A DNA stretch of 41,198 bases. It comes from Bacillota bacterium. GTDB lineage: Bacteria; Bacillota; Limnochordia; Darwinibacteriales; Darwinibacteriaceae. The stretch covers positions 1 to 41,198 of the forward strand of contig JAAYMS010000004.1 in NCBI GenBank assembly GCA_012521295.1, given 5' to 3'. Shown in pieces: positions 1 through 41,198 of this stretch. Every line of letters starts with the position of its first letter. The stretch's first letter is position 1. Made by a program: the position numbers and the translations under genes. The notes under the pieces were generated by a model. That model saw only the letters and a program-made list of their open reading frames with translations, was not told the origin of the DNA and did no database searches.

Positions 1-1118
1 ATCGAGTCGCTATTCGTATACGATGAACGGCCTCCTGTCACCATGATCACGTTATAGAGCCCTTCATCATTCCACTCTAGCTGTCTGCGCTGGAAATGCT
101 GACCGTTATCCCACAGCATAAGGGGCATCTCTTTTTCTTGAGCGTAATAGGTCACGTACTCGAAGAACTTCAGCATTTCTCCCCGCTGAATAGTGTTTAC
201 GTGTTTGTCAAAGCCGAGCAACCCGAACTCACCAATGATTACAGGGATACCGCGGCTGACAAAAATGCGATGTGCCCGCTCAAAGGCTCCTACAATATCT
301 AGGCGAACGTCATTGTCGAACTTAGTAGCCCCAGCCATGTTTACGCTGAATGGATAATAGCCGTAGTAGTGGATGGTGGCGATGATGTTGGTATCATCTA
401 GCTTATCCATGGTCTCAGCCAGCTTCTGTAGCCGGGCTTCGGTGGGAGATGCTGTCATCGTAGAGAAAACCAGCGGGCGAACATCATTGTTCCCGCCTGA
501 TTGACGGACAATAGAATGGAATCTAGTATAGAGAGCATCGATGTATTCAAAAAACTCCGGCCGGTCTTCGCCCCAATCATCCGAAAACCGCGGCTCGTTC
601 AGTGCCTCAAACATTACGGTTAAGGGATAGTCTTTGAAGTACTCGGCAATTTGCTCCCAGACTGCTGAGTACCGCGCTATGATTTCATCGTAATCCCTGC
701 CCATATGGAAGATCCAGTTGCTGTCATGATGCATATTGAGCATGACATACATCCCAGCGTCCAAGGACCACTGCACAACCTCAGCGATGCGGTCCATGAA
801 AGCCGGATCGATCTTGTAATCTGGGGCCGGCCCAATTCTGCGGTCCCAAGTCACCGGTATGCGGATGCTTCGAAAACCATTAGCAGCAATCGCCTCAATT
901 AACTTCTTCGTCGTCTTCGGATTACCCCAAGTAGTCTCACCTGCAGGAGCATCAAAAGTGTTCCCTAAGTTCCAGCCCGGGTGCAGATTATCCACATACA
1001 TCTGCATCACACTCCTTTCAGCACCCAATTCTTGTTCTGCGGCGTACAGCGGCATACTGCCGAGCAAGTTCCCCAAGAGCACCAGCAGAACGATGATTCC
1101 AGATGGTACGGCTTTCAC
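1..1118 (-). CDS. Secreted glycoside hydrolase family 5 (cellulase-like), 3' end cut by window
   Basis: Secreted retaining glycosidase of family GH5, probably an endo-beta-1,4-glucanase or related hemicellulase. I translated 372 codons; the frame is still open at base 1. The start is GTG at 1118 behind AGGAGGAGATGTA; the only nearby ATG in that spacing runs straight into TAG. Residues 1-27 form a signal peptide (Lys, then a Leu/Val-rich core, ending near LYAA). The mature part begins with the GH5 signature HPGWNLGNTFDA (46-57). Residues 174-176 (NEP) give the acid/base Glu175, and IIGEFG gives the nucleophile Glu297. IHYYGYYPF (249-257) and LWDNG (335-339) line the usual cleft. Substrate cannot be read from sequence; any carbohydrate-binding module would lie beyond the window. 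It diverges from an oxidoreductase gene, 103 bases away. Confidence 0.93.
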   Translation of the reverse strand, partial: MKAVPSGIIVLLVLLGNLLGSMPLYAAEQELGAERSVMQMYVDNLHPGWNLGNTFDAPAGETTWGNPKTTKKLIEAIAANGFRSIRIPVTWDRRIGPAPDYKIDPAFMDRIAEVVQWSLDAGMYVMLNMHHDSNWIFHMGRDYDEIIARYSAVWEQIAEYFKDYPLTVMFEALNEPRFSDDWGEDRPEFFEYIDALYTRFHSIVRQSGGNNDVRPLVFSTMTASPTEARLQKLAETMDKLDDTNIIATIHYYGYYPFSVNMAGATKFDNDVRLDIVGAFERAHRIFVSRGIPVIIGEFGLLGFDKHVNTIQRGEMLKFFEYVTYYAQEKEMPLMLWDNGQHFQRRQLEWNDEGLYNVIMVTGGRSSYTNSDS

Positions 1119-1137
1119 TACATCTCCTCCTATCAGA

Positions 1138-1165
1138 TTTATAGTGCGCAGGAAAAACCTGTTAA
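1138..1165 (-). promoter_or_regulatory. Candidate sigma-A promoter for the GH5 gene
   Basis: On the minus strand TTAACA (1160-1165) is followed after 16 bases by TATAAA (1138-1143). Each hexamer differs from consensus by one base. The predicted start would leave a very short leader directly before the AGGAGG, so this is only a candidate. I found no convincing promoter for the divergent plus-strand gene. Confidence 0.3.
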
Positions 1166-1221
1166 CTGCCGAACCTTACTGTAGAACCTTCACGAAAAAT
1201 CAGATAAAGGAAGTGAGCTGC

Positions 1222-2217
1222 ATGGTCAAGTTTGCCATGCTCAGTGCTTGGCATGTACACGCACCAGATTACGCAAGAGAGATCAGACAGCACCAAGAAA
1301 CAACGATCGCTCTCGTCTGGGACAGCAACCCCACCCGCGGCGAAGCCTTCGCGCGTGAACTAGGGGTTCCGTTTGAACCGGATTTAGACAAGGTACTAAG
1401 CAACAATGAGATCGATGCGGTATGCGTCAATACACCAACTACAATGCACCGCGAGGTAATTACCGCAGCAGCACGAGCTGGAAAACATGTCTTCACCGAA
1501 AAGGTCCTAGCTGCCACCATTGAGGATGCCTATGCTATCGCAAGAGAGATCAATCAGGCTGGTGTGAAATTCGTCATATCTTATCCTCATCGTGCACAAC
1601 CCCACAACCTTTTTGCCAAACAGGTTGTCGAACAGGGCCTCCTGGGAGAAGTAAACCTGCTCCGGATCCGGAATGCTCACAACGGCACATCGGCTGGCTG
1701 GCTGCCTCCACACTTCTATGACCTAGGAGAGTGCGGTGGTGGCGCCATGATTGACCTAGGAGCGCATGGTATGTACTTGGCTGCATGGCTGTTAGGCACA
1801 CCCAAACGAATTTCAGCAATGTTCACTCATCTTACCGGAAAAGAAGTAGAAGATAACGCTGTAGCGGTCATTGAATTTGAGAACGGAGCTACTGCCATCA
1901 ACGAGACTTCCTTCTTATCGGCACACAGCCCGTTTTCGCTCGAACTCTACGGTACACAAGGAAGCCTCTTGATTGGCGGGCCCAACAGGCAGATCCAACT
2001 CAGATCAAATCTGGTGAAAGGCAGCGTAGAAGGTTGGGTGCAGCCTTCCGAACTTCCTGCGGCTCTGCCCAGTGCTCTGGAGCAACTTGTGGGTGCCATC
2101 CTGCGGGATGAGCCCATCCATTTCAACATCGATGAAGCAGTGGTTCTTACAGAATTGATGGATGGAGCATACCGTTCTCACAAACTGCGCCGGCAGATCA
2201 TGTTCCCGCTGACCTAA
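1222..2217 (+). CDS. Gfo/Idh/MocA family oxidoreductase
   Basis: Cytoplasmic NAD(P)-dependent sugar or polyol dehydrogenase-type protein of 331 residues, a normal length for the family. ATG 1222 follows AAGGAAGTGAG; the frame is open upstream, but that extension covers the divergent GH5 promoter and signal peptide region and has no family similarity. Residues 1-120 form the Rossmann part. The usual glycine-rich GxGxxG loop is replaced by LSAWHVHA (7-14), as in a His-rich subgroup of the family. The family's EKP reads EKV (93-95). GGGAMIDLGAHG in the C-terminal domain matches the substrate-side motif, but the usual Asp of HxxD is Tyr. Substrate is unknown. It is monocistronic, with a strong terminator directly after the stop. 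Confidence 0.88.
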   Translation: MVKFAMLSAWHVHAPDYAREIRQHQETTIALVWDSNPTRGEAFARELGVPFEPDLDKVLSNNEIDAVCVNTPTTMHREVITAAARAGKHVFTEKVLAATIEDAYAIAREINQAGVKFVISYPHRAQPHNLFAKQVVEQGLLGEVNLLRIRNAHNGTSAGWLPPHFYDLGECGGGAMIDLGAHGMYLAAWLLGTPKRISAMFTHLTGKEVEDNAVAVIEFENGATAINETSFLSAHSPFSLELYGTQGSLLIGGPNRQIQLRSNLVKGSVEGWVQPSELPAALPSALEQLVGAILRDEPIHFNIDEAVVLTELMDGAYRSHKLRRQIMFPLT

Positions 2218-2231
2218 AGTTGACAGCTTCG

Positions 2232-2263
2232 GAGCTGGGCTTTCAGCCCAGCTCTGTTTTTTT
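2232..2263 (+). terminator. Intrinsic terminator of the oxidoreductase gene
   Basis: GAGCTGGGCT (2232-2241) pairs perfectly with AGCCCAGCTC (2245-2254) around a three-base loop and is followed by TGTTTTTTT. The hairpin also carries the last codons and the TGA stop (2243-2245) of the convergent patatin gene. On the minus strand no T-run follows, so it probably terminates efficiently only in the plus direction. Confidence 0.9.
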
Positions 2264-3358
2264 GCGCCGCAAGACCTTCCTCAATGTCTCCCAAAGGCTG
2301 GGCTTCTTAACCAGAGGTGTTTGAGGCTTGATCTGATTACTGAGCAATTCTTGAAAATAGGCTGTACCCGGTTCAGGATATGTCTCCGCCCCCTGAACTC
2401 CTGCAAATAATCGCTCCCGATTAACTGCACGGCTGTTTTGCTGTGAAAGGCCCATCTCCTGCAGCATTCGATCGGTCACAGCAAACCCTCGGGCAATCAT
2501 CTGCGGAATAAACTCAGTTTCAAAGGTACCGATATCGTAGATTAATGGGTTAATGGTCACAATCTGGCTTTCCCGGACATCGCTGTCATTGAGGATGTCG
2601 CGGTACTGGCCCCACATCATGATGTCTAGCGATTGACTCAAAACTTCGAATGGCCCACTCTGAGAAACTGCTTCTCGCCGCATCCCCGCATAGCCGAGAT
2701 TCACACCTATAATCTGTCGGGCTTTTCCGAGCTTAACGGCGATAGAGAGCGGGTATCCATTGCGCACTCCCCCGTCGATATAACTGTCTATGAAGCCCAA
2801 CTCCGAAAAAGAAGCTGGAGTAAAAATGCCAGGAATACTGATACTTGCCCGTACAGCCTGGGCAATGCTCAAGTGATCACGTACTTGGAAGTTGGCATAT
2901 TCTCCATTTTCAAGAGAAATGCCCAAGCGGCGGTGATCGCAGAATACAACCTGCTGCCCAGTGTTCAAGTTTACTGTCGGAATCATGAGCTGTACTCTGT
3001 TGAGCTGAGAGAAATGCTGTACCTCACCCAGCTCCTCTCTAAGCAAATGTTCTAATGCCCGCCCCCGCACCAATCCGGAAATATGCCTGATGTTCAGGGT
3101 GAAAAGAGCTGCTAAAAAACCTGGCCAGTTCAAGTCAATTAAGTCACGCTTTGCATATTGATGCGCCGTAAAGAGCTCTTCTAACTCCTGTGGAGTGCGG
3201 CCTGCGGCATAAAGAGCTGCGACAATTGCTCCCCCCGATGTTCCGATAACTAAATCAGGCTCAAGGTGATACTTGCTTAAGGCTTTAAGCACACCGACGT
3301 GTGCCGCCGCTCGTACACTCCCGCCTGAGAGGACAAGCGCAAGTGATTGTTCCAACAA
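2243..3358 (-). CDS. Patatin-like phospholipase (RssA/YlbK type)
   Basis: Serine acyl hydrolase of the patatin family, 371 residues, likely acting on phospholipid or other acyl esters; no signal peptide is seen. Start is TTG 3358 after GGGAGGGAG. The oxyanion-loop region is LSGGSVRAAAHVG (10-22), the nucleophile elbow GTSGG gives Ser41 (39-43), and YIDGG gives the dyad Asp195 (193-197). The C-terminal third, after about residue 215, is less conserved and ends in a Lys/Arg-rich tail. Members of this group are common next to signal peptidase or coaA genes in Bacillota, but their substrate is generally unknown. The last codons lie inside the neighbour's terminator hairpin. Confidence 0.9.
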   Translation of the reverse strand: MLEQSLALVLSGGSVRAAAHVGVLKALSKYHLEPDLVIGTSGGAIVAALYAAGRTPQELEELFTAHQYAKRDLIDLNWPGFLAALFTLNIRHISGLVRGRALEHLLREELGEVQHFSQLNRVQLMIPTVNLNTGQQVVFCDHRRLGISLENGEYANFQVRDHLSIAQAVRASISIPGIFTPASFSELGFIDSYIDGGVRNGYPLSIAVKLGKARQIIGVNLGYAGMRREAVSQSGPFEVLSQSLDIMMWGQYRDILNDSDVRESQIVTINPLIYDIGTFETEFIPQMIARGFAVTDRMLQEMGLSQQNSRAVNRERLFAGVQGAETYPEPGTAYFQELLSNQIKPQTPLVKKPSLWETLRKVLRRKKTELG

Positions 3359-3458
3359 TACTCCCTCCCATATTTCTTCTCCCTTGGGCGAGAGTATGTC
3401 ATATCCGCAAAAATGGTTAACATTTTCTTCGGTCTTCCACTACATAAATCCTGCCAAA

Positions 3459-3497
3459 CAAAAATTCCCCAGCCAGAGAATAATCTAGCTGGGGAAT
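3459..3497 (-). terminator. Intrinsic terminator downstream of lepB
   Basis: Arms ATTCCCCAGC (3464-3473) and its exact complement GCTGGGGAAT (3488-3497) enclose a 14-base loop. Read on the minus strand, the hairpin runs into TTTTTGTTT. It lies just after the signal peptidase stop and before the patatin gene, so the patatin gene probably has its own promoter. Confidence 0.8.
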
Positions 3498-3517
3498 GTC
3501 CTCAAGTATAATCATCA

Positions 3518-4081
3518 TCAAAGGGCTGCCAGCGTCTCTGGCCGCCGCATAATCTCCATCTCCATCAAAGGCCAATACCGCCAAACTGCCTTGCCCACAA
3601 GGTTTTCCTTCGGCACAAAGCCAACACTGCGGAACCGGCTGTCCTCGCTGTTGTTGCGATTATCACCAAGGACGAAATAGGTACCGGGTGGAACTACCTG
3701 CTGGCGAAAACCGATGCGAGCTGGCCCGCTGATATAATCCTCATCAAGAGCCTGGCCGTTCACATACACGATGCCGTTTTCGATAGACACAACATCACCA
3801 GGAACTCCAATGATGCGTTTTATGAACTGTTCGCTGGGATTAGCCGGATATTTAAAAACCACAATATCACCGCGTGCCGGCTCCACAAAGCGATACGATA
3901 ATTTATCGACCAATAGGCGCTCGCCGTGGTTCAGCGTCGGAAGCATCGATTCGCCGTTCACTGTGTAAGCCCTGGCCACAAATGCCATGATCAGGGCTGC
4001 CAAAACTCCAGCGATGATCAGAGTCTCTGCAAACTCCCGGATACTACTTTTTCGATGGTGAACAACTGTGCGCAACTTCAC
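3518..4081 (-). CDS. lepB: Signal peptidase I
   Basis: Membrane serine protease that removes signal peptides from secreted proteins; 187 residues, normal for the short Gram-positive type. One N-terminal membrane segment lies at about 18-38. GESMLPTL places the catalytic Ser45, FIKRIIGVPGD the general-base Lys88, and GDNRNNSEDSR the conserved box E near the C-terminus. A frame-open extension to 4237 overlaps the upstream gene and shows no homology. The sequence TTGGAGGTTGTGAAGTTG allows GTG 4081 or TTG 4075 as start; TTG has the better spacing (8 bases) to GGAGG, so the true protein may be two residues shorter. A strong terminator follows. Confidence 0.93.
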   Translation of the reverse strand: MKLRTVVHHRKSSIREFAETLIIAGVLAALIMAFVARAYTVNGESMLPTLNHGERLLVDKLSYRFVEPARGDIVVFKYPANPSEQFIKRIIGVPGDVVSIENGIVYVNGQALDEDYISGPARIGFRQQVVPPGTYFVLGDNRNNSEDSRFRSVGFVPKENLVGKAVWRYWPLMEMEIMRRPETLAAL

Positions 4082-4139
4082 AACCTCCAATAACGGGCTG
4101 TATATGGTTTCCACATCTGTTGTGAAAATCCTGCCGAAG

Positions 4140-4730
4140 CTACGACAGCTGCCAAAAACATGACCTGCAGACCTGCTTGTACAGGGCTGCCTTTTCACGA
4201 AACAACTCCTCATTGCGTGTCCGCAGAGCCTCATCAATCTCGTGTTTCAAGGTAATACCCAGCAGAGCGAGGCCGATCTGATCCCGAATGAATGCGGCAA
4301 AACCGGGTACCAAATCTGAGTCTGACTCGGGCTTAGGTGTGACAACTTTTTCCTGATACCAGTGTGGAATTGGCCCCGTAAAGGCAAACTGCACATGCAG
4401 CTTACCTTTAAAGTTGGCCAGGACCTCCGCTGCTTCTACCGGATCGCGAATCCACATCTTGCAGTTCTTGCGCTTTTCTTTGACCAAACGGTCGTTGACA
4501 ATGGTAATATGTTCTGTCTCCACAGCCCCTAACTCCAGTTCAAAACCTGGCCCCTCGTAGCCCGTTTGAGCAACCAACATCGTGTTGGGCAGATGATCCC
4601 GGGCTGCGACAAATTCTATACGCTGAAGAAGATCCTCATCTTTGAGAATCTTTTCCAGGAGATATCTGCTCATCCGATGTTTGAGGGGGGTCTTACTAAA
4701 CTGCCGCACTACATATTCCGTGGTGTACAT
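4140..4730 (-). CDS. YpiB/UPF0302-like protein
   Basis: Soluble protein of 196 residues, start ATG 4730 after GGAGGAGATC. The region 19-58 (RYLLEKILKDEDLLQRIEFV and the following stretch with LPNTMLVAQ) resembles the N-terminal UPF0302 domain of B. subtilis YpiB. LHVQFAF near 112-118 matches a conserved strand, and the C-terminal stretch HEIDEALRTRNEELFREKA resembles the IDEAL motif found at the end of YpiB-type proteins. The biochemical role of the family is not established as far as I know. lepB starts 58 bases downstream, so the two may be co-transcribed. Assignment rests on remembered patterns and should be tested by a profile search. Confidence 0.62.
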   Translation of the reverse strand: MYTTEYVVRQFSKTPLKHRMSRYLLEKILKDEDLLQRIEFVAARDHLPNTMLVAQTGYEGPGFELELGAVETEHITIVNDRLVKEKRKNCKMWIRDPVEAAEVLANFKGKLHVQFAFTGPIPHWYQEKVVTPKPESDSDLVPGFAAFIRDQIGLALLGITLKHEIDEALRTRNEELFREKAALYKQVCRSCFWQLS

Positions 4731-4811
4731 GATCTCCTCCCCTACCCATAAAAAATGAGGATCACTACACTATATGCTGGCAGTTTAACCGAATGACTGT
4801 GGATCTTTGAT

Positions 4812-5573
4812 TCAATCTATCTGCAGGCGGAGCCCATCGAAAGCAAGCTGCACACCAGAAGGTAGAGCTCTGTTTACTGTTTCATGGTCAAGCAAGTGCG
4901 ATATGTGAGTAAAAAAAGCCTGCTTGGGCTGGAGTGTTTCTATCAGCTCGAGCGCCTGCTCCACATGCATGTGAGTTGGATGGGGCTCATAGCGAACGAC
5001 TCCCAGTATGAGGAGTTCAAGGCCATCTAGAAGTTTTAGTGATTCTGCAGGAATACGGCTGCAGTCGGTGATGTACGCCATCTTCCCAATTCTGTACCCC
5101 AGAATGGGTAATACACCGTGAAAAATAGGAATGGGAACCACTTCAACACCCTGCAGCACAAAGGGTCCCTCGACAACATGGGTTTCTACCTGTGGTTTTC
5201 CGCCACCTTCCTGCGTCTTGCGGAAAACATATGAGAAGACGCTGCGCAGTTCGGTAATGGTTGGTTCATTCCCGTAAAGCGGAACGGGGCCTTTTTGGCG
5301 ATAGCCAAAAGTCCGCAGATCATCAAAGCCAAAGACGTGATCAGCATGGCAATGAGTATACAGCACTCCATCTACGCGGTCGATTTTATTCTCCAAAGCC
5401 TGCAGACGAAACTCAGTTGCTGTGTCAATGAGAATGTGAACCCCCTGCTCCACAACCATGAGAGAACTGCGGCTGCGTTTGTTTTTTTGGTTCGAACTGG
5501 TGCAGACATCACACTGACAGCCGATTACAGGTACACCATGCGATGTACCGGTTCCTAAAAAGATGATTTCCAC
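4812..5573 (-). CDS. MBL-fold metallo-hydrolase, PhnP-like
   Basis: Cytoplasmic metallo-beta-lactamase-fold hydrolase, 253 residues from GTG 5573. A GTG nine bases upstream (5582) is also in frame, but 5573 has better spacing (8 bases) from AAGGGG. The N-terminus FLGTGTSHGVPVIGCQC and the cysteines of CQCDVC are typical of the PhnP/PqqB-like branch. The metal motif is THCHADH (73-79, ligands His74, His76, Asp78, His79), with further ligands likely in ITDCSR and FFTHISH. PhnP itself is a cyclic phosphodiesterase, but no phosphonate genes are present here, so the substrate is unknown. It is divergent from the SOS operon; the two translation starts are 106 bases apart. Confidence 0.85.
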   Translation of the reverse strand: MEIIFLGTGTSHGVPVIGCQCDVCTSSNQKNKRSRSSLMVVEQGVHILIDTATEFRLQALENKIDRVDGVLYTHCHADHVFGFDDLRTFGYRQKGPVPLYGNEPTITELRSVFSYVFRKTQEGGGKPQVETHVVEGPFVLQGVEVVPIPIFHGVLPILGYRIGKMAYITDCSRIPAESLKLLDGLELLILGVVRYEPHPTHMHVEQALELIETLQPKQAFFTHISHLLDHETVNRALPSGVQLAFDGLRLQID

Positions 5574-5613
5574 AGTCTCCACCCCTTCCCAATTGTTTCC
5601 ACTTCTCCTTGCC

Positions 5614-5642
5614 TTGACTAGAACATATGTTCTGCATATAAT
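5614..5642 (+). promoter_or_regulatory. Sigma-A promoter of the imuB-dnaE2 operon
   Basis: TTGACT (5614-5619) and a perfect TATAAT (5637-5642) are separated by exactly 17 bases, one mismatch from the vegetative consensus. The predicted start site lies near 5649. The first LexA box fills the spacer and the second covers the start site. Such a strong promoter would be expected to be silent only while LexA is bound. Confidence 0.85.
5621..5632 (+). promoter_or_regulatory. LexA (DinR) SOS box 1
   Basis: GAACATATGTTC matches the Gram-positive core GAAC-RNRY-GTTC at every position, and with its flanking bases makes a 14-base perfect palindrome (5620-5633). It occupies the spacer between the -35 and -10 hexamers. 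Confidence 0.88.
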
Positions 5643-5649
5643 GAGAATA

Positions 5650-5661
5650 GAACATTTGTTC
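5650..5661 (+). promoter_or_regulatory. LexA (DinR) SOS box 2
   Basis: GAACATTTGTTC has both GAAC/GTTC half-sites with one deviation in the central RNRY. It overlaps the predicted transcription start. It is centred 29 bases from box 1, just under three helical turns, so two LexA dimers could bind side by side. Confidence 0.83.
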
Positions 5662-5679
5662 GCAAGGGAGAGTTCACGG

Positions 5680-6798
5680 ATGATTGTTTACTGCGGCCTG
5701 CGTAACTTCTACATTCAGCACCTCAAACAAGATGATGCATTTTATATCTTAACACATGCCGGCCAAATCTGGGACTTCTCTCCAGAACTGAAACAGTTAG
5801 GTTTTACAAGGAATACGCCTTTGAACACAGTGCATCATCTCGGTCATCGCGTTGAAATAATAGAAATCGCACTCAATGATTTTTATCGTCACACCGAAAC
5901 ATGGCTGGATTATTCCCGGCAGTATACAACTGACATTGAGGTAGAGTATCCGCATGCCTGGTATGTACGGATTCCCAGCCCCAAAATAGCTCAATATTTC
6001 GGTGAAGATTTAGTCAAATATGCAGCTGAGCGTGGGTTTTCTGTGATTTGGGGTAGTGGGATAAGCAAAATTGTTGCTAAGCTGGCTGCCCATTATACTG
6101 CTCATCCCAATACTGATGTTCTGATCCCACCAGAGAAGACACAAGACTTTATGAAACAGATCCCGGTACAGCACCTGCCCCTGCCTGATTCAGATACCCT
6201 GTTGAAGCTGGGCATCGTCACTTTAGAAGAACTGGCCAAGTTCCCTGTTCAGGATCTAATGGCGCATTTTGGCACCCGGGCGAAAATCCTGAAGCAAATT
6301 GCCCTAGGTGAGGATCCAATCCCTTTTCAGCCCCAGCAGTACTTAGAGATCAGCTGGGAGAGAGATTTTACTACCGAACCAGAACTACTTCAGCCAGCGG
6401 TAGGGCCTATCCTACAGTCCTATCTTGAGCAGGCGGGCGCATATCTAGCGCAAAAGTTAAATACCAACCAAAAGATGGCCGGCAGAATCCTACTCCAATA
6501 TGAGGTAGAAAATCAACCTGCTGCAGAAGTATGGCGCGATCTCAAGAAGCCCACCAACGACGCCAAAACCTTGGTACGCCTTATGAAGATGCTTCTGCCT
6601 GATGATCCAATTATCAATCTGCGAATTACACTGCAGAACCTGCAGCCCATTCCTGTAACCCAATTGGAGTTCTTTCAACCTAAAAAAATCAAGCCTGAGC
6701 TTTCAGAAGACATTTTAAAGAAAATCCCTGCTCAAAAAGGCATATCTATTCCCCGGCGTGAGCTTGTTCTGGAGATGTGGAGGGAGTTGATGCTGTAA
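5680..6798 (+). CDS. imuB: ImuB-like catalytically dead Y-family polymerase
   Basis: Accessory subunit of a translesion mutasome: a Y-family polymerase relative thought to link DnaE2 to the sliding clamp. 372 residues from ATG 5680 (GGGAG at 5666-5670); in-frame upstream ATGs lie inside the promoter. The N-terminus VYCGLRNFY aligns with the Y-family DxDxFY motif but both acidic residues are lost, and no SxDE motif is visible near 80-100, so it should not polymerise. The stretch from GSGISKIVAKLAA to GEDPIPF (about 126-226), with helix-hairpin-helix-like LLKLGIVTLEELAKFP, matches the fingers/thumb of ImuB. QLEFF (328-332) resembles the clamp-binding pentapeptide QLxLF. It is first in an SOS operon with the DUF6504-like gene and dnaE2. 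ImuA is absent. Confidence 0.8.
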   Translation: MIVYCGLRNFYIQHLKQDDAFYILTHAGQIWDFSPELKQLGFTRNTPLNTVHHLGHRVEIIEIALNDFYRHTETWLDYSRQYTTDIEVEYPHAWYVRIPSPKIAQYFGEDLVKYAAERGFSVIWGSGISKIVAKLAAHYTAHPNTDVLIPPEKTQDFMKQIPVQHLPLPDSDTLLKLGIVTLEELAKFPVQDLMAHFGTRAKILKQIALGEDPIPFQPQQYLEISWERDFTTEPELLQPAVGPILQSYLEQAGAYLAQKLNTNQKMAGRILLQYEVENQPAAEVWRDLKKPTNDAKTLVRLMKMLLPDDPIINLRITLQNLQPIPVTQLEFFQPKKIKPELSEDILKKIPAQKGISIPRRELVLEMWRELML

Positions 6799-7032
6799 AT
6801 GAGTAAACTCATCAACAAACCAGTTGAAGTCATGCTGGACAATGGTTTCCCGTGTCGGTTTTTCTTTCAAAAACCGGTTTTTATTCGCTACATTCAGGAG
6901 TATTGGCGTGAGGTTGGCCAGTGGTGGCTGGGGGAACCAGAGCGCGTAGTGTATCAAGTAGTTACTGATTATGGGTTAAACGAACTCCATTACACCCCCC
7001 ATGATGATCGCTGGATCCTCTACCGTCTCTAA
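6799..7032 (+). CDS. Stand-alone DUF6504-like protein
   Basis: Small soluble protein of 77 residues. Its ATG directly abuts the imuB stop (TAAATG), so translation is probably coupled; a GGAGGGAG lies 12 bases upstream inside imuB. Visible pattern: an N-terminal KPVEVMLDNGFP strand, then FIRYIQEYWREVGQWW and ERVVYQVVTDYGLNELHY, ending in a short D-R-W-I-L strand. This is the pattern I associate with DUF6504, a domain that elsewhere is attached to ImuB-type polymerases or encoded next to them. Function is unknown; position between imuB and dnaE2 suggests it is a mutasome subunit, possibly the C-terminal part of ImuB made separately. Confidence 0.72.
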   Translation: MSKLINKPVEVMLDNGFPCRFFFQKPVFIRYIQEYWREVGQWWLGEPERVVYQVVTDYGLNELHYTPHDDRWILYRL

Positions 7033-7054
7033 AATCTTGAAGGAGTGAAGTGGG

Positions 7055-10000
7055 TTGTTCGTTCACCTCCACGTCCATTCACAATATTCCATGCTTGATG
7101 GAGCATCATCGATCACGGCTTATCTAGAAGAAGCAGCGCGCCTAGAAATGCCCGCTTTGGCTCTCACAGATCACAACAATGTAAGTGGCGCGGTAGAATT
7201 CCATAAAACCGCAGCAGAGCTCGGCATCAAACCCATCCAAGGGGTTGAAATCACCTTAGAAGACGACAGCCACCTAACTCTGCTGGCAGAAAATAGCCGG
7301 GGTTATGCAAACATCTGTCAAATCCTCACAAAGGGTTTCGCCCGTCAAGCCCATGGTTCATGCCGCGTTCCTTGGGAGGCGCTGGCAGAGCACCACGAAG
7401 GGATAATCGCACTCAGCGGCTGCCGCCGCTCGCGTATCAGCCAAGCAATTCTCCACCGCAATCCAGAACAGGCTCAAGCTGAGCTGCAGCGCCTGATAGA
7501 AACCTTCGGGCGAGAACAAGTCTATCTCGAAATGATCCAGTCTTATCTGCCGCATACAAAGCTTTTGTTCGAAGGGCTAACCATACTACATGAAAACACC
7601 AAGATTCCACTTGTGGCCACTAATAATGTGCACTACCTAAGCAAAGAAATCTTTCCTGTTCATGATCTACTGGTCTGCACTCGCACACAGACAAGGCTGG
7701 CCGACATCCACCCCGAACGGCCATTCAATGCAGAGAACTATTTCGCCTGCCCAACAGAAATGGCACGGCGCTTTGCTGCCTATCCTCGTGCTCTTGAGGC
7801 TACTTTGGAAATCGCAGATCGCTGCACCCCTGCTCTGGAGCTGGGTACAAATCTTTTCCCAAGATTCCTGCCTGATCACGACCCCCAAGCCGCAAAGGAA
7901 CTTCTCAAACAGCTCACTTGGGAAGGCGCTCACCGACGGTATGGGACAATTACAAAAGAACTAGAAGAGCGTATCAACCATGAGCTGAACATCATCATTA
8001 CCCTCGATGTGGCCGACTATTTTCTTGTAGTATGGGACATTGTGTGCCATGCCCAAAGAAGAGGAATCCGCTATGCAGGGCGAGGTTCAGCGGCAGACTC
8101 GGTTGTGGCATATTGTTTGGGAATAACCAATGTAGATGCTTTTGCACGCGGGCTTCTATTTGAACGTTTTTTAAGTCTAGAAAGGGCTCAAAAACCTGAT
8201 ATTGACATTGATTTTGATGCTCGCTTCCGTGATGAAATTGCCGATTATGTTTACAAGCGCTACGGTGAAAACCACGTCGCTTCTGTGTGCATGTTTCAGA
8301 CTTACCATGCCCGGTCAGCACTGCGAGATTTTGGGCGAGCTTTCGGTTATACGCCTGCGGAGCTGTCACAGCTTACAAAAAACATAACTCACTGTCCTGC
8401 GGATGGTATTCGCGGCCTCCTGCAGCGCCTTCCAGAACTGCGCAGACATCCGTTGAATCACCCTAAATATGCACGCCTGATCGACTACTGCGCAGTAGTG
8501 GCCGGGTTTCCCCGCCATGTTGGTACGCATCTAGGAGGCCTTGTGATCAGTGCCCAGCCGCTCACCATGGTAACACCCCTCCAGCCTTCTGCTAAAGGGG
8601 TGTTGATTACTCAGTTTGATAAAAATACCATCGAGGATCTGGGCTTGATTAAAATTGACCTGCTGTCCCTGCGCACATTATCTGCCGTATCTGATGTAGA
8701 GAAAAAGCTGCATGATCAAGGATTTGCTTATGAACAGATTCCTCATGATGATCCCAAAACTTATGCCCGCCTCCAAAGCGGATCAACAGTAGGTGTCTTT
8801 CAGTTGGAAAGCCCGGCTCAGCGTACTCTTCAGTCCCGCCTTGGCTCAGAAGTTTTCGAAGATATAGTGGCCAGTGTGGCTCTTATACGGCCTGGGCCTA
8901 TCAAGGGCGATATGGTAGAACCATTCATTGCCCGCAGGCGTGGCCTAGAGGAAGTAACTTATATTCACCCGAAACTGCGCAGAATCCTCGAGAAAACCTA
9001 TGGCGTGGTTTTGTATCAAGAACAGGTAATTGAGATCGCCACTGAAATTGCTGGGTTCACACCGGGCGAATCTGATCGGCTGCGCAGAGCGATGACACGA
9101 TTTCGTTCACAAGCAGAAATGGAGAAGATTGGTAAGGAATTCATCGCCAAAGCAGTGGCTAATGGTGTGGAACTTAGTGTTGCTGAGGAAATCTTTTCTT
9201 ACATTGTCGGTTATGCGGGCTATGGCTTCAGCGAAGCTCATGCCGCGGCCTTTGCCGACACAGCCTACCGCACCGCCTATCTTTTGGAACATTATCCTGC
9301 TCAGTTTTACGCTGCCCTCCTCAATCAGCAGCCCATGGGCTTTTATCCACCCAACACACTCTGTGTGCAGGCTCGGCAGCGGGGGATTAAAATACTGCCC
9401 CTTGATATCAATGAGAGCGAGAGCGACTTTACCGCCAACCGAAAAACTATTCGCATAGGGTTAAAACAAGTAAAGGGTATGGAGAACGCATTCTTAGAAT
9501 CAATTATTGCTGAGCGGCGCCAAGCTCCCTTTACCTCTTTAGAAGACTTTATCTATCGCACTACAGTTAGCCGTGATGTAACAGAAAACCTCATCCTAGG
9601 TGGAGCCTTCGATCGATTTTCGAACAACCGCCGCCATCTACTGTGGTGTGTGCCTACCTATTACCAGAACAAGCAAGGCAGCCTTTTCCTCGAGTCACCA
9701 GTGCAGCCATCTGTGCCAGATTTTCCACCCTTAGAACGCTGGATTAGGGAGTATCAGGTTCTTTCACTCTCAGCAGAGCATCATATCATGGAGTTTTTCC
9801 GCTCTAAACTGCCAAAAACAGTCCTTACCAGCCAAGAAGTAACCGGTCGAAAGGAAGGCCGAGTACAGACCGCTGGGTTGGTAATCCGTCCGCATCGGCC
9901 TCCCACCCGCAGCGGAAAAACGGTGGTTTTTCTCACTCTCGAAGATGAGTTTGGGCTGATCGATGTCACTGTCTTTGAAAACATCTATAAACGCTATGCC

Positions 10001-10111
10001 GAGGTATTGTTCAACTATCCACTGTTGAAAATTACCGGTGAAATCTCTGAGCGTGACGAAAACCAAATTACCAGCATAGTAGCTCATAAAATTGCGCCTC
10101 TCATTCTCTAG
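7055..10111 (+). CDS. dnaE2: Error-prone DNA polymerase III alpha subunit DnaE2
   Basis: C-family polymerase for SOS translesion synthesis and induced mutagenesis; 1018 residues, the usual DnaE2 size and shorter than replicative DnaE. The start is TTG 7055 behind AAGGAG; an in-frame stop lies just upstream. Residues 1-200 form a PHP domain (HLHVHS 4-9, LTDHNN). The palm carries PDIDIDFD (381-388), giving catalytic Asp382 and Asp384, with the third Asp535 in KIDLL. The C-terminal OB fold (VQTAGLVIRP to about residue 1010) is of DnaE2 type. QGSLF (874-878) could be a clamp-binding peptide. Its stop overlaps that of convergent ypeB within CTAG (10108-10111). It is expected to depend on ImuB for access to the clamp. 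Confidence 0.93.
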   Translation: MFVHLHVHSQYSMLDGASSITAYLEEAARLEMPALALTDHNNVSGAVEFHKTAAELGIKPIQGVEITLEDDSHLTLLAENSRGYANICQILTKGFARQAHGSCRVPWEALAEHHEGIIALSGCRRSRISQAILHRNPEQAQAELQRLIETFGREQVYLEMIQSYLPHTKLLFEGLTILHENTKIPLVATNNVHYLSKEIFPVHDLLVCTRTQTRLADIHPERPFNAENYFACPTEMARRFAAYPRALEATLEIADRCTPALELGTNLFPRFLPDHDPQAAKELLKQLTWEGAHRRYGTITKELEERINHELNIIITLDVADYFLVVWDIVCHAQRRGIRYAGRGSAADSVVAYCLGITNVDAFARGLLFERFLSLERAQKPDIDIDFDARFRDEIADYVYKRYGENHVASVCMFQTYHARSALRDFGRAFGYTPAELSQLTKNITHCPADGIRGLLQRLPELRRHPLNHPKYARLIDYCAVVAGFPRHVGTHLGGLVISAQPLTMVTPLQPSAKGVLITQFDKNTIEDLGLIKIDLLSLRTLSAVSDVEKKLHDQGFAYEQIPHDDPKTYARLQSGSTVGVFQLESPAQRTLQSRLGSEVFEDIVASVALIRPGPIKGDMVEPFIARRRGLEEVTYIHPKLRRILEKTYGVVLYQEQVIEIATEIAGFTPGESDRLRRAMTRFRSQAEMEKIGKEFIAKAVANGVELSVAEEIFSYIVGYAGYGFSEAHAAAFADTAYRTAYLLEHYPAQFYAALLNQQPMGFYPPNTLCVQARQRGIKILPLDINESESDFTANRKTIRIGLKQVKGMENAFLESIIAERRQAPFTSLEDFIYRTTVSRDVTENLILGGAFDRFSNNRRHLLWCVPTYYQNKQGSLFLESPVQPSVPDFPPLERWIREYQVLSLSAEHHIMEFFRSKLPKTVLTSQEVTGRKEGRVQTAGLVIRPHRPPTRSGKTVVFLTLEDEFGLIDVTVFENIYKRYAEVLFNYPLLKITGEISERDENQITSIVAHKIAPLIL

Positions 10112-11418
10112 AAGAAATCAGGCGAACTGACCGGCACAATTCTCTCTTCCTGTCCTGACTTATCATTGATGTAGACGAGATAATAATCCTCGCCGAGCTT
10201 AACGCCCAAGCGGTGTGTCAAAACCTCTTCATCCAACTCATTCGGAACCAGGGCTAATTTGTGATCTAAGACCACAGCCTGCGGGTTAATGAGCTCTTCG
10301 AGCTTCTTCGGTTCCAACGCAACTTGGGGAGGAGCATTCTCTGTGCCCTGCTCCTCCGCAGCGGCCCGCCCTCTGGCTAAGTAATAAAGAACTCCTTGGA
10401 ACCCTAAGATCTGCCCATCAGACGCACTTACCTGCACTTTGATCGGCTCCGCGTAGCGCAAAAGCCCACCCACTACAGGCACAAAGGTAAACGTGGCCCG
10501 GTTGTGCAGTACTTGGAGATCTGTTACATGGACCTCAGGAAAGCCCCGCTCTGCAAGAAACCGACGAGCGCTATCGGCCATTTGGTTTTCACTAAGATTG
10601 CTCTCACTAACGGTCTGGGAGCTGATCATCCAGAGAACCAAGCCCCCTTGTCGACTTACTTCCAAAGTAATCGTCTCCTGCCCCGCTCCTCGTCCTTCTA
10701 CAGTGAAAGCGGGAATGTCACCTTCCCGCTCATTAACAACCTGAAACTCCCAGCCGTCCCGCCCGCTGAACTCCCTGGCCGTCTGTACCGCTTGTTCCTT
10801 ACTAATTTCATCTCCAGAGATACTGCCCTTCGCTATGCGAGGAAGCCCTACTAGGTTTCCGTCCAGCTCGTCGAGACTGGCATTGATATTGCTGAGAGCA
10901 GTTGTAATTGACTCTGAGAAAGTCAGGGATGTGGTGAAGTAACGGCTCCAAGATACCCAGCTCGACTCCAGCTCCTTCTCAGCCAGTAGGTTCTGCACCT
11001 CACCACTCAATTGGCTGATCTGTTCATAGAAAGCCTGCAGTGCTTCTGAAGAAAGGGAGCCTTGCCCATATGCATAAGACGAACGGTAGCATTCCCACAT
11101 AATCTGCTCGATGCGCCCTAAATCCACTTCTCCCAAGGGCAGCTGTCCCAGGTTGGCTTGAGCGGCTTCGATACTGCTCCGCATATTCGCAGCCATCACC
11201 GCGGTCTGCTCGGGCGCCGATACCAAACGCGCTTTACCCAACTCCTGTGCCAGAGCAGTCAAGTGTACGGCGAACTCTCGCAATGCCCTCCTGTAACCAG
11301 CCTCCATCTGTTGTTGATAGGCTTTCTGCAGGTAGAATTGCCCCAAAGCAAACCCCAGAACAAGCAGGCTCAATGCGAATACTATTCGTGTGAAGCTGCG
11401 GCCGAGCCAGCGTTTCAC
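10108..11418 (-). CDS. ypeB: Germination protein YpeB
   Basis: Spore inner-membrane/cortex protein that SleB requires for stability and localisation; 436 residues from GTG 11418. An in-frame ATG at 11445 lies inside sleB, while GTG has AGGGGTGAT just before it. Residues 7-27 form the N-terminal membrane anchor, followed by a long helical region (about 30-205), then YpeB/PepSY-like repeats starting near KEQAVQTAREF. It begins ten bases after the sleB stop, the conserved sleB-ypeB order of spore formers. Expression late in the forespore would be expected, but I could not identify a sigma-G promoter with confidence. No hairpin follows; the stop overlaps that of dnaE2. Confidence 0.92.
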   Translation of the reverse strand: MKRWLGRSFTRIVFALSLLVLGFALGQFYLQKAYQQQMEAGYRRALREFAVHLTALAQELGKARLVSAPEQTAVMAANMRSSIEAAQANLGQLPLGEVDLGRIEQIMWECYRSSYAYGQGSLSSEALQAFYEQISQLSGEVQNLLAEKELESSWVSWSRYFTTSLTFSESITTALSNINASLDELDGNLVGLPRIAKGSISGDEISKEQAVQTAREFSGRDGWEFQVVNEREGDIPAFTVEGRGAGQETITLEVSRQGGLVLWMISSQTVSESNLSENQMADSARRFLAERGFPEVHVTDLQVLHNRATFTFVPVVGGLLRYAEPIKVQVSASDGQILGFQGVLYYLARGRAAAEEQGTENAPPQVALEPKKLEELINPQAVVLDHKLALVPNELDEEVLTHRLGVKLGEDYYLVYINDKSGQEERIVPVSSPDFF

Positions 11419-11428
11419 CCTATCACCC

Positions 11429-11938
11429 CTAAGTGGAAAAAACATGTTTTCCTATAGTTTTCACAACTGGGCGGCTTCTAATCCAAGCACTGGAAGTCTT
11501 CGCCGGATTGTAGAAATAGATTGCACCCCCAGTGGGATCAAATCCATTGAGGGCGTCGTGGGCTGCCCGGATGGCCTCTTCACTGGCTGGCTGATTAATC
11601 TGCCCGTTAGCCACTACTTGAAAAGCAAGGGGCTCGTACACCACTCCTGAAATAGTATTAGGAAACTCCGGATGAAGAACTCTGTTGATTATCACTGCGG
11701 CAACCGCAACCTGCCCCTCATATGGTTCACCTCTTGCCTCCGCATGAACGACACGAGCCAGGAGGTCTAGTTCTGTTTCGTTGAGAGACAACCGCCAGGA
11801 CTTGGCACTCTTTAGTTCTCCCTTTTCTTCGGCTAACTTCTGCGGTTTCTGGGAAATGCGCCACAAGCTCAAGGCAGCAGCTCCGCAGACAACCAGTACT
11901 AGGACTATTAGGGGAAGATATTTCCGCCAAGCTCCCAT
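11429..11938 (-). CDS. sleB: Spore cortex-lytic enzyme SleB-like (short form)
   Basis: Lytic transglycosylase that cleaves cortex peptidoglycan at muramic-delta-lactam during germination. Only 169 residues: a membrane segment or signal (8-26), a short linker, then the Hydrolase_2 domain from about 52. HAEARGEP (65-72) contains the catalytic Glu67; VAVAAVIINRV and IYFYNPAKT are family hallmarks. The N-terminal peptidoglycan-binding domain found in B. subtilis SleB (about 300 residues) is missing, so it is CwlJ-sized, but ypeB next to it identifies it as the SleB partner. Start ATG 11938 follows AAGGGTGG. It diverges from the RND gene. Confidence 0.9.
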   Translation of the reverse strand: MGAWRKYLPLIVLVLVVCGAAALSLWRISQKPQKLAEEKGELKSAKSWRLSLNETELDLLARVVHAEARGEPYEGQVAVAAVIINRVLHPEFPNTISGVVYEPLAFQVVANGQINQPASEEAIRAAHDALNGFDPTGGAIYFYNPAKTSSAWIRSRPVVKTIGKHVFST

Positions 11939-12031
11939 AGTACCACCCTTATCCTAAATTCTGATGCAGGAAAACGCTCTCCCATAAGAGAACTTAGTTT
12001 GGTATTTGAATTACTTTAGGAGGCCCTACTA

Positions 12032-15000
12032 ATGAATCTATCGAGCATCGCCATCAGACGGCCTGTAGCCGTCACTGTAGTCGTTATCATCGCACTGATT
12101 TTCGGTGTAGTTTCACTTCAGCGAATTGGGATTGACCTGCTGCCCAACATGAGCCTACCGTATGCGGTAGTTGTGACTACATATCCGGGGGCATCCACAG
12201 ACGTTATCGAGCAGGATATAACCATTCCCCTCGAAGCCTCCCTGGCGGGAGTCAGCGGAGTCAGGCGGCAGGATTCATACAGCATGGAGAATATCTCTGC
12301 CATCATGCTCCAGTTTGACTGGGGTACCGACATGCTGACTGCTCTGGATAATATTCGGAACAACCTTGCACAAGCGGCCATGAGTCTGCCGTCAGAAGCT
12401 TCGAGCCCCGTTGTTGCCCGTATAGACCCTAACGACCTCCCTCTCATGATGATTGCGGTCAGTGCCGAAGGTGTCAGCGATCTAGAGCTTTCCAATGAAC
12501 TGGCTCGCCTAAAGCCCGAGCTGGAACAACTGCAGGGTGTAGCTTCAGTCAGTCTGTTAGGAACCACTTCTGAAGAGATCCGAGTCCTATATGATGCGGA
12601 ACTCCTGCATGAGCAGGGTTTGTCGCCAGCGATTCTACAGCAGCTGATCACCTACCAGAACATTGTTGTACCCAGCGGTGTTGTCACAGAAGGAGATATG
12701 CGGTACTCCACCCGTACCGGGCGGCGCATCAATGGGCTGGATGAGTTGAAAGACCTGATTATCGGCTTTAAGCAGGCTGAAGGCATGTTTGGGCTGGCAG
12801 GACTCATGCCCTCACTAACATACCTGTCGGACATAGCCGACATCCATATTGCAGAGACAAAGCCCGAGGGAGTTACCCGCTTCAACGGCGAAGATACGAT
12901 CATTATTAAGGTGATGCGTCAGAGCGGCGCTAATACGGTGCGTGTGGCAAACGCAGTCAAGGCAACTCTCCAGAAGATTGAACAAGCCAATCCGCACCTC
13001 AATTTCACAGTGGTGAGTGACCAATCAGCCTTTATTACAAGCTCGATCTCGAACCTCATGTCCAGTATCATACTGGGAGGTATCCTCGCTGTCGCAGTGT
13101 TGTGGTTCTTCCTGCGCCACTTAGGAAGCATGGCGGTAATCGGCTTGTCGATTCCCATTTCAATTATTGCCAGCTTCGTCTTGGTTTATTTGTCTGACCT
13201 ATCCCTCAATCTGATGACACTAGGGGGGCTCGCTCTAGGAGTAGGTATGCTGGTAGACTCATCAATTGTTGTCTTGGAGAACATCTTTAGGTACCGTTCA
13301 CTGGGACTAAGTACTCTAGAGGCAGCCGAAAAAGGAAGCTCCGAAGTGGCTGCCGCTATCTTCGCCTCTACAGCTACCACCGTTGCCGTATTCCTGCCTG
13401 TTATTTTCTTGGACAGCTTAGCAGGGCAATTCTTGAAAGAGCTGGGCCTGACAGTCACGTATTCTCTGGTAGCGTCATTGGCTGTAGCTATTACCCTGGT
13501 CCCAATGCTGGCCTCTCGGTTCTTACGGAAAACGCCAACTGCGGCTGGGAGAACACAAGCACAATCTAGAATGCAGAAGTACTACGTGCGCATGCTTGAG
13601 TTCTGCATGTCCCATCGAGCTGTGATACTGGCCGCAGTCGGAGCAGCAATTGTTTTGGCCCTGCTGATCTTCCCGCAGATCGGCGAAGAGTTTCTGCCCA
13701 GCTTTGACGAGGGATTCCTCAGCCTAACCGTCACATTACCCGGCGGAAACACGATTGATAAAGTCAAAGAAGCGGTTAAAGACCTTGAAGAGAAAATCAT
13801 GGCCATTCCAGGTGTTGCTGGTGTTGCTAGTCAAGCCGGAGATCAAGGCGACAATGACATCCTCAGTTTGGTTACGGGAACATCTAACAACACGGTCACC
13901 ATGTCTGTACCTCTCGAACCGCTTGAAACGCGTAAGAGGTCCAGTGCAGAGATTGCCGATGATGTACGGAGAGTACTCCAAGACGCAGGTGTCATCAGGT
14001 CAATTGTCGTTGACTCCTCGCTCTTTGGTACATCAGCTTCGAGCATCCTCTCGCCTCGGCTTGTGATTGAGCTGCGGGGTGAAGACCGAGCTGTGTTGAG
14101 CCAGATTGGAGATCAAATTAAAGCCGAACTGCACAAGATTCCTGGCCTATTTGAGATCGACGACAGCTGGAGTCAAGCCAGTACCGGGATTTACCTGGAA
14201 GTTGACACCGCTCGGAGTGTCTTAGGCGGATTCACTGCTGGTCAAGTAGGGTTGGGTGTCCACTACGCTACCTCCGGGCTTAAGGCGACAGATATTATCG
14301 TTGATGGGCGGACACTGCCCGTTATGCTCAGGCCTCAGCAGACCTTCGAATCCATAGAAGACCTGCTGGACGCAAAGGTTTCATCGCCTGTCTCTTTGGC
14401 CGGCTTTGGTGAACATCCAATAATCCTAGGAGAAGTAGTGGATGCGAAAATTGAAGATATTCCACCCACTGTCCAGCGTACAGATCGCCTGTATACATTG
14501 AACGTAAGTGCAAACATTGGCGAGCACGACTTGTCCTGGGCAAAAGCCCACGCTCAGCGGATTATGGATAATCTTGATCTGCCCCCTGGATACCATGCAC
14601 GCCTAAGTGGTATGCAGCAGATGATTGACGAGTCAATGGGCGAGCTGTACTTCGCAGTGGGTCTTGCCATCGTGCTGGTGTTCTTGGTCATGGCTGCTCA
14701 GTTCGAATCTTTTGTCCAGCCACTTATTGTCATTGTGGCTATTCCACTAGGGCTGCTTGGTGCTATCATTGCACTCTGGGTGACAGGCAATAACCTGGGT
14801 ATCATCTCCATGATCGGGATGATCGCTCTGGTTGGAATTGTCGTCAATAACGCCATCGTACTGGTTGACTTCATCAACCAGAGAAGGCGCGAGGGTGAAC
14901 GAGTTGCTGAGGCTATTAAAGATGCCTGTGTGGTACGTCTGCGCCCGATTCTGATGACTACTATCACCACGATCCTGGGCTTGGTACCTCTTGCCTTTGG

Positions 15001-15127
15001 CTGGGGCGAAGGTGCTGAGTTCCAGCGCTCGCTGGCTGTCACAGTAATCGGCGGACTGACCAGTTCAACCATTCTCACTCTGTTTGTTATCCCAGTTGTC
15101 TATTCGTTAGTCCAGCGAGATAAATAA
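12032..15127 (+). CDS. RND efflux permease (HAE1/SwrC-like)
   Basis: Inner-membrane proton-driven drug, lipid or surfactant exporter; 1031 residues with the duplicated RND plan. First TM at about 10-30, two large extracytoplasmic loops (about 40-335 and 555-860), two six-helix blocks ending near 500 and 1028. In TM4, LVDSSIVVLENI holds one acid (Asp409) where AcrB has an Asp pair; the second is Ser410. TM10/11 contain VGIVVNNAIVLVDFIN. ATG 12032 has AGGAGG nine bases upstream. No membrane-fusion adaptor or outer-membrane channel is adjacent, as for SwrC of B. subtilis, which works in a single-membrane cell. It is probably monocistronic. Substrate unknown. Confidence 0.92.
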   Translation: MNLSSIAIRRPVAVTVVVIIALIFGVVSLQRIGIDLLPNMSLPYAVVVTTYPGASTDVIEQDITIPLEASLAGVSGVRRQDSYSMENISAIMLQFDWGTDMLTALDNIRNNLAQAAMSLPSEASSPVVARIDPNDLPLMMIAVSAEGVSDLELSNELARLKPELEQLQGVASVSLLGTTSEEIRVLYDAELLHEQGLSPAILQQLITYQNIVVPSGVVTEGDMRYSTRTGRRINGLDELKDLIIGFKQAEGMFGLAGLMPSLTYLSDIADIHIAETKPEGVTRFNGEDTIIIKVMRQSGANTVRVANAVKATLQKIEQANPHLNFTVVSDQSAFITSSISNLMSSIILGGILAVAVLWFFLRHLGSMAVIGLSIPISIIASFVLVYLSDLSLNLMTLGGLALGVGMLVDSSIVVLENIFRYRSLGLSTLEAAEKGSSEVAAAIFASTATTVAVFLPVIFLDSLAGQFLKELGLTVTYSLVASLAVAITLVPMLASRFLRKTPTAAGRTQAQSRMQKYYVRMLEFCMSHRAVILAAVGAAIVLALLIFPQIGEEFLPSFDEGFLSLTVTLPGGNTIDKVKEAVKDLEEKIMAIPGVAGVASQAGDQGDNDILSLVTGTSNNTVTMSVPLEPLETRKRSSAEIADDVRRVLQDAGVIRSIVVDSSLFGTSASSILSPRLVIELRGEDRAVLSQIGDQIKAELHKIPGLFEIDDSWSQASTGIYLEVDTARSVLGGFTAGQVGLGVHYATSGLKATDIIVDGRTLPVMLRPQQTFESIEDLLDAKVSSPVSLAGFGEHPIILGEVVDAKIEDIPPTVQRTDRLYTLNVSANIGEHDLSWAKAHAQRIMDNLDLPPGYHARLSGMQQMIDESMGELYFAVGLAIVLVFLVMAAQFESFVQPLIVIVAIPLGLLGAIIALWVTGNNLGIISMIGMIALVGIVVNNAIVLVDFINQRRREGERVAEAIKDACVVRLRPILMTTITTILGLVPLAFGWGEGAEFQRSLAVTVIGGLTSSTILTLFVIPVVYSLVQRDK

Positions 15128-15130
15128 TAA

Positions 15131-15153
15131 ACGCCCGGCTCTATGCCGGGCGT
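15131..15153. terminator. Shared terminator between RND and amidohydrolase genes
   Basis: ACGCCCGGC (15131-15139) pairs with GCCGGGCGT (15145-15153) around a five-base loop. On the minus strand the hairpin is followed by TTTATTATTTAT, a good U-rich tail for the trxA-amidohydrolase unit; on the plus strand only TTCG follows, so it is weaker that way. The final codons and TAG of the amidohydrolase form part of the stem and loop. Confidence 0.82.
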
Positions 15154-16715
15154 TCGTATACGCACCTGCCGCCAACGTAAGTGGCGACAATTTTTGTCTC
15201 TTTCAGTATTTCCGGGTCATTCTCGCCTAGAATGTCCTTAGTCAAGACAACGAAATCAGCCTTCATGCCTGGGCTCAATGTGCCTCGGTATGCCTCCTCC
15301 CCGGCAGCGTATGCTCCGCCGCAAGTGAAAGCCCGCAGAGCATCCCACATAGAGATCCTCTGTTCTCCATACCAGGGATCGGTGTGTGGTTCATTCCAAC
15401 GCTTCCTGGCAACAGCGCTGTACAACCCTACCAAGACATTGGCGTCTTCGACTGGCGTATCACTACCAAATGCTAGAGTAGCACCATGCTTCAATAGGCT
15501 CTGGAAAGCATAAGCCGTCTTAGAACGCTCACCCCAGAGTCTATCTGCCATATATCGATCCTGCGGGCAGTGAGTGGGCTGCATCGAGGCCACCACTCCT
15601 AACCGGGCCAATCTGGGCAGATCGTCTTCCGCAATTAGCTGCACGTGTTCAATACGATTCCGTAGGTCACGGCGCCCATGTGTCTCCAAAGCATCTAGTA
15701 CTGCCCGATTTGCCGCATCGCCAATGGCGTGGATAAGCACCGGTAGTCCTTGAGCATTGGCATCCCGGACTAAGGCATTCAGCTCTTCACTTGCTAACGT
15801 AGGCAGCCCACGACTGCCTGATCCTTCATAGGGTTCGAGAGTCCAGGCTGTCTGCGCTCCTAGGGATCCATCGGCAAAGGCCTTGATTCCACCGATGCGT
15901 AGGTACTCATCGCCAAAGCATGCTCTAATACCCAGCGCCACCGCTTCTGCAAGTTTGTCGTAAGGCAGCGCGGTCGTGATGCGCAGATCTAACCCAAAGC
16001 GCTGGCGATACTGCTGTAGCACAGACAGAGTCAGTCCATCACCAGGGTCCCCCATATCGTGAACTGCCACAATACCATAGCTATTTAAGAGCTTTACCGC
16101 ATCGTTCACTGCCTTCAGGTAGAGCTCCCGCGCTGGCTTAGGGATTTGGCCTGTTACTAGCGGAATGGCATTTTCCATCAGAAGCCCAGTGGGGTTACCA
16201 TGTTCGTCCCGTTCAATTAGGCCATTGAGCGGATCGGGAGTATCTCTCCCAATGCCACAAGCCTTCAGTACAGCACTGTTTACCCAGATTAGGTGGGCAT
16301 CCTTAGAACGCAATACCACTGGGTTGTAGGGACAAATCTCATCAAGCCAGGCCTTATGTGGCTTCCCTTCAGGCCAATTGTTGTAGTTAAACCCCCAACC
16401 CTCGATCCAAGTACCGAGCTCTACCGTCTTAGCCCGTTCCCTTACCTTGTGCAAAGTCTCCGCCAGCGAGCAGCCCTGCAGATCTATGCGTTGGAGGTTG
16501 AGGCCCAACCAGAGCAGATGCACGTGAGCATCAGTAAAGCCTGGATACACAAAGCTGCCACCCAAGTCGATGTGCTTGGGGTTTTTCGCGATCATATCCA
16601 GACTTCTGCGGTCTCCCAATGCAACTACTCGGTCTGCGCGTACCAGCATTGCTGGGGCCCAATGATCCTTCTCCACTAAAGAATAGACCCGCGCATTATA
16701 ATAAATCCTGTCCAT
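15141..16715 (-). CDS. Amidohydrolase family protein (YtcJ-like)
   Basis: Zinc-dependent amidohydrolase of the YtcJ/N-acyl amidohydrolase 3 group, 524 residues. The N-terminal beta part gives way to the metal site GFTDAHVHLLW (about 59-69, HxH). Later ligands are probably His in LIHAIGD, His in RIEHVQL and Asp in AFGSDTPVED. No signal peptide; likely cytoplasmic. Physiological substrate is unknown for most members. Its ATG overlaps the trxA stop by one base (TAATG), so it is translationally coupled to thioredoxin. The functional reason for that pairing is not evident. It ends in a hairpin shared with the convergent RND gene. Confidence 0.88.
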   Translation of the reverse strand: MDRIYYNARVYSLVEKDHWAPAMLVRADRVVALGDRRSLDMIAKNPKHIDLGGSFVYPGFTDAHVHLLWLGLNLQRIDLQGCSLAETLHKVRERAKTVELGTWIEGWGFNYNNWPEGKPHKAWLDEICPYNPVVLRSKDAHLIWVNSAVLKACGIGRDTPDPLNGLIERDEHGNPTGLLMENAIPLVTGQIPKPARELYLKAVNDAVKLLNSYGIVAVHDMGDPGDGLTLSVLQQYRQRFGLDLRITTALPYDKLAEAVALGIRACFGDEYLRIGGIKAFADGSLGAQTAWTLEPYEGSGSRGLPTLASEELNALVRDANAQGLPVLIHAIGDAANRAVLDALETHGRRDLRNRIEHVQLIAEDDLPRLARLGVVASMQPTHCPQDRYMADRLWGERSKTAYAFQSLLKHGATLAFGSDTPVEDANVLVGLYSAVARKRWNEPHTDPWYGEQRISMWDALRAFTCGGAYAAGEEAYRGTLSPGMKADFVVLTKDILGENDPEILKETKIVATYVGGRCVYERPA

Positions 16716-17041
16716 TACGAAATGACTTCGTCCAGTAGGTCAGAATAACGCTCCTTAGGCTGAACACCCACTAGAGTTTCCACCGGGTTCCCATCTTGGA
16801 ACAGCATGATGGTAGGAATACTCATAATGCTGTAACGGCCTACTACCTCTGTTACTTGGTCTACGTTAACTTTGGCGAACTTCACTTTGCCAGCATATTC
16901 CTCAGCCAACTCTTCAAAGACTGGGGCGATCATGCGGCAGGGGCCACACCAAACAGCCCAAAAATCGACTAAAACTGGCATATCGCTCTGCAGTACTTCC
17001 TGCTCGAAATTGCTGTCATCAAGCTCAATAATATGTGCCAA
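16715..17041 (-). CDS. trxA: Thioredoxin
   Basis: Cytoplasmic disulfide reductase; 108 residues, exactly the usual size. The start is TTG 17041, seven bases after AAGGAGG; an in-frame ATG at 17068 would put the Shine-Dalgarno inside the protein and add nine non-homologous residues. FWAVWCGPCRM carries the redox pair WCGPC, and the cis-proline loop is MSIPT. It is driven by a near-consensus promoter ending 31 bases upstream of the start codon and overlaps the amidohydrolase start by one base. Confidence 0.96.
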   Translation of the reverse strand: MAHIIELDDSNFEQEVLQSDMPVLVDFWAVWCGPCRMIAPVFEELAEEYAGKVKFAKVNVDQVTEVVGRYSIMSIPTIMLFQDGNPVETLVGVQPKERYSDLLDEVIS

Positions 17042-17072
17042 TTCGAATCCCTCCTTGTAGTAAAGCAATTAA

Positions 17073-17102
17073 ATTATAGCCTATGGTGGAAAGGGTTGTC
17101 AA
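17073..17102 (-). promoter_or_regulatory. Sigma-A promoter of trxA
   Basis: Minus-strand TTGACA (17097-17102) and TATAAT (17073-17078), both perfect, lie 18 bases apart. The TGA stop codon of the upstream small membrane gene is embedded in the -35 hexamer (T-TGA-CA). Transcription should begin near 17066. Confidence 0.87.
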
Positions 17103-17323
17103 AATCTATCTAGGAGTTCCTGTACCCTAGTAGAAACGACCAACGCCACATAACTAGCCGCCAAGAACAGCTGCACCTGAGTGATCGGCGCAGTTCCGAT
17201 TAGCGCTGCCCCTAAGCAAACCAAGGCTCCGCAGGCAAATGCACCCAACCGATAGCCAACCTGCAGCCATGCACCTATACAAAGAGCAATACTCATGAGA
17301 AGCCACATCTGCCACCATTCCAC
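17099..17323 (-). CDS. Small membrane protein, possibly NfeD-like N-terminal domain
   Basis: 74-residue hydrophobic protein from GTG 17323. Three membrane segments are visible (about 5-22, 26-44, 50-66) ending in a short charged tail, RVQELLDRF. The spacing and the GAFACGALVCLGAALIG stretch recall the membrane part of NfeD/YqiJ proteins, but the soluble OB-fold domain is missing and the acidic residue usual in the first helix is absent. I cannot name its function. It lies between trxA and the divergent PBP gene; its stop codon lies in the trxA -35 box. The Shine-Dalgarno (GGGGGTGG) is moderate. It may be a real gene or a degraded remnant. Confidence 0.5.
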   Translation of the reverse strand: MEWWQMWLLMSIALCIGAWLQVGYRLGAFACGALVCLGAALIGTAPITQVQLFLAASYVALVVSTRVQELLDRF

Positions 17324-17350
17324 CTTTTGCCACCCCCTATCGGTTGTAGG

Positions 17351-17379
17351 GTATGCGCATGTAGGCTTCAGTATGCGCA
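17351..17379 (+). repeat. Direct repeat GTATGCGCA, spaced 20 bases
   Basis: GTATGCGCA occurs at 17351-17359 and again at 17371-17379 in the 83-base gap between the divergent small membrane gene and the PBP gene. Each copy contains ATGCGCA, close to the palindrome ATGCGCAT, which is complete in the first copy. A start-to-start distance of 20 bases (about two helical turns) would suit a dimeric regulator. The candidate is not linked to any known factor. Confidence 0.4.
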
Positions 17380-17406
17380 GATAATACCAATAGAGGAGGC
17401 AGTGAT

Positions 17407-19626
17407 ATGTGGAATTTCCTTCGGCGGCGATGGTACATCATTCTAGCGGTGCTGCTTCTTTTGACGATTATCCCTTCGGCAGTTTTGTTCAGCCGCAGCG
17501 TACGCATGGTACAAGACTATGCATCGAACCGTACTCTACAGGCGGCCCTAATTTACGATCGCAATGGTGAGCTGATTGATCGCCTGGGAGAACAAGGAGA
17601 AAAGGTCAGCTTAGAAGTGGTTCCACAGCATCTCAAGGACGCCATTGTTGCTGTGGAGGACGCCCGTTTTTACCAGCACAAGGGAATCGACATCATCGGA
17701 GTCTTCAGAGCGGCCTGGGCCAACCTGCGGTCTGGCAAGCGTTCACAGGGCGCCAGCACCATTACGATGCAGCTTGCGCGCAATATCTTTCTCTACCCCG
17801 ATAAGACCTGGAGCAGAAAGATTCAGGAAGCCTTCCTAGCCCTCGCTCTAGAATCGCAGTATTCCAAAGACGAGATTCTCGAAATGTATCTCAATCAGGT
17901 GTATTTTGGCGAAGGTGCTTACGGCGTGGCAGCAGCAGCCCGAGTCTATTTCAATAAACCCGTATCAGAACTTGATCTTCCGCAAAGCGCCCTGATTGCT
18001 GGCCTTCCGCAATCTCCCAGCAATTATTCTCCCTATACCAATCTAGAGCGAGCCCGTGAGCGGCGCAATGTGGTGTTGGACCGGATGGCCGCTACCGGTA
18101 GACTCAGTTCAGCCGAAGCAGAGACTGCCAAACAAGCTCGCATTGCGGTGCAGCGCCGCACAGGGGGTAGGGCTCGCTACTTCATCGACTGGATCACCAA
18201 CGTCCTCATCGCAGAGCTTGGGGAAACGGCCGTTTTCCAGGGTGGGCTGAAGGTGCATACCACACTAGACTTGGGCTATCAGGAAGCCGCAGAAGCGGTA
18301 TTCGGTGCCCAGAATAATCAAGGGGCGTTAGTAGCCATTGACCCTGAAACAGGTGGGATCTTGGCCATGGTGGGCGGCCGTGACTACAGACAGAGTCAAT
18401 TCAACCGAGCAACACAGGCGAGGCGGCAGCCTGGGTCAGCTATGAAACCCATCATCTATGCAGCTGCCCTGAAGCAAGGATGGCAGGTCAATACTTTGGT
18501 CGATGATACACGCCGCAGTTTCTCTGGCTACGAGCCGCGCAACTACAACGACCAATATTGGGGGCGGCTGACCATGAAGCACGCGATTGCTATGTCCCTG
18601 AATTCTGCGGCAGTCTGGACTTTGAATGAAATTGGGGTCGATACAGCCTTTAGATTCGCACGTGATGTGGGATTAAACCTCCCTGAAGATGACAAGCACC
18701 TGGCCATGGCCTTAGGCGGCCTCACGAATGGTATTTCACCGCTTGCCCTCGCTGGCGCGTACTCTATCTTCCCCAGCGGTGGGGTCTACCGGGCACCGCA
18801 TGCCATTGTGCGCGTGATCGACAGCAGTGGTGAAGAAGTATTGCGTTGGAAAGACAGCGGCAAACGTGTGCTCAGTGAAGAAGAAGCATATCTCATGACT
18901 GACATGCTCAGGGCTGTCATGGAATATGGCACCGGACGCTCTATCGAAGCAGCTGTGCCTGCCGCGGGGAAGACTGGGACTACTAATGACAATGTTGACT
19001 TGTGGTTTGCTGGCTATACCCCCGAAATTGTCTGTGTCGTCTATGTGGGAAACGATGACCGAGAACCGATCGAGGGTACCAGCGCTCAAGTCGCCGGCAC
19101 TATCTGGTGGGACTTCCTTTCGCAGGTGCTGGACGAAGAAGAAGCTCCAGATTTTCCGGTCCCTGCGGATGTGGATACTGGGATCATGATCGAAATTTTC
19201 ACCGGGCTCTTAGCGACAGAACGATGTGAGCATGTGGAGTACGACGCTTTTGTAAAGGGAACTGCTCCCACAACTTATGCACCATGCGCCTTCCCTCCTC
19301 CACCGGAACCAGAACCAGAACCAGAACCTGAGCCGCCCGCCGAGGAGGAGCCAGCTCCCGAACCAGAGCCAGAACCAGAACCAGAACCAGAACCGGAACC
19401 CGAACCTGAACCCGAGCCTGAACAGCCTGTAGAAGAACCTCCTATTGAACCAGAACCTGAGTCACCCCCTGATCAGGGGGTGACTCCGCCTTCAGAAGAA
19501 CCGCAGCCTGAACCTGAACCGCAACAGCCGATCCTACCTGAGGAGCATGCAGTATCCGAAGAACCTCTCGAACCTGTGCCTCCTGTTGAGCAGAACGAGC
19601 CAACACCAGAAACTCCATCCGAATAA
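17407..19626 (+). CDS. Class A penicillin-binding protein (PBP1A) with Glu-Pro tail
   Basis: Bifunctional cell-wall synthase, 739 residues, membrane-anchored at 10-29. The GT51 glycosyltransferase (about 50-230) has catalytic Glu84 in VEDARFYQHKG and the QGASTITMQLARN motif (114-126). The transpeptidase (about 300-590) has SxxK at Ser344/Lys347 (QPGSAMKP), SLN as the SxN motif, and KTGTT. From about residue 628 the protein is an extracellular tail of some 110 residues of Glu-Pro repeats encoded by GAACCA-like hexamers, rich in acid and proline, ending without a domain. A 28-base palindrome lies in the tail codons. ATG 17407 follows GAGGAGG. It converges on rpsI through a shared hairpin. Confidence 0.94.
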   Translation: MWNFLRRRWYIILAVLLLLTIIPSAVLFSRSVRMVQDYASNRTLQAALIYDRNGELIDRLGEQGEKVSLEVVPQHLKDAIVAVEDARFYQHKGIDIIGVFRAAWANLRSGKRSQGASTITMQLARNIFLYPDKTWSRKIQEAFLALALESQYSKDEILEMYLNQVYFGEGAYGVAAAARVYFNKPVSELDLPQSALIAGLPQSPSNYSPYTNLERARERRNVVLDRMAATGRLSSAEAETAKQARIAVQRRTGGRARYFIDWITNVLIAELGETAVFQGGLKVHTTLDLGYQEAAEAVFGAQNNQGALVAIDPETGGILAMVGGRDYRQSQFNRATQARRQPGSAMKPIIYAAALKQGWQVNTLVDDTRRSFSGYEPRNYNDQYWGRLTMKHAIAMSLNSAAVWTLNEIGVDTAFRFARDVGLNLPEDDKHLAMALGGLTNGISPLALAGAYSIFPSGGVYRAPHAIVRVIDSSGEEVLRWKDSGKRVLSEEEAYLMTDMLRAVMEYGTGRSIEAAVPAAGKTGTTNDNVDLWFAGYTPEIVCVVYVGNDDREPIEGTSAQVAGTIWWDFLSQVLDEEEAPDFPVPADVDTGIMIEIFTGLLATERCEHVEYDAFVKGTAPTTYAPCAFPPPPEPEPEPEPEPPAEEEPAPEPEPEPEPEPEPEPEPEPEPEQPVEEPPIEPEPESPPDQGVTPPSEEPQPEPEPQQPILPEEHAVSEEPLEPVPPVEQNEPTPETPSE
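19459..19486. repeat. 28-base perfect palindrome inside PBP tail codons
   Basis: The two 14-base halves are exact reverse complements with no spacer, centred between 19472 and 19473 on TGATCA. It encodes residues 685-694 (ESPPDQGVTP) in frame and interrupts the monotonous Glu-Pro codons. As RNA it would form a strong GC-rich stem; no T-run follows. Confidence 0.9.
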
Positions 19627-19657
19627 AGCAAAAACCCGGGAAATTCCCGGGTTGCTT
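19626..19657. terminator. Bidirectional terminator between PBP gene and rpsI
   Basis: AACCCGGG (19633-19640) pairs with CCCGGGTT (19646-19653), and an outer AAGCA/TGCTT pair (19626-19630, 19653-19657) can extend it. On the minus strand TTTTTGCTTT follows the GC stem, a classical end for rplM-rpsI; on the plus strand the tail GCTTGTCTG is weaker. Confidence 0.87.
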
Positions 19658-19672
19658 GTCTGTAAATCCAGA

Positions 19673-20077
19673 TTAACGCTTGGAGAACTGAGGCGCCTTA
19701 CGGGCCTTCTTCAAGCCGTATTTCTTCCGCTCCTTCATGCGAGGATCGCGAGTTAAGAAACCAGCCTTCTTCAAGGTACCGCGCAGGTCACCATCGACGG
19801 TCAACAGAGCGCGAGCAATACCGTGACGAATCGCGCCTGCTTGTCCAGTGGTTCCTCCACCGCGCACATTGACGATCACGTCATACTTACCTTCTGTTTC
19901 GGTGAGAACTAGAGGTTGGCGGACGAGGGTGCGCAGAACCTCTCTATCGAAGTACTCGTCGATACTTCTCTTGTTGATTACGATGTTACCATTACCAGGG
20001 AGAAGACGTACACGAGCAACTGCCTTCTTACGCCGGCCTGTGCCGTAATGCGCTTCTTTCTTTGGAATTACGTCCAT
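19673..20077 (-). CDS. rpsI: 30S ribosomal protein S9
   Basis: Small-subunit protein whose C-terminal tail reaches the P-site tRNA; 134 residues. [12 protein letters not shown] (13-24) is the family start, [11 protein letters not shown] the central motif, and the protein ends in the diagnostic KAPQFSKR. Start ATG 20077, with a few residues more than the shortest S9 proteins. It is the second gene of the rplM-rpsI unit, 38 bases after rplM, and ends at a strong terminator. Confidence 0.97.
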
Positions 20078-20115
20078 CTAGTCTCCCTCCCTTCACATTG
20101 GGATTTATCACGCAA

Positions 20116-20550
20116 TTAATATTTGAGTTCATAAGTTACAGGCTGCTGTGCCTCGTGCGGATGTTGGTCGCCAGCGTAGATCTTGAGTTTCTTGATCATC
20201 TTGCGGCCCAGCCGATTGTGAGGGAGCATACCCCACACGGCGGTTTTGATCACCCGCTCAGGATGACGCTGCAGCAGATCACCAGCGGTGATTTCCTTGA
20301 TTCCACCAGGATAGCCGCTGTGCCGGTAGTATTTCTTATCCTGAAGCTTCTTACCAGTCAAGCGAATCTTGTCCGCATTGATGATAATAACATGGTCACC
20401 TGCGTCAACATGTGGTGTGTAGGTTGGTTTGTGCTTACCCTTCAGGATGGCGGCAACCTGAGAGGCTAACCGGCCCAATGTTTTGTCCTTGGCATCGATT
20501 AGGTACCACGTACGGGTAACTTCACTCGGTTTTGCCATATAGGTTTTCAC
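20116..20550 (-). CDS. rplM: 50S ribosomal protein L13
   Basis: Early-assembling large-subunit protein; 144 residues. GTG 20550 follows GGGGGG and gives [15 protein letters not shown], matching the family N-terminus; a codon at 20577 would lie in the leader stem. Core motifs include [30 protein letters not shown] and [21 protein letters not shown]-like C-terminal residues (here [13 protein letters not shown]). It is first in its own transcription unit with a consensus promoter and a structured leader in which L13 may act as autogenous regulator. Confidence 0.97.
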
Positions 20551-20653
20551 TTGGGATTCCCCCCTTTGCTTCAACAAGTTCGTCTAGTAAACCAGATTAG
20601 GAAACGAACGGGGCAATCGTATCCTTCTCAGGCTGAAAAAAGCAAAATCGCCA
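20551..20653 (-). ncRNA. Structured rplM mRNA leader (L13 leader type)
   Basis: Between the predicted start site and rplM, two long-range pairings are exact: TTTGCTT (minus strand 20646-20640) with AAGCAAA (20571-20565), directly before the ribosome binding site, and inside it GTTCGT with ACGAAC (20609-20604 with 20583-20578). The gene position and the pairings fit the autoregulatory L13 leader known in Bacillota, in which excess L13 represses its own operon. Family membership is from memory; a covariance search would settle it. Confidence 0.7.
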
Positions 20654-20659
20654 ACTATC

Positions 20660-20688
20660 ATTTTACAGCACCCACGGGTGCGTGTCAA
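20660..20688 (-). promoter_or_regulatory. Sigma-A promoter of rplM-rpsI
   Basis: Minus-strand TTGACA (20683-20688), 17-base spacer, TAAAAT (20660-20665). The truA stop codon TGA lies inside the -35 hexamer, and the spacer contains the small inverted repeat GCACCCGTGGGTGC. The rplM-rpsI pair is therefore transcribed separately from, or in addition to, read-through from truA. Confidence 0.85.
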
Positions 20689-21431
20689 GCATAATCCACC
20701 GTCTCCAGAACCAGTCCAACTGGCGGTGCGGTCGGCCCGGCAAGGGCTCGGTTACGGTTCTCCAGCACCTCGAGGACTGATTCTACTGTACGCCTCTTCT
20801 GCCCTACTTCAATTAGGGTTCCCACGATGTTGCGAACCATATTGTACAAGAAACCATCAGCTGTAAATCGGATAGTTTTCACTCGCTGTGCTGTATCAAT
20901 CTCAATGGCATACATGGTTCGCACAGTCGTTTTTACACTGCTGCCGGTAGCTGCATAACCTTGAAAATCGTGTCTACCGATAAGCTGCTGAACAGCGTCT
21001 CTCATCAGATCCCAGTCTAGTGGTTCCCTAACCCAGTGAGCAAACCTTCTGAGGAACACATCTGCCACAGGCCCGTGGAACACCTGATAGCGGTATGTCT
21101 TTCGCACAGCACTGTAACGGGCGTGGAAATCGGGAGGCACATATTGGGCCTCTAGCACCCGAATGCTGAACGGCAGCAGGCTGTTAACCGCAATTGGCAG
21201 CCGGTCGATGGGTACAGTGAGGGCATCTGTTTTGAAACTGACCACTTGACCCTCGGCATGTACGCCCGCATCTGTCCTTCCTGCTCCAATAATCCGAATA
21301 GGTTCTTTCGCTAGAACAGCCAAAGCTCGCTCAAGTTCCCCTTGAATAGTGTACTGCCCAGGCTGCACCTGAAATCCGGCAAAGTCTGTCCCATCATACT
21401 GCACCGTGAGGCGGTAATTCAGCACTACCAT
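20685..21431 (-). CDS. truA: tRNA pseudouridine(38-40) synthase TruA
   Basis: Modifies U38-U40 in the anticodon stem-loop of many tRNAs; 248 residues. GAGRTDAGVHAEGQ contains the catalytic Asp of the pseudouridine synthase fold, and FLYNMVRNIVGTL is the conserved C-terminal motif. ATG 21431 gives MVVLNYRLTVQYDG, but GTG 21425 has better spacing to AAGGTGG, so the protein may start two residues later. It follows ecfT by eight bases as last gene of the ecf unit, as in B. subtilis. Confidence 0.95.
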   Translation of the reverse strand: MVVLNYRLTVQYDGTDFAGFQVQPGQYTIQGELERALAVLAKEPIRIIGAGRTDAGVHAEGQVVSFKTDALTVPIDRLPIAVNSLLPFSIRVLEAQYVPPDFHARYSAVRKTYRYQVFHGPVADVFLRRFAHWVREPLDWDLMRDAVQQLIGRHDFQGYAATGSSVKTTVRTMYAIEIDTAQRVKTIRFTADGFLYNMVRNIVGTLIEVGQKRRTVESVLEVLENRNRALAGPTAPPVGLVLETVDYA

Positions 21432-21439
21432 CCCACCTT

Positions 21440-22240
21440 CTAAAAGAGCACACTGATCACAACCACAAATCCGAAGGAAATGATCAGCGCAAATACATCT
21501 GCTCTCCTAAAGTGGAGTTCTTTAAACTTAGTACGCCCTTCGCCTCCGCGATAACCCCTGGCTTCCATAGCTACTGCTAAGTCATCGGCACGCCTGAAAG
21601 CATTGACAAACAATGGTACCAACAGAGGAATCAAGCTTTTCGCTCTCTGAACTAAGTTACCACTCTGGAAATCTGCACCTCGGGCCATCTGCGCTTTCAT
21701 GATTTTCTCGGCTTCCTCCAAGAGGGTAGGAATAAAACGCAGGGCGATAGTCATCATCATGGCAAGTTCATGAGCGGGAACGCCAATCCGCTTGCCAGGC
21801 GAGAGCAGACTCTCTATACCATCAGTCAAATTGATGGGCGAAGTGGTCAGGGTCAAAAGCGAGGTTCCCATAACCAAGAGGGCAAGCCGCACACCCATCA
21901 AGACACCACGGTTTAAGCCCTGCCAGGTTATCCTGTTGAGAAACCGGACATTGAAAATCGGATCTCCCTCGGTCATGAAGAGATGCAGTGACACAGTTAA
22001 GAGCAAAATTACAAACAGTGGGCGCAGTCCTCTAAGTACGACTTTGATCGGAATCTCAGACAGATAGATAACGGCAAAAATAGCCAAACCTGCCAAAAGA
22101 TAACCCCATACAGAATCGACTAAGAAGAGCATTGCGATCAGAAGCACGGCACCGAGAATCTTGGTACGGGGATCGAGCCTATGGATTACCGAATTGCCGG
22201 GGATGTACTGGCCGATAGTAATGTTCTTAAACAGTGCCAT
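21440..22240 (-). CDS. ecfT: Energy-coupling factor transporter transmembrane protein EcfT
   Basis: Membrane scaffold of the group II ECF vitamin/metal uptake system, joining the ATPases EcfA1/EcfA2 to interchangeable substrate-binding S proteins. 266 residues with about five to six hydrophobic segments (roughly 28-60, 68-88, 105-125 and the last at 243-265). The two coupling-helix motifs are visible as AMMMTIALRFIPTL with KAQMARGAD, and DDLAVAMEARGY, each with the A-R-G signature. It overlaps ecfA2 by 14 bases. No S component is in the window, so substrates cannot be named. Confidence 0.95.
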   Translation of the reverse strand: MALFKNITIGQYIPGNSVIHRLDPRTKILGAVLLIAMLFLVDSVWGYLLAGLAIFAVIYLSEIPIKVVLRGLRPLFVILLLTVSLHLFMTEGDPIFNVRFLNRITWQGLNRGVLMGVRLALLVMGTSLLTLTTSPINLTDGIESLLSPGKRIGVPAHELAMMMTIALRFIPTLLEEAEKIMKAQMARGADFQSGNLVQRAKSLIPLLVPLFVNAFRRADDLAVAMEARGYRGGEGRTKFKELHFRRADVFALIISFGFVVVISVLF

Positions 22241-23096
22241 GGCGTCTCAGCTCCAATACGCGAAGTAATTCGGCCTCAGCTTCTTCCAGAGTCAACACGT
22301 CCGTCTGAACAGGCAGTCCGCGGCTCCGCAGCTCGTGCATTACCTCGGTTACCTGTGGGACACCTAACCCCATCTCTCGCAGACGGTCAACCTGTGAAAA
22401 CACTTCCTTCGGAGTACCATCCAGTACAACTCCCCCGTGCTCCATCACGATCAAACGGGTACACAGACGGGCTACGTCTTCCATGCTGTGGCTCACTAAA
22501 ATTACAGTAGTTCCTCTACGCCTGTGTAGGTCGTGAATCTTGCCGAGAATCTCGGCAGAACCCTCAGGGTCAAGGCCCGCGGTGGGTTCATCGAGAATCA
22601 AGACAGCTGGGCGCATCGCCAACACGCCCGCAATAGCCACGCGACGCTTCTGTCCGCCAGAAAGCTCAAAAGGCGAGTGATCCTTTAAGGCCTCGTAACT
22701 AAGCCCCACCCATTCAAGGGCTTCCTTTACCCGCTGAGCAACCTCTTCTTCATCAATCCCGGCATTGCGCGGGCCAAAGGCCACATCTTCATATACCGTT
22801 TCGCCGAATAATTGGTGCTCTGGATACTGAAATACCATGCCAACCTTCTGCCTCACAGCCCGCAGACTGGTTTCTTTATGTGTCAGGTCTACTCCGTCAA
22901 CGTAGACCTTACCCTCGGTGGGCATTAACAGTCCGTTGAAATGCTGAATTAGAGTGGATTTGCCTGAACCTGTGTGACCTATCAATCCAATGAACTCACC
23001 GTCTTCGATAGTCAGGCTCACGTCGCGGAGCGCCACTCTTGCCATGGGTGTGCCTTCGTTATAGATATGGGATAGGTTTTCGACTCTTATTGACAT
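22227..23096 (-). CDS. ecfA2: ECF transporter ATPase EcfA2
   Basis: Second ATPase of the ECF module; 289 residues. Walker A is GHTGSGKST, the Q-loop YPEHQLF, the signature LSGGQKRR, and Walker B VLILDEPTAGLDP, followed by the H-loop LVSHSM. The start ATG 23096 lies inside the last codons of ecfA1 (10-base overlap). The C-terminal extension past about 230 (VPQVTEVMHELRSRG) is typical of EcfA proteins. It pairs with EcfA1 as a heterodimer on EcfT. Confidence 0.96.
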   Translation of the reverse strand: MSIRVENLSHIYNEGTPMARVALRDVSLTIEDGEFIGLIGHTGSGKSTLIQHFNGLLMPTEGKVYVDGVDLTHKETSLRAVRQKVGMVFQYPEHQLFGETVYEDVAFGPRNAGIDEEEVAQRVKEALEWVGLSYEALKDHSPFELSGGQKRRVAIAGVLAMRPAVLILDEPTAGLDPEGSAEILGKIHDLHRRRGTTVILVSHSMEDVARLCTRLIVMEHGGVVLDGTPKEVFSQVDRLREMGLGVPQVTEVMHELRSRGLPVQTDVLTLEEAEAELLRVLELRRHGTV

Positions 23097-23923
23097 AGGT
23101 GCATCACCAACTCGTCTACTTTCGTTATCCCTTCAGGTAAAGAACACCCATGCCGCTTCAAACGATGGGCCAGATCAGTAACCTGCGGAACATCAAGGTG
23201 GAGACGGCGCAGTAGATCAATCTGCGAAAACACTTCTTTAGGTGTGCCTTGGAGGGCAATCTTACCACCGGCCATGATCACTACTCGATCGGCATCGATT
23301 ACTTCGTCCATGTGGTGGGTGATATGGACTATGGTGATGTTTTCGGTCTTGTTTAGATGATGTATTGTCTCCATGACCTCTCGCCTGCCCACCGGATCCA
23401 GCATCGCGGTTGGTTCGTCTAAAACGATGCATTGGGGCCGCATACTGATCATCCCTGCAATAGCGACCCGCTGCTTTTGGCCTCCCGACAGCTGGTGAGG
23501 TGAATGCAGACGGTACTCTTCCATACCTACTGCTCGCAGTGCTTCATCCACCCTAAGCTGGATTTCTTTCGATGGGATGCCGAGGTTTTCCGGGCCGAAG
23601 GCCACGTCTTCTTCCACAGTCGTTGCTACCAATTGGTTGTCTGGGTTTTGAAAAACCATACCAATCTGCTGCCTGATCTCCCAGACCCTAGTTTCATCAC
23701 TGGTATCTAGTCCATTGACATAAACTTTTCCTGCGGAGGGAATCAGCAGAGCATTGCAGTGCTTAGCAAGAGTTGATTTACCCGAACCATTGTGCCCTAG
23801 AACAGCCACAAACTCTCCCGGATATATTTCTAAAGTGATATCCTGCAATGCAGCCCATTCCCGTTCTGTACCGGCGTTATACTTAAAGTGGACCTCCTCA
23901 AATCGAATCAGCGGCTCGGCCAC
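23087..23923 (-). CDS. ecfA1: ECF transporter ATPase EcfA1
   Basis: First ATPase of the ECF uptake module; 278 residues from GTG 23923, five bases after GGAGGTG. An upstream in-frame TTG (23944) precedes the Shine-Dalgarno and is unlikely. Walker A GHNGSGKST, Q-loop FQNPDNQL, signature LSGGQKQR, Walker B CIVLDEPTAMLDP and H-loop HITHHMDEV are intact. A terminator-like hairpin separates it from rplQ, so the ecf genes may be transcribed at a lower level than the ribosomal genes. Confidence 0.96.
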   Translation of the reverse strand: MAEPLIRFEEVHFKYNAGTEREWAALQDITLEIYPGEFVAVLGHNGSGKSTLAKHCNALLIPSAGKVYVNGLDTSDETRVWEIRQQIGMVFQNPDNQLVATTVEEDVAFGPENLGIPSKEIQLRVDEALRAVGMEEYRLHSPHQLSGGQKQRVAIAGMISMRPQCIVLDEPTAMLDPVGRREVMETIHHLNKTENITIVHITHHMDEVIDADRVVIMAGGKIALQGTPKEVFSQIDLLRRLHLDVPQVTDLAHRLKRHGCSLPEGITKVDELVMHLCQ

Positions 23924-23973
23924 AAAAACACCTCCACTCCCCAAAGCTCACACTTTCTGCCGAAAACAGAGAA

Positions 23974-23995
23974 CGCAGAGGGATCAACCTCTGCG
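23974..23995 (-). terminator. Hairpin after rplQ (terminator or attenuator)
   Basis: CGCAGAGG (23974-23981) pairs with CCTCTGCG (23988-23995) around six bases. On the minus strand it is followed by TTCTCTGTTTTC, a moderately U-rich tail. It probably ends or reduces transcription of the alpha operon before the ecf genes; no strong promoter is visible between it and ecfA1, so partial read-through is likely. Confidence 0.7.
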
Positions 23996-24015
23996 ACCTC
24001 ACCGGCAGCTATCTA

Positions 24016-24360
24016 TTACACCCACTCGATAACCGCCATGGGTGCTGCATCGCCGCGACGGAATCCGGTCTTTACAATCGTTGTATAACCGCCATTCCGT
24101 TCTGCGTACTTCGGAGCAATTTCATCAAACAACTTCTGAACAGCCTTGGGGTCGAGCAGATAGGCGGCAGCTTGCCTGCGGGCATGCAGGTCACCGCGCT
24201 TACCAAGGGTTACCATCTTGTCGATCAGCGGTTTGATGGTCTTAGCTTTTGGCTCAGTGGTCTCGATTCTGCCATTCAGAATAAAAGATGTCACTTGATT
24301 TCGCAGCAGCATTTTTCTATGACCAGATCTTCTTCCCAGTCTTCTGAGTTTCACCTTCAC
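24016..24360 (-). CDS. rplQ: 50S ribosomal protein L17
   Basis: Large-subunit protein near the peptide exit tunnel; 114 residues. It opens with [18 protein letters not shown] (4-21), the family signature, and ends [16 protein letters not shown]. It starts nine bases after the rpoA stop, the standard end of the alpha operon. Confidence 0.97.
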
Positions 24361-24369
24361 TCACCTACC

Positions 24370-25311
24370 TCATTCATCAGATTTCCGTAAGGAGAGCCCC
24401 AATTCCGCAAGTTTCTCTTTGACTTCTGCGAGTGATTTCTTACCGAGGTTACGCACCTTCATCATGTCCTCTTCAGTCCGCCTGGTCAGCTCTGCCAATG
24501 TATTAATTCCAGCACGCTTGAGGCAGTTGTAAGAACGCACGGATAGGTCGAGCTCCTCTACTGTCATCTCTAATAGGCGGTCAATAGATTCTTCTTCTTT
24601 TTCCACCATAATCTCAACATCGCTCACACTCTCGGTGAGGTCGGTGAACAGTTTCAGGTGCTCCATCATAATTTTCGCTGCAAGACTCACCGCTTCATCC
24701 GGGGCAATGGTTTTGTCAGTCCAGACCTCAAGAACGAGGCGGTCGAAGTCTGTAATCTGTCCTACCCGGGTATCTTCAACAGAATAGTTGACCTTCTTTA
24801 CAGGAGTAAAGATGGAGTCGACAGGAATAAGGCCAATAGGATGATCTGGCTGTTTGTTTCGCTCAGCACTCACGTATCCACGGCCCTTAGCCACTGTGAT
24901 TTCCATCTCCAGCTTGGCGCCTTCTTCAAGCGTGGCAATGTGCAGTTCTGGATTGAGAATCTCCACACTGGGATCCACGGTGATATCGCCAGCTAAGAAC
25001 TTCCCGGGTTTATCAGCGACAACATGGATTGTAACCGGCTCATCTACATGCAGCTTGACCAGGAGTTTCTTGAGATTGAGGACTATATCAACGGTGTCTT
25101 CCACCACTCCAGGAACAGTCGAGAATTCATGGAGAATGCCATCGATGCGAACGGATGTCACAGCAGTTCCAGGCAGCGACGAAAGCAGTATACGACGCAA
25201 GCTGTTGCCAAGCGTAATACCATAGCCTCGCTCAAGTGGTTCTACCACAAACTTGCCATAGTCCTCTGTTAACTCTACCTGCTCGATCTTTGGCTTTTCA
25301 ATTTCGATCAT
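24370..25311 (-). CDS. rpoA: RNA polymerase subunit alpha
   Basis: Alpha subunit of RNA polymerase, assembling the core and contacting UP elements and activators; 313 residues. N-terminal domain 1-230 ([20 protein letters not shown] is the dimer-interface region, near 29-48), linker, then the C-terminal domain from about 245 with two helix-hairpin-helix units ([36 protein letters not shown]). ATG 25311 is preceded by AAGGAGG. The gap to rpsK holds a foldable spacer and no rpsD. Confidence 0.97.
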
Positions 25312-25337
25312 AGCTCTGGTACACCCTCCTTCTTAAG

Positions 25338-25390
25338 CAGGCTGTGTGGGAAGAACCCACACTGGGCCACAACGTCTGTCAGCAAGCCTG
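25338..25390 (-). other. Foldable spacer between rpsK and rpoA
   Basis: GTGTGGG (25344-25350) pairs with CCCACAC (25356-25362) around AAGAA. The flanking CAGGCT (25338-25343) pairs exactly with AGCCTG (25385-25390), giving an inner hairpin stacked directly on an outer six-base stem. No T-run follows on the minus strand, so it does not look like a terminator. The structure ends a few bases before the rpoA Shine-Dalgarno, where it could affect rpoA translation or mRNA processing. Confidence 0.5.
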
Positions 25391-25391
25391 A

Positions 25392-25787
25392 TCAGACTCT
25401 CCGCCGTTTTGGTGGGCGGCATCCGTTATAAGGAATTGGTGTCACGTCTTTGATCGTGGTAACTTCCATACCCGCTGCCTGCAGAGAACGGATGGCGGCC
25501 TCCCGGCCTGCGCCAGGGCCTTTTACATAGACGCTAACTTCACGCATGCCGTGTTCCATAGCGGCGCGTGCAGCAGCTTCAGCTGCCATACCAGCAGCGA
25601 ATGGGGTACCTTTTCTGGAACCTTTAAAGCCCATGTTACCGGCGCTGGACCAGGCAACTACATTCCCCTGCATGTCACTGATGGTTACAATTGTATTGTT
25701 AAAGGTAGAACGGATATGCGCAATGCCAGTTGGGATATTCTTGCGTTCCCTCCGGCGTGGGCGCTGTCCTCTACGTTGTCTAGCCAT
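25392..25787 (-). CDS. rpsK: 30S ribosomal protein S11
   Basis: Platform protein near the mRNA exit; 131 residues. The basic N-terminus ([14 protein letters not shown]) is followed by [18 protein letters not shown], the S11 signature, and [15 protein letters not shown]; it ends [11 protein letters not shown]. It starts 23 bases after rpsM. Confidence 0.97.
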
Positions 25788-25810
25788 TTAATATCCTCCT
25801 TTCAGTCAGC

Positions 25811-26176
25811 CTATCTCTTCTTGCCGGCGACGCGTTTGGGACCTTTGCGAGTTCTTGCATTGGTCTTTGTACGCTGACCCCGTACAGGAAGGCCGCGGCG
25901 GTGACGGAGACCACGGTAGCAACCGATATCCCGCAGCCGCTTGATGTTCATGTTTACTTCACGCCGAAGGTCGCCCTCGACAACTAATTGCTTCTCGATG
26001 ATATCGCGAAGGCGGTTGGCCTCATCTTCGGTGAGGTCACGCACCCGTGTATCTGGGTTGATTCCGCAGATATCAACAATTTTCTCAGCCGTGCTCCGGC
26101 CAATACCATAGATATAGGTCAAGCCGATCACGATGCGCTTATCGCGCGGCAAATCTACACCTGCTATACGTGCCAT
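25811..26176 (-). CDS. rpsM: 30S ribosomal protein S13
   Basis: Head protein contacting the P-site tRNA and the 50S bridge; 121 residues. [20 protein letters not shown] at the start and [20 protein letters not shown] (94-113) are diagnostic. It starts 25 bases after rpmJ, in the usual rpmJ-rpsM-rpsK order. Confidence 0.97.
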
Positions 26177-26201
26177 CTAAATGGACACCCCCTTATCTCA
26201 A

Positions 26202-26339
<138 letters not shown>

Positions 26340-26558
26340 CTATTTTTTACGATACGTAATTCGTCCGCGAGTCAGATCGTACGGAGATAGTTCCACCGTA
26401 ACTCTGTCACCGGGGAGAATTCGAATAAAGTGCATACGCATCTTACCTGAAATATGGGCCAGAACCTTGTGCCCATTCTCTAACTCTACACGGAACATTG
26501 CGTTTGGAAGCGGTTCTATGACTGTACCTTCAACTTCAATAGCATCATCTTTCGCCAT
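26340..26558 (-). CDS. infA: Translation initiation factor IF-1
   Basis: S1-like OB-fold factor that occupies the A site during initiation; 72 residues, standard length. [20 protein letters not shown], then [20 protein letters not shown], ending [13 protein letters not shown]. Its start overlaps the upstream KOW gene by 14 bases, so translation is probably coupled. Confidence 0.98.
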
Positions 26559-26832
26559 AGACAGTTGAACCCTCCTCTCCTTGTTTTTCCGCTGCAGAAT
26601 GGCTCTCTATGAAACGCCGGATCTTGCCATTGGACAATGAATCTTCCGACAGACTTGCCCGATGGGCAATGAGATGCTTTACATTCTTCCGCTTTGGGCG
26701 GCTGACTTTGCGAATCTCTCCATCAGCCACGAGTACAAATCCTGGTTCACTGAACCCGATCACGACGTACTTTCTTCCAGCATCCCTTCCGGCTCTAGAA
26801 GTAACCAACTGCCCTAGATTTAAGAGTTCCAT
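26545..26832 (-). CDS. KOW-domain RNA-binding protein (L14e-like)
   Basis: 95-residue basic protein at the map-infA junction. [21 protein letters not shown] (6-26) is the KOW motif, followed by the L14e-like stretch [21 protein letters not shown]. Clostridia and relatives often carry such a protein here; a ribosomal or RNA-binding role is assumed, not shown. It begins four bases after the map stop and overlaps infA. Confidence 0.87.
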
Positions 26833-26836
26833 TCAA

Positions 26837-27592
26837 TCACTCCTGCAGACTTGTGAGAACCTGCGGGCCATCATCGGTGATGGCAACGGTGTGTTCAAAG
26901 TGCACTGACCAGCTGCCATCCCTTGTTACGGCAGTCCAGTTATCCTCAAGTACCTCAACTTCATAGCCACCCGCATTGATCATGGGTTCGATAGCCAAGG
27001 TCATTCCCGCCTTGAGCCGCGGCCCCCGTCCCGGAGGCCCGAAGTTTGGCACTGGTGGATCTTCATGCATCTTCCGCCCAATACCGTGCCCGACAAAATC
27101 CCTCACAACAGAAAACCCGAAACTCTCAGCATATTGTTGGACAGCATAGGAAATATCAGAGAGGCGGTTGCCAACCACTGCTTGGGCGATGCCGCTATAG
27201 AGAGCCTCTTCCCCTACCTTCAGCAGGGTCTTGACCTCTTCGGACACTTCACCCACAGGATAGGTCCAAGCACTGTCACCACAAAATCCATCCACAAATG
27301 CTCCGATATCAACACCAATGATTGAACCTTCCTCTAAAACCACATCTGAGCTTGGAATACCGTGCACAACCACCTCGTTGACCGAGGCACAAATAGTGGC
27401 AGGGTAGCCGTGGTACCCCTTGAAGGCGGGAATAGCGTTCTCTTTGCGGAGGAATTCCTCAACAGCTTGGTCGATTTGGAGAGTCGTTACCCCCGGACGA
27501 ACCATTTCCCGCACCAGTTCGTGGGCCCGGGCCACGACCAAACCTGCCCTGCGCATTGCCAGCAGCTCATCAGAGGATTTCAGTATGATCAC
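26837..27592 (-). CDS. map: Methionine aminopeptidase type I
   Basis: Removes the initiator methionine from nascent proteins; 251 residues. Metal ligands lie in VDIGAFVDGFCGDSAWTYP (two Asp), VGHGIGRKMHEDP (His), AIEPM (Glu) and the final FEHTVAI (Glu). The start GTG 27592 overlaps the adk stop by four bases (GTGA). It has no SEC-C zinc extension. Confidence 0.97.
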   Translation of the reverse strand: MIILKSSDELLAMRRAGLVVARAHELVREMVRPGVTTLQIDQAVEEFLRKENAIPAFKGYHGYPATICASVNEVVVHGIPSSDVVLEEGSIIGVDIGAFVDGFCGDSAWTYPVGEVSEEVKTLLKVGEEALYSGIAQAVVGNRLSDISYAVQQYAESFGFSVVRDFVGHGIGRKMHEDPPVPNFGPPGRGPRLKAGMTLAIEPMINAGGYEVEVLEDNWTAVTRDGSWSVHFEHTVAITDDGPQVLTSLQE

Positions 27593-28275
27593 AGAACACC
27601 ACCCGCTGATGCCCCATCGCCTTCATCGGCGAAATGAGCAATCAAGCGGTCCACTTCGGCAAAAACGTCACTTATCAGTGCCTCTCCATTTACACTGTAA
27701 AGCCTGCCGCTCTGGGCATAAAAGTGAACCACGGGATGTGTCTGTATCATGTGAACCTCCAGACGCTTGCGTGCCGTTTCTACAGTATCGTCTTGACGCT
27801 GTACCAATTTGCCACCGCATTTGTCACACACACCATCGCCTTTTGCGGGGTAGTGTGTGAGATGGTAGACAGCTCCACATTGACTGCAGACACGCCGCTT
27901 AGAAATTCTCCGAATGGCTTCCTCTGGGGTAATGCGGATGTCTAACGCGATCTGCACCTCAGAGCCAATTTTGGCCAGCTGCTGGTCAAGAAAGATGGCC
28001 TGCCGCACAGTTCTAGGAAAACCATCAAGAATCCAACCGTCGGCACAATCAGGTTCAACGAGTCGTTCATGCAGGATCTCAATGGCCAGTTCATCAGGTA
28101 TAAGGTTTCCCTTACTGATGTACTTATTTGCCTCCCGCCCCAAGGGCGAATCAGACGCCACTGCTCCTCGAATCAAGCTCCCTGTCGAAATGTGCGGGAT
28201 ACCGTACTTCTCCGAAATATGCTTCCCTTGAGTACCCTTTCCCGCACCTGGCAGGCCTAACAACACCAACCGCAT
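27589..28275 (-). CDS. adk: Adenylate kinase
   Basis: Interconverts ATP + AMP and 2 ADP; 228 residues. The P-loop is GLPGAGKGT (7-15), and the AMP site includes HISTGSLIRGAV and DGFPRTVRQA. The LID carries a zinc site, CSQCGAVYH and CDKCGG, as in many Gram-positive enzymes. The C-terminus is about ten residues longer than usual, ending in a Gly/Ala-rich tail. It lies between secY and map. Confidence 0.97.
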   Translation of the reverse strand: MRLVLLGLPGAGKGTQGKHISEKYGIPHISTGSLIRGAVASDSPLGREANKYISKGNLIPDELAIEILHERLVEPDCADGWILDGFPRTVRQAIFLDQQLAKIGSEVQIALDIRITPEEAIRRISKRRVCSQCGAVYHLTHYPAKGDGVCDKCGGKLVQRQDDTVETARKRLEVHMIQTHPVVHFYAQSGRLYSVNGEALISDVFAEVDRLIAHFADEGDGASAGGVL

Positions 28276-28292
28276 CTTTAAACTGCCCCCTT

Positions 28293-29561
28293 CTATTTCA
28301 GGAACCCTTCGTAGTGCCGCAGCAGGAGATGGGCTTCAATTTGCTGCATTGTCTCAAGCGCAACGCCCACCATAATCAGAATCCCTGTTCCTCCGAAATA
28401 GAGAAGGTTAGTGGGTACCCGTGTAATGGCCGCCACCAAGAACGGAAGCACTGCAATGATGGCCAAGAAAATGGCACCCGGCAGTGTGATGCGAGTCAGG
28501 ACACGATCCAAGTACTCGGCCGTCGGTCTGCCTGGACGAAGTCCTGGTATATAACCACCGTTCTTCTTCATGTTGTTGGCAACCTCAACTGGGTTAAAGG
28601 TCACCGCTGTATAGAAGTAAGTGAAGAAAATGACCAGTATCACAAAAACCAAGTTGTACCCGAAAGAACCGTACTCAAACCATTTGTTGATGAAACTCAA
28701 CGCTGGTACAAACTGAGTCAGCGTCAATGGGAACGTCAGGACCGATGATGCGAAAATTACAGGGATAACACCGGCTTGGTTTACCTTCAGCGGAATGTGA
28801 GTTGATTGTCCACCATAGACCCTGCGGCCTACTACCCGCTTAGCATACTGCACAGGAATCCGGCGCTGCCCCTGTACGACTAAGACAACTGCGGCAATGA
28901 CTACTACAGATAGGACGAGGTACAAAATCAAGCTGAAAACGCTGACTGCGCCAAGCCTGGCCGCCTGGATGGAATTAATTACATTACCAGGCATTTCCGA
29001 AACGATACCCATGAAAATCAGGAGGGAAACACCGTTTCCGATACCCTTCTCTGTAATCTTCTCACCCAACCACATCAGCAGCATGGTTCCCGCCACAAGG
29101 GTAAGCATGATCAATGCCAGGCCAAAGAAACCTGGTACCTGCGTCACGCCCCAAGAGCGGGCCATCATGGTTGTCGCAAATGCCTGGATGAAAGCGAGCA
29201 ATACAGTAGCATATCGGGTGTACTGCTCGATCACCTTACGGCCTTCCGGGCCTTCCTTCGACAGTTCTTCCAACTTAGGAATAACAATGGTCAAAAGGTT
29301 AAGCACGATTGAGGCCGTAATGTATGGACTTACACCCAAAGCAAATATGGTAAATCTTGCTAAAGCACCACCTGTAAACAGGTTCAGAAAACCGAAAATG
29401 TTTCCACCATCAATGCCAAGCTGCTCGGCTAACGCTGCCGCATTCACGCCTGGGACAGGAACGAATGACCCAACCCGGAAGATGGCTAGCATGGCTGCTG
29501 TGTAGATGATCTTCCGACGAAGGTCAGGAATGCGCATAGCGTTTCTTAACGCGTCCAGCAA
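28293..29561 (-). CDS. secY: Protein translocase subunit SecY
   Basis: Central channel of the Sec translocon; 422 residues, ten membrane segments. IIYTAAMLAIFRVGSFVPVPG near the N-terminus, the plug region with NIFGFLNLFTGGAL, and LRPGRPTAEYLDRVLTRITL are family signatures. The start TTG 29561 directly abuts the rplO stop and has GAGGTGAT nearby; the first in-frame ATG is eight residues later. Confidence 0.97.
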   Translation of the reverse strand: MLDALRNAMRIPDLRRKIIYTAAMLAIFRVGSFVPVPGVNAAALAEQLGIDGGNIFGFLNLFTGGALARFTIFALGVSPYITASIVLNLLTIVIPKLEELSKEGPEGRKVIEQYTRYATVLLAFIQAFATTMMARSWGVTQVPGFFGLALIMLTLVAGTMLLMWLGEKITEKGIGNGVSLLIFMGIVSEMPGNVINSIQAARLGAVSVFSLILYLVLSVVVIAAVVLVVQGQRRIPVQYAKRVVGRRVYGGQSTHIPLKVNQAGVIPVIFASSVLTFPLTLTQFVPALSFINKWFEYGSFGYNLVFVILVIFFTYFYTAVTFNPVEVANNMKKNGGYIPGLRPGRPTAEYLDRVLTRITLPGAIFLAIIAVLPFLVAAITRVPTNLLYFGGTGILIMVGVALETMQQIEAHLLLRHYEGFLK

Positions 29562-30002
29562 CTAGATCACCTCTACTTTGCCGCCAGCCTCTTCGATCTT
29601 GGCTGTCGCCGATTTTGTAAACTTATGAGCTTGCACTGTCAGTGCATGGTTGAGCTCACCGTCTCCTAAAATCTTGATGCCGTCCTTGATCTTCTTGACA
29701 AGCCCCGCCTCTTTCAGCAGTTGGGGAGTGACAACAGTTCCCGGTTCAAAGCAGTTGAGTTCGCCAACATTGACTTCCGCATACTGCAGTTGGAAGATGT
29801 TGGTGAAGCCCCGCTTAGGCAGACGCCGTACCAGTGGGGTTTGACCACCTTCGAAGTAAGGAGCTTTTCCACCACCAGAACGGGAATGCTGCCCCTTTTG
29901 TCCGCGACCAGAAGTCTTGCCGAGTCCCGAACCGATACCGCGGCCTACCCGTTTACGTGAAGAACGACTGTTTTCAGCAGGCTGAAGTTCGTGAATCCGC
30001 AC
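29562..30002 (-). CDS. rplO: 50S ribosomal protein L15
   Basis: Late-assembly large-subunit protein; 146 residues. The N-terminal Gly/Arg-rich tail ([20 protein letters not shown], 17-36) and [19 protein letters not shown] are diagnostic. It is followed without gap by secY. Confidence 0.97.
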
Positions 30003-30018
30003 AGTCTCACCCCCTCAA

Positions 30019-30204
30019 TTATTCTTCTATTTCTTCAACTTCGACAAGATGACGTACCTTGTTCACCATACCCCTGATGGCGGGGGTGTCGTCATGGATA
30101 ACTTCGCCGCCGAGCTTTGTAAAGCCGAGAGCGGCAATAGTATCCTTTTGATCTTGTGCATAGCCGATTGCACTCTTCTTGTATTTAATCCTTAATTTTG
30201 CCAC
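30019..30204 (-). CDS. rpmD: 50S ribosomal protein L30
   Basis: Short large-subunit protein, 61 residues, start GTG 30204 ([20 protein letters not shown]). The motif [13 protein letters not shown] closes the protein as usual. It lies between rpsE and rplO, 12 bases after rpsE. Confidence 0.96.
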
Positions 30205-30216
30205 AACGTTCGCCCC

Positions 30217-30720
30217 CTAACCCAAGATCTCTCCAGGAGTTTTTCCACGCAGGCGGGCCACTTCCTCAACAGTTCTCAGCTTCTGGATGCCCATGAGGGT
30301 TGCACGCACAACGTTAATCGGATTAGAAGAACCAAGGGACTTGGTCAGGATATCCTTTACCCCTGCTACCTCCAAAACCGCGCGGACCGGACCACCGGCA
30401 ATAACTCCTGTACCTTCTGAGGCTGGCTTCAGCATGACCTGGGCTCCAGCGAACTTCTCGGTAACTTCGTGCGGAATGGTAGTTCCAACGATGGGAATCT
30501 CGATCAGGTTCCGCTTAGCTTCGTCAGAAGCCTTCCGAATGGCTTCGGCAACTTCCTTAGCCTTACCCAAGCCAGCACCAACCCGGCCATTACCATCTCC
30601 TACTACTACAAGAGCACTGAAGGAACGGCTCCGGCCACCTTTTACTGTCTTCGATACAGGATTAACACTGACTAAGCGCTCTTCCAGTTCCAATCCACTA
30701 GCATCAATTCGTTTTGCCAA
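30217..30720 (-). CDS. rpsE: 30S ribosomal protein S5
   Basis: Decoding-fidelity protein; 167 residues from TTG 30720 behind GGGAGGG. The S5 double-stranded-RNA-binding part carries [21 protein letters not shown], split here at about 28-48, and the C-terminal domain contains [15 protein letters not shown]. It stands in the normal rplR-rpsE-rpmD order. Confidence 0.97.
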
Positions 30721-30741
30721 GCTTACTTCCCTCCCTTGCTC

Positions 30742-31110
30742 CTAAAATTCCAGGCCGCCCTCGCGTGCTCCCTCTGCAAGAGCTGCGATTCTGCCATGGT
30801 AGATATTTCCGCCCCGATCATAGACTACGCTAGTAATGCCTTTTTCTTTTGCTCTCTGAGCAATAATCAGCCCGACCTGTTTTGCAGCTTCTTTATTACC
30901 ACCGCCGTTGGGCAGCAGAGCCTTCAGTTCAGGTTCTGTGGATGAAGCTGAAACCAGGGTGTGGCCGATTGAATCATCGATAATTTGAGCATGAATATGC
31001 TTCAAGCTGCGGTACACAGAAAGTCTTGGACGTTCAGGTGTTCCAATAAGCTTCTTGCGCAACCGCAGGTGGCGGCGTTTGCGTGCTGTTCGCCGATCAA
31101 ATTTGGCCAT
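30742..31110 (-). CDS. rplR: 50S ribosomal protein L18
   Basis: 5S rRNA-binding protein; 122 residues. [19 protein letters not shown] (12-30) is the basic N-terminal signature, and [20 protein letters not shown] and AREGGLEF close it. It is 25 bases downstream of rplF. Confidence 0.97.
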
Positions 31111-31135
31111 CTATACTCACCATCCTTATAGCAAA

Positions 31136-31681
31136 CTAAGAACCAGCTCGGCCAGCCTTACCAGCCTTCCGACGGATCCGTTCGCCTTCGTAACGGACAC
31201 CCTTGCCGAGGTAAGGCTCAGGTCTGCGTAGATCTCGAATAATTGCAGCGGTCTGACCCACAAGCTCTTTGTCGATGCCTCTAACGGTAATTCTTGTGGG
31301 TGCCGGCACATCGATTTCGATTCCCGGCTCTGGAACTATCTCAACGGGATGTGAAAAGCCCAGGGACAATACGAGTTTGTCACCCTGCTTGGCAGCACGA
31401 TATCCTACACCGTGGATCTCCAGGTTGCGGGAGAAACCTTGGGTTACGCCCTGAACCATGTTTGCGATCAAGGTACGGGTGAGGCCGTGCAGAGAGCGGT
31501 GTTCTTTCGACTCGCTGGGGCGCTTGACATGAATGAATCCGTCTTCTAACTCTATGATCATGTCAGGGTGAAGTTCTTTTGTGAGCTGTCCCTTTGGCCC
31601 TTTGACTTCGACGACGCTGCCGTTCAGCTTAACTTCAACTCCTGCTGGAATCGCAATTGGCATCTTGCCAATTCTGGACAT
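31136..31681 (-). CDS. rplF: 50S ribosomal protein L6
   Basis: Large-subunit protein near the GTPase centre, built from two repeated domains; 181 residues. [16 protein letters not shown] opens it, and [20 protein letters not shown] (about 154-173) is the L6 signature. It starts 13 bases after rpsH. Confidence 0.97.
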
Positions 31682-31694
31682 TTATTTCCCCCCC

Positions 31695-32093
31695 TTACCA
31701 AACGTAGCAGATTACTTCGCCGCCTACGCCTTCTTGGCGGGCAGTCTTGTCTGTAATAACCCCTTTAGAAGTAGACAGAATTGCAATACCAAGGCCGCCT
31801 AATACACGGGGAACCTCGTCTTTATTGGCGTACACGCGCAGGCCTGGCTTGCTGATGCGCTTCAGACCTTGGATAACTTGGTCCTTTTGGGGTGTGTACT
31901 TGAGGTAAATCCGCAGAATGCCTTGTTTACCATCTTCTATAACCTTGTATTCCCGAATAAAACCTTCATCCTTGAGGATGCGGGCTATTTCAACCTTCAG
32001 TTTTGAGCTGGGAATATCCACCGATTCATGTTTGACGGAATTCGCATTCCGGATCCGAGTCAGCATATCGGCGATTGGATCAGTCATTACCAT
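31695..32093 (-). CDS. rpsH: 30S ribosomal protein S8
   Basis: Primary 16S rRNA binder; 132 residues. [19 protein letters not shown] at the start and [20 protein letters not shown] near the end are diagnostic. In many bacteria S8 autoregulates the spc operon; I see no evidence for or against that here. Confidence 0.97.
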
Positions 32094-32123
32094 ACTGGAA
32101 ACCTCCCTTCGGATGAAACGTCT

Positions 32124-32309
32124 TTACCAGCTGGCCTTCTTCACTCCAGGAATTTGGCCTTCATTGGCTAACTTCCGGAAGCAGACACGGCACATCTGAA
32201 AGCGGCGCATATAGCCACGGGGGCGTCCGCAGATCCGGCAGCGATTAACCTGGCGTACTTCGAACTTAGGCGCACGCTGCGCTTGAATAATCTTAGACTT
32301 CTTTGCCAC
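32124..32309 (-). CDS. rpsZ: 30S ribosomal protein S14 type Z
   Basis: Zinc-binding short S14 (61 residues) with CRICGRPRG and MCRVC supplying four cysteine ligands, ending [11 protein letters not shown]. The zinc form is usual in the spc operon of Bacillota. It lies between rplE and rpsH. Confidence 0.97.
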
Positions 32310-32322
32310 GTTATCTCTCCTT

Positions 32323-32862
32323 TCAGCTTCTAAATGGCATTCCCATGAGCTTCAAGAGTTCATAAGCTTCTTCGTCAGTCTCAGCTGTAGTGGCAATCAC
32401 AACTTCCAAGCCCCGGACCTTGTCAATCTTATCGTAGTCGATTTCTGGGAAGACCAGCTGTTCGCGCAGGCCAAGGCTGTAATTGCCGTGTCCATCGAAT
32501 GACTTGGCCGATACTCCACGGAAGTCACGAATCCGCGGAAGTGTGACGCTGATCAGCCGATCAAGGAACTCGTACATTCTATCGCCTCTGAGGGTTACCT
32601 TGCATCCGATTGGCATCCCCTGGCGAATTCTAAAGTTAGCCACGGACTTCTTGGCCCGTGTAATAACGGGTTTCTGTCCCGAAATGGCCTCCAGATCACG
32701 GACTGCTCCTTCCAGTGCCTTTGGATCTGCAACTGCATCGCCGCAGCCGATGTTCAAGACGATTTTATCAAAACGGGGTACCTGCATCACGTTCTTGTAG
32801 CCAAACCGCTCGATCATGGCAGGTACTACTTCGTTCCTGTACTTTTCTTTAAAGCGTACCAT
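32323..32862 (-). CDS. rplE: 50S ribosomal protein L5
   Basis: 5S rRNA-binding protein of the central protuberance; 179 residues. [16 protein letters not shown] and [20 protein letters not shown] are family motifs, and [19 protein letters not shown] is near the C-terminus. It starts 29 bases after rplX. Confidence 0.97.
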
Positions 32863-32891
32863 GAGCTACTCCCCCCTTCTCCAACGAAATC

Positions 32892-33212
32892 CTAGTCGAT
32901 CGCCTTACCACATTTTTTGCATAGGCGTGTAAGCTTACCATCTTCCGAACGCTGCCTGCTGACTCGGGTAGCTTTGTTGCAGCTTGGGCAGACCAAGGCG
33001 ACATTCGAAGCATCAATCACACCCGGCTTTTCCACAATACCACCCTGAGTGTTCGTTTGAGTCGGACGAGTATGCTTTTTCTGGATGTTTACGCCATCCA
33101 CAATTATCTTACCACGGCGGGGAAAAACCTCCAGCACCTTACCGATCTTGCCGGCACTGTCGCCAGTGAGTACCTTAACCCGATCGCCGCTTTTCACATG
33201 GACTTTGCTCAC
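32892..33212 (-). CDS. rplX: 50S ribosomal protein L24
   Basis: Assembly-initiating large-subunit protein; 106 residues from GTG 33212. A KOW motif ([20 protein letters not shown], 9-28) is followed by [13 protein letters not shown]. The C-terminus has CPSC and CKKC pairs that could bind zinc, a variant present in many but not all L24 proteins. Confidence 0.97.
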
Positions 33213-33230
33213 TTCCCATCCTCCTTTCTT

Positions 33231-33599
33231 CTACAGAACCTCAGGAGCTAGAGAGACAATTCTCATGAAATCTTTTTCCCGCAGTTCACGGGCAACTGGC
33301 CCAAAAATACGGGTGCCTCTCGGGTTATTCTGATCATTGATGATTACTGCTGCGTTTTCATCAAAACGAATATATGAACCATCAGGCCGGCGGTACTGCT
33401 TCTTGGTGCGGACGACTACGGCTTTTACAACATCGCCTTTCTTCACTACGCCGCCAGGTGCAGCACTCTTTACTGTTGCGATGATTACATCACCAACTCC
33501 GGCGTAGCGCCGCTTAGATCCGCCAAGCACTCGGATACATAAGATCTCACGTGCTCCGGTATTGTCTGCTACTCTTAGACGACTCTCTTGCTGGATCAC
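33231..33599 (-). CDS. rplN: 50S ribosomal protein L14
   Basis: Intersubunit-bridge protein; 122 residues from GTG 33599. [20 protein letters not shown] opens it; the signature [19 protein letters not shown] and the end [11 protein letters not shown] are as expected. It lies 42 bases after rpsQ. Confidence 0.97.
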
Positions 33600-33641
33600 G
33601 TCAGCTCCTCCTTCCCTTCACCATTCTAGGGTATCAATCAA

Positions 33642-33902
33642 CTAGCGAGCTCTCTCCACAATCTCAGTTACTCGCCAGCGCTTATCCTTGCTGAGCGGGC
33701 GGGTTTCCATAATGCGCACCCGATCGCCAACCCTGCACTCGTTGTTCTCGTCGTGGGCTTTGAACTTAACCGAGCGGCGCATTGCCTTGCCATACAACGG
33801 ATGTCTGACGATCCGCTCTACTTGAACCACAACGGTCTTATCCATCTTATCGCTGATGACAGTGCCCACTCTGGTCCGTCTCATGCGTCTGTCTTCGTTC
33901 AC
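33642..33902 (-). CDS. rpsQ: 30S ribosomal protein S17
   Basis: Primary 16S rRNA binder with an OB fold; 86 residues from GTG 33902, with GGGAGGAG upstream. [20 protein letters not shown] and [20 protein letters not shown] are the family motifs. It stands in the order rpmC-rpsQ-rplN. Confidence 0.97.
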
Positions 33903-33936
33903 ATCTGCTCCTCCCTTCGCAGTTCCTCAAGGGTAT

Positions 33937-34140
33937 CTAAGCTCTCTGAATGTTCAGCGCCCGTTCACGCATGATGGTCTTGACCCGGGCGATATCCTTG
34001 CGCACAGTACGAATGCGCATTGGGTTGTCTAATTGGCCAGTGGCCAGTTGAAACCGCAGGTTGAAGAGCTCTTCCTTCAGTTCAGACAGTTTCTGTTCCA
34101 ACTCAGTATCGGTTAATTTCCGAACTTCATTAGCCTTCAT
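33937..34140 (-). CDS. rpmC: 50S ribosomal protein L29
   Basis: Helical protein at the tunnel exit and trigger-factor docking site; 67 residues from ATG 34140. An in-frame GTG four codons upstream is less well placed relative to [26 protein letters not shown] (about 24-43) is diagnostic. Its start overlaps the end of rplP by 11 bases. Confidence 0.96.
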
Positions 34141-34564
34141 TTGCGTCACCACCTGCTGTTGTACGAGATACGAACTTGGTTTTGATGGGGAGCTTGTGAG
34201 CTGCTAAGGTCATAGCTTCCCGCGCCAGTTCTTCAGGCACACCACCGATCTCGAACATAATTCTCCCGGGCTTTACGACTGCGACCCAGTATTCGGGAGC
34301 ACCCTTTCCGGAACCCATACGGGTCTCGGCAGGCTTGCGGGTAATGGGTTTGTCGGGGAAAATCCGAATCCAAACCTTACCGCCTCTTCTGATATGACGA
34401 GTCATTGCAACACGGGCTGCTTCGATTTGTGTATTCTTGATCCAACCTGGCTCTAAAGCCTGCAGGCCAAATTCTCCGTAAGTTACTGTTGAACCCCTCT
34501 GAGCCTTGCCTGTCATGCGGCCACGGTGGACTCTGCGATACTTGACACGCTTTGGAATCAGCAT
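34130..34564 (-). CDS. rplP: 50S ribosomal protein L16
   Basis: A-site-proximal large-subunit protein; 144 residues. [20 protein letters not shown] starts it; [20 protein letters not shown] and [20 protein letters not shown] follow. It starts three bases after the rpsC stop. Confidence 0.97.
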
Positions 34565-34567
34565 CTA

Positions 34568-35230
34568 TTACTTGCCCCCCTTAGCCTTCTGTTCGACTCT
34601 TTCTGGTAGAATCTCACCTCGATAAATCCATACCTTGACACCGATCTGTCCGAAGGTTGTTGCTGCTTCGGCGAATCCGTAGTCAATATCTGCTCTCAGT
34701 GTGTGGAGGGGAATGGATCCTTCGGGGTTCCACTCTGTCCGAGCGATTTCGGCGCCACCTAAGCGGCCAGAGACAGCTACCTTAATACCTTTGGCACCTA
34801 AACGCATTGCACGCTGCTGTGCCTGCCGCATAGCTCTCCGGAAAGAAATCCGCCGCTCGAGCTGGAAGGCGATGTTTTCAGCTACCAGCTGTGCATCCAG
34901 TTCTGGATTCTTAACCTCCACGATGTTGACATGAACCTGACGGCCCGTCAGGTCTTCCAGATCCTTGCGCAGTTTGTCAACCTCGGCGCCACCTTTACCA
35001 ATCACCATGCCAGGACGTCCAGTGTGAATGGTAATTTTGGCCCGATTGGCTGCGCGTTCAATTTCAATCTTGGAAATACCTGCGGTATAGAAACGCTTCT
35101 TAATCAGGCGTTTCAGTTTCAGGTCTTCATGGAGCAAATCAGCATACTCACGCTTGTTAGCGTACCATTTGCTTTCCCAGTCTTTTACGACTCCAAGTCT
35201 AAACCCTACCGGGTGTACTTTCTGACCCAC
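34568..35230 (-). CDS. rpsC: 30S ribosomal protein S3
   Basis: mRNA-entry protein with helicase role; 220 residues. [20 protein letters not shown] starts it, a KH domain spans about 60-110 ([18 protein letters not shown]), and the C-terminal domain has [13 protein letters not shown]. It starts four bases after rplV. Confidence 0.97.
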
Positions 35231-35234
35231 GCAC

Positions 35235-35585
35235 CTATTCCTCCTTTTCCCGCAAGATGACAGTGATGTGGCTTGTACGCTTCCGGATTCTATCAGCCAT
35301 ACCTCTTGCCCGAGGCCGAATTCTCTTCAGCGTGGGGCCTTCGTCTACGTAGCACTCGGCAACGTACAAAGAATCAACGTCCATATCGTGATTGTTCTCA
35401 GCATTGGCCATGGCACTGCGCACCACCTTGGCGATGATGGGAGATGCAGCCTTCGGCGTGAAGCGCAGGATGGTCAATGCTTCTTGAGCATCTTTACCAC
35501 GAATCAAATCGATTACCTGGCGAGCCTTACGTGGAGAAATTCTCACATGCCGGGCAATCGCTTTGGCTTTCCTTTCCTCAATCAT
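35235..35585 (-). CDS. rplV: 50S ribosomal protein L22
   Basis: Exit-tunnel protein; 116 residues. [20 protein letters not shown] (11-30) is the start motif and [20 protein letters not shown] forms the tunnel loop region. It is 19 bases after rpsS. Confidence 0.97.
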
Positions 35586-35604
35586 GTTCTATCCCCCATT
35601 CTGC

Positions 35605-35883
35605 TTATCTACGCGAAGACTTCTCGCTGCCAGCGTGGCCCCGGAAGGTTCTGGTTGGTGCAAACTCTCCCAGTTTGTGGCCAACCATTTCCTCGGTGAT
35701 GTAAATGGGCACATGCCGGCGTCCATCGTGAATCGCAATTGTATGCCCAACCATTTCAGGGAAAATGGTCGATCTTCTAGACCATGTCTTGATTACCTTT
35801 TTTTCGCCCTTTTCATTGAGCTCTCGCACTTTCTTGAGCAGGTGCTCATCGGCAAAAGGACCTTTTTTCAGAGATCTACTCAT
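35605..35883 (-). CDS. rpsS: 30S ribosomal protein S19
   Basis: Head protein paired with S13; 92 residues. [19 protein letters not shown] and [20 protein letters not shown] are diagnostic, with [15 protein letters not shown] near the end. It is 28 bases after rplB. Confidence 0.97.
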
Positions 35884-35911
35884 TACTACACCTCCTCGGA
35901 GAAAACCCTAC

Positions 35912-36739
35912 TTACTTCCCGCGCCGTCTGATGATCAGGCGATCGCTTGCCTTCTTCTTACGAGTCCGTGCACCCAGTGCAGGCTTGCCCCAAGGTGTAA
36001 CAGGCCCTGGCATACCAACAGGAGCTTTACCTTCTCCACCACCGTGTGGGTGATCAACAGGGTTCATGGCTACACCGCGTACATGAGGTCTCTTGCCCAG
36101 ATATCTGGAGCGGCCAGCCTTACCGATAACGATGTTCTCATGCTCCACATTACCGACCTGCCCGATGGTAGCTCTGCACTGCAGCAGTACCATGCGGAAT
36201 TCTCCAGATGGGAGTCTGAGGGTTGCATACTTGCCAGTCTTACCCATCAGCTGAGCAGAAGCACCTGCGGAACGAACCATCTGTCCGCCCTTGCCAGGCT
36301 GCAGCTCAATATTATGAACAACGGTACCTACCGGAATATTCTCGAGGGGCAGAGCATTACCAGGTTTGATGTCTGCATCTGGACCCGACTCAACCATATC
36401 GCCTACTTTGAGGCCCACAGGAGCGAGAATATAGCGCTTTTCCCCATCTAAATAGTGCAGAAGTGCGATACGTGCAGTCCGGTTTGGATCATATTCAATC
36501 GCTGCAACCTTAGCTGGAATTCCGTCTTTATCCCGCTTAAAGTCAATGATGCGATACTTACGTTTAGCTCCGCCTCCACGGTGGCGAGCGGTGATCCGTC
36601 CTTGAGCGTTGCGCCCACCGGACTTGAACAGACTAATAGTAAGCGACTTCTCCGGTTGCTTCTTAGTAATCTCTTCAAACGTTGACACAGTCATACTGCG
36701 CCGGCCCGGAGTGGTCGGTTTATACTTCTTAATTGCCAT
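35912..36739 (-). CDS. rplB: 50S ribosomal protein L2
   Basis: Essential protein near the peptidyl-transferase centre; 275 residues. [19 protein letters not shown] at the start; [20 protein letters not shown] and the signature [16 protein letters not shown] with the functional His near residue 230. It is in the normal rplW-rplB-rpsS order. Confidence 0.98.
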
Positions 36740-36753
36740 AGTTCCGTCCCTCC

Positions 36754-37041
36754 CTATAGTCCTTCGAAGACCTCGATGGTGTGGCCGGGTTCAAGGGTTA
36801 CGACAGCCTTCTTCCAATTGGATGTCTTGCCTTCAAACCTACCCATCCGGCGAGTCTTACCTGTCATACGCATGGTATTGACGTTGCGGACCTTTACTTT
36901 GAAGAGTTCTTCCACAGCTTGCTTGATCTCGGTCTTGTTCGCCCGCAGATCAACTTGGAAAGTGTACTTGTTCTCAGACGCCATCAGACTGGTGCTTTTT
37001 TCGGTAATGATCGGCTTAATAATGATATCCCGTGCATCCAT
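36754..37041 (-). CDS. rplW: 50S ribosomal protein L23
   Basis: Tunnel-exit protein and trigger factor/SRP dock; 95 residues. [16 protein letters not shown] and [20 protein letters not shown] are the family motifs, then [18 protein letters not shown]. Its ATG shares one base with the rplD stop (TAATG). Confidence 0.97.
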
Positions 37042-37664
37042 TATGCAAGCACCTCCTCCAGCTTAAGAATGGCATCTTTCGTGATGACCATTTTGCTTGC
37101 GTTCAAAATGTCGTAAACGTTCAAGCCTTGCGACTTGGCCACAACAGCGCCAGGGATGTTCCTGGTCGACAGTTCTACGTTCTTATCCCACTCACCGGTT
37201 ACTACCAGTGGCTTCTTGTCAACACCAAGGGCGTTGAGAATTGCAACCATGGTCTTGGTCTTGGGCTGTTTTACTACTAGTTCGTCAAGCACGATAAAGT
37301 CTCCAGCCTGGACCTTTGCGCTAAGTGCAGACTTTAACGCGGCCCGGCGTGCTTTTTTCGGCAGACGATAGGAGAAGTCACGCGGAGTTGGCCCGAACAC
37401 TACACCACCGCCAACCCATTGAGGTGAACGAATGCTTCCCTGGCGAGCTCGGCCAGTTCCCTTCTGCCGCCATGGTTTGCGTCCGCCGCCCCGGACCAGC
37501 GATCTATTCTTGGTGGCCACAGTGCCCTGCCGGCGGTTGGCCAATTGGCTGACCACAACCTTGTGCATAAGGTCTTGGTTAACTTTAACCCCAAAAATAG
37601 CGTCATTTAGTTCGAGTTCACCAACTTGCTTGCCTTCCATATTATAAACGGCCACTTTTGGCAT
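37041..37664 (-). CDS. rplD: 50S ribosomal protein L4
   Basis: Tunnel-constriction protein; 207 residues. [20 protein letters not shown] and [20 protein letters not shown] (about 63-82) form the tunnel loop where macrolide-resistance changes occur in other bacteria; nothing unusual is seen here. S10-leader control by L4 as in E. coli is not evident. Confidence 0.97.
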
Positions 37665-37694
37665 GATTGCAGCCTCCTCTCTTCATCGTTTTCT

Positions 37695-38330
37695 TTAGCC
37701 TTTAACTGCGTTGCGCACTACAACGAGGCTTCCCTTAACTCCAGGTACTGCACCCTTCACGAGGAGCAGATTGCGCTCTGCGTCAACTTTGACGATTTCT
37801 AGATTCTGAACCGTACGGCGTTCTCCGCCCATCCGGCCAGGCATCTTGCGCCCTTTAAATACACGAGCTGGGTCCACCGAGTTCAGAGAACCGATACCTC
37901 TGTGATACTTAGAACCGTGGCTCATTGGACCGCGGCCATGGCCGTAGCGCTTAATGTTACCCTGGAAGCCTTTACCTTTAGAGCGTCCGATAACATCAAC
38001 AAACTCGCCTTCGGTAAAGATATCTACACGAACCTCGTCACCCACGTTGAGGTTAGCGAAGTCCTCATCAGGTTCAAATCTAATCTCTTTCAGATAACGC
38101 TTCGGCTTGACATTTGCTTTCGCAAAGTGTCCCTTCTGCGGTTTATTAAATAGATTCTCCCGCTTATCACCGAAACCGAGCTGGACTGCATTGTAGTCAT
38201 CCGTTTCCACAGTCTTCTTCTGTACAACGGTACATGGGCCAGCTTCGATGACAGTAACAGGAATCAAGAAACCTTCTTCTGTAAAAATTTGGGTCATGCC
38301 CAATTTCTTGCCTAAAATACCTTTGGCCAT
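37695..38330 (-). CDS. rplC: 50S ribosomal protein L3
   Basis: Assembly-initiator near the peptidyl-transferase centre; about 211 residues starting [16 protein letters not shown]. Tandem ATGs at 38333 and 38330 and a GTG at 38339 are in frame; AGGGGG suits either [23 protein letters not shown] is the L3 signature, reaching the residue often methylated (Gln) in this loop. Confidence 0.96.
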
Positions 38331-38365
38331 CATACGCACCCCCTAATATAGATCCAGCTGGCTAG

Positions 38366-38680
38366 TTAGTCCTGAATCTTGATTTGAATGTCCACACCAG
38401 CAGGCAGATCTAAACGCATGAGAGCATCAATCGTCTTAGGATTAGGATCCAAAATATCGATCAGCCGCTTATGCGTCCGCATTTCAAACTGCTCACGGGA
38501 ATCTTTGTGTACGTGGACAGAACGCAGAACGGTGAAGATGTTTTTCTCAGTTGGTAGGGGGATGGGTCCTGAAACCGCTGCCCCAGTCCTCTTTGCAGTG
38601 TCCACAATCTTTGCTGCGGAATTATCCAGGATTTTATGATCAAATGCAGTTAGCCGAATCCGAACCTTTTGCTTTGCCAT
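38366..38680 (-). CDS. rpsJ: 30S ribosomal protein S10
   Basis: Head protein and NusB partner in antitermination; 104 residues from ATG 38680 behind [26 protein letters not shown] and [10 protein letters not shown] are standard. An in-frame extension to 38767 lies in the leader and is not homologous. It is first gene of the S10 cluster, separated from tuf by 193 bases with a hairpin. Confidence 0.97.
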
Positions 38681-38828
38681 TGATAGATTTCCTCCCTTAC
38701 GCTCGATTGACGAACATACTCCGTAGAAATTACCGCAGAGCTTAGCTGGCTCACAAACCGCAAGCACCTGCGCAACCTTCTACTTCATCGCATATCTAAA
38801 ACTATAAATGTTTCTAAACAGGTGAACA

Positions 38829-38860
38829 GGAAAAGCAATCCTGATCCGGACTGCTTTTCC
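38829..38860 (-). terminator. Hairpin downstream of tuf
   Basis: GGAAAAGCA (38829-38837) and TGCTTTTCC (38852-38860) pair perfectly over nine bases. On the minus strand the stem lies 13 bases after the tuf stop and is followed only by TGTTCACCTG, without a T-run, so it may be a weak terminator or an mRNA-stabilising or processing hairpin. The 148 bases from it to rpsJ hold no gene; I saw no clear promoter there. Confidence 0.55.
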
Positions 38861-38873
38861 CGGTCGCCGCTAA

Positions 38874-40076
38874 CTACTGAAGAATCTTGGTTACGACACC
38901 AGCACCAACGGTCCGGCCGCCCTCGCGGATAGCGAAGCGGAGACCCTCTTCCATGGCGATAGGTGTGATGAGCTCAGCTGTCAACTTGGTGTTGTCGCCA
39001 GGCATAACCATTTCGGTACCTTCCTGGAGGGTAATCACACCAGTTACGTCAGTAGTCCGGAAGTAGAACTGCGGACGGTATCCATTGAAGAACGGAGTAT
39101 GGCGGCCGCCTTCTTCCTTAGACAGGACGTAAATTTCGCATTCGAACTTGGTGTGAGGTGTGATGCTGCCAGGCTGAGCGAGAACTTGGCCACGCTCAAT
39201 CTCGTCACGGGTTACACCACGGAGCAGAACACCGATGTTGTCACCAGCTTGAGCTTGGTCAAGCAGCTTGCGGAACATTTCTACACCGGTAGCAACAGTC
39301 TTGCGAGGCTCATCAGCGAGACCTACGATGCTGACTTCGTCGCCAACCTTAATTACACCGCGCTCTACACGGCCAGTTGCAACGGTACCGCGGCCGGTGA
39401 TGGTGAATACGTCTTCAACTGGCATCAGGAAGGGCTTGTCAGTCTCACGTGCTGGGGTTGGGATGTACTCATCAATTGCGTCGATGAGGGCTTGCAGCTT
39501 TGCGCACCACTCGCCAACTTGACCAGACTGAAGCTCTTCAAGAGCCTTCAAGGAGCTTCCGGCGATAACAGGAATGTCGTCACCAGGGAATTCGTATTCG
39601 CTGAGAAGTTCGCGAACTTCCATCTCTACGAGCTCGAGAAGCTCAGGATCGTCTACCATGTCAGCTTTATTGAGCCATACAACAATCGCAGGTACGCCTA
39701 CCTGACGGGCCAGAAGAATGTGCTCCCGAGTCTGGGGCATTGGGCCGTCTGCAGCGGAAACTACGAGGATAGCGCCGTCCATCTGGGCAGCACCGGTAAT
39801 CATGTTCTTTACGTAGTCGGCGTGGCCTGGGCAGTCAACGTGGGCATAGTGCCGAGTGTCGGTTTCGTACTCAACGTGCGAAGTGTTAATGGTAATACCG
39901 CGTTCTCTCTCTTCGGGAGCGTTGTCGATTTCTTCGAACTTCTTGGCTTTGCTAATGTCGCCGCGAGCAAGATAGAGAGAAATAGCAGCTGTTGTTGTAG
40001 TCTTACCGTGGTCAACGTGACCGATGGTGCCCACGTTTACGTGCGGCTTAGTTCTTTCAAACTTTTGCTTTGCCAT
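38874..40076 (-). CDS. tuf: Elongation factor Tu
   Basis: GTPase delivering aminoacyl-tRNA to the ribosome; 400 residues. G1 GHVDHGKT (19-26 region), G2 [13 protein letters not shown]3 DCPGHADY, G4 LNKADMVDD (Ala where NKCD is commonest), and G5 region [11 protein letters not shown] (Ser for the common Ala). Domain II begins near 215 and domain III near 310, ending [10 protein letters not shown]. It follows fusA by 34 bases. A long plus-strand open frame opposite it is an antisense shadow. Confidence 0.98.
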
Positions 40077-40110
40077 TATTGTTCCTCCTCATGAGACTTA
40101 ATGAGTTAAA

Positions 40111-41198
40111 TTACATACCGGCTTTTTCTTTGATTTGCTCAGCAAGACTAGCCGGAACCTGTTCGTATTGCCCAAAGTGCATTGTGTATTGTGCTCGTCC
40201 TTGCGTCATAGAACGGAGATCTGTGGCATATCCGAACATCTCCCCGAGTGGCACGAATCCGCGAATTACTTGTGTGTTACCGCGGTGTTCCATGCCTTCA
40301 ATCCGACCACGCCGTGCGTTAATGTCGCCCATGACATCGCCCAAGAATTCTTCTGGGGTCGTCACCTCAAGGCGCATAATCGGCTCGAGTAGGACTGGAC
40401 TTGCCTTAGCCGCTCCTTCTTTGAATCCAATAGAACCGGCAATCTTAAATGCCATTTCTGACGAGTCAACCTCATGGTACGAACCGTCAACTAAAGTGAC
40501 CTTCACATCGACCATGGGATAACCGGCAATCACACCATTGAGCATTGCCTCTTTTACACCTTGTTCTACAGCAGACCAGTATTCACGGGGCACAGCTCCG
40601 CCAATAATCTTACTTTCAAAGGCAAAGCCTGCTCCTGGCTCGTTAGGTTCAAGTTCAAGCACAACATGTCCGTATTGACCGCGGCCGCCGCTCTGGCGAA
40701 TGAACTTACCTTCAGCCTTAACCGGCTTGGTAATGGTCTCTCTGTAGGCTACCTGTGGCTTACCGATATTAGCTTCCACCTTGAACTCCCGCAGGAGACG
40801 ATCAACAATAATCTCTAAGTGCAGCTCACCCATACCTGCAATAATGGTTTGTCCAGTCTCTTCGTCTGTATGAACTTGGAATGTTGGGTCTTCTTCTGCT
40901 AAGCGCTGCAGAGCTGAACCGAGCTTATCTTGATCGGCCTTTGACTTGGGCTCAACTGCAAGGTTAATAACTGGCTCTGGAAATTCAAGTGATTCAAGCA
41001 AAATGGGACGATCCTCGGCTGCAAGAGTATCTCCAGTAGTTGTATCTTTCAATCCGACGATTGCTGCAATCTCACCAGAATAAACCTCTGAAGCTTCCTC
41101 TCGATGGTTAGCATGCATGCGCAGAATGCGCCCTACACGCTCCTTGCGGCCACGAGTTACGTTGTAGACGTAACTGCCAGCTTTAAGAGTTCCGGAAT
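40111..41198 (-). CDS. fusA: Elongation factor G, C-terminal part
   Basis: Translocation GTPase, cut by the right edge of the window: about 362 C-terminal residues are present, from domain II ([20 protein letters not shown], in frame upstream of 41118) through domain V, ending [29 protein letters not shown] (domain III) and [14 protein letters not shown] (domain IV) are diagnostic. The ATG at 41118 is internal, not the start. The GTPase domain, and presumably rpsG and rpsL, lie outside. Confidence 0.97.

Follow-up and report, generated by a model that had tools for sequence, protein, structure and literature searches.

The locus examined here raises the question of what an ImuB-like protein, a very small protein, and a DnaE2-type polymerase do together in a Bacillota genome without ImuA, and whether such a set still docks onto RecA. 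The window, i.e. the whole stretch of DNA that was analyzed, is the 41,198-nt contig JAAYMS010000004.1 (assembly GCA_012521295.1), assigned to the family Darwinibacteriaceae, order Darwinibacteriales, phylum Bacillota. It carries three codirectional genes on the + strand at positions 5680-6798, 6799-7032, and 7055-10111, where a first-pass annotation had located an ImuB-like gene, a gene for a 77-residue protein, and dnaE2 behind a LexA-type operator. All of these elements were present, and, as also reported, no RecA-like gene adjoins the three genes. The first encodes a catalytically dead Y-family (ImuB-like) protein of 372 aa, termed iPolY (sequence, profiles, and AlphaFold model); the second a stand-alone ImuB-C domain (DUF6504-like) of 77 aa (profiles, hhalign, and all-beta model); and the third a DnaE2-type C-family polymerase of 1018 aa with a TTG start (domains, catalytic motifs, and tree). 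The first two genes meet at TAAATG, with the small gene in frame directly after the iPolY TAA stop, and dnaE2 starts 22 bases past the end of the small gene. The stop codon between the two in-frame genes was also considered as a possible readthrough signal; this reading was rejected because the two genes of other genera overlap in a different frame. Elsewhere in the window, a YpeB-like gene lies beside a SleB-like (cell wall hydrolase) gene on the - strand (10108-11938). This gene pairing is typical of spore germination, and these neighbors suggest a spore-forming lineage. An AcrB-type RND transporter gene (12032-15127, + strand, 757 bits) is also found in this stretch of the Bacillota genome.

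Taken alone, iPolY matched the Pfam family PF00817 with 14.5 bits, which is under the curated cut-off. Because the Pfam scores of both iPolY and the small protein are under these cut-offs, the two proteins are identified through their relatives and through profiles. iPolY was matched by several DNA polymerase IV models with E values of about 1e-12. The proposed Y-family identity of the first gene was supported by a search of the PDB with the iPolY family profile, where 57 of 57 matching sequences belonged to the Y family, and by a structure search with the AlphaFold model (pLDDT 85.6, pTM 0.68), where Y-family structures came first (E 1.5e-20) with moderate TM-scores of about 0.5. In an alignment with active DinBs, the catalytic D, D, and E positions of iPolY read G, H, and A, and the palm is shortened. 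The triad is missing in the other cassette iPolYs as well, and across the Bacillota iPolY set it is missing in all members except one (L214). A beta-clamp binding motif, QLEFF, was identified by alignment at residues 328-332 (6661-6675, + strand), where the family form is QLxxF. The C terminus is formed by a conserved tail starting with RRELVLEMWREL (residues 359-372; 6754-6795, + strand), in which R359, R360, E361, and W367 are invariant in alignment A1. Comparison across Bacillota showed this RRE tail in most iPolYs. Between the clamp motif and the tail lies the place of the RecA-NT motif of related iPolYs (about residues 336-358; 6685-6753, + strand). Past RecA-NT, many Bacillota iPolYs (loci L155-L213) have a conserved tail of roughly RRExxLxFxDPxR, where ImuB-C or DnaE2 may dock. 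At three loci (L197, L210, and L211) the iPolY open reading frame measures 175-187 aa and keeps the clamp motif, RecA-NT, and the tail, with little other polymerase fold. A Pfam search showed that the genome of the window also encodes a canonical DinB (C89, L325). A second Y-family protein of roughly 500-570 aa (E about 1e-25) occurs in several genomes of the order (G322:C24, G318:C3, and others) and was not found in the genome of the window.

The small protein had been described as DUF6504-like, and this held, as PF20114 was matched by 15 of 15 members of its alignment (best 2e-11). It has invariant residues across relatives. An hhalign comparison with the C-terminal part of canonical ImuBs, taken from imuB-dnaE2 operons on plasmids, gave a probability of 82% (E 1e-5); 50 column-shuffled controls gave 3% or less, and the ImuB N terminus gave 0.04%. 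The structural model is all-beta (pLDDT 91.8) and had no match in the PDB at E≤0.001. ImuB-C is likewise without a PDB structure match (PMC12926913). Judged from these profile comparisons, the small protein is the C-terminal domain of ImuB encoded as a protein of its own, so that iPolY and the small protein jointly make up a split ImuB. The idea of the small protein as a possible substitute for ImuA draws on the lack of ImuA and on the position of the small gene within the operon. However, the homology to ImuB-C, the all-beta model with no RecA-like fold, and the presence of the same domain fused within canonical ImuB make a replacement of ImuA very improbable. Because of this homology, it is a part of ImuB that the small protein supplies.

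The absence of ImuA, previously noted for the immediate neighborhood, was checked at the genome level. In the genome of the window (94.8% complete), the RecA-family search returned recA with 475 bits and a next match of 12 bits, and ImuA was not detected by this search, by an ImuA model, or by an ImuA profile. The model, NF033429, is a weak test that responds to RecA in most control genomes and passed its cut-off in none, Caulobacter included; a six-sequence ImuA profile was therefore used in addition. Applied to 37 genomes of the order, the profile gave as best matches recA and an ATPase-sized frame of ~460 aa, presumably RadA, and nothing further. In the window's genome as across the order, only recA and weaker matches were thus found.

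A set of iPolY, ImuB-C, and DnaE2 without ImuA was described in Kyrpidia tusciae in 2019 by Timinskas and Venclovas, and RecA was proposed to take the place of ImuA there by binding the RecA-NT motif of the Y-family protein (PMC6511836). A 2026 survey by the same authors uses the name DnaE2X-iPolY-ImuBC-RecA; no other DnaE2 complex was found there to occur with all three replication systems (PMC12926913). Because the same set has been published, the architecture picked out in the first pass is a described one. It is not an oddity of one lineage.

The third protein contains PHP, NTPase, finger, HhH, and OB domains and retains the catalytic PDIDIDF motif and the KIDLL aspartate. Since the genome also encodes PolC (1532 bits, cut-off 873) and another DnaE, the cassette DnaE is accessory. 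In a FastTree phylogeny of 81 rows, the Bacillota cassette DnaEs formed one supported clade of 66 rows, apart from the canonical DnaE2 of ImuA-ImuB operons and from the other DnaE of the genome. Three loci with ImuB-C and no nearby Y-family gene had a DnaE outside the cassette clade. The retained motifs and the supported clade bear out the assignment as a DnaE2-type polymerase. The clade appears to be DnaE2X-like, a name given on the basis of its association and its separation from DnaE2A. Among the plasmid matches listed, the best match to the DnaE2 of the window (39%) is encoded on a Thermomicrobium roseum plasmid (L268), in a cassette of a recA-like gene (annotated as recombinase A), an ImuB-like gene, and dnaE2.

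Upstream of the iPolY gene, the single LexA-type operator of the first-pass annotation proved to be two palindromic boxes; the motif is there, but as a pair. Box 1, GAACATATGTTC (5621-5632), and box 2, GAACATTTGTTC (5650-5661), lie 59 and 30 bases ahead of the gene, with box 2 placed 29 bases downstream of box 1. A single LexA-type box is not enriched genome-wide, where 38 sites compared with 46 for the reversed pattern correspond to chance level, and the evidence for an operator is for this reason taken from position and conservation and not from the motif alone. Two boxes were present in 20 of the 21 loci of the window's family that have upstream sequence, spaced by 29 bases in 16 loci, by 28 in 3, and by 32 in 1. 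Conserved in this way, the box pair at the cassette is not a chance occurrence. Nearly every lexA locus of the order also has two or three copies of the motif upstream of the gene. In the window's genome the motif is present in the lexA promoter and stands 25 bases before recA. In the phylum sample, a box was found near 36 of 52 iPolY starts, compared with 3% of random windows from the same loci. At the level of the motif, i.e. two boxes, their conservation as a pair, and the lexA promoter, LexA control of the cassette is supported. A further box, GAACATATGTTT on C171, was rejected as a real operator and considered a chance match because it is located inside a gene.

Within the order, 35 of 37 genomes, covering all 18 genera, carry the iPolY gene. 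It is adjoined by the small gene and dnaE2 wherever the contig is long enough, with the exception of three loci in which the small gene was uncalled by the first scan. In the phylum, the small-protein profile matched in 112 of 399 sampled genomes, and all three genes occurred together in 49 of 60 fetched loci; the named relatives are MAGs of Bacillota, Clostridia, and Limnochordia. These counts do not support the earlier view of an exceptional mutasome in Bacillota. They suggest that split-ImuB systems are widespread among uncultured Bacillota, to a greater extent than the published "small but taxonomically diverse" group would imply. The term "reduced" is doubtful as well, because the architecture has been read as a possible ancestor of ImuA-ImuB-DnaE2 (PMC12926913).

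RecA-NT, the proposed link to RecA, would lie in the stretch of iPolY that separates the clamp motif from the RRE tail. A RecA-NT profile was built from this stretch of 45 Bacillota iPolYs outside the order. For held-out relatives the median score was 20.3 bits, and two of the 45 fell below 2 bits; six loci with tails of no clear register had been excluded beforehand, so that the median applies to typical-looking tails. The profile also found genuine RecA N termini in the right register (2.9 to 12.4 bits). For the iPolY of the window, two scans gave -1.9 and -2.9 bits. The medians of its family (-1.4, n = 22) and of the sister family (-1.0, n = 8) were at the level of shuffled tails, for which the 95th percentile is 1.5. 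A scan of 75-residue tails detected no significant RecA-NT at the place of the motif in either family (22 and 8 members). Two members of the window's family scored off this place: L077 with 3.8 bits upstream in the little-finger region, and L068 with 5.1 bits in a 90-residue scan and 0.0 in the 75-residue scan. Elsewhere in the order, families scored 5.6 to 11.4 bits, apart from one single-genome family (0.1), and class- and phylum-level relatives scored alongside reached 17.6 to 22.9 bits. Scored against the same RecA-NT profile, the DinBs from ten genomes in the order, the window's included, reached 5.4 to 14.0 bits. Since these DinBs keep the motif, a lineage-wide shift in composition is not the cause of the loss. 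On the DnaE tree, at least five changes are needed to account for presence and absence of RecA-NT; given a quickly built tree and an arbitrary threshold, this count is rough. Despite the undetectable RecA-NT, iPolY still has a conserved clamp motif and a conserved RRE tail.

The low scores denote the absence of a short motif, and a diverged sequence could still form a helix and bind RecA. The complex could then be an ordinary DnaE2X-iPolY-ImuBC-RecA complex, with RecA still bound to iPolY by a diverged RecA-NT helix at residues 336-358. Gene set and clade are the same as in relatives with RecA-NT, the window's family has a conserved AQxG-strand-RRE region, and some members of the sister family retain a short helix, a partial match ending in LG (e.g. 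LESLKAQLGAGLIQ). On the other hand, the tail of the window and those of 22 of 22 family members are at shuffle level at the place of the motif, the DinBs keep the motif by the same model, and the helix predicted at this place in the window's iPolY is only 6 residues long and of low confidence. We regard a diverged helix as quite possible, though it is not the reading we favor. As no recognizable RecA-NT is present in the iPolY of this lineage, direct RecA docking via the motif has probably been lost or replaced. In a more far-reaching version, which we consider less likely than not, the DnaE2 mutasome works without direct docking of RecA or ImuA: the clamp and ImuB-C would suffice for its recruitment, and LexA would be its sole link to damage.

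The losses in iPolY could also be taken as signs that the operon is a degenerate remnant, decaying and no longer encoding a working mutasome: the palm is shortened, the catalytic residues are gone, and RecA-NT is lost. This is scarcely credible, however, for an operon that occurs, with its reading frames intact, in each of the order's 18 genera, has invariant residues in both iPolY and the small protein, a conserved double operator, and a DnaE2 with its catalytic residues kept. Our preferred reading, to which we assign a probability of roughly 85%, is a split-ImuB mutasome (iPolY, ImuB-C, and DnaE2) for error-prone translesion synthesis, induced as part of the SOS response, in which RecA-NT docking has probably been lost or replaced. 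The sequence itself shows the gene set, the dead active site, the clamp motif, the ImuB-C homology, the active-site residues of DnaE2, the LexA boxes, and the lack of ImuA, whereas assembly of the complex, its loading via the clamp, mutagenesis, and induction by damage are projected from the mycobacterial and caulobacter systems. LexA bound to the two operators would keep the operon off. DNA damage would activate RecA, leading to cleavage of LexA and expression of the operon. The dead iPolY would dock onto the sliding clamp via QLEFF, and the small ImuB-C barrel would bridge it to DnaE2, as ImuB-C has been modeled to do in Mycobacterium (PMC12926913). Loaded by the split ImuB via the clamp, DnaE2 would then copy DNA past lesions. 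In mycobacteria, an ImuB with a truncated or mutated RecA-NT no longer binds ImuA', and mutasome function is lost (PMC11791113). The loss of RecA-NT looks like the new part of the locus, apparently an adaptor without a short motif thought to be needed in related systems, and makes it a variant of a known architecture that is worth a test. A whole operon under SOS control minus RecA-NT would be a natural test of whether RecA or ImuA docking is essential to DnaE2 mutagenesis.

Compared with known systems, the locus is similar to Pol V (UmuD'2C-RecA) and YqjW-YqjX-RecA in pairing a Y-family protein with a small partner under SOS control. The Y-family protein is an active polymerase there, unlike iPolY, and the small partners are SH3-type barrels, unlike ImuB-C (PMC12926913). 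With the ImuA-ImuB-DnaE2 systems of Mycobacterium, Caulobacter, and Pseudomonas, it shares LexA control (here by motif), a dead Y-family protein with a clamp motif, DnaE2, and ImuB-C. Those systems have imuA and a fused ImuB-C, whereas the window has no ImuA and an ImuB split over two genes, and their DnaE2 falls in another clade. From DnaE2X-iPolY-ImuBC-RecA the locus differs in that the published iPolYs carry RecA-NT, which is undetectable in the window's family and its sister family, and in the paired LexA operators of fixed spacing in the window's family, which the portions of the published descriptions covered here do not mention for this type. Both combine a dead Y-family protein, a stand-alone ImuB-C, and a DnaE2 clade separate from the ImuA-associated DnaE2A with PolC-type replication and no ImuA.
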